From positions 1 to 55,468 of the forward strand of contig CANOCK010000003.1 of the NCBI GenBank assembly GCA_947564525.1: a DNA stretch of 55,468 nucleotides. The letters are read 5' to 3'. The translations under genes were made by a program, and so were the position numbers. This DNA is from an uncultured bacterium (GTDB taxonomy: Bacteria; Actinomycetota; Coriobacteriia; Coriobacteriales; Eggerthellaceae). A model generated the notes under the pieces. The model worked only from the letters and a program-made list of their open reading frames with translations. It ran no database searches and had not been told where the DNA came from. This document shows positions 1-55,468 of the stretch, one piece after another (the stretch's first letter is position 1; the number at the start of each line of letters is the position of its first letter).

Positions 1-51
1 CCGTCGCAAAGGCGCCTTCCCTGCTGCGCTGCCTCAGAGGCGCTGCAGCCG

Positions 52-696
52 CTAGTCCTCGGCCTTGGCCTCCAGGATCTCGGCCTGGACCAGTTCCTCG
101 TAGCTGATGGGGCCACGGCGGGTGAACGTCTCCGACACGGCGCGCTTCGCCCGAGCCAGCAGGCCCTCCTTGTCGGAGTGGCCCTCGCCCTCGCTGAAGC
201 CCTTCCACTCCTCCTTGATGGCCATGGCCACCACCGACGCCACGGCCACGCGCAGCACCTTCAGGTCCTTCACGCGCACCTCGTAGCAGGGCTGGTCGTT
301 GAAGGTCACCAGGCTCACGTGCACGTCCTTGGTGTAGCGCACGTCCTTCTCGCTGGAGCCGTGCTCGCCCACGAAGTCGAGCGGCAGGTCGGTCAGCGTG
401 CCCTTGATGTCCCAGAGCATGCCCTCCACGCCGTAGTGCTTGAAGATGAGGTAGGTGCGGAAGTAGTACTCCCACTGGCCGATGCTCAGGTAATAGCCCA
501 CTGTCTTGCTGTCGGGCTTGATGGCGCCCGTCTGGCCGCCCATGCGGCCGATGATGACCACCTTGTCCTTCTCGCTCGACCAGCCCTTGGGGCTCTCGAA
601 GCGGTAGAACAGGCTGCCGTCCTCGTACCAGGTATCGAAGTCCTCGTGCTTGGCGATGGCATCGGCGGGGATGTAAATCTTGTTGTTCTTCGCCAT
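52..696 (-). CDS. Hypothetical soluble protein, 214 aa
   Basis: I do not recognise a named family. The protein is soluble-looking, with no signal peptide or membrane segment. It alternates short beta-type stretches rich in aromatic residues (YYLSIGQWEYYFRTYLIF around 85-105) with charged loops, and ends in a helical acidic tail. The beta-rich core loosely recalls Tubby/LURP-one folds, but this is only an impression. The ATG at 696 is preferred over the in-frame ATG at 705 because an AAAGGA Shine-Dalgarno lies about eight bases before it, whereas it abuts the upstream ATG. It lies 57 bases after the peptidoglycan-binding gene on the same strand and may be cotranscribed with it. Confidence 0.75.
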   Translation of the reverse strand: MAKNNKIYIPADAIAKHEDFDTWYEDGSLFYRFESPKGWSSEKDKVVIIGRMGGQTGAIKPDSKTVGYYLSIGQWEYYFRTYLIFKHYGVEGMLWDIKGTLTDLPLDFVGEHGSSEKDVRYTKDVHVSLVTFNDQPCYEVRVKDLKVLRVAVASVVAMAIKEEWKGFSEGEGHSDKEGLLARAKRAVSETFTRRGPISYEELVQAEILEAKAED

Positions 697-753
697 GGGC
701 GGCATCCTTTCGTCAGGGCGCCACGCTGGACGCCGTCAGGGCATCGGGCGGCG

Positions 754-1668
754 TCAGAGCGCCGAGCAAAGCGCGTCGAGCAGCGTGATGGCGAAGTGCT
801 GGGCGCTGCGGTCGGCGCCAGCGTCCTCCCACATCTCGCCCGGCAATTCCACCACGATGCGCGCCGGGCGCGGGGCGCGCTCGTCCCGGGCGGCACCGAG
901 AGCGCTCTGCAAGCGCAGGCCGAGCGTGCCCTCGTCGGCGTAGGCCACCCGTGGCGCCTCGGCGCCAGGCGCAGCGGTACTCCCGACCTGCGGCAGCGTC
1001 ACCTGCACCAGAAGCATGGAGTCATCCGGTGGCACCGAAAGCGCATCGGCGCTCACCATCTTGGAGGCCGGGTTCGTGGCCAGCGACAGGTTCGACATGC
1101 GCGAGGCCACCTGCCGCGTGAACCCGTCGGTGCCGAACAGCACCACGGCGTGGGATTCCAGAACGTCGGCCGCCCGGGCGAACCCCAGGGTGCGCGGCAC
1201 GTGGGCCGCCTCCTTGCCCTCCCAGGAATGGCTCAGGTTGCGCAGGGCCGCGTAGGTGTAGGCGCCAGCGATGCCGTCGGAGGGCAGCCCCATGTTGGTC
1301 TGGAACTTGCGCAGGGCCAGCTCCGTGTGGGCGCCGAAGATCCCGTCGCGCTCGCCGTAGGCGAACCCGAGGGCCCCCAGGGCCTGCTGGAGCTGGGCCA
1401 CGTCGGCCCCGTGGAAGTAGGGCATGCGCAGGTACAGCGTGCGGTCGCCCAGGTTGAACGACGCGTCCACCAAAGCCGCCCAGGTCTTCTCGTCCAGCTC
1501 GTCGGTGGCCGGCAGGCGCAGCTTGGCCGCGAAGGCCCGCAGCGCGGCCGCCGTGGCCTCGTCGAACACGCCGGTGAGGGCCTCCTCGCCAAGGTACCCG
1601 GCCGTGACCAGGCGCTGCTGCACGTCCTCCACAGCCGCGCCAGCATCATGCAAGCGGATGGTATCCAT
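754..1668 (-). CDS. Peptidoglycan-binding protein with two PG_binding_1 repeats, no catalytic domain
   Basis: Two PG_binding_1-type helical repeats are visible, roughly residues 4-70 (RLHDAGAAVEDVQQRL and a following DEATAAALRAF) and 80-145 (DVAQLQQALGALGF, then HTELALRKFQ). This module binds peptidoglycan and usually sits beside an amidase or other hydrolase. Here the last 155 residues contain no recognisable amidase motif such as a zinc-ligand HPGHGG, so it looks non-catalytic. There is no signal peptide, so a cytoplasmic regulatory role, as proposed for CwlM-type proteins in actinobacteria, is possible but is inference. AAGGGG precedes the ATG by nine bases. The stop of the polyprenyl synthase lies 18 bases upstream, which suggests an operon. 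Confidence 0.8.
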   Translation of the reverse strand: MDTIRLHDAGAAVEDVQQRLVTAGYLGEEALTGVFDEATAAALRAFAAKLRLPATDELDEKTWAALVDASFNLGDRTLYLRMPYFHGADVAQLQQALGALGFAYGERDGIFGAHTELALRKFQTNMGLPSDGIAGAYTYAALRNLSHSWEGKEAAHVPRTLGFARAADVLESHAVVLFGTDGFTRQVASRMSNLSLATNPASKMVSADALSVPPDDSMLLVQVTLPQVGSTAAPGAEAPRVAYADEGTLGLRLQSALGAARDERAPRPARIVVELPGEMWEDAGADRSAQHFAITLLDALCSAL

Positions 1669-1686
1669 CGAACAGCGCCCCTTCCG

Positions 1687-2775
1687 CTACTTCAGCCGGC
1701 TGACGAACCAGTCGGCCATGGACACCAGCAGGTCGCGCGCATCCGAAGGCGGCACCATCTCCGTCAGGCGATTCTTCGCTATCTGGGTCAGGTTCTCGGC
1801 GTAGGTGCGCGCGTAGTCGATCGATCCGGAGGCCTCCATGATGTCCACGGCCTCCTGCAGCACCGCCGGATCCTTCTCCTTGGAGGACAGGATCTCGATG
1901 AGGCGGTCGCGGTCGGACGAGCTCTGCAGCGCGTGCACCACCACCAGCGTGCGCTTGCCCTCGGTGATGTCGCTGCGGAAGTCCTTCTTGGTGGCCTCCT
2001 CGGCCCCCACCAGGTTCAGCAGGTCGTCCTGGATCTGGAAGGCCAGCCCGGTGTCGAGCCCGTGGTTGCGCAGGGCCTCGATCTCGGCCTCGGAGCCGCC
2101 GCCTACGATGGCGCCGACGGCCAGGGGCACCGCGCCGGAGTAGTGGGCCGTCTTGTGGGTGGCCATCACCAGGTAGTCCTCGGGCGTCAGGTCGTAGCGG
2201 CCGTCCCGCGCCCAGCCGATGTCCAGGGCCTGGCCCTCGATGGTGCGGCGGGTCATGGCGATCAGCTCGTTCATCACGCGCATCTTGGTGGCGTCGTCGA
2301 GCAGCGGGTCGTTCAGCACGGTGCCGTTAACCAGCATCAGCGCCAGGTCTCCCATGTTGAGCGCCAGCCCGGTGCCTTGGGTGAGGTGCAGGCAGGGCTC
2401 GCCGCGGCGCAGCTCCGCCTCGTCGGCGATGTCGTCATGGATCAGGGCCGCCGTGTGGAAGTGCTCCACGGCCGCCGCCGCGCTCGTGGCGCGCTCGGGG
2501 TCGCCCCCTACGGCCAGGCATGCCGCGAAGCAGATGAGGGGCCGATGGCGCTTGCCGCCGTTGCGGCTGTAGGCCAGCAGCGGCTCGTAGAGGTAGGCGT
2601 CCACGTCGTCGTGGCTGCCAGTGGGGATGAACTCGTTGACCAGGTCTCCCACCTGGTCGGCGTAGCAGTTCAGGTATTCCTCGAAGGTGGTCGGGCGCTC
2701 TTGGGCGCCGCGCAGTATCTCGTTGATGGTGGTCATAGCGCTTTCTTCGGCAGGGGGATTGCGGATGCGTCTCAT
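1687..2775 (-). CDS. Polyprenyl (geranylgeranyl/farnesyl-type) diphosphate synthase
   Basis: All-trans isoprenyl diphosphate synthase, which condenses isopentenyl diphosphate onto allylic diphosphates for quinone side chains, undecaprenol precursors or other isoprenoids. The first aspartate-rich motif reads DDIAD (about 115-119), preceded by GGKRHRP (about 73-79). The second reads QDDLLN (about 250-255), where the usual last Asp is Asn. The KDFRSDITEGKRTL segment downstream is typical of the family. Length 362 aa fits. An in-frame opening runs further upstream, but a GAGAGGAG ribosome-binding site nine bases before the ATG at 2775 decides the start. The product chain length cannot be read from the sequence. 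It is divergent from the rubrerythrin gene. Confidence 0.92.
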   Translation of the reverse strand: MRRIRNPPAEESAMTTINEILRGAQERPTTFEEYLNCYADQVGDLVNEFIPTGSHDDVDAYLYEPLLAYSRNGGKRHRPLICFAACLAVGGDPERATSAAAAVEHFHTAALIHDDIADEAELRRGEPCLHLTQGTGLALNMGDLALMLVNGTVLNDPLLDDATKMRVMNELIAMTRRTIEGQALDIGWARDGRYDLTPEDYLVMATHKTAHYSGAVPLAVGAIVGGGSEAEIEALRNHGLDTGLAFQIQDDLLNLVGAEEATKKDFRSDITEGKRTLVVVHALQSSSDRDRLIEILSSKEKDPAVLQEAVDIMEASGSIDYARTYAENLTQIAKNRLTEMVPPSDARDLLVSMADWFVSRLK

Positions 2776-3070
2776 GATAGCACACTCCTCTCGGCCGAAA
2801 GCCGGCGCACGCAGGGCGTTCCTTGGGCTCGGAGGGCGCAGTGCAGGACGGGTCGGGGCGGGCACGGGCGCGAAGCCACGGCCCCGCGGCAGTGCCCCGT
2901 CGCGCCCGCAGCCGACGGGTGGCGGTCGCGCCTCCCCGGCCCCACGGGCCGGTCTCCACGAACCCTCTTCGAGGCCGGCCGCCCCACGGAAAACCTAGGG
3001 CCGTCGTCCTCGCGCAACCCCTATAATAGGAACGCATTGCCACGAACCCAAGACGAGGTAAGGAGCTTCA
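2776..3070. promoter_or_regulatory. Divergent promoter region; TATAAT for rubrerythrin
   Basis: This spacer separates the polyprenyl synthase (minus) from rubrerythrin (plus). A consensus TATAAT at 3022-3027 lies about 45 bases before the rubrerythrin start; no good -35 hexamer stands 16-18 bases upstream of it, so an activator or extended contacts may be needed. AAGGAG sits seven bases before the rubrerythrin ATG. The rest is very G/C-rich with no gene that I can support. Confidence 0.5.
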
Positions 3071-3685
3071 ATGACCATGAAAGTGCGCGACGTGATGCCC
3101 GCCGCCGAGAACTCCAGCAACTTCAACATCGTGCCGGACCCCATCACCAAGGTGGGCACCACGCTCGAGAACCTGAAGGCTGCCGTCAACGGCGAGACCG
3201 GCGCGTCGGCCAAGTACGCCGCCTGCGCTGCTGCCGCCAAGGAGCAGGGCTTCAACCAGATCAGCCGCCTGTTCGAGGCCACCAGCGCCGCCGAGCAGAT
3301 CCACATCGGCCTGGAGATGGGCGTCATCAACCAGATCGAGCCTGACTACGAGCGCCCCGCTGCCCCCGAGGCCGAGGGCATCCAGACTGACCTGAACCTC
3401 ATCGCCGGCGCCCTGGGCGAGATCTACGAGACCAGCGACATGTACCCCTCCTTCATCCAGAAGGCCATCGAGGAGGACGAGCCCAAGGCCGTGTTCGCGT
3501 TCACCCGCGCCAAGCTGGCCGAGTCGGTGCACGCCGAGCTGTACATGGATGCCTACAACAACATCGACGCCGAGGACGACCAGACCTACTACCTGTGCCC
3601 CATCTGCGGCTACATCCACAAGGGCGACGACTTCGACAAGTGCCCCATCTGCTTCACCGCCGCTGACAAGTTCCGCGCCTTCTAG
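3071..3685 (+). CDS. rbr: Rubrerythrin
   Basis: Non-haem di-iron peroxidase that protects anaerobes by reducing hydrogen peroxide with electrons from rubredoxin or NADH-linked reductases. The N-terminal ferritin-like four-helix domain carries the two ExxH motifs (EQIH near 78 and ESVHAE near 155). The C-terminal rubredoxin-like knuckle has two CPIC pairs (CPICGY and CPICF, about 177-195) that bind one iron. The length of 204 aa is standard. It is preceded by TATAAT at 3022 and followed by a nine-pair stem-loop at 3715, so it is probably a single-gene transcript. It is one of only three plus-strand genes here. Confidence 0.96.
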   Translation: MTMKVRDVMPAAENSSNFNIVPDPITKVGTTLENLKAAVNGETGASAKYAACAAAAKEQGFNQISRLFEATSAAEQIHIGLEMGVINQIEPDYERPAAPEAEGIQTDLNLIAGALGEIYETSDMYPSFIQKAIEEDEPKAVFAFTRAKLAESVHAELYMDAYNNIDAEDDQTYYLCPICGYIHKGDDFDKCPICFTAADKFRAF

Positions 3686-3714
3686 GCTTCGGTAACGCTC
3701 AGGCAACCGCTTTG

Positions 3715-3745
3715 GGAGCCGGGGGGCCTCGCGCCTCCCGGCTCC
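3715..3745 (+). terminator. Stem-loop after rubrerythrin
   Basis: GGAGCCGGG (3715-3723) pairs with CCCGGCTCC (3737-3745), 30 bases after the rubrerythrin stop. It is not followed by a T run but by TATAATG, so it may be a weak terminator or a paused site, and the TATAAT at 3746-3751 could even be a -10 element. Confidence 0.45.
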
Positions 3746-4082
3746 TATAATGCAGGGCAGAAAGTTTCCAACACGAACGAACCCGTTTTGCGTTTCAAAC
3801 TTTCGCCCTTCTTCTTTCCTTAAGGGGCGTGCCCAATGCTTACCCCTTCTTCTGCAGGCACGCTCCGGGATTCCAGGCCCGCACAGGCGGGCCTGAGTCT
3901 TGTCTGGGCTCGGTTCGCCATCGCCGCTGACGCGGGCCGCCGATGGGCGCCAGGCGCGCTGGGCGCGCTGCGTCCGCTGGATCGGAGCCGGTCCGCCATT
4001 CCACCACCTCGAATCCACGTCAGCCGGCGGCCGCCATCGGCTGGCAGCTGCCGATCGACCGGCAGCCAACCGTGGGGAGGCC
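3746..4082. other. Gene-free spacer with three inverted repeats
   Basis: No gene can be supported. It holds GAAAGTTT at 3760-3767 inverted as AAACTTTC at 3797-3804, the latter followed by a C/T-rich stretch. It also holds a nine-pair hairpin CAGGCCCGC/GCGGGCCTG at 3874-3895 with loop ACAG. Around 4040-4070 there is a dense GGCAGCTGCC-type palindrome. The candidate -10 at 3746 could drive a short RNA through this region, but nothing shows that it does. Confidence 0.4.
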
Positions 4083-4367
4083 CTACTCCCCCAGCAGCTC
4101 CAACGCCGCCCGATAACCCCCCGCACCGTAGCTCAGGCACTTGGACACCCGGGCGATGGTGGTGGCTGAGGCGCCGGTCTCCTTCTCTATGGCGGCATAG
4201 CTCTTGCCGGCGGCCAGCAGGCGCGCCACCGCCAGGCGCTGGGAGGTCTCCCGCAGCTCGCGGATGGTGAACAAGTCCTCCAGCAGGGAGAACACCATGT
4301 CCTCGTCCTCCATGCGGGCAAGGACGCTCAGCAGGTCGTCCACCTCTGCCGTGCGAATCTCAGCCAT
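4083..4367 (-). CDS. YerC/YecD-type TrpR-related repressor
   Basis: A 94-aa member of the TrpR superfamily (YerC/YecD branch), a DNA-binding protein with a helix-turn-helix in its second half: SYAAIEKETGASATTIARVSK around 56-77. The N-terminal helices (VDDLLSVLARMEDEDMVFSLLEDLFTIREL) form the dimerisation part. Its ATG lies inside the last codons of cimA, overlapping by eight bases, with a GAGGAGGGGG ribosome-binding site embedded in cimA, so the two are translationally coupled. The ligand of this branch is not known to me. Being coupled to citramalate synthase suggests control of branched-chain amino-acid genes, but that is inference. Confidence 0.88.
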   Translation of the reverse strand: MAEIRTAEVDDLLSVLARMEDEDMVFSLLEDLFTIRELRETSQRLAVARLLAAGKSYAAIEKETGASATTIARVSKCLSYGAGGYRAALELLGE

Positions 4368-5976
4368 GGCCCCCTCCTCTTCGGGTCGAGGCGCCCTTCC
4401 GGGCGGTCAGCAGGCCGTACTCGATGGAGTCCACCAGCGCGTTCCACGAGGCCTCCAGCACGTTCTCCGACACGCCAACGGTGCCCCAGGTGCGCACGCC
4501 GTCCGACGCGGTGATGTTCACGCGGGTGATGGCGTCGGTGCCCTGGCTCTCGTCGAGCAGGCGCACCTTGTAGTCCACCAGCTCCATAGCCGCCACCTGC
4601 GGGTACACCTGGCTCAGCACCAGTCGCAAGGCGTTGTCCAGGGCGCCGACGGGGCCCGCGCCCTCGCCCGTGGCCACGAACCGCTGCTCCCCCACGTGGA
4701 TCTTGATGGTGGCCTCGCTCATGGCGCCCAAAGCCTGGGCGCCGGCGCCCTCGTAGTCGTCCACGATGACGCGGAAGCTCTCAAGGGTGAAGGCGGCCGC
4801 ATAGCAACCCAGATGGCGGCGGATCAGCAACGCCAGCGAGCCATCGGCCACCTCGTAGGAGTAGCCCGCGGCCTCGCGCCCCTTGATGTCGTCCAGGATG
4901 GCCTGCACGTCCACCCCGTCGGCCGTCAGGTCGAGCCCGAGGCTCGCTGCCTTGGACACCAGGGTCGCCTTGCCCGCCAGCTCGCTCACCAGCAGGTGCT
5001 GGCGATTCCCCACCCGCTCCGGCGCCACGTGCTCGTAGGCGGCCGGGAACCGCGCGATGGCGCTCCCATGCAGGCCGCCCTTGTGGGCGAAGGCCGTGGC
5101 GCCCACGTAGGGGCGGTTCGTCGGCACCGAGCTGTTGCACAGCGCCGCCACGAACTGGGCCACCTCGGTCAGGTCGCGCAGCCTTTCGGGGCCGACGCAG
5201 GTGCGGCCCATCTTCAGCTCCAGGTCGGCGATGACCGTGAGCAGGTCGGTGTTGCCCACCCGCTCGCCGATGCCGCCCACCGTGCCCTGCACCGTGACGG
5301 CGCCAGCCCGCACCGCCGCCAGGCTGTTGGCCACCGCGCATCCGGAGTCGTTGTGGCAGTGGATGCCCACCGCCACCCCCGGCAGCGCCCGCACCACCGC
5401 CGCGGTGACCTCGGCCACCTCGAAGGGCAGCGCGCCGCCATTGGTCTCGCACAGGTCGATGGAGTCGGCGCCCGCCTCGGCCGCCGCGCGCACGCAGGCC
5501 AGCGCATAGTCGGCGTTGGCCTTGTAGCCGTCGAAGAAGTGCTCGGCGTCGAACACCACGCGCCGCCCCGCCGCCCTGCAGTGGGCCACGGAGTCGGCGA
5601 TCATGCGCAGGTTCTCCTCCAAGGTGGCCTGCAGCGCACGCGTCACCTGGGCGTCCCAGGTCTTCCCCACCAAGGTGACCACGGGAGCGCCGCTGGCCAG
5701 CAGCCCCGCCAGCCCTTCGTCCTCCTCGGCCGGCACCCCCTTCTTGCAGGTGGAGCCGAACGCGGCGACCTGAGCGTGGGCAAGGGGCAGCTCCCGCACC
5801 GCCTCGAAGAACGCGATGTCCTTCGGGTTCGATGCCGGGAAGCCCCCCTCTATGTAGTCGATGCCGAAGGCGTCAAGCCGCTCGACGATGCGCAGCTTGT
5901 CCTTGAGCGACAGGGCGATGCCCTGCGCCTGGCCGCCGTCGCGCAGCGTCGAGTCGTAAGTGAATACCTTATTCAT
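4360..5976 (-). CDS. cimA: Citramalate synthase
   Basis: Condenses acetyl-CoA with pyruvate to (R)-citramalate, the threonine-independent entry to isoleucine. The HMGL-type TIM barrel begins with the metal/substrate motif [12 protein letters not shown] (8-19). It continues with [12 protein letters not shown] and the HCHND metal-binding motif, and ends with a LeuA-type allosteric C-terminal domain (about 410-530). The length of 538 aa and the [15 protein letters not shown] signatures favour CimA over LeuA. It lies 46 bases downstream of ilvE and overlaps the TrpR-like repressor, forming an ilvE-cimA-repressor unit. Feedback control through the C-terminal domain by isoleucine is known for the family. 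The ribosome-binding site is weak (CACGAG). Confidence 0.93.
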
Positions 5977-6022
5977 GGTCTCGTGCGGCAGCTCAGCCGG
6001 CCATGCTTCGTCAGGGCAGGAG

Positions 6023-6946
6023 CTAGATGGCCGTCAGCCAATCGCTGTACTCGTCGACCTTGCCGTAGACGATCTCGAAGAAGCGGTCCTGGATGCGCCG
6101 CGTGACCTCACCCGGCTTGCCCACGGCGCGGTTGTCGATGGACCCGATGGGAGTCAGCTCCGCAGCCGAGCCGGTCATGAACACCTCGTCGGCTATGTAC
6201 AGGTCGCTGCGGCTCAGGCTCACCTCGCCCGCCGGGATCTCCAGCTCGTCAGCGATGACCAGCACCGAGTCGCGCGTGATGCCCTCTAGCACGCCGTCGG
6301 AGAGCGGCGGCGTCATCAGCACTCCGTCGCGCACGATGAACAGGTTCTCGCCCGTGCCCTCGCACACCAGGCCCGCCTCGTTCAGCATGATGGCCTCAGC
6401 ATAGCCGTGCTGCCTCGCCTCGATCTTGGCCAGGATGGAGTTCATGTACGACGCCGTGGACTTCATGGCCGGCGGGATGGCGTTGTTGGAGCGCTGGCGC
6501 CAAGACGAGATGCCCACCGACACCCCATTCTCCAGCGCGTCGGGCCCCAGGTAGGCGTCCCACGGCCACACGGCGATGATCACATCCACCGGCGCGCCCG
6601 TGGGGTCGACCCCCATCACGCCGTAGCCGCGGTACGCCAGCGGGCGCACGTAGCACGCCGGCAGGTTGTTCGCGCGGATGACCTCCACCGTGGCGTCGCA
6701 CAGCTCGTCCACGGTGTAGCCGAGCTCCATCTGGGCGATCTTGCAGCTGCGATGCAGGCGCTCCATGTGGTCGCGCAGGCGGAACACGAAGCTGCGGTCG
6801 GAGTCGGGGTCCTTGTAGCAGCGGATGCCCTCGAACACGCCCGAGCCGTAGTGCAGCGAGTGGGAGAGCACGTGCGTGGTCGCCTCGGCCCACGGCACCA
6901 TCTCGCCGTTCTTCCAGATGTACTGCACTTCGGTGATGTCGGCCAT
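6023..6946 (-). CDS. ilvE: Branched-chain amino-acid aminotransferase
   Basis: PLP-dependent fold type IV aminotransferase that interconverts leucine, isoleucine and valine with their 2-oxo acids. Visible signatures are GSGVFEGIRCY (about 34-44), the PLP lysine in MKSTASYMNS (Lys162), EGTGENLF (near 196) and the TGSAAELTPI phosphate-binding region. Length 307 aa is normal. The reading frame stays open far upstream, but GAAGGAG seven bases before the ATG at 6946 and the family N-terminus (MADITEVQYIWKNGE) fix the start. It leads into cimA. A TACAAT hexamer at about 7007-7012 is a possible -10. Confidence 0.95.
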   Translation of the reverse strand: MADITEVQYIWKNGEMVPWAEATTHVLSHSLHYGSGVFEGIRCYKDPDSDRSFVFRLRDHMERLHRSCKIAQMELGYTVDELCDATVEVIRANNLPACYVRPLAYRGYGVMGVDPTGAPVDVIIAVWPWDAYLGPDALENGVSVGISSWRQRSNNAIPPAMKSTASYMNSILAKIEARQHGYAEAIMLNEAGLVCEGTGENLFIVRDGVLMTPPLSDGVLEGITRDSVLVIADELEIPAGEVSLSRSDLYIADEVFMTGSAAELTPIGSIDNRAVGKPGEVTRRIQDRFFEIVYGKVDEYSDWLTAI

Positions 6947-7375
6947 GGCGCGCTCCTTCTCTTGGTTGCGCGGCGCGCGGGGCGCCGCCTTCGCGATGGG
7001 AGCTATTGTACTCCAACCAGCTAAAGCACAGCAGGTCAACCCCGCAGAATTCCACACGGCAGAAACAGGGGAGCCGGCCCGGCGCCGCACCGGGCAGGAC
7101 TCGAGCCGCGAAGAGCGCCCAGGGCAGCGCCACGCGCCTTGCGGGCCGCGACCTTTCGCATGGCGACGACCTTCCCAAGCGCGTCCAGGGTGATGCGGTC
7201 CGCAGCGCACAAGACAACGAAGGGAGGGGGGGGGCAGGAAGTCGCGCCCAACGGCACGCCGACACGCCCGTGTCTCGCAGGGCACGACCCGGCACATCGC
7301 ACAGGGCGGGCTGGCGAGCGGGAGAGCTGATGGGCGGAACGGCGGCCGGGAAGCAAGGGGTCGAGGGCCCAGAAA
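6947..7375. other. Non-coding upstream region of ilvE
   Basis: No gene is supported. It holds a possible minus-strand -10 (TACAAT, 7007-7012) about 60 bases before ilvE and a run of nine G at 7226-7234. I looked for a T-box or attenuator leader and found neither a clear antiterminator pair nor a T-box sequence. Confidence 0.35.
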
Positions 7376-7556
7376 GCCAAGTTTGGCGAGCTTTGACATG
7401 AATCGGATGGCCCAAGGGGGCCGAAAGGCCAAGTTTCGCTCGATTCGACACATCGCAGTCCCTCCCGGCGCGACATCCTGTGTCAAAGCTCGCCAAACTT
7501 GGCCTCTCAGCCTCCCATCCGCGCTCCCCTTATGTCAAAGCGGGCAGAACTCGGCC
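7376..7556. repeat. Four copies of a ~23-bp element, two direct then two inverted
   Basis: Copy 1 (7376-7398) and copy 3 (7481-7503) are perfect 23-base inverted repeats beginning GCCAAGTTTGGCGAGC on plus and ending in TTTGACA. Copy 2 (7428-7450, plus) and copy 4 (7533-7556, minus) are diverged. The shared core reads GGCCaAGTTnnGCnnGcTTtGACA with variable n positions, and copies 2 and 4 are preceded by GGCCGAAAGGCC or similar, a short hairpin. The head-to-head arrangement makes the block one large dyad. There is no coding capacity, and the function is unknown. Confidence 0.75.
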
Positions 7557-7630
7557 TTCGGCCAGGGTGGCGCGCCGACCGGGCGGGCCGGCGTGAACAG
7601 GGGGCGGGAGGATGACGCAGGACGGTCTGG

Positions 7631-7655
7631 GACGAAGCACCCGACCCCGTCTCAC
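7631..7655 (+). repeat. 25-bp repeat, copy 1
   Basis: Identical over 25 bases (GACGAAGCACCCGACCCCGT, then CTCAC) to 7924-7948, in the same orientation. With flanking GGGACG it can form a slightly imperfect hairpin. It resembles REP-type intergenic palindromes, but no RAYT transposase gene lies in the window. Confidence 0.75.
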
Positions 7656-7728
7656 GTGGCAGGAGGCGGCTGGGGCTGGCCGCCTAGGCCGTCCGGAAAA
7701 ATGCCCGCATCCCCCGGGGACCTTCCGG

Positions 7729-7866
7729 CAGATTATTTGCGTTTGTGCATTGCCCTGCGGGTCCCTCGGGTTGATCAATGGCAAGTTTTCGACTATTTGT
7801 TGATTCTAAGGTTTAATAGCGACCTGGAATCCGCGCTCCGAGCAATGCACAATCGAAAATAATCTG
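7729..7866. repeat. Imperfect inverted repeat with 25-bp arms
   Basis: The left arm 7729-7753 (CAGATTATTTGCGTTTGTGC, then ATTGC) is inverted at 7842-7866 with about three mismatches. Weaker similarity extends outward for some 20 bases. The 88-base interior is A/T-richer than its surroundings and contains TTGATCAA. It is flanked on both sides by the same 25-bp repeat (7631 and 7924), which suggests a small mobile or decayed element. No open frame of note. Confidence 0.6.
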
Positions 7867-7919
7867 TCGAGTCGCGGAATGGGAGTGCGGATAAGAAGCC
7901 TGCACTACGCGTCAGCCTG

Positions 7920-7948
7920 GTGAGACGAAGCACCCGACCCCGTCTCAC
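7920..7948 (+). repeat. 25-bp repeat, copy 2, forming a perfect hairpin
   Basis: This is the second copy of the 7631 repeat. Here the flank completes an eight-pair stem: GTGAGACG (7920-7927) pairs with CGTCTCAC (7941-7948) around a 13-base loop. No T run follows, so it is not an obvious terminator. Confidence 0.7.
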
Positions 7949-8081
7949 AGGGCCAACAGGGGCTCGCATTGCGCCTGCTCCTTCCGATAGCGCGATTATT
8001 CCCGCTGCGGAGGAGGCCCTGGTCGAACGATTGAGCACGCACGGTTAGCGACATGCAGTGATGAGGGCATCCGCCACAGTC

Positions 8082-8248
8082 GCTCAACCGCAAGATTGCA
8101 AGCAAATCTGGAATCGCTTCCAAGAAGAAAATGCAAATCCTGAAAGGCAGATGCCCTCTTCACTGCATTTTCTTTCAAAAGCGAATACCTAAGGAAAGTG
8201 TTATTCATTTGCTTGCAAGCTTTCCTATTCGGAAAGCTGCGGTTGAGC
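8082..8248. repeat. Long imperfect foldback (~165 bp)
   Basis: The left arm 8082-8135 starts GCTCAACCGCA, runs through TTGCAAGCAAAT and ends GAAGAAAATGCA. The right arm 8164-8248 repeats these segments inverted, in order, with two insertions. One insertion is itself a perfect eight-pair hairpin (AGCTTTCC/GGAAAGCT, about 8219-8236). The apex contains GGCAGATGCC. The region is visibly richer in A/T than the genes around it. It could be a miniature transposable element or a structured RNA. I see no gene inside. Confidence 0.6.
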
Positions 8249-8316
8249 AATCGTGAATATACCAACCGCTCCGGCGTCTTGCAGGCCCATTTTTCCTGAG
8301 CATTTTTCCTGGGAAT

Positions 8317-8360
8317 AAAAAAGCGCCCCTGAACGAGCGCGAACGCATGCACAGGGGCGC
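8317..8360 (-). terminator. Rho-independent terminator
   Basis: On the minus strand CGCCCCTG-type arms GCGCCCCTG (8360-8352) and CAGGGGCGC (8331-8323) form a nine-pair stem, followed directly by six T (8322-8317). It ends the candidate RNA starting near 8566 and possibly read-through from the gene ending at 8745. Confidence 0.85.
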
Positions 8361-8566
8361 CCTTGTCCTCATGGGCTCACACCGTGCATTCAAGCTTATG
8401 CCCGGGCACACGCTACGCGCAGGCATCTCAAGAACAGCGTGCATCGCATGACAGGTCCGACCTATCGAGCGTGTGCGACAGGCTGGCCTGTTCGCATTCA
8501 TGGGTCTCGCCGCTCATGAACTGGTGCTTCTAAGAATGAGATGAGCCCATTCCCGAGGGCAATTAC
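8317..8566 (-). ncRNA. Candidate orphan structured RNA, ~250 nt
   Basis: On the minus strand a good sigma-70-type promoter (TTGAAA at 8600-8595, 17-base spacer, TAAACT at 8577-8572) is followed about 250 bases later by a strong intrinsic terminator, with no open frame of note between. The ends can pair: TGGGCTCA near the 5' end with TGAGCCCA near the 3' end, backed by GCCCT with AGGGC. Inside, GCACACGCT pairs perfectly with AGCGTGTGC across some 70 bases, and GCGAACAGG/CCTGTCGC forms a small hairpin. This closed-rod shape and size recall 6S RNA, but I cannot match a family; it lacks tmRNA, RNase P and SRP signatures. It could alternatively be the 3' untranslated region of the gene ending at 8745. 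Confidence 0.5.
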
Positions 8567-8571
8567 TAGAG

Positions 8572-8600
8572 AGTTTAACGACTTGGCAACGCTTTTTCAA
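8572..8600 (-). promoter_or_regulatory. Sigma-70-type promoter for the orphan RNA
   Basis: TTGAAA (8600-8595) and TAAACT (8577-8572) are separated by exactly 17 bases on the minus strand, the best-matching -35/-10 pair in this gene-poor stretch. It points away from the upstream gene's end and toward the terminator at 8323-8360. Confidence 0.55.
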
Positions 8601-8744
8601 GCATCGTCACACCGCGCGCGGCACATAATGCGACCGAATGCAACGCACAAAACGACGTATTAGGAAATCGCCTGCTCATGTTGCCCGTTCGCAGAGAAGA
8701 CCCTGCCGCTCGGCCCCACCGGCCCACCCGCGCGAAGCCCGCGC

Positions 8745-10553
8745 CTAGATCTCGGTGACGGTCAGGCCCTCGGCGGTGGTCCGCAGCGCCGCCTCGTAAT
8801 CCTGGCGCGACAGCTTGCTGCCCGACATGTTCACCGTAACGGTGGCCGTGGGCCCGTCCACGGAACCGCCCAGGTAGTTGCGCCCATAGTCGCGCTCGGT
8901 GCGGTTCACGAAGGCCGTGGCCGACGCCTCGGAGCTAAAGGTGGCCTGGAACACCGTCGTGGTGCACAGGCCCTGGTCGTCGAACGTCACCGTCTCGAAG
9001 ATGACCGGATGCTCTCCCTCTGGAGTGGTCAGGGTGTAGCGGTACTCCACCTTGCCCGCCAGGCTCGTGCTGCCCTCGCCACCGGCCGACCCGCCAGACG
9101 ATGGCGCGTTGGAGGCCGAGGAGTCGACCGTTGAGCCGGTCGAAGACGAAGACGAGCTGCTCGAGGACGAGGAGGAGGACGAGGAGGACTTCGACGACGA
9201 GGACGAGGTGCTCGACACGGCGCTCGGCGAGGAGCTCCCCTCGCTGCCGTGGTCGAAGGCACCCGTGGATATGGCCACCACGATGCCGATGATGGCTGCC
9301 AGCAGCAAGACCACCACGATGATCAGCACCACCATCAGCCGGCGGAACTTGCTATGGGACCGCGACGCGTCGTCCATCTCGTTCTTCATGGCCGCCACCG
9401 CGCCCGCCGCCTCCAGGGTGGTGGGCGGCGCGGCGTAGGGGTCCTGCCCCCAGGACGACCCCATCGGGTCGAGGGCCGTGGTCATGCCCAGCGGGTCGTA
9501 GCCGTAGCCCGAGGCCGCCGTGCCGCCATCGAAGGGGTAGCCCGACGAGTAGCCGTCCGCCCCGAAGGAGGGGCCGAGCGGGTCAGGCCCATAGGGCCAC
9601 GAGGTCGGCGACGGAGGGGGGGGGCCGGCGAGCATCGACAATCCGAAGGAGGAGCCGCCTGCGATCCCAGCGCCCCCCGCACCCGAAGGAATCGGGGGGA
9701 TGGCCTGGGTAAGGTCCGCCGCGCCGAGCCCAGCGCCCGCCATGGGCTGAACGCCCAGGCCGATCGGGGACGGATTCGCTGCCGGGAAGCCGCCTGCGCC
9801 AAGGGCGCCCGAGTCCAGCGGCATCGAGGAGGGTGCGAAGGGGTCGGGCACCGCCGACGGCGAGCCGAGGGTTGCGCCCAACGGCACCGAAGGCGCGTCC
9901 GGCGTGGGGAGCGACGCGCCTAGCGAGCCCTGGGACGCAGCGATGGCAGCGATGCCCAGGGCACCCGCCCCGGCGCCGTCCAGGGCATCCGAGCCCTGAG
10001 CTCCCCCCTGCCCCTCGGAGAGAGCCGGGGTCGACGGGCTGATGGCCCCCTCTATCACCGGAGCCGAGAGCTCCTCGGGCTCAGGCACGGGGAACAGCGG
10101 CGACTGCACCGCGATGAAGCCGCCGTCGGTGGCAGCAGCGCTCCCCTGGGGGAAGAACGTGACCGGCGCATCCGGGTCCGCGCTCGGCCGCACCGGCGGC
10201 TGGGCTGCGTCGGTTTCGGCGGGCACCACATCCCCATCAGGGCTTACGTGCACCGTCACTTTGAAGCCTGGACCCGAGGAGTCCTCGGGCTGGCCCATGC
10301 CGGCGGCCGCTGCGGCCTTCTTGCGCGCTTGGGACTGGCGGAACGCCCCCATCCGGGGGTTCAGGAAGCTCGGGATGCCCGGCAGCTTCGACAGGCCCTC
10401 AGCGGCCTGCTCCGCCTCGGCCGCCGCCTGCTCGGGCGACCGGTAGGGCAGCTCCTCCCCGGCGATGGAGCTCTCGATCTCCTCCTCGGAGAAGCCAGCC
10501 TGGGAGAGCAGCTTGTCCAGAGACATGCCGCTGCCTTCGCGCTTCTCATACAT
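8745..10553 (-). CDS. Single-pass membrane protein with low-complexity N-terminus, 602 aa
   Basis: I do not recognise a family name. About 390 residues of Pro/Ala/Gly/Ser-rich sequence without Cys (presumably cytoplasmic) lead to one transmembrane helix (LMVVLIIVVVLLLAAIIGIVVAI, about 407-429). A Ser-rich linker (some 30 Ser) follows, then an extracellular domain of about 100 residues beginning KVEYRYTLTTPEGEHPVIFE. The gene ending at 11310 has the same plan and a similar end domain. The paralogue begins MAENETSGGLSLEALLA and aligns with MYEKREGSGMSLDKLLS, which supports the ATG at 10553; an alternative ATG at 10526 has GAAGG seven bases upstream. A nine-base C tract on the coding strand (9616-9624) encodes GPPPP. 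Confidence 0.85.
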   Translation of the reverse strand: MYEKREGSGMSLDKLLSQAGFSEEEIESSIAGEELPYRSPEQAAAEAEQAAEGLSKLPGIPSFLNPRMGAFRQSQARKKAAAAAGMGQPEDSSGPGFKVTVHVSPDGDVVPAETDAAQPPVRPSADPDAPVTFFPQGSAAATDGGFIAVQSPLFPVPEPEELSAPVIEGAISPSTPALSEGQGGAQGSDALDGAGAGALGIAAIAASQGSLGASLPTPDAPSVPLGATLGSPSAVPDPFAPSSMPLDSGALGAGGFPAANPSPIGLGVQPMAGAGLGAADLTQAIPPIPSGAGGAGIAGGSSFGLSMLAGPPPPSPTSWPYGPDPLGPSFGADGYSSGYPFDGGTAASGYGYDPLGMTTALDPMGSSWGQDPYAAPPTTLEAAGAVAAMKNEMDDASRSHSKFRRLMVVLIIVVVLLLAAIIGIVVAISTGAFDHGSEGSSSPSAVSSTSSSSSKSSSSSSSSSSSSSSSSTGSTVDSSASNAPSSGGSAGGEGSTSLAGKVEYRYTLTTPEGEHPVIFETVTFDDQGLCTTTVFQATFSSEASATAFVNRTERDYGRNYLGGSVDGPTATVTVNMSGSKLSRQDYEAALRTTAEGLTVTEI

Positions 10554-10794
10554 GGCTGCTCACCGCCTGCCCGAGGCATAGGCACAGGCGCATGCGCCGA
10601 CGGCCACCAGGTCCTTCACGGCGCATCTCAAGCAAGGCTATGTTTCGCCATTTCAGCATAAGTTCATTCAGCATAGCACTTACCCCGCGCACGGCAGGTC
10701 GCCGCATCGTGCTTTTTGGAAAACCTCAGGAAAACCCCCACTTCCAGACCGTTCGCCGCCCTTCCAGGCACCCCATGCGCAGGAAAAATACTCC

Positions 10795-10823
10795 TTGCTT
10801 AAAGCCAGGAGCCATGGCACAAT
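10795..10823 (+). promoter_or_regulatory. Promoter of the Phd-like gene
   Basis: TTGCTT (10795-10800), a 17-base spacer and CACAAT (10818-10823) precede the plus-strand start by about 45 bases. In the rest of the 10554-10865 gap I see only TTCAGCATA repeated at about 10652 and 10667, which could be a binding site for the minus-strand gene. Confidence 0.5.
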
Positions 10824-10865
10824 AGAGCGTATCGTTTGAACAGATCCCGTAAGGAGACACACAAG

Positions 10866-11093
10866 ATGGCCAACGATATGAACCTCCCTCGCCTTACTGA
10901 GCTTTCGAGCCTGCTGATCACCTCCGACGACCTGGGCAAGGCCCACGAGGCTGACTTCGTTCGCAGCATCAAGAACGACAAGGTGAAGATGCTGGTCACC
11001 GACAACCAGATTTCCTGCGTCATGCTGGCCCCTGAGGTCTACTCCGCCTTCATGGAGGTCTCCGATCAGCTGATGAAGAGCGCCGCCAAGTAG
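10866..11093 (+). CDS. Small Phd/YefM-like protein, 75 aa, without a toxin partner
   Basis: The pattern KMLVTDNQISCVMLAPEVYSAFMEVSDQL (about residues 39-67) follows the fold of prevent-host-death/YefM antitoxins, in which a strand (here VKMLVTDNQISCVMLAPEVY) leads to a helix with PExY. The N-terminal half SELSSLL-like ITSDDLGKAHEADFVRSI differs from classical Phd, so assignment is tentative. The ATG at 10866 has AAGGAG nine bases upstream; an earlier in-frame ATG at 10836 has none. It has its own promoter and a strong terminator and stands alone between two minus-strand membrane-protein genes, with no RelE/Doc-like toxin next to it. It may be an orphan regulator. Confidence 0.7.
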   Translation: MANDMNLPRLTELSSLLITSDDLGKAHEADFVRSIKNDKVKMLVTDNQISCVMLAPEVYSAFMEVSDQLMKSAAK

Positions 11094-11118
11094 CACGCGC
11101 CTCCATAGGACAGATAAG

Positions 11119-11143
11119 GGCCCGCCGATTGGCGGGCCTTTTT
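11119..11143 (+). terminator. Rho-independent terminator of the Phd-like gene
   Basis: GGCCCGCC (11119-11126), loop GATT, GGCGGGCC (11131-11138), then TTTTT. It lies 26 bases after the stop codon and is a textbook intrinsic terminator. Confidence 0.92.
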
Positions 11144-11309
11144 GCTTGCCGATCAAGCTTGCTTGCTGGTCGAGCGTCACGCCTTCGAAGGAAGCGGCAG
11201 CGAGCCCGGCGCATCGCCATGGCACGCGAATTCGCGGCGAGCTGAGCCATGCGACCTGCTTCGCCCCTCGCGTTCGCCCAAGCGACGCGACCAGGGCGGC
11301 TGCTGGCTG

Positions 11310-13157
11310 CTAGATGATGACCTCGCAGCCAACGGTGTTGGTCATGACCAGCGCCGTGTAAGTGCTCTTGAGCAGATGCTCGCTGCTCATGTGGAGGGTG
11401 AACACCACCGAGCTGTTGTCCACGCGGCCATCCACGTAGGCGTTGTCCTGGAACTGCTTCTTGAAGTTGGCCAGGGTATGGGCCGCGGTCTCGAAGTCGG
11501 AGGTCTGCATGGTGATCACGCTCTGCTCCAACACGCCACCGGTGCTGAAGCTGGCCACCTCGGTGGTGGGGCACAGCGTGCCGTTGGAGTCGGCCGCGCG
11601 ATAGCGGTAGGTGATCTGGCGGCCGGCGGCTTCGCTGATCTCGGTCGCCTTGGCCTCGATGTCCTCGGAGGCGTTGGCCGTGCCGGACACGAACAGCACC
11701 ACGGCGCCGACGCCCGCCAACAGCGCCAGGATGATGAGGAAGGTGCCCAGCCGACGATAGCGCCGCGCCTTCTGCGAGGCCTTGCGCTCTGCCGCGGTCT
11801 CCAGCTGGCGCGTCTCCTCGGCGAACACCGCGTCCTCGTAGGAGATGGTGGTCAGGTGCTGCGAGGGCAGCGGCTCCACCATGACCTCCTCGGTAGCGGT
11901 CACCTTGGCCTTGCGCGGCCGCACCGCCGGGGCTGCCGCTGCCGCAGCTTGAGCCTGGGCTTGAGCTGCTGCTGCCGCGGCTGCAGCTGCGGCAGCTGCT
12001 TGGGCCTGAGCCTGAGCACGCGCTTGCGCCTCGGCCTGTGCCTGGGCCTGGGCCTGCGCTTGGGCTTGGGCTTCTGCCTGAGCCTGCTGGAGCGCCGCCT
12101 CCTGGGCGGCTGCCTCCCGCGCTGCCGCCTCTTCGGCCTTGCGCTGGGCTGCCAGGCGCGCCGCCTCCTCGGCAGCAGCTTCCTCCGCCGCACGCTGGAC
12201 CTCGCGCTCCTCGGCCTCCTGTGGGCTCATGAAGGTCGGCTCGCTGGTGGCGAAGAGGGGCTCCTCGGTCACGACCTCCATCGCCGCCGGAGCCTCTGCC
12301 GCCTCGACGGAGGCTGGCTCGGCTTGCGCCTGTTTCTCGACGACCGCAGGCTCCGCCGTAGGAAGGGCCTCGGTCTTCGCCGCCTTGCGCTCGCTGCGGT
12401 TCGCCTTGAACGTGACCGGTGCCGACTCGGCCTGCCGGGCAGCGGTGCGGTCGTCGACCTGCTGCTGTGCCGCCAAGGCGGCCTGGGCCGCTTGGGCCGA
12501 GGCGTTGGCCATGCGGCTCACGGCCTTCTCATGGGTGTGCAGCACCTCGCCGCCCTGGGCGCCGGCGGCGAAGTCCTCTTCGCCACGGCGCGGCAGGTCC
12601 GCATAGCGGCTGCGGTAGGCCGAAGCTCCCTCTTCCCGAGCCGCCCGCGCAATGGCCTCTCGAGCCACCACGTCGGCTGCGGCCTGGGCCTGCTCCTCGC
12701 GGGCTGCGGCTTGGGCGAGGGCCACCGGGTCGACCGCACCGCTGCCAGGCGCCGGCTCCGCCGGGCGCGCCGCGTTGTCGGAGGAGCCGAAGCCCAGGGC
12801 CGCTGCCAGGTCGAAGGCCCCATCGGGTACGGCAGAGCCGTGGGACGTGCCCGTCGCCTGCCGCGGGGCGCTGCCGCCACCGTAGCCCAGGGCCGCTGCC
12901 AGGTCGAAGCCGCCCGAGTCCGAAGCCGTGGCCGGCTCCGGCCCCTCGGCAGTTGGGACCGCTTGGGCCGCCGGCTGCTGGGCCGCCGGCTGGGACGCCG
13001 AAGCAGCCTGCGTCGAGACGTCGCTCGCTTCTGCTGCGGGCTGGGGTTGGGGGGCCGGCTCCTGCTCGGGGGCCGGTGCGGGCTCTGCCTCGGCGCCTCG
13101 GGCCGCTGCAAGGAGCGCCTCGAGGGAAAGGCCGCCGCTCGTTTCGTTTTCCGCCAT
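11310..13157 (-). CDS. Single-pass membrane protein with Ala/Gln-rich coiled region, 615 aa
   Basis: Paralogue in design of the gene ending at 8745; family not recognised. A long acidic, Ala/Pro/Glu-rich N-terminal part contains a helical stretch rich in AQAQAQ and AEEAA repeats (about 310-400), probably a coiled coil. One transmembrane helix follows (GTFLIILALLAGVGAVVLFV, about 478-497), then an outside domain of about 110 residues starting ITYRYRAADSNGTLC, comparable to YRYTLTTPEGE in the paralogue. GGAG lies seven bases before the ATG. It follows the Ser-rich secreted protein gene by 53 bases on the same strand. Role unknown; the shared end domain suggests both sense or bind something outside the membrane. 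Confidence 0.85.
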   Translation of the reverse strand: MAENETSGGLSLEALLAAARGAEAEPAPAPEQEPAPQPQPAAEASDVSTQAASASQPAAQQPAAQAVPTAEGPEPATASDSGGFDLAAALGYGGGSAPRQATGTSHGSAVPDGAFDLAAALGFGSSDNAARPAEPAPGSGAVDPVALAQAAAREEQAQAAADVVAREAIARAAREEGASAYRSRYADLPRRGEEDFAAGAQGGEVLHTHEKAVSRMANASAQAAQAALAAQQQVDDRTAARQAESAPVTFKANRSERKAAKTEALPTAEPAVVEKQAQAEPASVEAAEAPAAMEVVTEEPLFATSEPTFMSPQEAEEREVQRAAEEAAAEEAARLAAQRKAEEAAAREAAAQEAALQQAQAEAQAQAQAQAQAQAEAQARAQAQAQAAAAAAAAAAAAQAQAQAAAAAAPAVRPRKAKVTATEEVMVEPLPSQHLTTISYEDAVFAEETRQLETAAERKASQKARRYRRLGTFLIILALLAGVGAVVLFVSGTANASEDIEAKATEISEAAGRQITYRYRAADSNGTLCPTTEVASFSTGGVLEQSVITMQTSDFETAAHTLANFKKQFQDNAYVDGRVDNSSVVFTLHMSSEHLLKSTYTALVMTNTVGCEVII

Positions 13158-13210
13158 AAGCCTGCTCCGTCTACTCTCTGCCGTAGGTCAACGCGTCGAG
13201 GCCGCCGCGA

Positions 13211-13837
13211 TCAGCGGCGCCCCTTCGACGCCCGCTTCTTCACGCGATGGGCTCGCAGGAAGGCGAGCACCGCCAGGAAGGCCGCCGCCGCGGCGCCGAT
13301 GATCAAGCCCGTCTGGGCCGCCGAGGTGAAGTACTGCTCCTCGGCCGTGGAGTCGAACCTCTCCTCGACGTCGACCACGTAGGTCTTGTTGAGGGCGTAC
13401 CACGGGCCGACGTAGCCTCGGTCGCTGCCGCCCTGGGACGACGCCCCCGCCGAGGACGAGCCCGAAGGGGCCGACCCCGTCGCGCTCGACGCGGCGCTGC
13501 CGCTCGTCGATGCGCTAGAGCTGCTGCTGCCCGAGGTCTGCCGCAGCGCGTTGCCGGAGGCCCCGCTGCTGCCCGACGAGGCGCCTCCCTGGGCGCCCGT
13601 GTCGGAGCTGGTCGAGCCGTTGCCTTCGTCATCATCGGCAGCGCCGCCGGCCATGCCGGAGCCGCCGCTACCATCGGGCGCATCGGCCCACGCCATGGTC
13701 GCAATGCCAGCGCTTTCGGATAAAGGCAGTTCAGCAGCTGGTCCCGGTACCAGCGAGCAGCCGAGCATGCATCCGACAACGATGCTGCAACCCGTGCGCA
13801 GGAAAGCCTTCCAGCTTGGTGCCATCACCTTATGCAC
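13211..13837 (-). CDS. Secreted Ser/Gly-rich protein with C-terminal membrane anchor, 208 aa
   Basis: Family not recognised. A signal-type N-terminus (basic start, hydrophobic stretch TGCSIVVGCMLGCSLV, then PAAELPLS) is followed by about 90 residues of Ser/Gly/Ala low complexity. A short folded part (RGYVGPWYALNKTYVVDVEERF) leads to a C-terminal helix (GLIIGAAAAAFLAVLAFL) and a basic tail HRVKKRASKGRR. The topology would leave the Ser-rich part outside with a cytoplasmic tail. The first ATG is used; a second ATG four codons on has AAGGTG too close to it. It is first in a run with the 615-aa protein, which shares the Ser/Ala-rich habit. Confidence 0.75.
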   Translation of the reverse strand: MHKVMAPSWKAFLRTGCSIVVGCMLGCSLVPGPAAELPLSESAGIATMAWADAPDGSGGSGMAGGAADDDEGNGSTSSDTGAQGGASSGSSGASGNALRQTSGSSSSSASTSGSAASSATGSAPSGSSSAGASSQGGSDRGYVGPWYALNKTYVVDVEERFDSTAEEQYFTSAAQTGLIIGAAAAAFLAVLAFLRAHRVKKRASKGRR

Positions 13838-13980
13838 GAGAGCGCTCTCTTCCCTTTCGCCTGCATTTATTCATAATCCTACTAATTATACTCACAGAAC
13901 GGCGTCAAGAATAGGGGGCTGACCACGCTTTTTGGAGGTTTTTCCCTCAACGGCGCCTCGCATGCTCAGAGCAGCGCGGT

Positions 13981-14256
13981 TCACACCTGGTACATGAACT
14001 GGAACACGTCCTCGCGCTGGATGATGATCTGCATGCCCAGCTCGTCGGCGACGGCGTGCAGCTTCTCCTGGACGGTGTTGAAGTCGCACACCTCGGGCTC
14101 CAAGGTGATGAGCATGGTCATGGAGAAAATCTCCTCGTCGCCGAGGATGGTCTGGCTGATGTCGTCGATGTTGGCGCGGCAGGCGGCCAGGGTGGTGGCC
14201 ACCGCCGCCACGATGCCGGTGCTGTCCTTGCCGAGCACGGATATGACGCATTTCAT
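13981..14256 (-). CDS. ACT-domain protein of the UPF0237 (GcvR-like) type
   Basis: A single ACT domain of 91 aa: MKCVISVLGKDSTGIVAAVA at the N-terminus is the beta-alpha start with the Gly-rich ligand loop (GKDSTGIVA), and the second beta-alpha-beta follows. ACT domains bind amino acids and control enzymes or regulators. UPF0237 proteins usually neighbour a UPF0210 (PFL-family) protein. Here that partner is absent from the window and the gene follows folE by 39 bases on the same strand, so the effector target is unknown. AGGGACC precedes the ATG. Confidence 0.9.
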   Translation of the reverse strand: MKCVISVLGKDSTGIVAAVATTLAACRANIDDISQTILGDEEIFSMTMLITLEPEVCDFNTVQEKLHAVADELGMQIIIQREDVFQFMYQV

Positions 14257-14295
14257 GAGAGGTCCCTTCCTCGGGTGCTTCCGTCTCCCGGTATT

Positions 14296-14856
14296 CTACC
14301 GGAGTATCAGCGACAGGGCCTCGGAACGGGCGGGAGCGCTCTTCTCGAACACGCCACGGACCGCGCTGGTCACCGTCTGCGAGCCCGGCTTCTTCACCCC
14401 GCGCATGGACATGCACATGTGCTCGGCCTCCAGCACCACGATGACCCCCTGGGGGTTCAGCTGCTCGATGAGCGTGTCGGCAATCTGGCTGGTCAGGCGC
14501 TCCTGGACCTGCGGGCGCTTGGCGAACGCGTCCACCAGCCGCGCGAGCTTGGACAGCCCGCAGATGCGGCCGTCGGTAGCGGGGATGTAGGCCACGTGGG
14601 CCTTGCCGAAGAACGGCACCAGGTGGTGCTCGCACATGGAGTAGAACGGGATGTCCTTCACGAGCACCATCTCCTCATGATGCTCGTCGAACGTCACCTC
14701 GAAGTGCCGCGCCGGGTTCTCGGAGAGCCCCGCGAACACCTCCTCGTACATGCGCGCCACCCGCGCGGGGGTCTCGCGCAGTCCCTCGCGGTCGGGGTCC
14801 TCGCCCACGCCTTCGAGGATGAGGCGCACGCCCTCTTCGATCTTCGTCTTGTCCAT
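14296..14856 (-). CDS. folE: GTP cyclohydrolase I
   Basis: Converts GTP to 7,8-dihydroneopterin triphosphate, the first step of tetrahydrofolate synthesis. Zinc and active-site motifs are intact: [20 protein letters not shown] (about 72-91) and [17 protein letters not shown] (about 143-159) supply the Cys-His-Cys zinc ligands. The length of 186 aa is normal. The frame is open upstream, but AGGAAGG nine bases before the ATG at 14856 and the family start ([16 protein letters not shown]) decide it. No other folate gene is adjacent; the next gene is the ACT-domain protein. Confidence 0.96.
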
Positions 14857-14946
14857 GGACTGCCGCCTTCCTGGGAAGCTGCCGAGGGCAGGGCCGCGAC
14901 GACACCCGTCGCCACCCCGCCCGAAAGCCACTAGGGGAGCCACCAT

Positions 14947-15104
14947 TATAGAAGATGCGGGCAGCCTTGGCGGCCGACTGGCGCCTACTTGAGCGCCAAG
15001 AAGATGTCCACGTCCGCGCGCTCGGCGTCGTCCCGGTCAGTACGCCTCGAAGTCCCTCGTCCAGGAGCGCTGGGCCGCGCACCGCCGCTCCAGCATGGCC
15101 GCCC
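14947..15104 (-). pseudogene. Possible decayed coding remnant after the HTH-Fic gene
   Basis: On the minus strand short, codon-biased pieces persist, such as a frame ending QRSWTRDFEAY-stop near 15036 and, a frame away, [15 protein letters not shown]-stop near 14988. They read like the C-terminal ends of a protein broken by a shift. I cannot name it. It may be the debris of the gene that lost its middle part immediately upstream. Confidence 0.25.
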
Positions 15105-15698
15105 TCACAGCAAGCCGTGGCGCTCGAACAGGGCCACCAGCGTCCTCAGCGTGAGCTTGCGGGCCATGATCTGCTGGTACGTGGCCGACTTGACCCGGCC
15201 CTTCGCCCGCAGCTCTTCCATGGTGGCCTCGACCGTGACCTGCTCGGCCTGGAGCATCGTGGCGGAAAGGGGCCGATCGGCGTTGTCGACCACGTAGTCG
15301 ATGGCCCGGAAGTGGTTGGAGGCCTCCACCACGTCATCCACCATGACCGAGCCGTCCTCAGCTCCGATGGTGGCCGTCTCGAAGATGAGCCGCGTCTGGT
15401 CCAGCGACAGACGGCTCCCCTCTATGCGGTTGGAGCTGTAGGTGAGCTCCACCTGCACCTTGTGGTAGATGCCTCCCTTGACCTTCGCAGCCTTCTCGCG
15501 CTGCAACCGCTCGACCAGCGGCGATGCGGCCTCGCGCCGCTTGCTTGCGCGGAGGGGCTTCTTCGCATCAGCCGGGATGCCCCACGTCCTACCGACCCTT
15601 TGGGCCCCCGGCACGCGACCCAGGGCGCAGTAGTTGCGCACGCTCCTGGCGGAGACGCCCCAACGCTTCGCAGCCTCTGACACGGAGATGAGCTCCAT
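15105..15698 (-). CDS. HTH-Fic family protein lacking the catalytic Fic core
   Basis: Residues 1-45 are an excisionase/MerR-like helix-turn-helix (SVSEAAKRWGVSARSVRNYC, then GRTWGIP). Residues 60-145 match the N-terminal part of Fic (AMP-transferase) proteins: QVELTYSSNRIEGSRLSLDQT contains the inhibitory SxxxEG motif (Ser89, Glu93, Gly94) and SNHFRAIDYV follows. The chain then jumps to a C-terminal winged-helix-like end (KGRVKSATYQQI...LTLRTLVALFERHGLL). The catalytic HPFxDGNGRxxR motif and roughly 100-150 residues around it are missing, although the frame is intact. So it is either an internally deleted remnant or a stand-alone regulator. Just upstream is a 28-bp perfect palindrome with its half-site repeated. 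Confidence 0.75.
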   Translation of the reverse strand: MELISVSEAAKRWGVSARSVRNYCALGRVPGAQRVGRTWGIPADAKKPLRASKRREAASPLVERLQREKAAKVKGGIYHKVQVELTYSSNRIEGSRLSLDQTRLIFETATIGAEDGSVMVDDVVEASNHFRAIDYVVDNADRPLSATMLQAEQVTVEATMEELRAKGRVKSATYQQIMARKLTLRTLVALFERHGLL

Positions 15699-15713
15699 CG
15701 CCTCGCTCCCTCG

Positions 15714-15779
15714 TCGGCAAGAACAGTGCCCTCATTGCAGCAAGGCGGGTAGCTTTCTTGCCGATATCGGCAAGAAAGC
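15714..15779. promoter_or_regulatory. 28-bp perfect palindrome and extra half-site (operator candidate)
   Basis: GCTTTCTTGCCGAT (15752-15765) is followed directly by its exact complement to 15779. The half-site TCGGCAAGAA occurs again at 15714-15723, 16 bases before the HTH-Fic start. Position and repetition fit an operator bound by the HTH-Fic protein. No T run follows, so a terminator for the DUF2130 gene is less likely. Confidence 0.65.
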
Positions 15780-15806
15780 GCCACAGGGGCCAGCGCCCCC
15801 GACCGC

Positions 15807-17387
15807 CTAGCCGTCGAGCAGCTCGGCCTCCAGCACCTCCGCGTCGTCGAGCAGGTCGCCCGAGTCGTCGGCGCCAGCCGCTCCCTCGGCCAGGGCGGCG
15901 CCACCGCCCTCCTCCCGCCGTTGCGCGGCCTCGGCGAAGGCCGCCTTCATGGTGGGGTTCTTCCGCGTCAGGCGCTTCACCGTCAGGCCGTCCAGCTTCT
16001 TGTTCGCCAGCTGGAGGTTGCGGTCGGAGCTGGTCAGCTCGTCCTTGATCTTCTCCAGCTTCTTTATGGTGGCGTCGATGTCCCGTATGGCGTCTTGGAA
16101 CTTGCGGCTGGCCAGCTCGCAGTTGCGCCCGAAGCCCTGCTTGAAGTCGCCGAGCATCTCCTCGAAGTTGGTCACGTCCACGTTCTGCTGACGCACCTCG
16201 GCCAGCTGGCGCCGGTAGTCCACCGAGCGCAGCGCCGCATTGCGGATCAGCGTGATCAACGGTATGAAGAACTGCGGCCGGATGACGTACATCTTCTCGA
16301 AGCCCGACTCGTAGCTGACGTCCACGATGCCGGTGTTGTAGTAGTCGCTGTCCCGCTCCAGCAGCGAGACCAGCACGGCGTACTCGCAGCCCTTGGCGCG
16401 CCGGTCGTGATCCAGCTTCTTGAAGTGGTCCTCGTTGCGCTTGCGGTGGGTGGAGTCGTCGGCCTCGTTCTTCATCTCGAACATGATGGAGACCACCTCG
16501 CTGCCGTCGTCGTCCAGCTCGCGGTAGATGTAGTCGCCCTTGCTGCCGTCGGCCGCGTCGTTGTCCTTGCCGAAGCGGGCGCGCTGGAAGCCCGTGGCGC
16601 GCAGCTTGTTGAACTCGTCCTCGCAGAACTGCTCCAGGCTCTCCCCCACCATCTTCACCGTGAGCTCGGCGCGCATGTGCCGCATGTTCTCTATCTCGCG
16701 CTCGCGCAGGGCTATCTGCTCGTCCTTGACCTGCAGGGCGGACCGCAGCTCCAGCTGGTGGGCGGCCTCGGTCCGCTCGGCCTCGGCCTGGCCGCGCTCC
16801 ACCTGGGCCGCCAGGTCATCGCGCTCGCGCTCCAAGGCCCGGTGGGCCTCGGCCGCTGCCGCCTCGGCCTGGGCCACGGCCAGCTTCTGGGCCGCCTCGG
16901 CCCGCTCGGCCTCGGCCGCAAGGCGCGCCGAGAGCGCGTCGCGCTCGCGCTCGGCCGCGGCCACCTTCTCCTTGAGCTGGGCCTCTACCTGCTGCACCGC
17001 CAGCTGCCGCTGGGCTTCCGCCTGCTGCTCGCGCCCCTTGGCCTCGGCCGCCAGCTCGGCGATGCGCGCCTCCTTGGCCGCCAGCTCGCCCTGAAGCCGC
17101 GCCTGCAGGTCCGCCTGGGCCAAGGCCGCGGCATCCTCGGCCGCCTTCGCCTGGGCCTCCAGGGCCGCCACGCGCCGCTCCTGCTCGGCGATGCGCTCCT
17201 GGGCCGCCGCCTCCGCCTCAGCCAGGGCTGCGCGCTGGTCAGCGGCAGCGGCCTGGCGCTGGGCCTCGGCCTGGCGGTGCAGCTCGCTGGCGAACTCCTC
17301 GTCCCGCACCTGCTTCAGCAGCGCCGCGTAGCCGCTCTCGTCGATCTGGAACACCTCGCCGCAACGAGGGCACTTTATCTCGCTCAA
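15807..17387 (-). CDS. DUF2130 domain protein with N-terminal zinc-ribbon and coiled coil
   Basis: Starts with a short zinc-ribbon-like IKCPRCGEVFQ, then about 220 residues of Ala/Glu/Gln-rich coiled coil. The conserved DUF2130 domain follows (from about 240: MFEMKNEADDSTHRKRNEDHFKKLDHDRR, SYESGFEKMYVIRPQFF). The EMKNE and HRKRNEDHF motifs have led others to compare this domain with restriction-type nucleases; function is not established. The start is a TTG at 17387 with GGGAGG eight bases upstream. An N-terminal Cys pair (CPRC) has no obvious second pair, so metal binding is uncertain. It lies 50 bases after the MenE-MenC fusion. Confidence 0.88.
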   Translation of the reverse strand: MSEIKCPRCGEVFQIDESGYAALLKQVRDEEFASELHRQAEAQRQAAAADQRAALAEAEAAAQERIAEQERRVAALEAQAKAAEDAAALAQADLQARLQGELAAKEARIAELAAEAKGREQQAEAQRQLAVQQVEAQLKEKVAAAERERDALSARLAAEAERAEAAQKLAVAQAEAAAAEAHRALERERDDLAAQVERGQAEAERTEAAHQLELRSALQVKDEQIALREREIENMRHMRAELTVKMVGESLEQFCEDEFNKLRATGFQRARFGKDNDAADGSKGDYIYRELDDDGSEVVSIMFEMKNEADDSTHRKRNEDHFKKLDHDRRAKGCEYAVLVSLLERDSDYYNTGIVDVSYESGFEKMYVIRPQFFIPLITLIRNAALRSVDYRRQLAEVRQQNVDVTNFEEMLGDFKQGFGRNCELASRKFQDAIRDIDATIKKLEKIKDELTSSDRNLQLANKKLDGLTVKRLTRKNPTMKAAFAEAAQRREEGGGAALAEGAAGADDSGDLLDDAEVLEAELLDG

Positions 17388-17437
17388 TCGCCTCGCCTCC
17401 CTGAGAGGTCGCCTGGGGGCCGTCGGCCCCAGCTGGG

Positions 17438-20400
17438 CTACTCGATGGTGGTGCGCTTCACCAGCACCTGGTCAAGGGCGTCCTCGTCGAGCTCGCAGCC
17501 CAAGCCCGCCTCGTAGCCTTGGCCGTTCAGCACCAGGTAGCCACGGGTGATGCCGTAGGTGGGCCAGGTGATGTCCGTCTCGAACACGCGCATCGGCGCG
17601 TCGATGTCGCCCGGCGCGAGCACGCCCGGCAGCGTCTCGAACGCAGCGGTCAGGCGCTTCATGACGCCGGTGCCGAAGGGGGCGCCCACCACCACCTCGC
17701 GGCCCTGGCCCTGGGCCTGCACGAGGAAGCGCAACGCCGCCTCCACGCCGCCGAACTTGGGGATCTTGATGCAGATGAGCCGCAGGTCCACGAACTGGAG
17801 GACGCGCTCGGCCGCGGCGGCGTCCCCATAGGACTCGTCGATGGCCAGAGGCGTATTCATCTTGCGCTGCAAGTTGGCCACCTGGGCGATGGGACTGTGG
17901 CGCCCGTCGTAGTTGCTCGCCGGGTCCAGGGGCTCCTCGATCCACGCCGCGCCCAGCATGTCCAACGCCTCCAATTTGGCGCTGTCGCGCGCTTGGAAGG
18001 TGCGGTTGGCGTCCAAGGTTATCATTCCCGGGAAGACGTTCTGCACGGCATGGAGCGTCACCAGCTTGGTCTCCGGCGTGATGCGCAGCTTCAGGCGCCG
18101 GTAGCCCGCCTCAGCCGCCGTGCGCACCGCCTCCACCGTGCGCTCCGGGGTGCCAGCCCCCAAGGTGCGGCTGCTGGCCACCAGGGCCTGGGAGCCCTCG
18201 ATGTGCGCCGCCCGCGGCAGGTCGGCCGTGCGCTCCTCCACGCCGCATTCCTTGCGCAGCCGCTCGTACTCCTCGTTGAGCAGGGACCACAGCGGCCGGT
18301 CGAGCACCTGGCCCTGGAGGTCCCACAACGCGCCTTCCAGGGCCGTGGTGGCCGCCGGGTAGGAGCTCGCCCCCGGCAGCGCCGCGAACAGGGCCGCCGC
18401 GTCGCGCGCATGCATGAGCGGCCGCCCCACCAGGGCTGGTACCAGCTCCTGCTGCAGGTAGCCGATGTCCTCGCCCAGATTGTAGCCGTCGTCCTCCATG
18501 CGCACCGAGGCGGCGCACTCCCCCAGGCCGCTGCGTCCCAGATGGTCGAACACCTCCACGATCACGCAGTCCCGATGGGCCAGCTTCACCGGGCCCAGCC
18601 GCGCCGGGCGGCGCAGCGGCATGCGCACGAAGTGCAGCACCACGCGGCGCACCTCGATGCGCTGGTTCCACATGGCCTCCACCCGCTCGCCGTCGACGAT
18701 GCCCATGCGCCGGGGCAGCTCGTCCACCAGCGCCATGGAGGTCGGCGGCTCCATGGTGGGCACCGCCGCCGCCAGGAAGGCGTAGAGAGACTCGGCCGTC
18801 AGCTCCTCGTCGCTGCGCTCCACCATGGCGATGGGCACCCGCAGCCCCCGGTCGTCCAAAGCGGTGAACAGGTGCGCATCCGTTGCACCGGGAGCCTGCT
18901 TCAGCACCTCGGCCAGCTCCGTCGGGCGCGCGGCCACCGCCACCTCCGAGAACTGCTCGCTGTCCTTGTCTACCACGTAGATGCAGCCGTTGTGCAGCGC
19001 CGCTATGTCGCCGGTGAGGAAGAATCCGTCCACGGTGAAGGCCGCCCGGGCGTTCAGGTAGCCGTCGAACACGCCAGGGCCCCGCAGCGCCAAGCGGCCG
19101 AAGCCCTGGCCATCCGGGTCGATGATGCGCGCGGAGTAGCCAGCGAGCAGCTGCATGCCGCCGGTGAAGTCCGGGGTGATGGCCGTGGTCGCCACCAAGC
19201 TGGAGGTCTCGGTGACGCCGTAGGTGGCGTAGATGGGAGCGCTCTGGGCCAGGGCGCGCTCCACCGTGGTGGGGTTCAGCGCGCCCCCCACGATGAGAAT
19301 GCCCTGATAGGTGGCCAGCCGCGACAGGATGGCCGCCGTGGGCCGCACCTGGGCCGCCGCCAGGCGCATGGCCTCCTCGCTGGTGAACATGCCCGCCTCC
19401 ACCGCCTGGGAGAAGGTGATGTGCGCGTTGGCGAGCGACTCGCTGGCCCGCGCCTCCTCCACCGCCAGCATGTCCCGCAGCATGCGGTCGGTCACGGCGA
19501 TGTGGGTGGCATGGCGCACCTCGGCGTCGTTCAGCACGCGCAGGGCGTCGAACACCTCGTAAATGCGCAGGCTGCTGCGGTTCTCCACCGAGCGGACCAG
19601 GGCCGCCAAGCCGCTGGCATGGGAGAACGGCAGCGCCGCCTGCCACAGCCCGGCACCGTAGGTCATCAGGGCAGCGCAGGCGCTCTGGGCGCTCGCGGTC
19701 AGCTGGCGCCAGGTGAGCGGCACCGCCTTGAACTTGCCTGCCGTGGTGGGAGTGAACAGGATGACGCCCCGCACGTCGGGGTTGAACAGGTGCGACTCGC
19801 GCTCGGCGTAATGCACCGCCTCTTCGATGATGTCCTGCTGCTCCCCCATGATGGGCTTGCTCGTGCGCTCCAGCCGCTCTGGACTGGCCAAGGGCGAGGA
19901 CACGCTCGGCCGCTCCGGCGCCATCACGTGAGGCAGCGGTGCCGAGCTGCGCTTGACGTTCAGCCGCGGCAAGGGCCCAGAGTTGCGGCTGCCCGGCGCC
20001 GCCACGCTCGGGCGCTGCAGGGTTGCGCTCGCCTGGCGCGCCTCGATGATGGCGTCGAGTCCGGCGATGGTGTCGCCCCCTTCCACGAACAGCCCGCGCA
20101 CGTACACCATCAGCTCGGCTGCCACGTGCGGCGTGATGGTGCACACCACGTTCAGCCCGTCGCGACGGATGTCGTAGAGGCGCAGCAGCTTGTCCGCTTC
20201 GGACACCTCCTGGTCCATGACCACCACGGTGAAGGCGCCGTAGGCCGCGGCCAAGATGAGGAAGACGAGCTCCGGCGAGTTCGGCAGGTCGAGCACCACC
20301 ACATCGTTGGGCTCGACGCCCCGGGCCACCAGGTAGCGCGCGAAGGACGCGGCGATGAGGCGGGCTTGGCGGTAGGTGTAGGCCACCTCGATGCCATTGC

Positions 20401-20467
20401 TGCCGACAAAGGTGAAGAAGACCTGATCAGGAACGCTTCTCGCCGTGCTTTCGAAGGTATCGATCAT
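17438..20467 (-). CDS. MenE-like acyl-CoA ligase fused to MenC-like (enolase superfamily) protein, 1009 aa
   Basis: Residues 1-600 are an ANL-superfamily adenylating protein (o-succinylbenzoate-CoA ligase-like); residues 605-1009 resemble o-succinylbenzoate synthase/N-acyl-amino-acid racemase. Ligase landmarks are YATYGVTETSS (413-423) and FFLTGDIA (482-489), but the P-loop reads ILFTPTTAGKFKA (about 236-248) instead of the usual TSGTTGxPKG, and the C-terminal catalytic Lys motif is not visible (PRRMGIVDGERVE). In the barrel the metal ligands Asp819, Glu844/845 and Asp877 and Lys901 are present. The KxK motif reads KLR, so the second, catalytic Lys is Arg795. The ORF is full-length and unbroken. 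Menaquinone synthesis, another acyl pathway, or a regulatory role are all open. The ATG at 20467 gives the family N-terminus; its ribosome-binding site is weak. Confidence 0.8.
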   Translation of the reverse strand: MIDTFESTARSVPDQVFFTFVGSNGIEVAYTYRQARLIAASFARYLVARGVEPNDVVVLDLPNSPELVFLILAAAYGAFTVVVMDQEVSEADKLLRLYDIRRDGLNVVCTITPHVAAELMVYVRGLFVEGGDTIAGLDAIIEARQASATLQRPSVAAPGSRNSGPLPRLNVKRSSAPLPHVMAPERPSVSSPLASPERLERTSKPIMGEQQDIIEEAVHYAERESHLFNPDVRGVILFTPTTAGKFKAVPLTWRQLTASAQSACAALMTYGAGLWQAALPFSHASGLAALVRSVENRSSLRIYEVFDALRVLNDAEVRHATHIAVTDRMLRDMLAVEEARASESLANAHITFSQAVEAGMFTSEEAMRLAAAQVRPTAAILSRLATYQGILIVGGALNPTTVERALAQSAPIYATYGVTETSSLVATTAITPDFTGGMQLLAGYSARIIDPDGQGFGRLALRGPGVFDGYLNARAAFTVDGFFLTGDIAALHNGCIYVVDKDSEQFSEVAVAARPTELAEVLKQAPGATDAHLFTALDDRGLRVPIAMVERSDEELTAESLYAFLAAAVPTMEPPTSMALVDELPRRMGIVDGERVEAMWNQRIEVRRVVLHFVRMPLRRPARLGPVKLAHRDCVIVEVFDHLGRSGLGECAASVRMEDDGYNLGEDIGYLQQELVPALVGRPLMHARDAAALFAALPGASSYPAATTALEGALWDLQGQVLDRPLWSLLNEEYERLRKECGVEERTADLPRAAHIEGSQALVASSRTLGAGTPERTVEAVRTAAEAGYRRLKLRITPETKLVTLHAVQNVFPGMITLDANRTFQARDSAKLEALDMLGAAWIEEPLDPASNYDGRHSPIAQVANLQRKMNTPLAIDESYGDAAAAERVLQFVDLRLICIKIPKFGGVEAALRFLVQAQGQGREVVVGAPFGTGVMKRLTAAFETLPGVLAPGDIDAPMRVFETDITWPTYGITRGYLVLNGQGYEAGLGCELDEDALDQVLVKRTTIE

Positions 20468-20961
20468 GAGCGGTCTTCGGGCTCGCGTTTCTCGTCGTGG
20501 CGGGTCGGCTCTATGCAGCCAAGGCAGCCCGCAGCCCGTGCCGCCTCGCCATCCCGCGCAGCCGTCGCAGCGGCCCCGCAATGCCGAAGCGAGCCCTCCG
20601 GATACGCCGGAGCGAGCCTCGATGTTGCCTTGTGGTAGGTAAAGGCCTGCTTAGCGACGGAGTGCGAATGAGTCGAGTTTGCCGAGACCATCCGATGAAG
20701 CGCAGGAAGCGCCATCAAAATGATTCTAAGCAGGTGCAGACTATCATACGCTAAATATGGCGCTTCGCCACCCACAAAGCCCCATTATCTTGTGATTTTT
20801 TCGCCCGCCACCATGCGAACCCACGCTCGCGAAACGCCAGCCCACGGCTTGCGGCCACCGGCCCGCCAAGGCCGCCGTGCAGCACGCCGCGCATCCCGCC
20901 AGCCCGTCGGCTGCCCGGCAACGCCCGCCAGCCACCCGCCATCTCAGGTCGCGCCCGAGCC
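20468..20961. other. Gene-free spacer
   Basis: No gene is supported on either strand. A minus-strand TATGAT near 20744-20749, followed by an A/T-rich patch toward 20800, may be the -10 of the MenE-MenC fusion gene, leaving a leader of nearly 280 bases; no matching -35 is clear. A G/C-rich inverted repeat around 20845-20880 could end transcription of the amidohydrolase gene, but it has no T run. Confidence 0.3.
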
Positions 20962-21762
20962 TCACACCCTGGCCGACCCCAGGAACCGCTCGGCGTTGCC
21001 CCTCAGCATCTGCTCGAACTCCGCCTCGGAGAAGGGCAGCGCCGTGAACGCCTCGTACTCCGCCACCGGGTCCCACATGGGAAAGTCCGACCCGAACATG
21101 ATGCGGTCGGTGCCGTAGAGGCGCACCAGCTCCGCCGTGCGGCGCGGCCCCAGGAACGCCTGGGCGCTCGACATGTCCAGGAGGCACCGCTCGTCCTCCA
21201 GGTACTCCACGGCCAGGTCATACACCGACCAGCCGCCGAAGTGGGCCGCGTCTACCACCAGGTCGGGGAAGGCGCGCAGCACCTTCTTCAGCCGGCGCGG
21301 GTGGGAGTGGTCGTAACGGTAGTCGCCGCAGTGCAGGATGAGCGGCAGCCGCCCCTCGATGATCTCGTAGATGGCCATGAGCCGCGGGTCGTCCATGTCC
21401 ACGGCCTGGGTGTCCGGGTGCAGCTTCAGCCCCCGCAGCCCCAGCCCGATGGCCCGCTCGACCTCGGCCTCGGGGTCCGGGTAGTCCTGATGCAGCGTGG
21501 CGAACCCCACGAACTCCGGGTGCTCGGCGCACTGGGCCGCTATGAAGTCGTTGATGGACTCCACGTTGCCCGGCTTCACCGCCACCGAGTGCACGACGAA
21601 GCGCCCGATGGGGCTTCCCGCGCATTCTGCGAGCAGGTCCTCGGCCGTGCCGCCCTGGGCGTCCATGGCTATGTTGTAGAAGGCCCCCACGCTCTCGACG
21701 GCGCGATCCGCCACCTTGGGCGGGTAGATGTGGCAGTGGCAATCGATGACCGTCAACGCCAT
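20962..21762 (-). CDS. Amidohydrolase-2 family metal-dependent hydrolase
   Basis: TIM-barrel metal-dependent hydrolase of 266 aa. The N-terminal metal motif is DCHCHIYP (7-14); further His/Asp candidates are GLKLHPD (near 134), LILHCGDYRYDHSHP (about 158-172) and the terminal MFGSDFPMWDP (about 223-233). These fit the amidohydrolase_2 (ACMSD/uronate-isomerase-like) group, which contains decarboxylases and hydrolases; the substrate cannot be told. Its ATG lies three bases beyond the stop of the CorC-like gene, with GAGG seven bases upstream, so the pair is an operon. Confidence 0.88.
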   Translation of the reverse strand: MALTVIDCHCHIYPPKVADRAVESVGAFYNIAMDAQGGTAEDLLAECAGSPIGRFVVHSVAVKPGNVESINDFIAAQCAEHPEFVGFATLHQDYPDPEAEVERAIGLGLRGLKLHPDTQAVDMDDPRLMAIYEIIEGRLPLILHCGDYRYDHSHPRRLKKVLRAFPDLVVDAAHFGGWSVYDLAVEYLEDERCLLDMSSAQAFLGPRRTAELVRLYGTDRIMFGSDFPMWDPVAEYEAFTALPFSEAEFEQMLRGNAERFLGSARV

Positions 21763-21765
21763 CCC

Positions 21766-23088
21766 CTACCTCACCAAGATGCGCGTGATGCGGTGGCGGT
21801 CCATGGCCTCCACGGTGAAGGTCGCGCGGCTGCGCACCGCCTCATCGCCGCTGAGGTGCGGCGTCTCCGCCTCCACCTCGACGGACTCCCCCACGCTCGG
21901 GATGCGGTCGAACAGCGCCATGATCAGGCCCGCTGCCGTCTCGCATTCGTCGGCCTCCAGCGGCTCGAACCCGATCAGCTCCACCACATCGCCGATGGGC
22001 AGCGACCCGTCGATCTCGTAGCCGCCATCGGGCAGCTTGGTCACCTCGTCGGCGGTCTCGTGGCGGTACTCGTCGTCGATGTGCCCCACGATCTGCTGGA
22101 TGACGTCGCTCATGGTCACGATGCCTGCCGTGCCGCCGTGCTCGTCCACCACCAGGCAGATCTTGGTGCGCTGCTCCTGCAGCTCCTGGAGCACCCGGGC
22201 GATGGGCATGGTCTCGGGCACCGCTGGAAGCTCCCGGATGTTCCATTCGCTCATGGGAGTGTCGGCCGGCATCAGCAGCAGGTCCTTGATCTGCACGAAG
22301 CCCACCACGTGGTCCTTGCTGCCGTTGCACACCGGGTAGCGCGTGTACTTGTACTGGCGCGTGACGTCCAGATTCTCCTCCAGGGAATCCTGCAGGTCCA
22401 GGCAGATCACCTCGGTGCGCGGCGTCATGATGGCCTCGGCGTCCTTGTCGCCCAGGTCGAAGATGTTGTCCACGAACTCGTTCTGCTCCGGCCGGATCAG
22501 GCCGCTCTCCGTCGACTCGTCGATGAGGAGCTTGATCTCCTCGCCGGTGTACACCTCGTGCTCGTTGGCCGGATCGTGGCCGCACAGCTTCACCACCCAG
22601 TTGGTTATGCCGTTGAACACCACCATGACCGGGTAGGTCACCTTGTAGAACATGCGCAGCGGGCCGGCAGAGAACAGGGCGTACTTCTCGGTGGAGAAGA
22701 TGGCGAAGCTCTTGGGGATCAGCTCGCCCACCACTACGTGCAGCGCGGTGATCAGCACGAAGCCCACGGCCACGCACACCGGGTACACCGCAGACTCGGG
22801 CAGCCCTATCGCCAGCAGCGGTGCCTCCAGCACCGCCGACACCGCCGGCTCGCCCAGCCAGCCGATGGCCAGGGAGGCCAAGGTGATGCCCAGCTGGCAC
22901 GCCGAAAGGTAGGCGTTTATGTTGCTGGACACGTCCAGGGCGGCGCGGGCGCCCTTGCGGCCCTCGGCCACGGCCAGGTCGAGCTGGGAGCGGCGCACGC
23001 GCACCAGGGCGAACTCGGCCACCACGAAGAACGCGTTCATGGCCAGGAAGAACAGCACCAGCAGGATGCTCAGGGCAGTCATCAACAT
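21766..23088 (-). CDS. HlyC/CorC family membrane protein (DUF21 + CBS pair + CorC_HlyC)
   Basis: Three to four hydrophobic helices of the CNNM/DUF21 domain (LSILLVLFFLAMNAFFVVAEFALVRVRRS at the start, about 1-190) are followed by a tandem CBS pair (about 205-325; IMTPRTEVICLDLQD, then VVDEHGGTAGIVTMSDVI). A C-terminal CorC_HlyC domain follows (DGGYEIDGSLPIGDV, about 345-435). Members take part in magnesium or cobalt transport or its control. 440 aa is normal. GAGG stands ten bases before the ATG. It is divergent from the MFS-CBS gene, which also carries a CBS pair, with 118 bases between starts. Confidence 0.93.
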   Translation of the reverse strand: MLMTALSILLVLFFLAMNAFFVVAEFALVRVRRSQLDLAVAEGRKGARAALDVSSNINAYLSACQLGITLASLAIGWLGEPAVSAVLEAPLLAIGLPESAVYPVCVAVGFVLITALHVVVGELIPKSFAIFSTEKYALFSAGPLRMFYKVTYPVMVVFNGITNWVVKLCGHDPANEHEVYTGEEIKLLIDESTESGLIRPEQNEFVDNIFDLGDKDAEAIMTPRTEVICLDLQDSLEENLDVTRQYKYTRYPVCNGSKDHVVGFVQIKDLLLMPADTPMSEWNIRELPAVPETMPIARVLQELQEQRTKICLVVDEHGGTAGIVTMSDVIQQIVGHIDDEYRHETADEVTKLPDGGYEIDGSLPIGDVVELIGFEPLEADECETAAGLIMALFDRIPSVGESVEVEAETPHLSGDEAVRSRATFTVEAMDRHRITRILVR

Positions 23089-23206
23089 TACAGCTTCAAC
23101 CTCGTTCTACTTTCTCGGCGCGCCTCAGTGCGGTGCTAGTATGTTAGCTACGTCAACCGCTTCTATATATCATAGCGCAGTCCAAAGCCAGGGGGCGTTT
23201 TCACTC
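23089..23206. promoter_or_regulatory. Divergent promoter region between CorC-like and MFS-CBS genes
   Basis: The 118-base gap is A/T-rich in its middle (TTCTATATATCATAG near 23161-23175). TATCAT with TTAGCT 18 bases upstream could serve the plus gene; TTGACG on the minus strand could serve the CorC-like gene, but no -10 at the right distance was found. Confidence 0.35.
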
Positions 23207-25156
23207 ATGGGGCTAACTCGTAAACAATGGTTCATGCTCGGCGTGCTGGTGTTCGGCTCGTTCCTGACCATCCTCAACCAGACGCTGGTGGCACCGGCCC
23301 AGCCCTCCATCATGGCGGACATGGCCATCGACGCTACGACGGTCCAGTGGCTCCAGACCGGCTTCACGCTGGTCAACGCCATCATGATTCCCATCACGGC
23401 GTTCTTGCAGGACCGCTTCTCCACCCGCAAGCTGTTCATCGCCTCCATGCTGCTGTTCGCGGGTGGCAGCGCCCTGGCCGCCGTGGGCCTGTGCTTCCCC
23501 ATGCTGCTGGCCGGCCGCCTGGTGCAGGCGGCCGGGGCGGGCATCCTCATGCCCATGACCATGACGGTGCTCATGCTCACCTTCCCCATAGAGAAGCGCG
23601 GCAGCGCCATGGGCGTGTTCGGGCTGGTCATCGCCTTCGCGCCAGCGGTCGGCCCCACGGTAGCCGGCATCGTCATCGACACGGCGGACTGGCACATCAT
23701 GTTCCTGGCGGTCACCTTGCTCTCGCTGGTCGTGGTGGTGCTGTCGGTGTTCCTGATGGAGGCGCGGCCGCCAGCCAGCAAGGGGGATTCGGCCCTCGAC
23801 CCGCTCTCGCTCGCGCTCTCCACCTTGGGATTCGGCTTCCTGCTGTTCGGCTTCTCTACCGTCAGCGCCGCAGGCATGCTGGTCGTGTCGCTGGCGGCCG
23901 TGGCCTTGGGCACCGTGGGCGTCGTGTGGTTCTTCATCCGCCAGCTGCACCTCGAGACCCCCATGCTTCAGGTACGCGTGCTGCTCAACCGCAAGTTCCT
24001 CATCGGCACCATCATCGGCATGCTCGTCCAAGGCGCGCTGCTCAGCCTGCCGGTGCTCATGCCCATCTACGTGCAGACCCTCATGGGCTACTCTGCCACC
24101 ATATCCGGCCTGCTGCTCATGCCGGGCGCCATCATCATGGGCATCATGAACCCGGTGGCCGGGCGCCTGTTCGACAAGCTTGGGCCGCGCAAGCTGGCCA
24201 TACCCGGCATGGTGCTGCTCACCGCCTCCACCTTCTGCTACGCCTTCGTGGGGCTGGGTACGTCGCTGATGACCATCGCCATCATCAACGCCGTGCGCAT
24301 GTTTTCCATGGCCCTGGTCAACATGCCCATCACCACCTGGGGCATGAACGCGCTTGACAACAAGCTGATGAACCATGGCACCTCGGTCAACAACACGCTG
24401 CGCCAAGTGGCTGGCAGCCTGATGACCGCCGTGGTCATCTCGGTGTACGCCTTCACCGAGCAGCTGGACTGGCCATCGGTCGGCTGGCCCCAGAGCGCCA
24501 TGGAGGGCATCAACTTCTCGTTCTTCATCTGCGGCATCCTCATGCTCGTCGGGCTGGTGATGACCATCGCCCTGGTGAAGGACAAGCGCGGCGGCGCCAA
24601 GGCCGCACCCAAGGGCGTCCCGAAGGACAGCCTGCTGCGCTCCATCATGAAGACCGACATCTACACGCTGCCCGCCACAGCCACCGTCCACGACGCCATG
24701 GAGCTGTTCATCGGCAAGGGCATATCCGCAGCGCCCATCGTGAACGGCCATGGCGAGCCCATCGGGTTCATCTCCGATGGCGACATCCTGAAGCGCCTGA
24801 GCCGCCAAAGCGAGTCGTTCATCGATCCCATCGTGCTCATCGCCAGCTCCGTCCACGATGACACCGCCTACGACGAGCGCCTGGAGCAGCTGATGCAGAA
24901 GAACGTGCGCGAGGTGGGCGTGCCACGCAGCATCGGCGTGAGCGTCGACGCCGACATAGCCGACGTCTGCCGCGTGCTTGCCCAGAACCACCTGAAGAAG
25001 GTGCCGGTGCTCGACGGAGACCATATCGTGGGCATCATCAACCGCTCCGACATCACCCGTTACTCCATGGAGGCCTACCTGGAAGGTCGTGCACGGCAAG
25101 CGGTCTACTGCGAGGAAGGGGCTCCGGAGCCCGAATGCGCCTGCGCGAAGCCCTAG
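23207..25156 (+). CDS. MFS (DHA2/EmrB-type) transporter fused to a CBS-domain pair
   Basis: About 480 residues form a multi-helix major facilitator of the DHA2 drug/H+ antiporter type. Landmarks are the N-terminal NQTLVAPAQPSIMADM, VQWLQTGFTLV and FLQDRFSTRKLF, and mid-chain MPGAIIMGIMNPVAGRLFDKLGPRKL. A cytoplasmic linker (KDKRGGAKAAPKG) leads to two CBS modules (about 485-640: SIMKTDIYTLPATATVHDAMELF, then VPRSIGVSVDADIADVCRVL and VVGI-like HIVGIINRSDI). CBS pairs usually bind adenine nucleotides and gate attached proteins. This fusion is unusual for DHA2 transporters. The ATG at 23207 starts the hydrophobic region; GGGGGC about 12 bases upstream is a distant ribosome-binding site. The gene ends inside the first unit of a tandem repeat. 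Confidence 0.9.
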   Translation: MGLTRKQWFMLGVLVFGSFLTILNQTLVAPAQPSIMADMAIDATTVQWLQTGFTLVNAIMIPITAFLQDRFSTRKLFIASMLLFAGGSALAAVGLCFPMLLAGRLVQAAGAGILMPMTMTVLMLTFPIEKRGSAMGVFGLVIAFAPAVGPTVAGIVIDTADWHIMFLAVTLLSLVVVVLSVFLMEARPPASKGDSALDPLSLALSTLGFGFLLFGFSTVSAAGMLVVSLAAVALGTVGVVWFFIRQLHLETPMLQVRVLLNRKFLIGTIIGMLVQGALLSLPVLMPIYVQTLMGYSATISGLLLMPGAIIMGIMNPVAGRLFDKLGPRKLAIPGMVLLTASTFCYAFVGLGTSLMTIAIINAVRMFSMALVNMPITTWGMNALDNKLMNHGTSVNNTLRQVAGSLMTAVVISVYAFTEQLDWPSVGWPQSAMEGINFSFFICGILMLVGLVMTIALVKDKRGGAKAAPKGVPKDSLLRSIMKTDIYTLPATATVHDAMELFIGKGISAAPIVNGHGEPIGFISDGDILKRLSRQSESFIDPIVLIASSVHDDTAYDERLEQLMQKNVREVGVPRSIGVSVDADIADVCRVLAQNHLKKVPVLDGDHIVGIINRSDITRYSMEAYLEGRARQAVYCEEGAPEPECACAKP

Positions 25157-25350
25157 GCGGGGAATGGCCGGAGTCAGCTAGAATCATGCGCGTCTGCGCG
25201 AAGGCCTAGGGGCGACCGGAGCCGGCTAGAGCCATGCGCACCGGCACGAAGGCCTAGGGGACAGCCGATCGAAGCCGGCTAGGAGCGGGCGCACCGGCAC
25301 AGTGGCCCGGGCGACCGCCGATTGGAACCGGCTAGAGGCGGAGCAGGCGC
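25142..25350 (+). repeat. Four degenerate tandem repeats (48-55 bp) starting in the MFS-CBS 3' end
   Basis: Units begin at 25142, 25195, 25243 and 25296 with TGCGCGAAG or GGCACGAAG, then GGCCTAGGGG, then GCCGGCTAGA and a CATGCGC/GGGCGC end. The first unit contains the last codons and the TAG stop of the transporter gene. Units 1-3 have both CCTAGG and GGCTAG-type CTAG sites. The rest of the gap to 25533 holds two hairpins only. Confidence 0.75.
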
Positions 25351-25363
25351 GGCATAGAAACGG

Positions 25364-25397
25364 AACGGGCTGCGGAGCCTTCGCCCCGCAGCCCGTT
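25364..25397. terminator. Stem-loop between convergent genes
   Basis: AACGGGCTGCGG (25364-25375) pairs perfectly with CCGCAGCCCGTT (25386-25397). It sits between the converging MFS-CBS and adhesin genes and may stop both; T-richness is slight (TTTCC on plus). Confidence 0.65.
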
Positions 25398-25460
25398 TCC
25401 CTCTGCGTATCCCCTCATCGCCGCCCTTCTTCGCAGCGGGTCGACGCATCTTATGGGCGC

Positions 25461-25486
25461 GGGCCCTCGCCCCAGGGCGAGGGCCC
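25461..25486. terminator. Second strong stem-loop, adhesin side
   Basis: GGGCCCTCGCC (25461-25471) and GGCGAGGGCCC (25476-25486) form a perfect 11-pair stem with a CCAG loop, 47 bases after the adhesin stop. No T run follows on the minus strand. Confidence 0.5.
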
Positions 25487-25533
25487 TGCCTGCCCGGCAC
25501 CCGCCACGTGGCGAGCGCCGGGGTCGTCATCGG

Positions 25534-28500
25534 TTACCTACGCCGCTGGTAGTCCATGTACTCGCGGTAGGCTCGCGCTTGGGCCGCTTGGGCCGCCGCC
25601 GCCGCCCCCGCTCGGCGCATCCTCATGGCCACCAGGCCGCACACGGCTGCCACCACGATCAGTACGATGATTGCCATCAGCCAGGCGTTGTCGCCGGTCT
25701 GGCTCAGGTTGGTGCCGTTGCCGCCATTGCTGGACGTGCCGTTCGGGTTGTAGCCCGTGGAGCCATTCGGGTTGTTGGTGCCCGGCTTGTTGGTGCCGCT
25801 CGGGTCATCGTCGTTGTTCGGGTCGTCCGTGCCGCTGATGCCGTTGTTGGTGAACTCGGCCACGAACTTGTGGTCCGCGTTGTTCATCACCAGCGGGTAG
25901 GTGGCTGCCGGCCATTCCTGGGCAGCCGTGTCGTCCACCTTGATGGTCTTCAGCTTCTCGCCCTTGTCTGGCGTGAGCGTCAGCACCTCGTTGAACCCAT
26001 CGGCCACCGGGATGCTCACGGTGCCGTCCTTGCTGGTCACCGAGAACTCGCCGGTCTTGTTGGTCACAGTGCCGTTGCCCCTGACCGTCACCTTCAAGGT
26101 GTGGGTGGTCTGCTGGCTCTTGGGCATGAACTCCACGTGCACCCGGTAGGGGTTGTTCATGCCCTGCTTCACCGTGAAGGTGTAGCCCGAGTCGCCCACG
26201 TTCAGCGGAATCTGGCTGCCGTCCACCACCACGCGCTTCAGCACGTAGCCGTTGTTCGGCTTCCAGGTGACCGTCACGTCGGTGCCGAAGGACACCGGGT
26301 TCACACCCGGGCGCCAGTCGACGGTGCCACCCTCGCTGCAGGTCACCTCGACGTTGAGGCTCGTCGCATCGCGCTGCACGTAGTTGCCGTTGTTGAACTC
26401 GTCCTCGGTCAGCTTGCGCAGCTTGACGGTCACCTCGTGGGCATCGCCGTCGTTCAGGCCCTTCGGGGCGAACTTGTAGAACTCGTAGTAGGTCGGCGTC
26501 TCGGCGGCCTCGGCCTCGCGCGCCAGCTGGTCGGGAGTGGCCTTGACCTCGGTCATGGTGCCGTCGCCGTTCGGGCGCAGCAGCTTGCCGTTGCCAGCAG
26601 CCCAGGCCTGTGGGTCGGTCGCCCGGCTCTTGCTCGGGTCGCGGCTCACCATGCCGCCCCAATCCTCGACCGGCTGGCCGTCGACCAGGATCTCGTCCAC
26701 GGTGTAGTACAGCTTCTTGTCAAGGTTCACCACGGGGCCCACCTCGAAGGTGGTGGCCTTTGCGCTGCTCGGGATCTTGTAGCTGATGCGCGTGTCCGTG
26801 CTGCTCGCGATGCGGGCGTTGGTCGGGTCGCGCAGCTCCACCAGGTCGCTCGGGCGGCTCGCCAGCTCGGTCAGAGCGCCACCGGAGCTCGTCTGGAGCC
26901 CCAGCTCCACGTCGGTGGTGAAGCTGTCGCTATCTTCCACCAGCTGGCCTGGGTTCTCAGGGTCGAAGTAGGAGGGCTTGTCGTTCGGGATGTACTCCAC
27001 ATACAGCGATCCGGTCGGGTTGCTGGGATCCTTCAGTTTGAGCGTATAGATGTAGGCCGTGCCGTCCTTGGTCACGGACACCTTGCTCACGTTCGAGCCC
27101 AGCAGCAGCTTCCCAAGCTGAGAGCCCTCGGACGGGGTCAGCGTCAGGTCGAACGGCTCCTCAGGCTCGTCAATCGGGAAGCGCATGGAGTCGTTGGTGT
27201 AGAAGCCGTTGGCCATGTCGCGATCGAGGTCGGCAGTGGCCCGCACGTTGCCAGTGGTGCGCTTGGTGCCGCCGATCTGGATGCCACCGCTGCCGCTACC
27301 GCCAACCTCAACGTCGAGGTTGCCGCCAGGCTTGTCCGGCGGGTTGGGCTTGTCGGTCTCGGGGCCATAGTACACCGTCACCCACACGTCCTTGTCTGTG
27401 TCTGGAGCCTTCAGCGTGTACGTGCCCTGGGTCACCGGGTTCGCCTCGGTAACGGTGTTCGTGTCCTTCTTCTCCGATTCCGTCGATCCCACGGCCACCT
27501 TGTAGATGTTGGCCACCTTGGGATCCTTGACGAAGAAGGTCATCAGCAGGTTGGCACCCTGGGTGATCTCAACGGTGCCGTCATCGGGCGAGAGCACGCC
27601 CTGGCCCGCCTGCTTCCCAGCCTTCACCGGGTGCACCTTGATGGTCGTGGGCACGTAGTAATTCGGATCATCCGGCTTGTCCGTGACCTTGAAGTTCACG
27701 ATGATGGTGCGTTCGGCCGCAATCAGCTCGCCGGTAACGCCGTTCAGGCGAGGGCTCACGACCCATGTGGTCTTCTTCTCGCTGTTGGTATTGACCCACC
27801 CTAGGTTGTTGCCACCGCTGTCCACGATGGAGTCCACCATGTATCCCGGCTTCGGGATGATGGACAGCGTGACGGTCTTGTCCGTAGGCGCCTGCGTGTA
27901 CCAAGGCGAGACCGTGCCCCAAGCTTCGTTGTTGGAACGAGCGAACACCTTGTAGTACTCGGTGCTTTCTTTGAAGTCCACCTCGATGTCGGTGTACCAA
28001 TTGTCCGGGTAGGGGCCGACCTCGACGATGATGTCGCCGTTCTCGTCCTTATGGGTCGGGATCTCCACGCGGTTGCCGTTCTCGTCGGTGCCCCAGACCT
28101 TGTCGACCTCATGGCCCGGATCAGGGATGATGACGATGGGCAGCTTCTCGCCGTCCGGCACCTCCACCGTGCCCGAAGGGACGGTCACGCCACCAGGGGA
28201 GGGCTTGATGGTCACCGTATGGGACGGCGGCGGGGTGATGGTCGAGTTGCCGTCGTCGAAGGTCACGCGCAGGACCGCAGCAGTCGAGGTGCCGCCAGCC
28301 TTGCCGATCACGGTGAAGGTGCCGTTGGTCAGCAGCTTCGTCTTGTCGACGGTCACGCCGTCAGCGCCGGACTCCACCACGACGTCCTTGATCTTCTTGC
28401 CGTTGTTCGGCGTCACCATGAAGGTGACCGGAGTGCCGGAGCCGTCCTTCTTCACCATGGCGCCCGTGGGGGACACCACGCCGCCGCCATCGGTGAGCAC

Positions 28501-31500
28501 CGTCACCGGGCGCATGTCGAAGCCAGGCTCGGGGTCTGCCGGGTTGTAGCCGTCCTCCACGGTGAACTCCACCTGGATGGTGTGGTTGCCCTGCACGTTC
28601 TTGAATGTGTAGTAGCCCTGGAGCGCAGCCTTCTGCTCGTCGGTCGGGTTCCCGGTGATGCCGGAGATGATGTTGCCGAGGATGTCGCCGCCGTCGATCC
28701 TCACGCTCTTGATCTTGTAGCCCTTGATCGGCGTGAACACGAAGGTCTGGTCGGCACCCTTCTGCACCTTGATGGTGCCGCGCGGGCTAATGTCGCCGAT
28801 GCCGCCGAGCACGGAGGCGTCGATGGTGGCCATGCGCCCGTAGTTGGGATCGTTCGGGTCCGTCGGGTCCGGGTTGGTCGGCTCCGTCGGCTTGGACGGG
28901 TCGGTCGGGTCGGTGTTCGCAGCCCGGAACGTCGCGTCCACCTCGATGTCACTGAGCACGTTCTTGAACGTCAGCCCCAGATTGTTGTGGGTGGCGGTGC
29001 CGCCAGCGGCAATCTTGTCCTTGATGCCGTCGATCAGGTCGCTCGGCAGCGTGCCGCTGGCCAGCAGCTTCTCGAAGCCGTCTGCGGGCTTGTCGGCCGC
29101 GCTGTTCGGCACGGCGAAGCGAATCGTCGCCGTGGATGCGTTGTAGTAGGCCTTCACGTTGGCCGAGAAGGTCACCTTGGCACCACCCAAGGTCTCGGGC
29201 TTGCCATCGGAAGTGGTGCCCGGGAAGAACGTCACCGTCTGCTTCTCACCCTGCAGCATGATCGCGCTGTCGGGGCTGAGCGTGCCGTTGCCGCTGCTCA
29301 CCTTGGTGGTTAGCGAGAACTTGGACGACGGGATAATCGGCTCGTCCGGGTCCGTCGGGCCAGGCGGCGTGGTGCTCTGCTTGTTGAACGTGGGCGTGAT
29401 GGTGATCGGGCCCTGACCGATGTCGGGAAGCACCACGTAAGGCGCGTCATCGGGGCCAAGGGTGATGGTCACCTGTGTGCCGTCGGACTTGGTGTAAGTG
29501 ATGGTGGCCCCACCGAACTCAGAGCCATTGTCCGGCACGAAGGACACCGGCAGGCTACTGCCCACGGGCACCTTCAGCGGGTTGTTGGCGCCGCCGATGA
29601 ACGGCTTCACGCCACCGGTGCCATCGCCAGCGCTCGGGTTGATGGTCACCGGGTTGTTGGTCATGGTCGGATCCGGCAGCGGCGTCGGGTCCGGAGCCGG
29701 GTTGGGCTTCGGGTCCGGCACAGGGCCGGGCTGGGGGTCAGTGATGCCGCCAGAGGTGCCGCCGTTGTCGGTGTCCTTCTCGAAGATGACCAGCACCGTG
29801 GTGTCCTCATGGACATTGGTCAGCACGAAGGTGCGGCTGGTCGGGTTCGTCGCCTTCAGAACGCCATTCACGATGACCCATTTGGCCTCGTAGCCGGCGT
29901 CAGGATCGAACACCAGGGAGAAGTTGCCGAATTTCTGCACGTCGGTGGCATCGCTCGGAATCAGGCGGCCATGGGGCTGACCGTCGTCCCGGCTGTTTCC
30001 GACCATCGGGGTCACGGTGACCATAGTCTTCTTGTCGTCGAGCTCAGGATCGGTCGGGGCGCCCGCATCGTTGTTGCGGGCGAACTCCACGACCAACTCC
30101 ATGTTGGGGTTCGCCTGCACCATGGCGTCTTGGGGCGTGAAGGTCCACACGTAGCCGTTGTTGGCAAGTTTAGTCAGGTCGATGGTGGACAGCGGCGTGG
30201 TGCCCGTGCCCGTCAGCTGAGCGCTCGCAATCTTGTAGCCGCGCTCAGGCACGATCTGGAAGTTGTAGGTGCCACCGCCATAGACCGTCTGGTCATGAGC
30301 GGGGGACACCGTGCCATGGACCGGGGTCGTCCCGTCGGTGTTGCGCGTCGTCACACTCAGGTTGGCGCTCGCCCCCACCGGCTCGAACTTCAGCAGCACG
30401 GTGTAGCTGTTCGGCAGCTTGGGCAGCGCATAGACCAGCTTGCCATCGGCGTCAGCCGTCAGAGTGTTCGGCGTAACCCAGGAGTGGGTCTTCCCGTCCA
30501 CCTCGAAGCTGACCTCGACTTCCTTCAGCTTATAGCCGGGGTTCGCCTTCACGGTGATGTTATGCGGGTTGCCGTCCACGGTGTTGAACGGCACCTTGAA
30601 GCCATTGGGCTGGATGCCAGCAGAGCCACCGGCCGGGGCGTTGGCCAGGTACACGCCGCCATGGGCGGTGTTGGAGCTATTGATGGTGGCCTCGAAGTCG
30701 AATTCGACCGGCGGCTTGCCGGTCACAGCCCCGAAGTACACTTCGAACCACACCTTCTCGCCGTTGGCGATGGTGTTCAGCTTGTGGATGAAGCGGGCAT
30801 CGGTCACGTCGACGACGGTCCAGTCGTCAGCCACCGGGGTCGCGTTCGCCGCAGTCACCGCCATGCGCATGCCCTTGAGGGCGTAGTTGGTTCCGTTGCT
30901 CGCGTCATTCGGCTTCAGGATCATGAAGCCGGAGCCGTTGTTGGGCATGTCGGCCACGTTCAGCTCCTCCGCGAACGTGCCCACCGGCGACGGCTCGGAT
31001 TTGGTCGCGCCGTCCTCGTCGGTCCATACGAGCTGCAGGGTGCCGTGCTTGTCGGCATCGGGGTTGGCCGGCAGGGTCGGGTCGCCCGCGAGGAACTCCG
31101 ACTCGGAGAGGACCTTGGCGTCGAAGGCGATGTTCTCGGCCTCGTACTGGTTCCCGTCGCTCTCCACGAAGGTGGCATCCAGCACCACGTCTGTGCCGAT
31201 GGAGCGGATGGCCAGAGTGTCCAGGTTGGGGTTCAGCACGTAGAAGCGACCCTGGTTCGTTATCGGGGGCGTCGCCGCGCTGTCATACAGGGTCCAGTCG
31301 GGCTGGCCCGCCTCCTTGAGCACCAGCTTCTCAAGCTTGTACTCATGAGAGGGGTCGGCAGGGGTGCCGTACTTGATGGCGTAGGAGGCCCCAGCGTCCA
31401 CCGGGTAGTCGATGACGCTTTGAGGGAAGGGGTTCGCGCTCAAATCAGCCGAGAAGGGCTCGAACCAGCCGCCAACGGGCTTGCTCGGATCGTTGGTGCT

Positions 31501-32865
31501 GCTGGTGCCGTCCAGATGCTTGGTGGTGGAGTTCACCGTCACCGTGAAGTGATCGGCCGGGTTCACCGGGTTGGTGGGATGGTCCGGATCGTATTTGTTG
31601 TCGTAGAGGATGGCGAAGCAACCCGTCAGAGCCGCCTCGATGCCGCTCTGCGGGAAGTCCAGGGCCACGTACTTCACGCCGTTGTGCTCGACCACGGTGG
31701 CCGGAAGATGCTTGACCTCCTGGTTCTCATGGCTGCCGGCCGGAGCGGAGCCCAGGGTCTCGGTCCACAAGACCTCGACGCTGCTGCCCGCCTCCAGGTT
31801 TGCTGGGGTGGAACCGTAGTTGCTCGAAGCCTTCACCAGGGGCAAGTACACGGTAAGCTTGTTGCCCAGGTGCTTAGCGATGGCCGTGCCATCGGGGAAG
31901 GTGGAGGGCTTGCCGTCCGGGATGCTCAGCTCCACGTTCCATACCGGGCTCAAGTCCGCGCCGGAGGTCTTGCCGGCCTCGACCTGCATGAGGGTGTAGA
32001 TGTTCGGCAGGAAGCTGTTGCCGTTGTCCACCTTGGCCTGGTTCACCTGGATGGCAGTCTCCTTGTACATGAGGTCGCTATGGACCGCCACGTCGTTATA
32101 GTTGAGCGCCCAGTCGGCGTCGTCTGCGGTGTTGACGTCGTTGCCCGGATCGGCCACGAACCCGTTGGTGTTGCCATGGACGGTACGGTCGATGAAGTAG
32201 TCGTCGTAAGCCGGGTCGTCCTTGACGGTCAGCAGGTAGATGGGGTTAGCCACAGCGGTGCGCACGCCATCGGTGACCGTGCACTCGAAGCGGTAGTACT
32301 CGCCATCGACGAACTTGCCGATGTCGGCAAGGTAGGTCAGATCGAGCTTGGAAATCATGACGCGATCGTCGTTAGGGCTCACGTCGGTGTGCACCGCGTT
32401 GCAATGGTTGACGTAGGTGCCCAGCAGCTCGTTGGTGCCATCCTTGTACACGTTCCACGTGAAGGTGTAGGACGAAGGATTGCCGCCCGTAGCCGCCACT
32501 CCCGCATACAGCGGGTTAGGGGTGGAGGCAGAGTCGATGAGCTGCTGCACCGTCGCGCAGATGAACTGGGACGAGGCCGTCTCGATGTCATCGGTGAACG
32601 TGCCGATGCTGATCGTGGACGAAGCGCTCGCCGTGCCAGAGCCATCGAGGTTGCCGGCACCGCCGTCAGCCAGGCCCTGGTCGACAGCGTCCTGCTGGCC
32701 TGTGCGGTCGGGGTCGAACGTCAGATCCTCCGGCGCCACATAGCTCGGGTCTGTCACCTGGGCGTTGACGTCGCGCTCGGCAGCCATGCCCAAGCCGGGG
32801 TTATATGACATGAGGAGGCAGACACTTAAGAATGCTGCGAATAGCTTGTGTACGTACTTTCTCAT
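25534..32865 (-). CDS. Giant cell-wall-type surface adhesin, 2443 aa
   Basis: Signal peptide (MRKYVHKLFAAFLSVCLLMS, cleaved near GMAA). A 900-residue N-terminal part is followed by many repeats of the bacterial-repeat type: a GGTVSP-like or GTLSPD entry, FxVxPxxGYKI, then a VxVxFE end; they recur with Pro/Asp-rich linkers (for example PDPKPNPAPDPTPLPD). The C-terminus has an Asn/Gly/Ser wall-spanning part, then LSQTGDN, a hydrophobic helix (MAIIVLIVVAAVCGLVAM) and a tail of about 30 residues. LSQTG is an LPxTG-like sortase signal with Ser for Pro; the tail is longer than usual. AAGGAG nine bases before the ATG at 32865 decides the start. It is last in the surface operon. Confidence 0.92.
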   Translation of the reverse strand: MRKYVHKLFAAFLSVCLLMSYNPGLGMAAERDVNAQVTDPSYVAPEDLTFDPDRTGQQDAVDQGLADGGAGNLDGSGTASASSTISIGTFTDDIETASSQFICATVQQLIDSASTPNPLYAGVAATGGNPSSYTFTWNVYKDGTNELLGTYVNHCNAVHTDVSPNDDRVMISKLDLTYLADIGKFVDGEYYRFECTVTDGVRTAVANPIYLLTVKDDPAYDDYFIDRTVHGNTNGFVADPGNDVNTADDADWALNYNDVAVHSDLMYKETAIQVNQAKVDNGNSFLPNIYTLMQVEAGKTSGADLSPVWNVELSIPDGKPSTFPDGTAIAKHLGNKLTVYLPLVKASSNYGSTPANLEAGSSVEVLWTETLGSAPAGSHENQEVKHLPATVVEHNGVKYVALDFPQSGIEAALTGCFAILYDNKYDPDHPTNPVNPADHFTVTVNSTTKHLDGTSSTNDPSKPVGGWFEPFSADLSANPFPQSVIDYPVDAGASYAIKYGTPADPSHEYKLEKLVLKEAGQPDWTLYDSAATPPITNQGRFYVLNPNLDTLAIRSIGTDVVLDATFVESDGNQYEAENIAFDAKVLSESEFLAGDPTLPANPDADKHGTLQLVWTDEDGATKSEPSPVGTFAEELNVADMPNNGSGFMILKPNDASNGTNYALKGMRMAVTAANATPVADDWTVVDVTDARFIHKLNTIANGEKVWFEVYFGAVTGKPPVEFDFEATINSSNTAHGGVYLANAPAGGSAGIQPNGFKVPFNTVDGNPHNITVKANPGYKLKEVEVSFEVDGKTHSWVTPNTLTADADGKLVYALPKLPNSYTVLLKFEPVGASANLSVTTRNTDGTTPVHGTVSPAHDQTVYGGGTYNFQIVPERGYKIASAQLTGTGTTPLSTIDLTKLANNGYVWTFTPQDAMVQANPNMELVVEFARNNDAGAPTDPELDDKKTMVTVTPMVGNSRDDGQPHGRLIPSDATDVQKFGNFSLVFDPDAGYEAKWVIVNGVLKATNPTSRTFVLTNVHEDTTVLVIFEKDTDNGGTSGGITDPQPGPVPDPKPNPAPDPTPLPDPTMTNNPVTINPSAGDGTGGVKPFIGGANNPLKVPVGSSLPVSFVPDNGSEFGGATITYTKSDGTQVTITLGPDDAPYVVLPDIGQGPITITPTFNKQSTTPPGPTDPDEPIIPSSKFSLTTKVSSGNGTLSPDSAIMLQGEKQTVTFFPGTTSDGKPETLGGAKVTFSANVKAYYNASTATIRFAVPNSAADKPADGFEKLLASGTLPSDLIDGIKDKIAAGGTATHNNLGLTFKNVLSDIEVDATFRAANTDPTDPSKPTEPTNPDPTDPNDPNYGRMATIDASVLGGIGDISPRGTIKVQKGADQTFVFTPIKGYKIKSVRIDGGDILGNIISGITGNPTDEQKAALQGYYTFKNVQGNHTIQVEFTVEDGYNPADPEPGFDMRPVTVLTDGGGVVSPTGAMVKKDGSGTPVTFMVTPNNGKKIKDVVVESGADGVTVDKTKLLTNGTFTVIGKAGGTSTAAVLRVTFDDGNSTITPPPSHTVTIKPSPGGVTVPSGTVEVPDGEKLPIVIIPDPGHEVDKVWGTDENGNRVEIPTHKDENGDIIVEVGPYPDNWYTDIEVDFKESTEYYKVFARSNNEAWGTVSPWYTQAPTDKTVTLSIIPKPGYMVDSIVDSGGNNLGWVNTNSEKKTTWVVSPRLNGVTGELIAAERTIIVNFKVTDKPDDPNYYVPTTIKVHPVKAGKQAGQGVLSPDDGTVEITQGANLLMTFFVKDPKVANIYKVAVGSTESEKKDTNTVTEANPVTQGTYTLKAPDTDKDVWVTVYYGPETDKPNPPDKPGGNLDVEVGGSGSGGIQIGGTKRTTGNVRATADLDRDMANGFYTNDSMRFPIDEPEEPFDLTLTPSEGSQLGKLLLGSNVSKVSVTKDGTAYIYTLKLKDPSNPTGSLYVEYIPNDKPSYFDPENPGQLVEDSDSFTTDVELGLQTSSGGALTELASRPSDLVELRDPTNARIASSTDTRISYKIPSSAKATTFEVGPVVNLDKKLYYTVDEILVDGQPVEDWGGMVSRDPSKSRATDPQAWAAGNGKLLRPNGDGTMTEVKATPDQLAREAEAAETPTYYEFYKFAPKGLNDGDAHEVTVKLRKLTEDEFNNGNYVQRDATSLNVEVTCSEGGTVDWRPGVNPVSFGTDVTVTWKPNNGYVLKRVVVDGSQIPLNVGDSGYTFTVKQGMNNPYRVHVEFMPKSQQTTHTLKVTVRGNGTVTNKTGEFSVTSKDGTVSIPVADGFNEVLTLTPDKGEKLKTIKVDDTAAQEWPAATYPLVMNNADHKFVAEFTNNGISGTDDPNNDDDPSGTNKPGTNNPNGSTGYNPNGTSSNGGNGTNLSQTGDNAWLMAIIVLIVVAAVCGLVAMRMRRAGAAAAAQAAQARAYREYMDYQRRR

Positions 32866-33095
32866 AGCATATCGCTCCTTCAGACCAGTGCGGCGCGTCC
32901 CTTCAACACGTTGGCCCGCAATGGGTTTCATCTATGCTCTAAGCCCTCGCCCCTGCTTGGAAGCCAAGGGCTCGTTAGTTCTTAGTTGGTGGCAGGCTTC
33001 TGGTGCCGCACCTGCTCAGTCGTGCTCTTTCGGCAAGTCCGCTCCCGTACGAACCGCCTAGGGGGCCATTCCAGGCCCCGCGGCGTTGCTGATTC
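32866..33095. other. Spacer before the adhesin gene
   Basis: No gene is supported. A moderate hairpin (AAGCCCT ... AGGGCT, about 32941-32972) without T run could slow transcription into the adhesin gene. Confidence 0.3.
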
Positions 33096-33692
33096 CTAGC
33101 TCTTGACCCTGACGAGCACCTTAGCGCCTGCTTGGCCCACCATCTCCTCAGTCTCAGGGTCCAGAGCCGAGAAGACTGCTGTGCAGTTGTATTCGCCAGC
33201 AGGCAGGTCGTAAGAAAGGGGTGCTCGCTGTATGTGGTAGTTCGGATCGATGATGCCGCTCTCGTAGACCGTCTCTCCATTGTCGTCCCGCGTCACCGTC
33301 ACCTGCATGAGGTACCGGTTGCCCGGGATGTTCTCAATCTCCCAGTTGCCTGGGGCCGTGCCATTCTCGAACTCGACGACGCCCGCAATGGAGATGTTGA
33401 ACATGCCCTCCTCAACCTGTTGGTTGAGCATCTCCTGAATCTCAGCCGCGCTCTTGCCCTCTAGCTGACCGAAATCGGCGTTGCGGTCGCGATTGTTCTC
33501 CGCATCGCACATGTAGAAGGCCAGCAAGCACGCCACCGCGATAGCCGCCAGGAGCAGGATGAGGATGATAATCCAAGCCCGCTTCTTTTTCTTCTTATTC
33601 GGCTGGAAGCCGTAAGGAGGCGGGTACTGGGGCATCCCATACTGAGGCTGCTGGGGCATCTGCGGAGGGTAAGGGGCGTTGGGTGCGTTCAT
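33096..33692 (-). CDS. Membrane-anchored partner protein with Pro/Gln-rich cytoplasmic head, 198 aa
   Basis: Family not recognised by name. The first 32 residues are Pro/Gln/Tyr-rich (PQMPQQPQYGMPQYPPP), followed by a KKKKKR stop-transfer stretch and one helix (WIIILILLLAAIAVACLLAFYM, about 39-60). The extracellular part of about 135 residues ends with an Ig-like beta domain (NWEIENIPGNRYLMQVTV ... DLPAGEYNCTAVFSALD ... GAKVLVRVKS). The inside-out topology and the position between the pilin-like and adhesin genes suggest a role in assembly or anchoring. The domain recurs next to similar secreted proteins in other Gram-positives as far as I recall, but I cannot name it. AGGAG is 12 bases before the ATG. 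Confidence 0.85.
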   Translation of the reverse strand: MNAPNAPYPPQMPQQPQYGMPQYPPPYGFQPNKKKKKRAWIIILILLLAAIAVACLLAFYMCDAENNRDRNADFGQLEGKSAAEIQEMLNQQVEEGMFNISIAGVVEFENGTAPGNWEIENIPGNRYLMQVTVTRDDNGETVYESGIIDPNYHIQRAPLSYDLPAGEYNCTAVFSALDPETEEMVGQAGAKVLVRVKS

Positions 33693-33802
33693 GGTCGAGA
33701 TGAGCTCCTGTTAAGGTTCGTGTCCGTCAGTTGAAGCGGCCCATATGGTAACTGCTGTCAACCGGCTTTCATTCCCAGAGATGCAAAATCCTTTAAGAAA
33801 AT

Positions 33803-33837
33803 GGCCCCTGCTCCAAAGCTATTTCAGAGCAGGGGCC
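33803..33837 (-). terminator. Terminator or attenuator after the pilin-like gene
   Basis: GGCCCCTGCTC (33803-33813) pairs perfectly with GAGCAGGGGCC (33827-33837). On the minus strand it is followed by ATTTTCTT, and outer A/T bases extend the stem. It sits 80 bases after the pilin-like gene and before its two partners, so it probably limits read-through. Confidence 0.8.
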
Positions 33838-33917
33838 CATTTCGCATCTCAAGGTCAGTGGGGTTGGGTTACTTCGTCAGCGAAGGTTCCCGTTCTCCAA
33901 TCAAAACCTTTCACCAA

Positions 33918-34697
33918 CTAGGCACGCTTCGGGCCGATGGTGTAGACCAGGCGAGCAACGTCCCTGATGGTCTCGTCAGCATTGGACAGCTGAGTGCCGG
34001 AGATCGCCAGAGTGATGGTGTCCTTGGTCGGAGTCGTAGTGTTTGCGGCCTTGGCGATGGTCCAATCACCGTCGTTGAACTTCTTGAAGCCGTAAAGAGC
34101 GCCGTCCTTGGAGGTAGTGCCATCGATAGCGGTGAAGCTGGTATTGTCACCCATATCGCTAGTGCCGGACTTCAGGGTTGCGATGGTTTCAAAGTTGCCG
34201 TCAGCGTTGTCGGTCATGTTGTCAGACCGAGCAGTCACCACGAAGCTGCCGAACGAAGGGGTGGTGCCATTGTTCCACTTGATCTTCGTGCTGTTACTGG
34301 CCAAGCCAGCATTCGCACCGAAGGTGTAGTACTTGTCGGAGCCGTTGTTGTTCGCAGTCTGCTCCAGATTCCACTCGACGCTCCAGACCTCAACTGCAGC
34401 CTGGTCGCCGTTGTTCTGGATGTAGTAGCCGGTGGGGGCGACACCAGCACCACCCTGCTGGTCCAGCATGAAGGGGAGCTTCAGCGGCAGGGTCACGCTG
34501 TAGTGGGAGGAGTAGGTGGCAATCTGCACCGTGGTGCTGCCAGCACGATTGTTCTGGTTGATGTTGGTCAGATCAGTGGTGTTGGCCACGTCCGCGCCGG
34601 TCATGTTGTTGTTGTCAGCGAAAGCCGGAACAGCGGTGCCGAACGCCAGAACTGCACTCAGTGCCACAGCGCCGAAGATCTTGCGACTCTTCTTCAT
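33918..34697 (-). CDS. Secreted pilin-like/fibre-like surface protein, 259 aa
   Basis: A clear signal peptide (MKKSRKIFGAVALSAVLAFGTAVPAFA, cut after AFA) precedes a beta-rich mature chain with many Asn/Thr/Gly and no Cys. It contains VTLPLKLPFMLDQQGG (about 66-81) and YYIQNNGDQAAVEVWSVEWNLE. The pattern of a strand, PLxLPF and xNNG is one I associate with abundant secreted fibre or coat proteins of Gram-positive gut bacteria. There is no C-terminal sorting signal, so it must be held otherwise. AAGGAG lies seven bases before the ATG. It is first in the locus, behind a promoter with phased repeats and a 180-base leader, and before a terminator, which fits a highly expressed product. Assignment as a fibre subunit is inference. 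Confidence 0.8.
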   Translation of the reverse strand: MKKSRKIFGAVALSAVLAFGTAVPAFADNNNMTGADVANTTDLTNINQNNRAGSTTVQIATYSSHYSVTLPLKLPFMLDQQGGAGVAPTGYYIQNNGDQAAVEVWSVEWNLEQTANNNGSDKYYTFGANAGLASNSTKIKWNNGTTPSFGSFVVTARSDNMTDNADGNFETIATLKSGTSDMGDNTSFTAIDGTTSKDGALYGFKKFNDGDWTIAKAANTTTPTKDTITLAISGTQLSNADETIRDVARLVYTIGPKRA

Positions 34698-34782
34698 GAT
34701 CTTCTCCTTCTTCTTTCTTCGGGGCTCCCGCCCCATGCTTCCTGTCTTGCTCGACCTGAAACCTTCGCACCAACTCTCACTT

Positions 34783-34835
34783 AACTCCCGCACACATCCC
34801 GGGCTTCCGGATCCCGCTTCTTCTGTGCGGGACTT
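34783..34835 (-). promoter_or_regulatory. Stem in the 5' leader of the pilin-like mRNA
   Basis: AACTCCCGCACA (34783-34794) is inverted as TGTGCGGGACTT (34824-34835), 11 of 12 matching. It is placed in the roughly 180-base leader between the promoter and the ATG at 34697. It could stabilise or control the mRNA. Another CTGAAACCT lies at about 34755 on the plus strand. Confidence 0.5.
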
Positions 34836-34864
34836 GAGTGACGTTAAGATGTGATTTGGTTTTC

Positions 34865-34962
34865 AGGTTTCTTTCAGTTGCGTATATTACGCGCGGGTAA
34901 CGGCGAGCGCAAGAGGTTTCTGAAAGTTTTTTAAGGTTTCTTTGGCTTTCCTTCAGGTTACG
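34865..34962 (-). promoter_or_regulatory. Phased direct repeats (AGAAACCT) around the surface-locus promoter
   Basis: Reading the plus strand, AGGTTTCT occurs at 34865-34872, 34914-34921 and 34934-34941, with AGGTTACG at 34955-34962. The three upstream copies are spaced 20 and 21 bases, two helical turns, and the nearest begins two bases beyond the -35. This geometry fits a response-regulator activator. The regulator gene is not in the window. Confidence 0.65.
34884..34912 (-). promoter_or_regulatory. Promoter of the surface locus
   Basis: On the minus strand TTGCGC (34912-34907), a 17-base spacer and TAATAT (34889-34884) precede the pilin-like gene by about 185 bases. Direct repeats (see 34865-34962) abut the -35. 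Confidence 0.7.
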
Positions 34963-35269
34963 GGAGCCAGCCAGGACGGCCTGCGCCCAACTAGCGGAAA
35001 AATGCTTTTTCATCTGGTATTTCATGGTTGACAAATGAGCTTAGGGGCTCTGCTGCGCCACTCCCCTTTCTGGGTCGCCCCAAGGGGTTTTGGATGAACT
35101 GTGGAGCAGTCGAACAGCTGTTTCCTGAAAGAAACCTGAAAGGAAACCTTAAGACATGGGCGCCGGAATCCTCCTGCCACCGTCCGGACGTCCCTACGTC
35201 ACCTTGCGGCCAATCCCTACATATATATGTAGGGTCGCCGCGTCGACGTCGCCTGCGGTTCGCCAGGCC
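34963..35269. other. Spacer upstream of the surface locus with a second repeat cluster and a palindrome
   Basis: No gene is supported. CCT-GAAAG-type repeats on the plus strand (GAAACCT at 35131-35137 and 35143-35149, with a further CCTGAAA at 35124) are the inverse of the promoter-proximal motif. A perfect 20-bp palindrome CCCTACATATATATGTAGGG lies at 35215-35234. TTGACA at 35029 has no -10 at the right distance. Confidence 0.5.
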
Positions 35270-35536
35270 CTACAGCCCGTATTCGGCGTAGAGGCGCGCG
35301 AGCAGCTCCGGGTCCGCGGAGGCGGCCCTCAGGTCCTCGATGCGGCCGTCGTCGAGCAGGCGGTCGGCCAGGGCGCCGAAGCGGGCCTCGCCCTCGGCGC
35401 GGCCCTCTTCGAGGCCCTCGGCGCGGCCTTCTTGGCGGCCCTCTTCGAGGCCTTCCTCCCGGCCCTCGGCGCGGCCCTCTTGGCGGGCGACCCTCTCGTG
35501 CACCCTCATGTTATGCTCCATCGTGATGAAGCCCAT
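35270..35536 (-). CDS. Predicted intragenic small protein from the Rpn gene, 88 aa
   Basis: Inside the Rpn frame an ATG at 35536 (MGFITMEHNMRVHERVARQEG) is preceded by GAAGGGAGG, with five bases between GGGAGG and the ATG, a strong ribosome-binding site in a place where none is needed for the long product. It would give the C-terminal 88 residues: the EGR-repeat region and terminal helices without the nuclease domain. Small intragenic antitoxins made this way are known for E. coli Rpn proteins. Here it is a prediction. Confidence 0.55.
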   Translation of the reverse strand: MGFITMEHNMRVHERVARQEGRAEGREEGLEEGRQEGRAEGLEEGRAEGEARFGALADRLLDDGRIEDLRAASADPELLARLYAEYGL

Positions 35537-36175
35537 GATGGCCTCCCTTCGCGCGGGGTCGTCGTTCACTACGGAGACGGCGGCATCGATCTCGGCGGTT
35601 AGGCTGTCGGCCACCTCCCCGCTCCTCACGTATCGTAGCAGGTTCCGCAGCCCCTCGTCCGGCTCGCTCTCCCAGCCATGGGCGTTCAGCACCAGCCAGT
35701 GGGCACGGCAACCCGCCTCCATCAACGGGTCCTCGCGGCAGATGCGCTCGAAGCTGTAGGCGGCCAGGGCGCGCCCGTAGGGGTCGTAGTCGCAGAGGAA
35801 CACCACCCAGCTCTCCGGCAGCTCGTCGTAGCCAGAGCCCTTGGCCAAAAGCGTGGAGTCCATGACGGACTGGCAGTAGCGCAAGCGCTCGCCAAGGCAT
35901 GGTTCACGGCTCGCCTGCATCTCCACGTCGTAGACGCGTCCGCTCCCCTTGACGAACGCGTCCAGCCGCACCCCGCGAGCATTCAACCCCGGTTCTAGCG
36001 AATGCTCGACCGCATGGTAGTCGATGCGCTCGATGTCGAACCCGAGCACGCACTCGATCAGGCCCTTGCATATGCCCTCGTCGCGCATCACCATGTCGAA
36101 CACCGGCGAGCAGCTGAAGGGATAGCGCCTTGCAGCTTTCTCGTTGCCTTCCAAAGCGCAGTCGAGCTCTTGCAT
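35270..36175 (-). CDS. Rpn family recombination-promoting nuclease (PD-(D/E)XK)
   Basis: 301-aa member of the Rpn/PD-(D/E)XK nuclease family, often listed as putative transposase; E. coli members act in recombination and phage defence. The N-terminal nuclease domain has RLDAFVKGSGRVYDVEMQ (about 75-92), giving the D and ExQ catalytic pattern. The middle carries SWVVFLCDYDPYGRALAAYSFERIC. The C-terminal EGRAEGREEGLEEGRQEG repeats (about 225-260) are typical. AAGGAGG about six bases before the ATG at 36175 decides the start although the frame is open further upstream. The ribosome-binding site touches a hairpin (36186-36216). A second in-frame start at 35536 is described separately. Confidence 0.92.
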   Translation of the reverse strand: MQELDCALEGNEKAARRYPFSCSPVFDMVMRDEGICKGLIECVLGFDIERIDYHAVEHSLEPGLNARGVRLDAFVKGSGRVYDVEMQASREPCLGERLRYCQSVMDSTLLAKGSGYDELPESWVVFLCDYDPYGRALAAYSFERICREDPLMEAGCRAHWLVLNAHGWESEPDEGLRNLLRYVRSGEVADSLTAEIDAAVSVVNDDPARREAIMGFITMEHNMRVHERVARQEGRAEGREEGLEEGRQEGRAEGLEEGRAEGEARFGALADRLLDDGRIEDLRAASADPELLARLYAEYGL

Positions 36176-36185
36176 CTGCGGCCTC

Positions 36186-36216
36186 CTTGCCCTTGATGGA
36201 TGCATCCAAGGGCAAG
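36186..36216 (-). promoter_or_regulatory. Hairpin touching the Rpn ribosome-binding site
   Basis: CTTGCCCTTG (36186-36195) and CAAGGGCAAG (36207-36216) form a perfect ten-pair stem around GATGCATC. On the minus strand the 3' side of the stem runs into the AAGGAGG ribosome-binding site (36188-36182), so its AAG is in the stem. Translational control is possible. Confidence 0.5.
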
Positions 36217-36242
36217 CATAGGGGCGCCATCTCCCAGAAACA

Positions 36243-36398
36243 CCACACAGCTCCAGCAAATCGCGCAGGTCGCCGCTCCTGCAGTTTCGACAGGAGCCCA
36301 ACAGGCGTGGTCCTGCCAATTCGCCCCATCGCCAGCAACCCTATCCCTCGCCTCCAGCAGGATTGGCCACTCGCTGTCGTCTGGATCCAGCAGAATCG
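36243..36398 (-). repeat. Dispersed intergenic repeat, copy A
   Basis: Shares with 54932-55072 an ordered set of motifs on the minus strand: TTCTGCTGGAT at one end, GGCGAGGGA in the middle, and TGCTGGAGCTGTGT at the other (the last stretch 18 of 20 identical). The spacing differs by some 30 bases. No gene is visible in it. Confidence 0.5.
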
Positions 36399-36421
36399 CC
36401 CGCTGCCAGACTGCCGCCTGC

Positions 36422-38215
36422 CTACTTGCGGCCCCAGAGGACGTAGTTGCCGGTGCCGAGGAGGCTGGCGTAGTCGCTCTGGAAGTCCTTCAAGTAGGTC
36501 TCCAGCTTGGTGTCCTTCTCGACCAGGAGGTAGTCGAAGTCGTAGCGCTCGAGGAACTCCTTGAAGTCGCGGTCGGTCCAATCGCCGCGCATCATGTCGA
36601 CGTACTCGTTGTAGTAGTCGGTCTCGGCGCCGGTCATGGCGGAGTTCCACAGCTCGGGCCGCGGGTCCATGAACGCCTTGTAGCCGCGCCATTCCACGTA
36701 GCCGCCCACGTTGAAGGGGTTGAACAGGCGCACCGACGTCGGGTCGTCCTCGTTCTGGTCGATGTAGTCGATCAGCCCCGTGGCCGTCTTGTCGGACTCC
36801 TCCTCGTAGCCTGCCCAGTGGGGGACCGCCTGCCACACCAGCACCACCACGGCCACCGCAACCCCAGCGCACGCCACGGCGGTGGCGCCGAGGGCCACGT
36901 TGCGCCAGCGCTGCCACCGGCGCCCCATGGCCCAGGGGTCAGCCGCAACCGCGGCGGCCTTCTTCCTGCGGAAGAGGGGCGGGCGGCCCCAGAGCTGGCT
37001 GAAGTCCATGGACCAGCCATGCATGACGCTCATGGCCAGCGGCAACGCGAAGAGGGCTATCAACCACACGTTGCGCACGTGGGAGAACGCCATGAGCCCC
37101 ACGCCGAAGGCCAGCAGCGTCAGAGGCGCGTCGATGCGCCCCATTCCGCGCTTGCCCGCCGCGAGCGCCGCCAGCACCAGCATGACCACCGCCGCCATAC
37201 CGCCCATGCCCCCAAGGCCCCAGGGAGTAAGCGGCTGCATCTCCGTAATAGATCCAGAGCTGGCCGCCCCATAGGACTTCGCCACGTAGAGCGCTCCGTC
37301 CAGCCCGTAAGGGTTCGCCAGCAGCGCCAACGCGCACGCCAGCATGCAGACGAGCAGCGGCCAGCGCTTGTAGGCAGCGCCGGCCAGCTGCACCTTCTCG
37401 CACCGGCCGCGCTTGTGCAGCGGCGCGAGCAGGTCGGGCAGCCAGTAGCAGCCGACGATGGCCACGTCCATGGGAGCCATGGCCATCTGGAAGTTGACGT
37501 GCACCGCCGTGAGGGCCACGCACCCGACCAGCCACCCCATGCGCCCCGAGCGCCGGTAGCGCTCGCAGAAGTAGATGAGCCAGGTGAAGGCCAGCATGGT
37601 GTAGAGGTGCGGCCGCATGGACACATAGGTCATCAGCGCCGGGAGCGCCAGGGCGATGGCCGCCAGCAGCCATTCGCCGCCGAAGCGGTCGCCCTTGAGC
37701 AGGCGCCCGAGGCGGTAGAGCGACAGCACCAGCAGCCCTGCCAGCAGCAGCGTCCAGAGCCCAAGGGCCACGAAGCCGCCTAGGCTGTAGAGCCCGTAGG
37801 CGATCACGCAGGGCACCCACTGCTGCACCACGATGCCCAGCCCCTCGTGCAGGGCGAACGGGTTGGTGTAGGGAATGCCGTGCTGCACCACCTCGCGCCC
37901 CGTGGCGAGGATGAACCAGATGTCGTTGTCGAGCAAGTCGGCGGCATGGCAGGCCAGGAAGATGGCGATGACGCCGGCTACCACCGCCATGACCAGGTAG
38001 TTGTTGCGCAGCTGCGGCTTCCACGACCATGCGGCAACTGGCGCGGAGCCCTGGCTCCCATCGGGCGCCGGCGCAGGGGCGCAGGCAGCCTCGATTGGCG
38101 GGACCTGCGGGGCCGAAGGGGCCTGCCCCTCCTGCTGAGGCGCTGTTTCCCCTGTTCGAGCGGCATCATCCTGCACAGGTCCGCCTTCGCAAGGCTGTGG
38201 TTCGCTCTGGCTCAT
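36422..38215 (-). CDS. GT-C-like polytopic membrane protein, paralogue 1, 597 aa
   Basis: A Pro/Ala-rich N-terminal tail of about 65 residues is followed by about ten to twelve transmembrane helices and an outer C-terminal domain of about 130 residues (from GLIDYIDQN to NYVLWGRK). The first outside loop reads LLDNDIWFILATGREVVQHGIPYTNPF; an acidic pair plus Trp and HGxP in this place is typical of GT-C glycosyltransferase-like proteins that use polyprenyl-phosphate sugars. The substrate is unknown. GGAGGAGG before the ATG at 38215 is strong. The next gene upstream (38488-40221) is a clear paralogue along the whole length: LGRLLKGDRFGGEWLL is identical in both and the ends are alike (NPFNVGGYVEWRG against NPVRLGGYLEWRG). 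Confidence 0.85.
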   Translation of the reverse strand: MSQSEPQPCEGGPVQDDAARTGETAPQQEGQAPSAPQVPPIEAACAPAPAPDGSQGSAPVAAWSWKPQLRNNYLVMAVVAGVIAIFLACHAADLLDNDIWFILATGREVVQHGIPYTNPFALHEGLGIVVQQWVPCVIAYGLYSLGGFVALGLWTLLLAGLLVLSLYRLGRLLKGDRFGGEWLLAAIALALPALMTYVSMRPHLYTMLAFTWLIYFCERYRRSGRMGWLVGCVALTAVHVNFQMAMAPMDVAIVGCYWLPDLLAPLHKRGRCEKVQLAGAAYKRWPLLVCMLACALALLANPYGLDGALYVAKSYGAASSGSITEMQPLTPWGLGGMGGMAAVVMLVLAALAAGKRGMGRIDAPLTLLAFGVGLMAFSHVRNVWLIALFALPLAMSVMHGWSMDFSQLWGRPPLFRRKKAAAVAADPWAMGRRWQRWRNVALGATAVACAGVAVAVVVLVWQAVPHWAGYEEESDKTATGLIDYIDQNEDDPTSVRLFNPFNVGGYVEWRGYKAFMDPRPELWNSAMTGAETDYYNEYVDMMRGDWTDRDFKEFLERYDFDYLLVEKDTKLETYLKDFQSDYASLLGTGNYVLWGRK

Positions 38216-38487
38216 CGCGAGCCCTCCTCCGGGACGGGCAAGGGGCCGAAGGCCGTTGCCGATTGAAGCATCGCCCCATTATAAGGCAGGGCGCGATAGG
38301 GGCGGCTTCCTCGGCGCGTCAAGGAAGCCGGATTGGCGCGCCCAAAGATGCGCGCTCGCGTCGAATTGGGCGCGGCACGTCGAATTGGGCGCGGCGCGCT
38401 GCGCGTTCGCGTCCACGGCTGGGCGTTTACGTTGCGCGACGATGCGACGCAGGCGCGCACTCCGGGGGGAGGCGTCTCGGCGTCACC
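38216..38487. promoter_or_regulatory. Spacer between GT-C-like paralogues with TATAAT and a 19-bp tandem copy
   Basis: No gene is supported. On the minus strand TATAAT at about 38283-38278 precedes the downstream paralogue by 60 bases, but lacks a clear -35. CGTCGAATTGGGCGCGGC occurs twice in tandem at 38359-38376 and 38378-38395 and may be a binding site. Confidence 0.45.
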
Positions 38488-40221
38488 TCAGCGCCTCTTC
38501 CAGAGGGTGTAGCTGCCGGTGCCCATGACGCTTTGATAGCCCTCCGTCTGATCCAGATACTGGTCGAGGTAGCTGCCCTGTTCGGTCACCAGGTAGTCGA
38601 AGTCGTTCTCGGCCAGGAAGCGCTCGAAGTCGCGAGCCGACCACCTTCCGTTGCCCATGTCCACGTACTCGCGGTAGTAGTCCCGGCCTGTGCCGTTGAT
38701 CGGCGCGTTCCACACCTCGAGCCGCGAGTCCACGAACACGGGCAGGCCCCGCCACTCGAGGTACCCGCCAAGGCGCACGGGGTTGAACAGCCGCACGTCC
38801 TTGGTGCCGGCGTCCTGCTCGATGTAGTCCACCAGAGGCGAAGGGGAGTAAGCGCCGGTCTTCTCCTTGTCGGCCATGGCAGGCGCTTCCTGGGCGATGA
38901 GCCCTGCGGCAAGGGCCACCGCCGCTGCGCACGCCACCGCGCCGATGGCGCCTGCGGCCTTGCGCGGGATGCGCCAGCCCCGAAGGCGTCCGAAGTCCGC
39001 CGACCAGCCGCTCATGCCGCTCGCGACCAGTCCGTAGGCGAAGGGCACGGCGAGCCACATGTTGCGCACGTGGTCGAAGGCCAGGAACGTGGTGCCCGCC
39101 AGCAGCAGTGCCAGAGGCAGGTCGATGCGGCCTGGGCCCCGGCGGCCCAGCACCAGCGCGGCCAAGAGGATCATCAGGACGACGGAGAAGCCCCAGAGGT
39201 CGAACTCCGCCGGCGCGAAGGGGCGCATCTCCGGCACGGCCCCGTCGTAGTCGGCCGCACCATAGGAGAGGAACAGGTAGAGCGCCCCGCGCAAGCCGTA
39301 GGGGTTCACCATGAGGGCGAGCGCCGTGGCCACCAGGGCGCCCAGGAGCGGCAGGCGCCGGTAGCCTGCCCGCGCCAGGGCCACGTCGGAGAGCAGGCCG
39401 CGGCGATGCAGCGGGCGCAGCAGGTCGGGCACCAAGTAGCAGCCGATGATGACCAGGTCGAACACCGCCAGGGACAGGTGGAAGCCCCCATGGGCCACTG
39501 CGAGGAGCGGCAGCGCGACAAGCCAGCCGACGCGCCCAGTGCGCCGGTACTTCTCGCAGAAGAACACCACCCAGCAGTAAGCGATCATGGAATAGACGCT
39601 CGAGCACATGGTGATGTAGGGGATGAATGCCGGAAAGGCAGCCAGCAGCAGGAGCAACAGCCATTCGCCACCGAAGCGGTCGCCCTTGAGCAGGCGCCCG
39701 AGGCGATAGAGCGAAAGGGCCAGCATCGCCGCCATCAGAATGGACCAGAGCGCCAGCCCTACGAAACCGGTCGCGCTGTAGATGCCGTAGACCAGCACGC
39801 AGAGCGCCCATTGCTGGACGATGATGCCCAAGCCCTCCTGTACGGCAAAGGGGTTCTGGTAGGGGATGCCATGCTCGACGATCTCGCGGCCAGTGGCCAG
39901 CATGTACCAGATATCGAAGTTGAAGCAGTGGCCGAAGACCTGGGGTACGTAGAGGACGAGCGCCCCCAAGAGGACGCCCATGAGCAGGAGGTTGTTGCGC
40001 GGTTCACGGCCCCCAAGCGGCGGCCTCGAAGCGCCAGCGGAAGCGCTCGGGGTATCGGCAACGACGGGAGCAGCGACAGCAGGGCTGCCAGCGGCAGCGA
40101 CGGCAGCACCAGCAGGGCCACCTTCCCCTTCAGGTTGGGCAGTGAACCCCCCCCCGGCCTTGGTCGCTGCCGGCCGTGTCGGGAACGACAAGCCCCTCGG
40201 AGGGGCCGACGAGAATCTCAC
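38488..40221 (-). CDS. GT-C-like polytopic membrane protein, paralogue 2, with frame-critical C9 tract
   Basis: Same plan as paralogue 1: tail, multi-helix region with CFNFDIWYMLATGREIVEHGIPYQNPF in the first outside loop, outer C-terminal domain ending YTLWKRR. The intact frame can only start at a GTG (40221) about 12 bases after AAGGAAG. A better-placed ATG at 40228 (MIREILVGPSEG) reads in another frame and stops after 32 codons because of nine C on plus (40147-40155). With eight, it would run straight into this protein. Hence it may be switched off, switching, or affected by a homopolymer read error. It sits between the DUF6020 gene (stop 40239) and paralogue 1. Confidence 0.78.
   Translation of the reverse strand: MRFSSAPPRGLSFPTRPAATKAGGGFTAQPEGEGGPAGAAVAAAGSPAVAAPVVADTPSASAGASRPPLGGREPRNNLLLMGVLLGALVLYVPQVFGHCFNFDIWYMLATGREIVEHGIPYQNPFAVQEGLGIIVQQWALCVLVYGIYSATGFVGLALWSILMAAMLALSLYRLGRLLKGDRFGGEWLLLLLLAAFPAFIPYITMCSSVYSMIAYCWVVFFCEKYRRTGRVGWLVALPLLAVAHGGFHLSLAVFDLVIIGCYLVPDLLRPLHRRGLLSDVALARAGYRRLPLLGALVATALALMVNPYGLRGALYLFLSYGAADYDGAVPEMRPFAPAEFDLWGFSVVLMILLAALVLGRRGPGRIDLPLALLLAGTTFLAFDHVRNMWLAVPFAYGLVASGMSGWSADFGRLRGWRIPRKAAGAIGAVACAAAVALAAGLIAQEAPAMADKEKTGAYSPSPLVDYIEQDAGTKDVRLFNPVRLGGYLEWRGLPVFVDSRLEVWNAPINGTGRDYYREYVDMGNGRWSARDFERFLAENDFDYLVTEQGSYLDQYLDQTEGYQSVMGTGSYTLWKRR
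40147..40155 (-). repeat. Nine-base homopolymer deciding the frame of the GT-C-like gene
   Basis: Nine C on plus (nine G in the mRNA) lie 24 codons after the ATG at 40228. Changing nine to eight joins that start, which has the best ribosome-binding site, to the 577-aa frame. This is the layout of a slipped-strand phase switch. Confidence 0.55.
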
Positions 40222-40238
40222 GGATCATGGCATCTTCC

Positions 40239-42134
40239 TTACGTGGTGGGATTAGCCTGGTCGGAAACGCTGGGACCACCAAGGGGGCCAAGCCGAGCGG
40301 GCCACCAAGGGCCAGGAAAACATGGCGGCTGCCGGAGCTGACGCACAAGGCATGCGAGCGCCCCCGCGAGCAGAGGGGCCGTGTAGAGCAGTGGCAGACA
40401 GTAGCGCATATCGAACACCGGCCCTATGAGGCAGAACAGGAGCACCATGGCGCCAGGGGCGAACAAGGTCAGGGCTCCCAGCCGCCGGCGCAGCGCCACG
40501 AACAGCAGAATGGCTGGCAGCCAGAGTACATAGACGACTGCCTCGAAGGGCCAACGAAGGACCGGGCTCTCGCAGGCGGCCCCGTAGGCTTCGCCCATCG
40601 CGTCGCGCAACGGCGCCAGCTCCGCCGGGTAGACGACCATGGGCCGACCCAGCTCCTGATCGCCAGAGAAGTATCGAGCTGTATCGTTGAAATACCGATC
40701 GGTGCCGCCGAGGTCGAGATTCAGCGTCGCGCATGGCGCCACATAGCGGCCCGCGACCCCCATGAGGGCACTGAGGTACGTCTCGGGGTCTCGCATGCCG
40801 CACGTGGCCCATGCCTTGAGGTAAGCCAGCAGCTGCTCATCGGTAGCCTCCTGGTTGAACAGCCATTTGGGGTAATCATGGAAGCCGAAGGTGTAGACCT
40901 GGCGAAGGGCTTGATAGTCGACCACCGCATCAATGGCCGCCCGCTCCTCGGGAGTGTAGAGCGACGGATGCCGCTGGGCATAGGCGGCGGTCTGCTGGAG
41001 CAGGATGCCCAGGGCCTCTTGCTTGCCCCCTGGAGCCACGTTGAGCAGAGGGAACACCAGATGCGGCAAAATGACGAGCATGGTGAGCGCACACGCCAGG
41101 ACCTGAGCGAGAAGGGGCTTCCACCAAGCGCGGAAGCACGCCAGCGCCACGAGGGCCGTTGGCACCACCACATACAGGCCCGTCTTCTTGGTCAGGCACA
41201 GCAGCACGCCCAACAGGACGAACGACACGACGACGCGGCGCGACCCGAAGCAGGCGCCTTTGGTGCGCACCAGCTCGAACAGCAGGACGAAGTAGGGCAG
41301 GTAGACAAGGCTGAACAGGCTGTCCTTGCCCATGTCGAAGGCAGAGGCCGGCACGAAGGGCGCCAAGCAGAAGAACGCGTAGCCTACCAGGGCGATGCCG
41401 GCCGGACAACCACGATGGCGCAGGTAGGCGAGGCTGGCCGTGAGCGCCCCGGCGGTGGCGACGGACTGCAGCAGCACATAGGCGAAGACGCCCGCGTTCC
41501 AACTGCCAGTGAGGCTGTCGGAGGCAAAACCGAAGGCGCCGAAGAGCAAGGTGTCGAAAAGGGGATGGTGGTCGAGGAAGTAGGCGTCGATGGGCGCATC
41601 GTCGAAGAACCCCGTCAAGATGACGGAAAGCGGATGGGCCTCGGGGTAGCACTGGTAGATCTGGTAGTAGAGGTCGAAGTCGGTAACGCCAGGGAAGCTG
41701 GCCACGAGCCAAGGGGACCAGAGGAGGAGCATCACCGCGGAAGATGCCGCGATGCCCTTGGCGGACCATCGTGGCGCGAGCCGAGCCGCCACCCAGCCCC
41801 CCTTCTCCCATGCGGAACGGCAGGCTGGCGCCACGTCGGCCTCTCTTGGCGCCCGCGCCCCGGCAAGCCGTCCGTACGCATGGTCGACGCCTATCGCCAC
41901 CAGGGCGAAGACGATAGCGCCCAGCAACGTGAGGGCGGCCAGCTGGGCTGGCGGGTCGGTGGGGTAGCCTTCGCTGGACACGTAAGCGTACCCCACGACC
42001 CCCACCAGGGCCACCCCGATGGACAGGAGGGCAAGCGCCACCAAGTCCCTTGGGGCGTAAGGTGCACGGGAGCCACCCCCGCGGCCCGCAACAGCCGCAG
42101 GCCAGAGCCCCTGCTTCGGATTATCGCCGATCAT
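40239..42134 (-). CDS. DUF6020 family polytopic membrane protein, 631 aa
   Basis: About a dozen transmembrane helices. The first large outside loop reads SFPGVTDFDLYYQIYQCYPEAHPLSVILTGFFDD (about 131-164), followed by FLDHHPLFDTLLFG, the Asp/His-rich loop typical of GT-C-like DUF6020 proteins that are thought to handle polyprenyl-linked sugars. The mid-chain has LTKKTGLYVVVPTALVAL and the end PVFDMRYCLPLLYTAPLL. GAGGAGGGG before the ATG at 42134 decides the start over the longer open frame. It lies 11 bases after YbaK and ends 10 bases before the ATG of the next gene, so it is part of a run with the two GT-C-like paralogues. Confidence 0.87.
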   Translation of the reverse strand: MIGDNPKQGLWPAAVAGRGGGSRAPYAPRDLVALALLSIGVALVGVVGYAYVSSEGYPTDPPAQLAALTLLGAIVFALVAIGVDHAYGRLAGARAPREADVAPACRSAWEKGGWVAARLAPRWSAKGIAASSAVMLLLWSPWLVASFPGVTDFDLYYQIYQCYPEAHPLSVILTGFFDDAPIDAYFLDHHPLFDTLLFGAFGFASDSLTGSWNAGVFAYVLLQSVATAGALTASLAYLRHRGCPAGIALVGYAFFCLAPFVPASAFDMGKDSLFSLVYLPYFVLLFELVRTKGACFGSRRVVVSFVLLGVLLCLTKKTGLYVVVPTALVALACFRAWWKPLLAQVLACALTMLVILPHLVFPLLNVAPGGKQEALGILLQQTAAYAQRHPSLYTPEERAAIDAVVDYQALRQVYTFGFHDYPKWLFNQEATDEQLLAYLKAWATCGMRDPETYLSALMGVAGRYVAPCATLNLDLGGTDRYFNDTARYFSGDQELGRPMVVYPAELAPLRDAMGEAYGAACESPVLRWPFEAVVYVLWLPAILLFVALRRRLGALTLFAPGAMVLLFCLIGPVFDMRYCLPLLYTAPLLAGALACLVRQLRQPPCFPGPWWPARLGPLGGPSVSDQANPTT

Positions 42135-42145
42135 AGCGCCCCTCC

Positions 42146-42634
42146 TCACGCTGTCAGGTCGGCCTGGCCGAGGGGGATCAGGGCGGCCAGGTCGCTTGGG
42201 GCGAGGGTGACGTGGCAGCCGATGCGACCTCCGGAGAACGTGATGCGGTCGAACAGCTGGGCCGTCTCGTCGATGACCGTGCGGAGCTGCTTGCGCATGC
42301 CGATGGGCGAGCAGCCGCCGTGGACGTAGCCGGTCAGGGGCAGCAGCTCGCGGCTGGGAATCATGGCGATGGCCTTCTCCCCCACCGCCGCGGCGGCCTT
42401 CTTCAGGTCCAGCTCCTCGGCCACGGGCACCATGAACACGTAGTGCTCCCCTGACCTTCCCTGGGTGACCAGGGTCTTGAACACGCCCTCGGGCGCCAGG
42501 CCGAGCCGCTGGGCCGCCTGCACCCCCGAGAGCGCCTCGTCCACCTCCAGGAAGTGGCACTGGTGAGGGATGCCGGCGGCGTCCAGCTCGCGCAAGGCGT
42601 TGGTCTTGGCGGGCTCTTTCGGTTTCCTACTCAC
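42146..42634 (-). CDS. ybaK: YbaK/EbsC-type Cys-tRNA(Pro)/aminoacyl-tRNA deacylase
   Basis: 162-aa editing-domain protein that hydrolyses Cys-tRNA(Pro) mischarged by prolyl-tRNA synthetase. Conserved signs are TNALRELDAAGIPHQCHFLE at the start, GVFKTLVTQ with the key Lys (about 51-59), and LLPLTGYVHGGCSPIGMRKQL (about 97-117), the GGxSP-like loop. The length fits. It overlaps the flavodoxin-like gene upstream by eight bases, so it is translationally coupled to it. Confidence 0.95.
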   Translation of the reverse strand: MSRKPKEPAKTNALRELDAAGIPHQCHFLEVDEALSGVQAAQRLGLAPEGVFKTLVTQGRSGEHYVFMVPVAEELDLKKAAAAVGEKAIAMIPSRELLPLTGYVHGGCSPIGMRKQLRTVIDETAQLFDRITFSGGRIGCHVTLAPSDLAALIPLGQADLTA

Positions 42635-43274
42635 CCAGCAGGTCCTGGCGCACGAAGCTGGTCATAGGGCCGCCCTCGGCCTCGGGGTGGCCGATGCCGG
42701 CGGCCCGAGCCGCCTCGAAGCTCTTCAGCATCCAGGCCAGGTTGCGCGCCAGGTTGCGCACGGCGCGCATGCCCTCGGCGTCGGCCTGGGCCTCGCCCTC
42801 GACGCGCCCGTGGACCATGGGCCAGTAGGTGGACGAGGCCACCGGCATGCAGTTGATCTGGAAGTACTTGTTGATCTGGTCGATGGTCAGCGTGGTGCCC
42901 GCCCGACGAGCGCACGCCAGGCCCGCGGCCGGCTTGAAGCGCATGAGGCTGCCGCCGGCGTAGAACATGCGGTCGAGCAGGCTGATGAGCGAGCCATTGG
43001 CGCCTGCGTAGTACACCGGCGAGCCGACGAGGTAGCCGTTGGCGTCAGCCGCCTTCTCGATGAGCGCGTTGCAGCGGTCGTCGTCGAAGATGCAGCGGTC
43101 GTCGCCCTTCTCCTTGCACTTCCCGCAGCCGATGCAGCCACGGATGCCGCCATTGCCGATCCATTCGATCTGGGCCTCGATGCCCTCAGCCTCCAGCGTG
43201 CGCGCAGCCTCGGCCAAGGCCGCGTGGGTGTTGCCGTTGGCCCGCGGGCTCCCGTTGATGAGCAGTACCTTCAT
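42627..43274 (-). CDS. Flavodoxin-fold FMN reductase (NADPH-dependent FMN reductase family)
   Basis: 215-aa flavodoxin-fold protein. KVLLINGSPRANGNTHAAL at the start is the FMN phosphate loop. GCIGCGKCKEKGDDRC (about 46-61) is a Cys-rich insert seen in the iron-sulphur-flavoprotein-like branch, and GSPVYYAGANGSL holds the isoalloxazine. Such enzymes reduce quinones, flavins or azo/nitro compounds. Start at 43274 from GAGAGGA eight bases upstream and the family N-terminus. It is cotranscribed with YbaK. Confidence 0.92.
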   Translation of the reverse strand: MKVLLINGSPRANGNTHAALAEAARTLEAEGIEAQIEWIGNGGIRGCIGCGKCKEKGDDRCIFDDDRCNALIEKAADANGYLVGSPVYYAGANGSLISLLDRMFYAGGSLMRFKPAAGLACARRAGTTLTIDQINKYFQINCMPVASSTYWPMVHGRVEGEAQADAEGMRAVRNLARNLAWMLKSFEAARAAGIGHPEAEGGPMTSFVRQDLLGE

Positions 43275-43388
43275 GAGCGCGTCCTCTCGCTTCTCGCCGC
43301 GGCATGGCCCCACCCGCGGCAAGGCCAGGCCGCCCTCTCTTGTCTCGCCCCGATTATAAGCGAAGCCAGCGAGGGGGCCAGCCAGCGG

Positions 43389-44816
43389 TCAGCCGAAGAT
43401 GAGCTCGCGCTCCTCGCCCGTGAGCGCCGCCCGGGCCTGGTCGCGCAGGTTGTTCACGCCGATGAAGAACTGGCGCATCATGACCACGGTGAGGTAGCGT
43501 CCCTTGGGCGTGAGGGTCAGCTCCTCGGCGTCGTTGGTGGCGAAGGCGCCGGAGGCGGCCATGAACGCCATCTCCACTGGGAGCCCCGCTTCCACCGTGC
43601 AGCCGAAGTCGCGTTCGAAGGCGCGCTTGTCCAGTCGCAGGCCGAACAGCTGCATCATGAAGCGGTAGCGCATTCGGTCGCGCTTGCTGAACGTGGTCTT
43701 GCCCATCATGGACATGCGCCCCGACTCGATGGCGGCGTTGTAGTCCACCACCGAGAACGTGTTGACGTACAGGTTGGAGCCCAGGTAGGTGATGCCGCCC
43801 GAGCCGATGGCAGGGTACTCCTCGTAGTTCACGACGTACTCGTCGATCATGGCATCGTCGAACGGCTCCGAAACCGAGCCGCCCGCATTCGCACCACGCC
43901 GGTTGAACGTCCAGGCGCTGCCGAACTCGAACAGGCCGGGCCGCGTCGGCGGCGCCACGCGCACCGTCTCGCTGATGTGCACGGCGTTGCCCGCGCCCAC
44001 GTCCACCAGCGGCTCGTCGAAGGCGCCCGCGCTGAGGTCGGGCAGCTCGCCGGTCAGCAGCTCGCAAATCACCTCGTAGAAGCGCTGCTCGCGCTGGTAG
44101 TCCACCTTCCCCACCGTCGCCGCCAACGAGCGCTCCACGCTCGGGCTGGCCATGAGCGGGTAGAACGTGGTCTGGCTGGCGCCGGACTCGATGACGCGCT
44201 CGACGTCGGCTATCAGGATGTCCTCGGTCTGGGCCGGGAAGTTGAAGATCATGTCGGCGTTCAGGCTGGTGAAGTACGGGGTGGCGTACCTGATGCGCTC
44301 CAATATCTCAGCTCCGCTGCCGTACTTGTCGTAGCGGTCCATCTGGCGCAGCAGGCCGTCGTCGAAGCTCTGCACCCCCACGGAGAGGCGCTGCACGCGG
44401 CCAGTCAGCTTCTCCACGTAGGCGGGCACCAAGTGGTTCGGGTTGGTCTCGCTCGACACCTCCTTGATGGAGAAGGTGTCGCGGGCCAGGTCGATGGTCT
44501 CGCACAGCTCGTCCAGCAGCACGGTGGGCGTGCCGCCGCCGATGTAGACGCTCTCGAAGTCGTATCCCAGGTCGCGCAGCATCATCATCTCTTTGCGCAT
44601 GTTGGCGAAGTAGGGCCGCGCGCGATCCTCCGAGAAGGGGAAGCGGTTGAACGAGCAGTACGGGCACAGCCGCTCGCAGAACGGCACGTGCATGTACAGC
44701 ATATAGGGCTTGCCCGGCACCGGCGGCGGCATGCGCGTGTCGGCGGTGGGATCGAGCTTCAGGTAGCTCTTCGTGCAGGCCCGCATGACGCGGGTGAGCA
44801 TCCGTTCAGATAGCAT
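43389..44816 (-). CDS. Radical SAM coproporphyrinogen-III oxidase/HemW-like protein, 475 aa
   Basis: The radical SAM cluster motif CERLCPYC (CxxxCxxC, about 47-54) is preceded by YMLYMHVPF, and YIGGGTPTVLLDEL, SSETNPNHL and RLSVGVQSFDDGLL follow, all typical of HemN/HemW-like enzymes. It is longer than HemW (about 375-400) owing to an extended second half, and may belong to another group such as HutW/ChuW-like haem-degrading enzymes; the sequence does not settle it. The start MLSERM at 44816 follows AGGG by six bases; an earlier start would add 21 residues. It stands alone between purD and the flavodoxin gene. Confidence 0.88.
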   Translation of the reverse strand: MLSERMLTRVMRACTKSYLKLDPTADTRMPPPVPGKPYMLYMHVPFCERLCPYCSFNRFPFSEDRARPYFANMRKEMMMLRDLGYDFESVYIGGGTPTVLLDELCETIDLARDTFSIKEVSSETNPNHLVPAYVEKLTGRVQRLSVGVQSFDDGLLRQMDRYDKYGSGAEILERIRYATPYFTSLNADMIFNFPAQTEDILIADVERVIESGASQTTFYPLMASPSVERSLAATVGKVDYQREQRFYEVICELLTGELPDLSAGAFDEPLVDVGAGNAVHISETVRVAPPTRPGLFEFGSAWTFNRRGANAGGSVSEPFDDAMIDEYVVNYEEYPAIGSGGITYLGSNLYVNTFSVVDYNAAIESGRMSMMGKTTFSKRDRMRYRFMMQLFGLRLDKRAFERDFGCTVEAGLPVEMAFMAASGAFATNDAEELTLTPKGRYLTVVMMRQFFIGVNNLRDQARAALTGEERELIFG

Positions 44817-44969
44817 AGATACCCTGTTCCCTCCAATCCATGCAGGACGATCCAAGGCGACTGAGCTGGCTTCGGCCAACGGAGGAAGGCGTCGAAGCGC
44901 TCAGAGCAAGCGCATCCGCGGCTCCGCAGCAGCAGCCCGTTCCGTTTTGCGCCGACAAGACGGAGCCTT

Positions 44970-46259
44970 CTACTCCCACGCCCCGCGCCCTTGCAGCGCC
45001 TTGGCGCCTATGTCGGTGCGGAGCTGCTTGCCCTCGAAGTTGACCAAGTCGCAGGCCTCATAAGCGCGCTCGCGGGCCTGCTCGAAGGTGTCGCCCAGGG
45101 CCACCACGTTCAGCACGCGGCCGCCATTGGTCACCAGCTCGCCGTCGGCGTTCACGGCCGTGCCCGCGTGGAACACCGTGACGCCTTCCAGCGCCTCGGC
45201 TTCCTCGATGCCCAGGATGACCTTGCCCTTCTCGTAGCTGCCCGGGTAGCCAGCGCTCGCCAGCACCACGCTCACCGCCCACTCAGGGCGCCAATCCAGC
45301 GCCAGGTCGCCGGGGCGCCCTTCGGCCACGGCCATCATGACGTCCACCAGGTCGCTGTCCAGCCGCGGCAGCACCACCTGGGTCTCCGGGTCGCCGAAGC
45401 GCACGTTGAACTCCACCACCTTGGGGCCTTCCGGCGTCAGCATGAAGCCGCCGTAGAGCACGCCGCGGTAGTCGCTGTCGAAGGGGGCTGCCGCCGTGGC
45501 CGCTGCCGCGTTGGCCATGATGCGCTCCATGGCCGCCATCTCGTCGTCGGTGACGATGGGCACCGGCGAGTACACGCCCATGCCGCCGGTGTTGGGGCCC
45601 TTGTCGCCGTCGAAGGCGCGCTTGTGGTCCTGGGCCGGCGCCATGGGGAAGCTCTTGCCGCCGCTCACGAAGCACAGCAGCGAGCACTCGGGGCCGGTCA
45701 TGCACTCCTCCACCACCACGGTGGAGCCCGCCGCGCCGAACGCCCCGTCGAAGCAGGCGCGCACGGCGTCCTCGGCCTGCTCCAGCGTCTCGGCCACCAC
45801 GACGCCCTTGCCCGCGGCCAGGCCGTCGGCCTTGATGACGATGGGCGCGCCCTGCTCGCGCACGTGCTCGAGCGCCGGCTCGCATGCGTCGAAGCGCGCA
45901 TAGGCCGCCGTGGGGATGCCCACGCGCTCCATGAACTCCTTGGAGTAGGCCTTCGAGCCCTCCAGCTGGGCGCCCTGGGCGCCGGGGCCGAACACGGCCA
46001 CGCCCGCCGCGCGCAGCTCGTCGGCCACGCCGGCCACCAGCGGCGCCTCCGGGCCGACGACCACCAGCCCTACGCCGTGGTCGCGCACGAAGCCCAGCAC
46101 CGCCGCGCCGTCCATCATGTCCAGGCTGACGTTCTGCGCTACCTGGGCCGTGCCGCCATTGCCCGGCGCCACGTACAGCTGGTCGCACCGCGGGGACTGC
46201 GCCAGCGCCCAGGCCATGGCGTGCTCGCGGCCGCCAGAGCCAAGAACCAGGATGTTCAT
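44970..46259 (-). CDS. purD: Phosphoribosylamine-glycine ligase
   Basis: ATP-grasp enzyme that joins glycine to 5-phosphoribosylamine, the second step of purine synthesis. [23 protein letters not shown] at the start is the N-domain loop. [34 protein letters not shown] and [15 protein letters not shown] are the ATP-grasp signatures. 429 aa is standard. GGAGGT seven bases before the ATG at 46259 decides the start over MEVDS upstream. It follows purA by 62 bases on the same strand, a purine pair. Confidence 0.97.
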
Positions 46260-46321
46260 ACTATCTACCTCCAACTCGTAGGTCAGCTAAGGTCTATTGG
46301 GCGAGCGCCCCGGTCGAGGTC

Positions 46322-47632
46322 TTACCAGCCCCTCATGATGGTCTGCTCGCGGTCGGGCCCCACTGAGATGATGCTCATGGGCACGCCGGTTATCTCCTCT
46401 AGGTACTCGATGTAGCTGCGCGTCGCCTCGGGCAGCTCCTCGTAGGCGCGGCAGTCGGTTATGTCGATGTCCTTCCAGCCAGGCAGCTCCTCGTAGATGG
46501 GCTTGGCGTGGAACAGCACGCTCTGCTGCATGGGGAAGTAGTCGTAGCGCCTGCCCTCGCACTCGTAGGCCACGCACACCTTGATGGTGTCGAAGGCGCT
46601 CAGCACGTCGAGCTTGGTCAGCGCCACGTCGGTCAGGCCGTTCACGTCGGCAGCGTAGCGCGCGATGACCGCGTCGAACCAGCCGCAGCGGCGCTTGCGC
46701 CCGGTGGTCACGCCGAACTCGTGGCCCGCCTCGCACAGCAGCTCGCCGTCGGACGCGTCCTGGCCCACGCCCCCCTCCTCGGGGAACTTGAGCTCGGTCG
46801 GGAAGGGGCCGCCGCCCACGCGGGTGATGTAGGCCTTTTGGATGCCGAGCACCCGGTCGATGGCCTTGGGCCCCACGCCGGTGCCGGTGGAGGCGCCCCC
46901 GGCGCAGCAGCTCGACGAGGTGACGTAGGGGTAGGTGCCGTGGTCGATGTCCAGCAGCGTGCCCTGGGCGCCCTCGAACAGGATGGACGACCCCTCGCGC
47001 AGGGCGTCGTTCAGAAGCTGGCCGGTCTCGGCCACGTGCTTGCGCAGGATCTGGGCGTAGGGCAAGTACTCGTCGCAGATCTCCTCCACGGTGTAGGTGT
47101 GCAACCCGTAGATCCGCTCCAGCACCGGGTTCTTCTGGGCCAGCACCGTCTCCAGCTTCAGGCGGAAGATCTTCTCGTCCATGAGGTCCTGGATGCGGAT
47201 GCCCTTGCGGCCCATCTTGTCCTGGTAGCAGGGGCCGATGCCGCGCTTGGTGGTGCCGATCTGCTGCGACCCCAGCCGCTTCTCGTCGGCGCCGTCGAGG
47301 TCCTTGTGGTAGGGCATGATCACGTGGGCGTCGCCGGATATGCGCAGGTTCTTGCAGCTCACGCCTTCGGACTCCAGCATGGCCATCTCCTTGACCAGCA
47401 CGCCGGGGTCCACCACCACGCCGTTGCCGATGACTGGCACCGCGTCCTCGTACATGACGCCCGAGGGCATGAGGTGCAGCGCCAGCTTCTTGTCGCCATG
47501 GATGACCGTGTGGCCGGCGTTGTTGCCCCCTTGGAAGCGCACGACGTAGTCGTAGTCGCTCGCGATGAGGTCGGTTATCTTGCCCTTGCCTTCGTCGCCC
47601 CACTGGGCGCCCACCAGCACTGTGGATGGCAT
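46322..47632 (-). CDS. purA: Adenylosuccinate synthetase
   Basis: GTP-dependent joining of IMP and aspartate, the committed step to AMP. Landmarks are MPSTVLVGAQWGDEGKGK (Asp/Lys of the catalytic GDEGKGK), RFQGGNNAGHT, GTTKRGIGPCYQDK, EGAQGTLLDIDHGTYPYVTSS and TTGRKRRCGWFDAV, all intact. Length 436 aa is normal. The frame stays open far upstream against the coding strand of the next gene; AAGGG eight bases before the ATG at 47632 and the family N-terminus fix the start. Confidence 0.97.
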   Translation of the reverse strand: MPSTVLVGAQWGDEGKGKITDLIASDYDYVVRFQGGNNAGHTVIHGDKKLALHLMPSGVMYEDAVPVIGNGVVVDPGVLVKEMAMLESEGVSCKNLRISGDAHVIMPYHKDLDGADEKRLGSQQIGTTKRGIGPCYQDKMGRKGIRIQDLMDEKIFRLKLETVLAQKNPVLERIYGLHTYTVEEICDEYLPYAQILRKHVAETGQLLNDALREGSSILFEGAQGTLLDIDHGTYPYVTSSSCCAGGASTGTGVGPKAIDRVLGIQKAYITRVGGGPFPTELKFPEEGGVGQDASDGELLCEAGHEFGVTTGRKRRCGWFDAVIARYAADVNGLTDVALTKLDVLSAFDTIKVCVAYECEGRRYDYFPMQQSVLFHAKPIYEELPGWKDIDITDCRAYEELPEATRSYIEYLEEITGVPMSIISVGPDREQTIMRGW

Positions 47633-47727
47633 GCGGAATTCCCTTCTTCGCGTTGGCCAGGTGGCGCGGAAAGGCCCTTCGTCCGTGGCGCTGCCAGGCG
47701 CCCTTTCCGTCCCGTTGCCAGTATATA

Positions 47728-49992
47728 TTAGAGCTCCAGCACCGTTGCCTGGGGCTCGACGGCTTTCAGGGCCGCCAGCACCTCCTCGTGGCAGGTGAGC
47801 AGCACCACCTGGCGCGTGCGGGCCAGCTCGGCCAGGGCGCGGGCGGCGCCGCGGCGGCGCTCGGCGTCGAAGTTGGCCAGGATGTCGTCGGCCAGCACGG
47901 GGATGGCACGGCCCACGGAGCCGGCACAGGCCAAAAGCGCCAAACGCAGGGCCAGGTAGAGCTGCTGGCACGTGCCGAGGGAGAGCTGCCGCACATCGCA
48001 GGCGACACGGGCGTCGTCCACGGCCTCCAGGGCGCCGGCGTCGGTCACGCGCACCTGGGTCCACCGGCCGCCGGTCATCAGGGCCAGCAGTCGACTGGCC
48101 TGCTGGTACACCTCGGGCTGGCTCTTGGACTGCCAGGCGCCGATGGCCGTTTCCAGCAGGGACCTCGCCAGGGTCAGCCGGGCGAACTCCACCTCGGCGT
48201 CCTTCAGGCGGCAGGCGGCCTCCTCGTAGCGCATCTTGCAGAGGTCCAGCTCGCGGCTCTGCTGGGCCTGGGCCAGCTCCTCGGTCAGCTCGCCCAGGCG
48301 GCGGCTGACGGCCTCGGCGGTGTCCCGCAGGGCCGCCCGGTCGCGCTCCTTGCGGTCGATCAGGTCGTCCAGGGCGGCCGGTGCGATGCCCGGCTCCACG
48401 CCAGCGCGCTCGGCCAGCTCGGCCCTCTCGGCAGCGATGGCGGCCAGGCGCTCCTGCAGCGAGCGGGCCCGCAGGGCGGCGGCCTGCTGGCGCTGGGCGT
48501 CGAGGGCCATCTGGCTGCGCACGTCCTTGGCCTCGTCCAGCAGCACCCGGGCCCGGCGCACGGAGCCTTGGGCGGCGCCCAGGCCGAGGGCGCCCAGCTC
48601 CTCGGCGATGGCGGCGCGAACCTGGGCCATGCCCTCCTCGCAGGCGGCCAGCTTCTTCTCGTCCTGCAGCAGCACCCACCGGGCGTCCTGGAGGCGGGCA
48701 CCGTAGACGTCGTCGCGGCGGCTGGGGCGCAGCAGCATCCCCAGGGTAGCCGCCGCCAGCACCAGCGCCACCAGCACCAAGCCGCCGCCCAGGATCATGT
48801 AGGACAAGCTGGGCAGGCTGCGGCCGTACATGAACACCGGCACCCCCGCCAGCAGGAACGCCACGGTGAGCACCGTGGCCACCCCCACCTTGGCCGTGCG
48901 CTGGCGGCGCGCCCGGGCCACGGCGTCGTCGGCGGCCAGGGCCTCCCGCAGGGCCTCGTGGGCGGCCTTGGAGCTGTGGTGGTTGGTGCGCGCGACGTCC
49001 ACCGCGTGCTCCTGCTTCGCCTCCCGCGTGGCCAGGACGTCCAGGCGCTCCCGGGCAGACGCGTCCTCGGCAGCCGAGAGGTGGGCCAGGTGGGCGCCGA
49101 CGGCGGCCTCGTGCTGGGCGCGGGCCTGGCGAGCCTGGGCCTCTTCGGCCTGGGCTGACGCCAGCTCGGCGCCGAGGCTGCGCTCCTCGGCCGCCAGGCG
49201 CTCCAGGCCCAATCGGGCCGTCCGGCCATGCTCCACGCTGCGGGTCGCCTCGTCCAGGCGGGCGCTCATGGCCACCTGCTCCGGCTCCAGCTCGCGAAGC
49301 TCCCGATGGTGGGCGCGCTGCTGCTCCATGCGCGCCGTGGCCTCCCCCACGGCCTGCTTCGCCGCCTCGCGCTCGGCCGCCAGGGCCGCGAGCGAGCCGG
49401 CGCTGCCGTCGGCGCGCGAGGCTAGGACGTCCAGGCGCTGCTGGACCGCCGCCAGGGCCTGGGCCGGGCTCGCCGCAGTGCCAGCCCCCGCCGTGAGCAG
49501 CCGCGCGGTCACGGCCGTGCCCTGGCGCATGCGCCGCAGCTCGTCGCCGCTCAGAGAGAACAGAGTGCGGAAGGTGGCCAGGTCGATGTCGCCCACCAGG
49601 GCCACGTCTCCCTGCAACCCCCCTTCGTCGACCCGGGAGAGCTCCGCCTCCACCGGCGCGCCCTCGCAGGCAGCGCCCCCGTCGGCGCCACCCGAGCCCT
49701 CGTCGGCCGGCGACGCCCCGCCAGCGCCTTCGCCATCAGGCCGAGCCGCGAACAGCAGCGCGCCGGAGCGCTCTCCCGTCGGCGGCTCGTAGGCCCCGGC
49801 GCCCCCACGGCCGTCGCGCCAGCCGAACAGCACGCCCTCCACCAGCGCGGCCAAGGTGGTCTTGCCGGACTCGTTGGGCCCGTGCACCACGTTGAGGCCA
49901 GGGGAGAACGGCCCGACCAGCCGGTTGCCAAGGGTCCCGAACTGGCCGACCCTCACGTACTTGAGGAATGCGCTGCGCCCGTCGAGCCCCAT
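47728..49992 (-). CDS. YhaN/SbcC-like AAA ATPase with a central membrane hairpin
   Basis: SMC-like ATPase of 754 aa. Walker A GPNESGKTTLAALVEG (about 38-53) follows a GLNVVHG start. Long Ala/Arg/Glu-rich coiled coils (about 165-330 and 430-610) flank two hydrophobic helices (VLTVAFLLAGVPVFMYG and MILGGGLVLVALVLAAATLGML, about 365-420). The C-terminal signature and Walker B occur as LSLGTCQQLYLALRLALLA and IPVLADDILANFD. This matches YhaN-type proteins, which pair with the YhaO-like nuclease encoded three bases upstream. Together they probably act in DNA end processing or repair at the membrane, by analogy to SbcCD. Confidence 0.88.
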   Translation of the reverse strand: MGLDGRSAFLKYVRVGQFGTLGNRLVGPFSPGLNVVHGPNESGKTTLAALVEGVLFGWRDGRGGAGAYEPPTGERSGALLFAARPDGEGAGGASPADEGSGGADGGAACEGAPVEAELSRVDEGGLQGDVALVGDIDLATFRTLFSLSGDELRRMRQGTAVTARLLTAGAGTAASPAQALAAVQQRLDVLASRADGSAGSLAALAAEREAAKQAVGEATARMEQQRAHHRELRELEPEQVAMSARLDEATRSVEHGRTARLGLERLAAEERSLGAELASAQAEEAQARQARAQHEAAVGAHLAHLSAAEDASARERLDVLATREAKQEHAVDVARTNHHSSKAAHEALREALAADDAVARARRQRTAKVGVATVLTVAFLLAGVPVFMYGRSLPSLSYMILGGGLVLVALVLAAATLGMLLRPSRRDDVYGARLQDARWVLLQDEKKLAACEEGMAQVRAAIAEELGALGLGAAQGSVRRARVLLDEAKDVRSQMALDAQRQQAAALRARSLQERLAAIAAERAELAERAGVEPGIAPAALDDLIDRKERDRAALRDTAEAVSRRLGELTEELAQAQQSRELDLCKMRYEEAACRLKDAEVEFARLTLARSLLETAIGAWQSKSQPEVYQQASRLLALMTGGRWTQVRVTDAGALEAVDDARVACDVRQLSLGTCQQLYLALRLALLACAGSVGRAIPVLADDILANFDAERRRGAARALAELARTRQVVLLTCHEEVLAALKAVEPQATVLEL

Positions 49993-49995
49993 GGC

Positions 49996-51264
49996 CTACC
50001 CCTCCCGCACCAGCAGGTCCAGCACCAGGTCCTCGGCCTGGGCCACCAGCTGCTCCACTGCCTCGTCGGTGAGCGTCGGAGGAGTCACCTTGGCCTGCAT
50101 GAACGCGTCCTGCAGCATCGCCTGCTGGGCCTGGGGGGCGCGGCGCTGGGCAGCCGCTGCCTGCATCAGCGCCGCGGGGAACAGCCCCTCGGTCCGCAGG
50201 GCGCCCTTGTCCAGCGGCAGCGTGGTGCGGTCGACCAGCGCATCCACCAGGAAGTCGGCGTAGGAGTCGTTCAGGGCTGCGCGCAGGTCCTCCAGCACCC
50301 CTTCCTGGGCCAGCACCTCATGGAGCGCCGTGGCCCCGACCAGGGTCACGCGGGACACCATCTCCTCGCAGCGGGCGCTGCCGTTGGCACGGAACTGCGC
50401 CCGCATGACCGCCTCGCTCACTGCCGAGAGGGTGGCGCAGCCGCTGACGTCCACCGTCAGCATCTCCAGGGCCACGCTGGCCGTGGGCACGAACTCCACC
50501 ATGTTGGGCGCGCCCTCGGTCAAGGTCACCAGGTTGACCCCGCGCGGGCCCGTCTCCTTGATGTCGCGCCCCTGGATGCAGCCCGAGAAGGCCACGCGCG
50601 GGCACGCCTCGTCGTCCACGTAGCGCCGGTGGATGTGGCCGAGGGCCCAGTAGTCGAACCCGGCCTCCTGCAGCCGCGCCGGGTCCGCCGGCGCCTTGTG
50701 CGGGTCCATGAACAGGCCGGTGTGGAGCACGCCCACCCCGAAGGGCGCCTCGGCTGCGCGCGGGCCCAGGGCCTGCTCGGCGGCGGCGCGGGTCACCCCC
50801 TCGGCGATGTCCGCCTCCTGGGCCCACACCTTGTTGGGGTAGCTGCGCCCCCCGACCACGCACAGCGGCTCGCCATCGCGCTCGAAGAGGGCGAAGTCGG
50901 CGCGCTCGGATGACAGCATGCGCACCCCCTGCGGCAGCTCGAAGAACCCCGGCTGCCAGCGGGAGAGCGGGTCGTGGTTGCCCGTGCACAGGTAGGTGGG
51001 GATGCCAGCCGCCCCCAGCCGTTCCAGTCCGCGGAAGAACCGCAGGTAGTCGCCGTAGCTCGCCTGGGTGGTGTCGAAGACGTCCCCGGAGATGGCCACG
51101 AAGTCCACCTCGTGGCGCAAGGCTGCCTCTACCAGGCGGTCGTAGGCCCGCGGGATGGCCTCCGCCAGCCGCTCAGCCCAGGCGGGCGGCACGGCGCGCA
51201 GGCCGCGGATGGGCGCGCCGATGTGCAGGTCGGCTCCGTGGATGAACCGGAGCTGCCGTGCCAC
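49996..51264 (-). CDS. YhaO/SbcD-like DNA repair metallophosphoesterase
   Basis: Calcineurin-like phosphoesterase of 422 aa. Metal motifs: FIHGADLHIGAPI (about 7-19), FVAISGDVFDTTQ (near 56-68), YLCTGNHDPLSRW (near 92-104) and the later GHIHRRYV and VLHTGLF. It would be the nuclease partner of the YhaN-like ATPase downstream (three bases apart), as in SbcCD. The start is a GTG directly after the dnaB stop codon (TAG then GTG), with GGGGGG about eight bases earlier, so it is probably coupled to dnaB translation. Confidence 0.92.
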   Translation of the reverse strand: MARQLRFIHGADLHIGAPIRGLRAVPPAWAERLAEAIPRAYDRLVEAALRHEVDFVAISGDVFDTTQASYGDYLRFFRGLERLGAAGIPTYLCTGNHDPLSRWQPGFFELPQGVRMLSSERADFALFERDGEPLCVVGGRSYPNKVWAQEADIAEGVTRAAAEQALGPRAAEAPFGVGVLHTGLFMDPHKAPADPARLQEAGFDYWALGHIHRRYVDDEACPRVAFSGCIQGRDIKETGPRGVNLVTLTEGAPNMVEFVPTASVALEMLTVDVSGCATLSAVSEAVMRAQFRANGSARCEEMVSRVTLVGATALHEVLAQEGVLEDLRAALNDSYADFLVDALVDRTTLPLDKGALRTEGLFPAALMQAAAAQRRAPQAQQAMLQDAFMQAKVTPPTLTDEAVEQLVAQAEDLVLDLLVREG

Positions 51265-52683
51265 CTAGTACCCCCCGGCGCGCGAGTCGTCGATGTAGTC
51301 CATGAAGCGGGTGTACTCGGCGTTGAAGGCAAGGGTGATGTCGCGGGTCGGGCCGTTGCGGTGCTTGGCCACGATGAGCTCGGCCGTGCCCAGGTCGGGC
51401 CGCTTGTCGCTCTCGGCCTCCTCGGGGCTCATGCTGCGGTCGATGAACATGACGATGTCGGCGTCCTGCTCGATGGAGCCGGACTCGCGCAGGTCGGACA
51501 GGAGCGGTCGCTTGCTGGTGCCGCGCTGCTCGATGGCGCGGGAGAGCTGCGACAGCGCGATGACCGGCATGTCCATCTCCTTGGCGAGCACCTTCAGGCC
51601 GCGAGAGATCTCGCCCACCTCCACGGCGCGGTTGCCGTCGCGCCGGGCACTCGGGGGCTGCATGAGCTGCAGGTAGTCCACCACGATGAGCCCCCGCTGC
51701 CCCTCCTGGAGGTGCCGCAGCTCGCGCCGGGCCTTGGCGCGCGCTTCGAGGATGGACAGGCCGGGGCTGTCGTCGATGTACAGCTCCAGGCCCGACAGGG
51801 TGCCGCAGGCGTCCACGATGGCGTTCAGGTCGCCCTCCTGCACGTTGCCGCTGCGGATGTGGGTCAGGCTCACGCGCGCCTCGGCGCACAGGATGCGCTG
51901 CACCAGCTGGCCGGCGCTCATCTCCAAGGAGAAGAAGGTCACGGCGGTGCCCGCCTTCGCCGCGTTCACAGCCAGGTTCAGCGCGAAGGAGGTCTTTCCC
52001 ACGCCGGGTCGAGCCGCCAGGATCACCAGGTCGCCTCCGCGGAACCCGTGGAACAGGTCGTCCACGTCGCGGAAGCCGGTGGGCACGCCTGCCAAGCTGT
52101 TCTTCTGGGCCATGAGCTCCACCAGCTCCTCATAGGCGGCCCCCGTGAGCTCGTTCATCTTCTTGAAGGAGGAGGACACGCGCTGCTCGGTCACTCCGAA
52201 CAGGGTCTTCTCCGCTTCCTCCACCACTACGTTCAGGTCGTCGGGCGCGTCGTAGGCCAGGGCGTTGATCTCGGCGGCCGCGTGCACCAGCTGGCGCAGG
52301 ATGGCGGTGCGCTTGACGATCTCGGCATGGCGCATCCAGTTGGTGAGCGCGAAGGTGTTGTCCGCCAGCTCAGCCAGATAGGCGTGCCCCCCCACGGTCT
52401 CCAGCTGGCCCTTGGCCTTCAGCGTGTCCGCCAGCGAGATGGGGTCCACGGGGATGTTGCGGATGGACAGGTCGTGCACCGACTCGAAGATGATCCGATG
52501 GGCCGGCCGGAAGAAGTGACCGGCGTCCAGCTTGACCACCAGCTCCTCCACTGCGTCGGTGTTCAGCAGGCATGCAGCCAGCACCGACTTCTCCGCCTCG
52601 ATGTTGTGGGGCAGCTGGGCCTGGACGCTCGGCTGGGCAGCGGGAGGCGCGGCGGTCTGGGCTGAGTACTCGTAAGATGGCAT
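51265..52683 (-). CDS. dnaB: Replicative DNA helicase
   Basis: Ring helicase of the replication fork, 472 aa. The N-terminal DnaB domain (PHNIEAEKSVLAACLL, about 25-130) is joined by a linker to the RecA-like C-terminal domain: Walker A AARPGVGKTS (224-232), FFSLEMSAGQLVQR, the Walker B region LIVVDYLQLMQ, and LSQLSRAIEQRG. All are intact with no intein. The order rpsF-ssb-rpsR-rplI-dnaB is the widespread bacterial one. The ribosome-binding site is poor (ACGAGCG). It reads on without a gap into the YhaO-like gene. Confidence 0.97.
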   Translation of the reverse strand: MPSYEYSAQTAAPPAAQPSVQAQLPHNIEAEKSVLAACLLNTDAVEELVVKLDAGHFFRPAHRIIFESVHDLSIRNIPVDPISLADTLKAKGQLETVGGHAYLAELADNTFALTNWMRHAEIVKRTAILRQLVHAAAEINALAYDAPDDLNVVVEEAEKTLFGVTEQRVSSSFKKMNELTGAAYEELVELMAQKNSLAGVPTGFRDVDDLFHGFRGGDLVILAARPGVGKTSFALNLAVNAAKAGTAVTFFSLEMSAGQLVQRILCAEARVSLTHIRSGNVQEGDLNAIVDACGTLSGLELYIDDSPGLSILEARAKARRELRHLQEGQRGLIVVDYLQLMQPPSARRDGNRAVEVGEISRGLKVLAKEMDMPVIALSQLSRAIEQRGTSKRPLLSDLRESGSIEQDADIVMFIDRSMSPEEAESDKRPDLGTAELIVAKHRNGPTRDITLAFNAEYTRFMDYIDDSRAGGY

Positions 52684-52848
52684 GGCAGGCGCTCGTTTCG
52701 GCAGAGGCGGTCGCTTGGGCCGCCCGCGCGCCGAAGGGCAGCAGGCACGGCCTTCCTCCCCATGCGCCCGAGACGGCGTATTGCCTGTTAGAGCCCGATT
52801 GCTGCCGGAAGGCAGCCAGGCTTTCGCAGGGTCCTATGGTATCACGAA

Positions 52849-52879
52849 GCGAGGGGCCCCTCACAGAGGGACCCCTCGC
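52849..52879 (-). terminator. Strong stem-loop after rplI
   Basis: GCGAGGGGCCCCTC pairs with GAGGGACCCCTCGC over 14 positions with one mismatch, 24 bases after the rplI stop. No long T run follows on the minus strand, so it may attenuate rather than stop transcription into dnaB. A second hairpin GCTGCC/GGCAGC lies at 52801-52816. Confidence 0.6.
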
Positions 52880-52902
52880 AGGCAAAGCTTATAGCGCAGG
52901 CG

Positions 52903-53463
52903 CTACTCGGCAGCAGCATCCTCGGCCACGGCGGCCTCCTCGGCGTCGGAGGCGATGTCAGCGGCGACCTCCTCGACGGTCTCCACCGACTCCTCGTCCA
53001 TCTCGGGCTCGCCCGTGGACTCGCCACCGACCTCCACGCTGACCGTGCCCTTGATGTCACGGTAGATGGAGATGGCGACCGGGTAGGTGCCCACCTGCTT
53101 GATGGGCTTGCCCAGCTCGATGCGGCGGCGATCCACCTCGAGGCCGAGCTGCTCCTGGATGGCGTCGGCGATCTGGGGCGTGCCGATGGAGCCGAACAGC
53201 TGGCCTTCCTCGCCCACCTGGGCCAGGACCTTCACCGTAGCGTCGTTGAGCTTCGCGGCCATGGCGTTGGCGTCGGCCACGCGGGTCTCCTCGCGCTTGG
53301 CGATGTTGTGGCGGCGCTCCTCCAGCTGCTTCAGGTTGCCCTTGGTCGCACGGACAGCGTAGCCCTGGCGCAGCAGGAAGTTGTTGGCGAAGCCGTCGTT
53401 GACGGAGATGACGTCGCCCTCGCCGCCCTTGCCCCGCAGCTCCTTAAGGAGAATGACCTTCAT
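52903..53463 (-). CDS. rplI: Large-subunit ribosomal protein L9
   Basis: Binds 23S rRNA at the base of the L1 stalk. MKVILLKELRGKGGEGDVISVNDGFANNFLLRQGYA is the highly conserved N-domain start, followed by the long connecting helix and the C-domain. About 40 extra residues at the end are strongly acidic (EESVETVEEVAADIASDAEEA), longer than usual for L9. The ATG at 53463 gives the standard MKVILL; an ATG one codon earlier (53466) is also possible, with GGAGGGAG five bases before it. It lies 16 bases after rpsR. Confidence 0.97.
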   Translation of the reverse strand: MKVILLKELRGKGGEGDVISVNDGFANNFLLRQGYAVRATKGNLKQLEERRHNIAKREETRVADANAMAAKLNDATVKVLAQVGEEGQLFGSIGTPQIADAIQEQLGLEVDRRRIELGKPIKQVGTYPVAISIYRDIKGTVSVEVGGESTGEPEMDEESVETVEEVAADIASDAEEAAVAEDAAAE

Positions 53464-53479
53464 CATGATGGCTCCCTCC

Positions 53480-53743
53480 TTAACCGCGGCTGCGACGGTC
53501 GCCGCGGCCGCTCACGGCCGGCACCGCGTAGGGCATGAGAGCCATGGTGCGGGCGCGCTTCACGGCGCTGGCGATGTCGCGCTGATGCTGGCAGCAAGCG
53601 CCCGTCACACGGCGCGGCTTGATCTTGCCACGGTCAGTTACGAATTTGCGCAGCATCTGAGTGTCTTTGTAATCGACAAACTCCACGTCGTCCTTGCAAA
53701 ACTGGCAATGCTTACGACGAGGCTGCTTAGCATAATCTGCCAT
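53480..53743 (-). CDS. rpsR: Small-subunit ribosomal protein S18
   Basis: 87-aa S18 that pairs with S6 on the platform of the 30S subunit. [17 protein letters not shown] and [28 protein letters not shown] are conserved, and the four Cys (CQFC ... ACCQH) mark the zinc-binding form. GAGGT lies seven bases before the ATG. It lies 19 bases after ssb. Confidence 0.98.
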
Positions 53744-53762
53744 TGGTTAACCTCTTTGTCTT

Positions 53763-54227
53763 CTAGAACGGAATGTCGTCATCATAGACCGATGAGGAGG
53801 TGTCCACTGCCGGGGCGCTGTAGGCCGGCGCCTCGGCTGTCGGGGCCGGAGCCCCGCCGTAGCTGGGCGCGCCGTAGTCGCTGCCGCCGCCCGTGGCGTT
53901 GCGGCTCGACATGAAGTCCAGGGAATCGACGATGACCTCGATCTTGCTGCGCTTCTGACCATCGCGCTCCCACTGGCTCCAACGGAGCTTTCCCTCTACG
54001 GCCACCTTGGTGCCCTTGACCAGGTACTGGGCCAGGCTCTGAGCGCGAGATCCGAACATGGTGCAGTCGATGAAGTTCGGCACGTCCTCCCACTCGCCGG
54101 TCTGGTTGTTCTTGCGACGGTCGTTGACCGCCACGGAGAAGCTCAGGACCGGCATGCCCGAGGCGGTGGACCGCAGCTCGGAGTCGCGGGTGAGGTTGCC
54201 GCTGATGGTTGCTCGATTGATGCTCAT
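53763..54227 (-). CDS. ssb: Single-stranded DNA-binding protein
   Basis: OB-fold protein of 154 aa: MSINRATISGNLTRDSELRST at the start, FSVAVNDRRKNNQTGEWEDVPNF and KGTKVAVEGKLRWSQWE are family marks. A Gly/Ala/Pro-rich linker leads to the partner-binding acidic tip DDDIPF. GAGGA lies six bases before the ATG. It sits between rpsF and rpsR as usual. Confidence 0.98.
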   Translation of the reverse strand: MSINRATISGNLTRDSELRSTASGMPVLSFSVAVNDRRKNNQTGEWEDVPNFIDCTMFGSRAQSLAQYLVKGTKVAVEGKLRWSQWERDGQKRSKIEVIVDSLDFMSSRNATGGGSDYGAPSYGGAPAPTAEAPAYSAPAVDTSSSVYDDDIPF

Positions 54228-54285
54228 GTTCTTCCTCTTCTCTCATCGGCTGAAGGGCGCACGGCGCGTGCGGCCCCTCGCCACA

Positions 54286-54579
54286 CTAGTCACGGTCAGG
54301 ACGCGCAGTGATCATATGACGCATGACCGCATCGGTAATGCGAAGGATACGATCGAGCTCGGCGATGCTTTGCGGATCAGCGTGGAAATCGATGAGGGTG
54401 TAATCACCGTCAGTCAGACCATTGATCTCGTAGGCCAGCTTGCGCTTGCCCCACTCGTCAACGTTGTCGACCTTGCCGTCGGCTGCCGCGATTGCCGTGT
54501 CGATGCGCTTCATAACGCCAGCACGGGTCTCGTCGTCAATCGTCGGAGCGACAATAAACAGCAGTTCATAAGCCTTCAT
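54286..54579 (-). CDS. rpsF: Small-subunit ribosomal protein S6
   Basis: 97-aa S6, partner of S18. KAYELLFIVAPTIDDETRAGVMKRI, LAYEINGLTDGDYTLIDFHAD and RILRITDAVMRHMI are conserved. The ribosome-binding site AAAGGAGGTGAG is near-perfect. First gene of the rpsF-ssb-rpsR-rplI-(dnaB) run, with a leader hairpin that may bind S6-S18. Confidence 0.98.
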   Translation of the reverse strand: MKAYELLFIVAPTIDDETRAGVMKRIDTAIAAADGKVDNVDEWGKRKLAYEINGLTDGDYTLIDFHADPQSIAELDRILRITDAVMRHMITARPDRD

Positions 54580-54602
54580 GGGCTCACCTCCTTTGGACTG
54601 TA

Positions 54603-54638
54603 CGGCCCTGGGTCAAGTTTGCTGTGAGCGCCCAGGGC
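54603..54638 (-). promoter_or_regulatory. Leader hairpin of rpsF, possible S6:S18 autoregulatory site
   Basis: On the minus strand GCCCTGGG (54638-54631) pairs with CCCAGGGC (54612-54605) and is directly followed by CG, giving a GCCG step beside the stem. rpsF leaders in many bacteria contain a hairpin with a CCG element bound by S6:S18. Position fits; the exact motif is not proved. Confidence 0.45.
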
Positions 54639-54653
54639 AGGAATAGCGTTCCT

Positions 54654-54662
54654 ATTCTAGCA
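54654..54662 (-). promoter_or_regulatory. Extended -10 promoter of the rpsF operon
   Basis: TGCTAGAAT on the minus strand (TGn plus TAGAAT, 54662-54654), 75 bases before rpsF. No clear -35. Upstream, CCGCATCGGC/GCCGATGCGG forms a ten-pair stem at 54672-54701. Confidence 0.6.
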
Positions 54663-54931
54663 GAACCTCTTCCGCATCGGCCGAGAACTTCGCCGATGCG
54701 GAGCATCCGCGAAGTGTCGGCGACTGCGAGCATCTGCGGCGAGCCGCGATGCCGTAGGCCAGTTCGCCCTGCCAGAGCCGCTGCGGGCAGATTCGCCGCG
54801 GCGGAGCGCCATGCCATCCGCGCAAGGCATGTGCCGAGCCCTATGCGGCAAGCACCCGTATGGTCGGGGGCCGCATAGGGTTCGCATTCCTCACATTCCC
54901 TACTCTAGGGCTCCCGTATCCGAGAGGAGCG

Positions 54932-55072
54932 ACACAGCTCCAGCAGATCGTGCCGTGCGCCTTCCCGCCCGATGCGGCAGGGCCTCAACCGGCAGCGCTC
55001 CCTCGCCCAGCAAGCCGCCAGCAGAAGCCGCCCCCGAGAGCCGTCCCGTCCGCCCCTGAATCCAGCAGAAAT
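54932..55072 (-). repeat. Dispersed intergenic repeat, copy B
   Basis: Companion of 36243-36398 in the same orientation: it shares TTCTGCTGGATT, GGCGAGGGA and the TGCTGGAGCTGTGT end, with different spacing. In copy B the CTGCTGGATT box is doubled (55062-55083). Confidence 0.5.
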
Positions 55073-55170
55073 CCAGCAGCAACGGATGGCAATAGGCGCA
55101 AGGAGGCATCCAAGGTCGGGGGAAGGGGCCGGCAGCTAGCGCCGTGGAGAAAACGCGTGGCACCGCACGG

Positions 55171-55206
55171 ACTGCCTTGCATACATACATATATATGCAA
55201 GGCAGT
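55171..55206. repeat. Inverted repeat with ATATATAT centre
   Basis: ACTGCCTTGCATA (55171-55183) is inverted perfectly as TATGCAAGGCAGT (55194-55206) around CATACATATA. Its CATATATATG core is shared with the palindrome at 35215-35234. The remainder of 54663-55282 has no supportable gene. Confidence 0.65.
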
Positions 55207-55282
55207 CTGCTGGCAAAACGTGAACAGGGGATGCTGCTCACATCTGGGCGATCCGCCCGGCCCTACTCGCGCGCCGCATGTC

Positions 55283-55468
55283 TCACGCGCCGGCCCCGGC
55301 CAGGCTCACCGTGTAGGCGAGCCTGGCGACGGGAGCGGCGTCGCGCACCGGCGGGATGGGAAGGTCCGAGTCGAGCTCCAGGCCGTAGGCGACCTTGATG
55401 CGGCCCGGGGCGTCATGGGAGGTTGCGGCCGGGACGGACAGGCCCGCGAGCGAGGCGGAGCCCGAGGC
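55283..55468 (-). CDS. 3' end of an unidentified gene
   Basis: The last 61 codons of a minus-strand gene that continues beyond the window. Nearly every third base is G or C, as in the real genes here, and the frame is in phase with the window edge. It reads GRIKVAYGLELDSDLPIPPV and ends VARLAYTVSLAGAGA. I cannot name it. Confidence 0.55.
   Translation of the reverse strand, partial: ASGSASLAGLSVPAATSHDAPGRIKVAYGLELDSDLPIPPVRDAAPVARLAYTVSLAGAGA

Follow-up and report, generated by a model that had tools for sequence, protein, structure and literature searches.

A G9 tract in the 5' coding region of a GT-C-like membrane-protein gene from an uncultured Eggerthellaceae bacterium: a probable slipped-strand phase-variable glycosyltransferase gene in an OFF length

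Introduction

In Bifidobacterium breve UCC2003, the pilus loci bbr_0113 and bbr_1889 are switched by replication slippage in a G-tract, with the signal peptide encoded in a short upstream ORF, followed by the tract and a long body ORF; pili are formed when the frames are joined, and tract lengths vary in vivo (PMC9187656). In Gardnerella, tracts of at least 8 vary between colonies (PMC11287997). In Propionibacterium acnes, variation of long G/C tracts follows clades and seems slow, not an active switching (PMC4746626), a caution against equating a long tract with rapid switching. For Campylobacter, intragenic poly-G tracts across the genome, together termed a phasome, are described (PMC6321876). 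Eggerthella lenta varies its capsule through megabase inversions, slipped-strand mispairing being named in that paper only as a general alternative (PMC13174815).

The locus considered here lies in a window of 55,468 nucleotides, the whole stretch of DNA that was analysed, from an uncultured member of the Eggerthellaceae. It shares with B. breve the phylum, a start in a short ORF, an intragenic G-tract and a body without good start signals, but the body encodes a GT-C membrane enzyme without signal peptide instead of a sortase-anchored pilin. In B. breve, slippage, expression and modulation in vivo were all determined by experiment; the present locus was read from sequence. The B. breve layout is matched more closely by eight secreted-protein loci of the same host than by the GT-C gene. 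Gardnerella and P. acnes are likewise Actinobacteria with many G/C tracts of at least 8, often at surface-protein genes; lengths there were compared between colonies or strains, whereas here one assembly was read. The Campylobacter phasome, which includes surface-glycan genes, belongs to an unrelated phylum and concerns unrelated genes, in AT-rich DNA where tracts stand out more easily. E. lenta is of the same family and shows reversible variation of surface-glycan genes, with DNA inversion as the mechanism.

The gene is very probably a slipped-strand phase-variable glycosyltransferase gene, found here in an OFF length. Evidence beyond the layout itself comprises a genome-wide excess of long tracts, the eight secreted-protein genes, a sister species, the lack of MutL matches over the cut-off and the GT-C fold of the product. 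The slipped-strand mechanism itself is already known. A search of the open-access literature, including that on Eggerthella, Coriobacteriia, Adlercreutzia and Gordonibacter, found no earlier report of slipped-strand variation in Eggerthellaceae, in which it seems undescribed.

Organization of the locus

The features of the locus, all on the minus strand, are as follows.

40239-42560, minus strand: upstream ORF for a DUF6020 (PF19484) membrane protein, extending as far as the ribosome-binding site (Pfam E 5e-47)
40234-40240, minus strand: AAGGAAG, the ribosome-binding site, which shares bases with the TAA that closes the upstream gene
40226-40228, minus strand: ATG, proposed as the genuine start of translation, 5 nt downstream of AAGGAAG; the codon score of its leader is +3.9
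40219-40221, minus strand: GTG, the sole body-frame start upstream of the tract at G9, 12 nt from AAGGAAG
40147-40155, minus strand: G9 homopolymer tract (C9 on the plus strand), the proposed slippage switch, read from the sequence and among the 12 genome tracts of at least 9
40130-40228, minus strand: leader ORF of 32 codons plus stop, running from the ATG at G9, read from the sequence
38488-40221, minus strand: 577-aa ORF with GTG start, from the ORF list; the body from the tract on is predicted to be a multi-pass membrane protein (GT-C fold model)
36422-38215, minus strand: tandem paralogue of 597 aa, 48% identical, without the tract and with an ordinary ATG start (ORF and alignment)

Reading along the minus strand, the upstream gene closes with ACG and the stop TAA (40241-40239) and is followed by AAGGAAG, the spacer ATGCC, the ATG, 24 codons, the nine G and a stop. 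The frame opened by the ATG passes through its 24 codons into the tract and ends soon after, giving 32 residues in all. The frame of the 577-aa ORF is also open through the tract, out of phase with the ATG at 40228. Because the tract lies in the 5' coding region, a one-base change of its length joins or separates start and body. The true start of the upstream DUF6020 ORF is probably internal, since another ORF (42146-42634) overlaps its 5' part.

An earlier, sequence-only reading of this DNA had described the ATG with its AAGGAAG, the 24 codons, the nine G and the early stop, all of which are present, and had placed the GTG 12 bases after the ribosome-binding site, which agrees with the measured spacing of 12 nt; that of the ATG is 5 nt. 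Its further statement that the body frame can use only a GTG is very nearly right, the next body-frame ATG after the GTG lying at about residue 80, within the first predicted membrane helix.

Run-length statistics

G/C runs in the window fall off steeply with length, from 347 of 4 to 85 of 5 and 15 of 6, with one of 7, zero of 8 and three of 9. Across the host genome assembly (1.93 Mb, 175 contigs, 85.8% complete), 14 runs are of exactly 7, 12 of exactly 8 and 12 of at least 9, the last group comprising six of 9, three of 10, two of 11 and one of 12. Background counts in this DNA drop about 4-5 fold with each additional base of run length. A geometric tail with a ratio of 0.25, extended from the 14 runs of 7, gives 1.2 expected runs of at least 9 vs 12 seen, corresponding to a Poisson P of about 5e-9 (5e-7 at a ratio of 0.30, 2e-11 at 0.20). 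Runs of at least 9 thus lie far above the geometric expectation; long tracts are retained or selected in this genome, and the G9 at the locus is a real, non-chance feature. Three of the 12 genome runs of at least 9 fall in the 55-kb window, with P about 0.004, uncorrected for the choice of window.

These counts contradict the earlier view that runs of nine are not rare by chance in such DNA, given 12 seen against about 1 expected genome-wide, and they overturn the claim that position, not length, is the argument, as the flat run-length tail makes length an argument too. For GC-rich genomes, it is this flat tail of the spectrum that constitutes the test, not one long run.

Several minor observations concern the other runs of the window. 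A second G9 tract (7226-7234) could be a promoter-region tract: the ORF concerned (6023-7486, minus strand) is branched-chain aminotransferase-like, and its likely start is found about 280 nt downstream of the tract. The third run of nine (9616-9624) encodes in-frame prolines (GPPPPSP) in a low-complexity part of a 602-aa ORF (8745-10553, minus strand), where slippage would truncate the product. An intergenic repeat with a period of about 52 bp, (A)TGTCAAAGCTCGCNAAACTTGGCTTT, is found on several contigs, with copies at 7373-7436 of the window, L051:8777-8962, L052:29-221 and L048:14882-14945; some copies are near G/C tracts, and a C12 run lies between two copies at L052:167-178. A 26-bp match on contig C4 was taken as a chance match in GC-rich sequence.

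Tracts in secreted-protein genes

All 24 genome tracts of at least 8 were placed in their gene context. One anatomy is shared by 8 of the 24: an AAGGAAG-type ribosome-binding site precedes an ATG and a signal peptide, recognized by eye, which the G-tract and a body ORF follow. The tract in these secreted-protein genes is G8, G10 or G11 and is placed precisely at the junction of the signal peptide. Only one gene has its body in frame with the signal peptide; in the remaining seven the two are out of frame.

L046:1205-7102: tract-bearing secreted-protein gene, out of frame
L048:4814-8191: tract-bearing secreted-protein gene, out of frame
L049:3-1145: tract-bearing secreted-protein gene, in frame
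L057:6257-9673: tract-bearing secreted-protein gene, out of frame
L057:9938-13915: tract-bearing secreted-protein gene, out of frame
L059:3814-6147: tract-bearing secreted-protein gene, out of frame
L060:1-2805: tract-bearing secreted-protein gene, out of frame
L061:4724-6475: tract-bearing secreted-protein gene, out of frame

The two L057 copies have identical leaders and therefore count as one event. Body ORFs reach 1966 aa, most N-termini are related (xGG..SPALA..), and the bodies carry Listeria-Bacteroides repeats (PF09479), BspA-type LRR (weak scores) or DUF6273. The other genome tracts of at least 8 lie between genes, inside genes or in an ambiguous context. Tracts at the same place in each of these related genes, yet at different phases, are hard to explain except by slippage, and the eight tract-bearing genes look like a phase-variable surface-protein family.

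Relatives and mismatch repair

Marker matches assign the host to the Eggerthellaceae, with Adlercreutzia as its nearest named relatives. A sister species carries 28 tracts of at least 8; it lacks the tract-bearing GT-C gene and also has signal-peptide/tract/body genes out of frame (L075, L080), together with a membrane-protein gene (L101). Among 23 genomes of the family, 433 runs of at least 9 were counted vs 418 of exactly 7. Named genomes contain 46 runs of at least 9 in both Gordonibacter pamelaeae and Gordonibacter sp. Marseille-P2775, 36 in Adlercreutzia caecimuris B7, 9 in A. hattorii and 5 in Berryella, some of these tracts being inside genes.

Two side observations were made in these genomes. 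Runs of at least 9 are very numerous in G045 (306), G005 (109), G004 (73), G011 (69) and G048 (65), and they outnumber runs of exactly 7 in G004, G011, G045 and G048. In L195 (Gordonibacter pamelaeae), L196 (Adlercreutzia caecimuris) and L203 (Berryella), tracts of 9-10 G stand between the two halves of what appear to be single genes, one for an acyltransferase, one for a prenyltransferase-like protein and one a further long ORF, the family names being assigned by eye.

Across 37 genomes of the order, no match to the MutL model exceeded its curated cut-off, which was passed in 11 of 14 control genomes; canonical mismatch repair thus seems absent in these genomes. The best sub-threshold matches are mostly frames of about 360-400 aa that cover about 80-110 positions near the profile N-terminus, as expected of GHKL-type ATPases such as histidine kinases. 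Without MutL-type mismatch repair slippage should be frequent, as is established in other bacteria. It is somewhat more likely than not that the Eggerthellaceae possess a large poly-G phasome, favoured by the lack of MutL-type repair, that combinatorially switches a family of secreted repeat proteins and glycan-synthesis enzymes, the present GT-C protein among them, most being OFF at a given moment.

Possible assembly error

An assembly or sequencing error, with a true tract of another fixed length and a gene constitutively in frame, is an unlikely account of the locus. It gains some weight from the fragmented assembly, from the error-prone nature of homopolymers and from the fact that a one-base difference puts leader and body in phase. 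Error would not, however, produce a genome-wide excess of tracts of at least 8 over those of 7, nor would it give each of eight related genes a tract at its signal-peptide junction, and the same excess is found in complete or near-complete genomes of relatives. Even with the consensus off by one base, only the ON/OFF call would change, and the tract would stay slippage-prone.

Start codon usage

The gap between AAGGAAG and ATG, 5 nt at the locus, is 5-8 nt in the eight secreted-protein genes. The window contains 5 instances of AAGGA(A/G)G followed after 4-9 nt by ATG, each of them on the minus strand, and three of the four other sites open ORFs of 97, 187 and 301 aa. Codon statistics were trained on 101 ORFs of the same genome. 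The 24-codon leader of the ATG scores +3.9 and the GTG frame about -8.5 with the stop penalty removed, against a coding mean of 9.1 and off-frame means of about -20 to -22. Codon scores modestly favour the ATG over the GTG; this statistic alone is not decisive, as the linker that follows the tract, rich in Ala and Gly, gets a poor score in its own frame.

A constitutive gene starting at the GTG at 40221, with an incidental ATG and a tract that merely codes for glycine, would be compatible with the frame being open through the tract as assembled, with the similar low-complexity N-terminus of the paralogue and with a 12-nt spacing from AAGGAAG that is poor, yet not impossible. This account is distinctly improbable, as the ATG has AAGGAAG at a distance matching that in the secreted-protein genes, codon scores prefer its frame, nine G far exceed the background run length, and for coding glycine alone three mixed glycine codons would do equally. 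Homopolymers are generally known to be able to induce slippage of polymerases, and the B. breve authors cite such work, but transcriptional or ribosomal slippage joining the frames from fixed DNA, with a steady low level of full-length protein, leaves the different lengths and phases of related loci (G8, G10, G11) unexplained and is very improbable as the sole mechanism, though it could operate alongside slippage in replication.

Proposed switch

As a slipped-strand phase-variable gene, the locus would operate as follows. Ribosomes would initiate at the ATG at 40228, after AAGGAAG and beside the stop of the preceding gene, and translate a short cytoplasmic leader, followed by the G-tract as glycines in a disordered linker. 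The GT-C membrane glycosyltransferase would be made only at tract lengths that leave the body in phase with the leader. At G9, translation would end after 32 residues, leaving the enzyme absent or scarce, and since the ATG frame stops there, the gene would be OFF or nearly so. Replication slippage would reversibly restore or abolish the frame, generating a mixed population, and we infer that tract length varies in cells and that expression follows. The layout described in the sequence-only reading is confirmed by the tract and the frames, and slipped-strand phase variation, its best interpretation, is strengthened by the genome-wide excess and the parallel genes; the reading's term 'surface-glycan gene' has the fold as its basis.

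The broader phasome is a more interesting result than the single gene. If it is true, a family of common gut actinobacteria diversifies its surface by replication slippage, like Campylobacter or Neisseria, and reference genomes and MAGs would misreport such genes as broken or with wrong starts. The resulting within-strain heterogeneity of surface glycans or proteins could have effects on sensitivity to phages, on adhesion and on recognition by the immune system; it should be visible in existing deep metagenomes.

The encoded protein

The 577-aa protein has zero Pfam or NCBIfam matches, one homologue matching DUF6541 weakly (E 0.012). A scan of the genome contigs with the protein as query found no relatives; 11-12 relatives are present in the order, 25-48% identical, the tandem paralogue included. 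The AlphaFold model (pLDDT 77, pTM 0.78) shows low confidence for residues 1-76, which are probably disordered. Foldseek matches of the model are GT-C enzymes, with E to 8e-8, the structure matches including oligosaccharyltransferase STT3, DPY19, AglB, PglB, ArnT, AftA and Emb. In structural alignment, where Z reaches 17.1 over 421 residues, the matches listed are either GT-C enzymes or transamidase subunits that are GT-C-like. The predicted GT-C fold spans residues 72-577, with Z 12-17 and about 400-440 residues aligned in most full-length matches.

The description of the protein as GT-C-like is borne out by Foldseek and by structural alignments of the model, which return GT-C glycosyltransferases throughout. 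What it has in common with the GT-C enzymes (STT3/PglB/AglB, DPY19, ArnT, AftA, Emb) is the fold, at 9-15% identity in those structural alignments; as no curated family model matches, a GT-C fold is claimed and not membership of a named GT-C family. D103, located after the first helix in the first loop, is invariant in the aligned 11-12 relatives. From the fold, the product would modify a surface glycan or glycoprotein. Since the body stays open for 555 codons and retains the invariant residues, the reading as a decayed pseudogene was discarded.

In the model, the glycines encoded by the tract belong to the disordered linker, a part of the protein that should tolerate changes of length. The tract was sought in the homologues with a readable 5' end and in the tandem paralogue and found in none, so there is no conservation of the switch among them. 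A terminator-like site was looked for between the gene and its paralogue (38100-38600) and none was found; polarity on the downstream paralogue is possible. The N-terminus of the paralogue is likewise low-complexity, and the tandem pair may consist of one constant and one variable enzyme.
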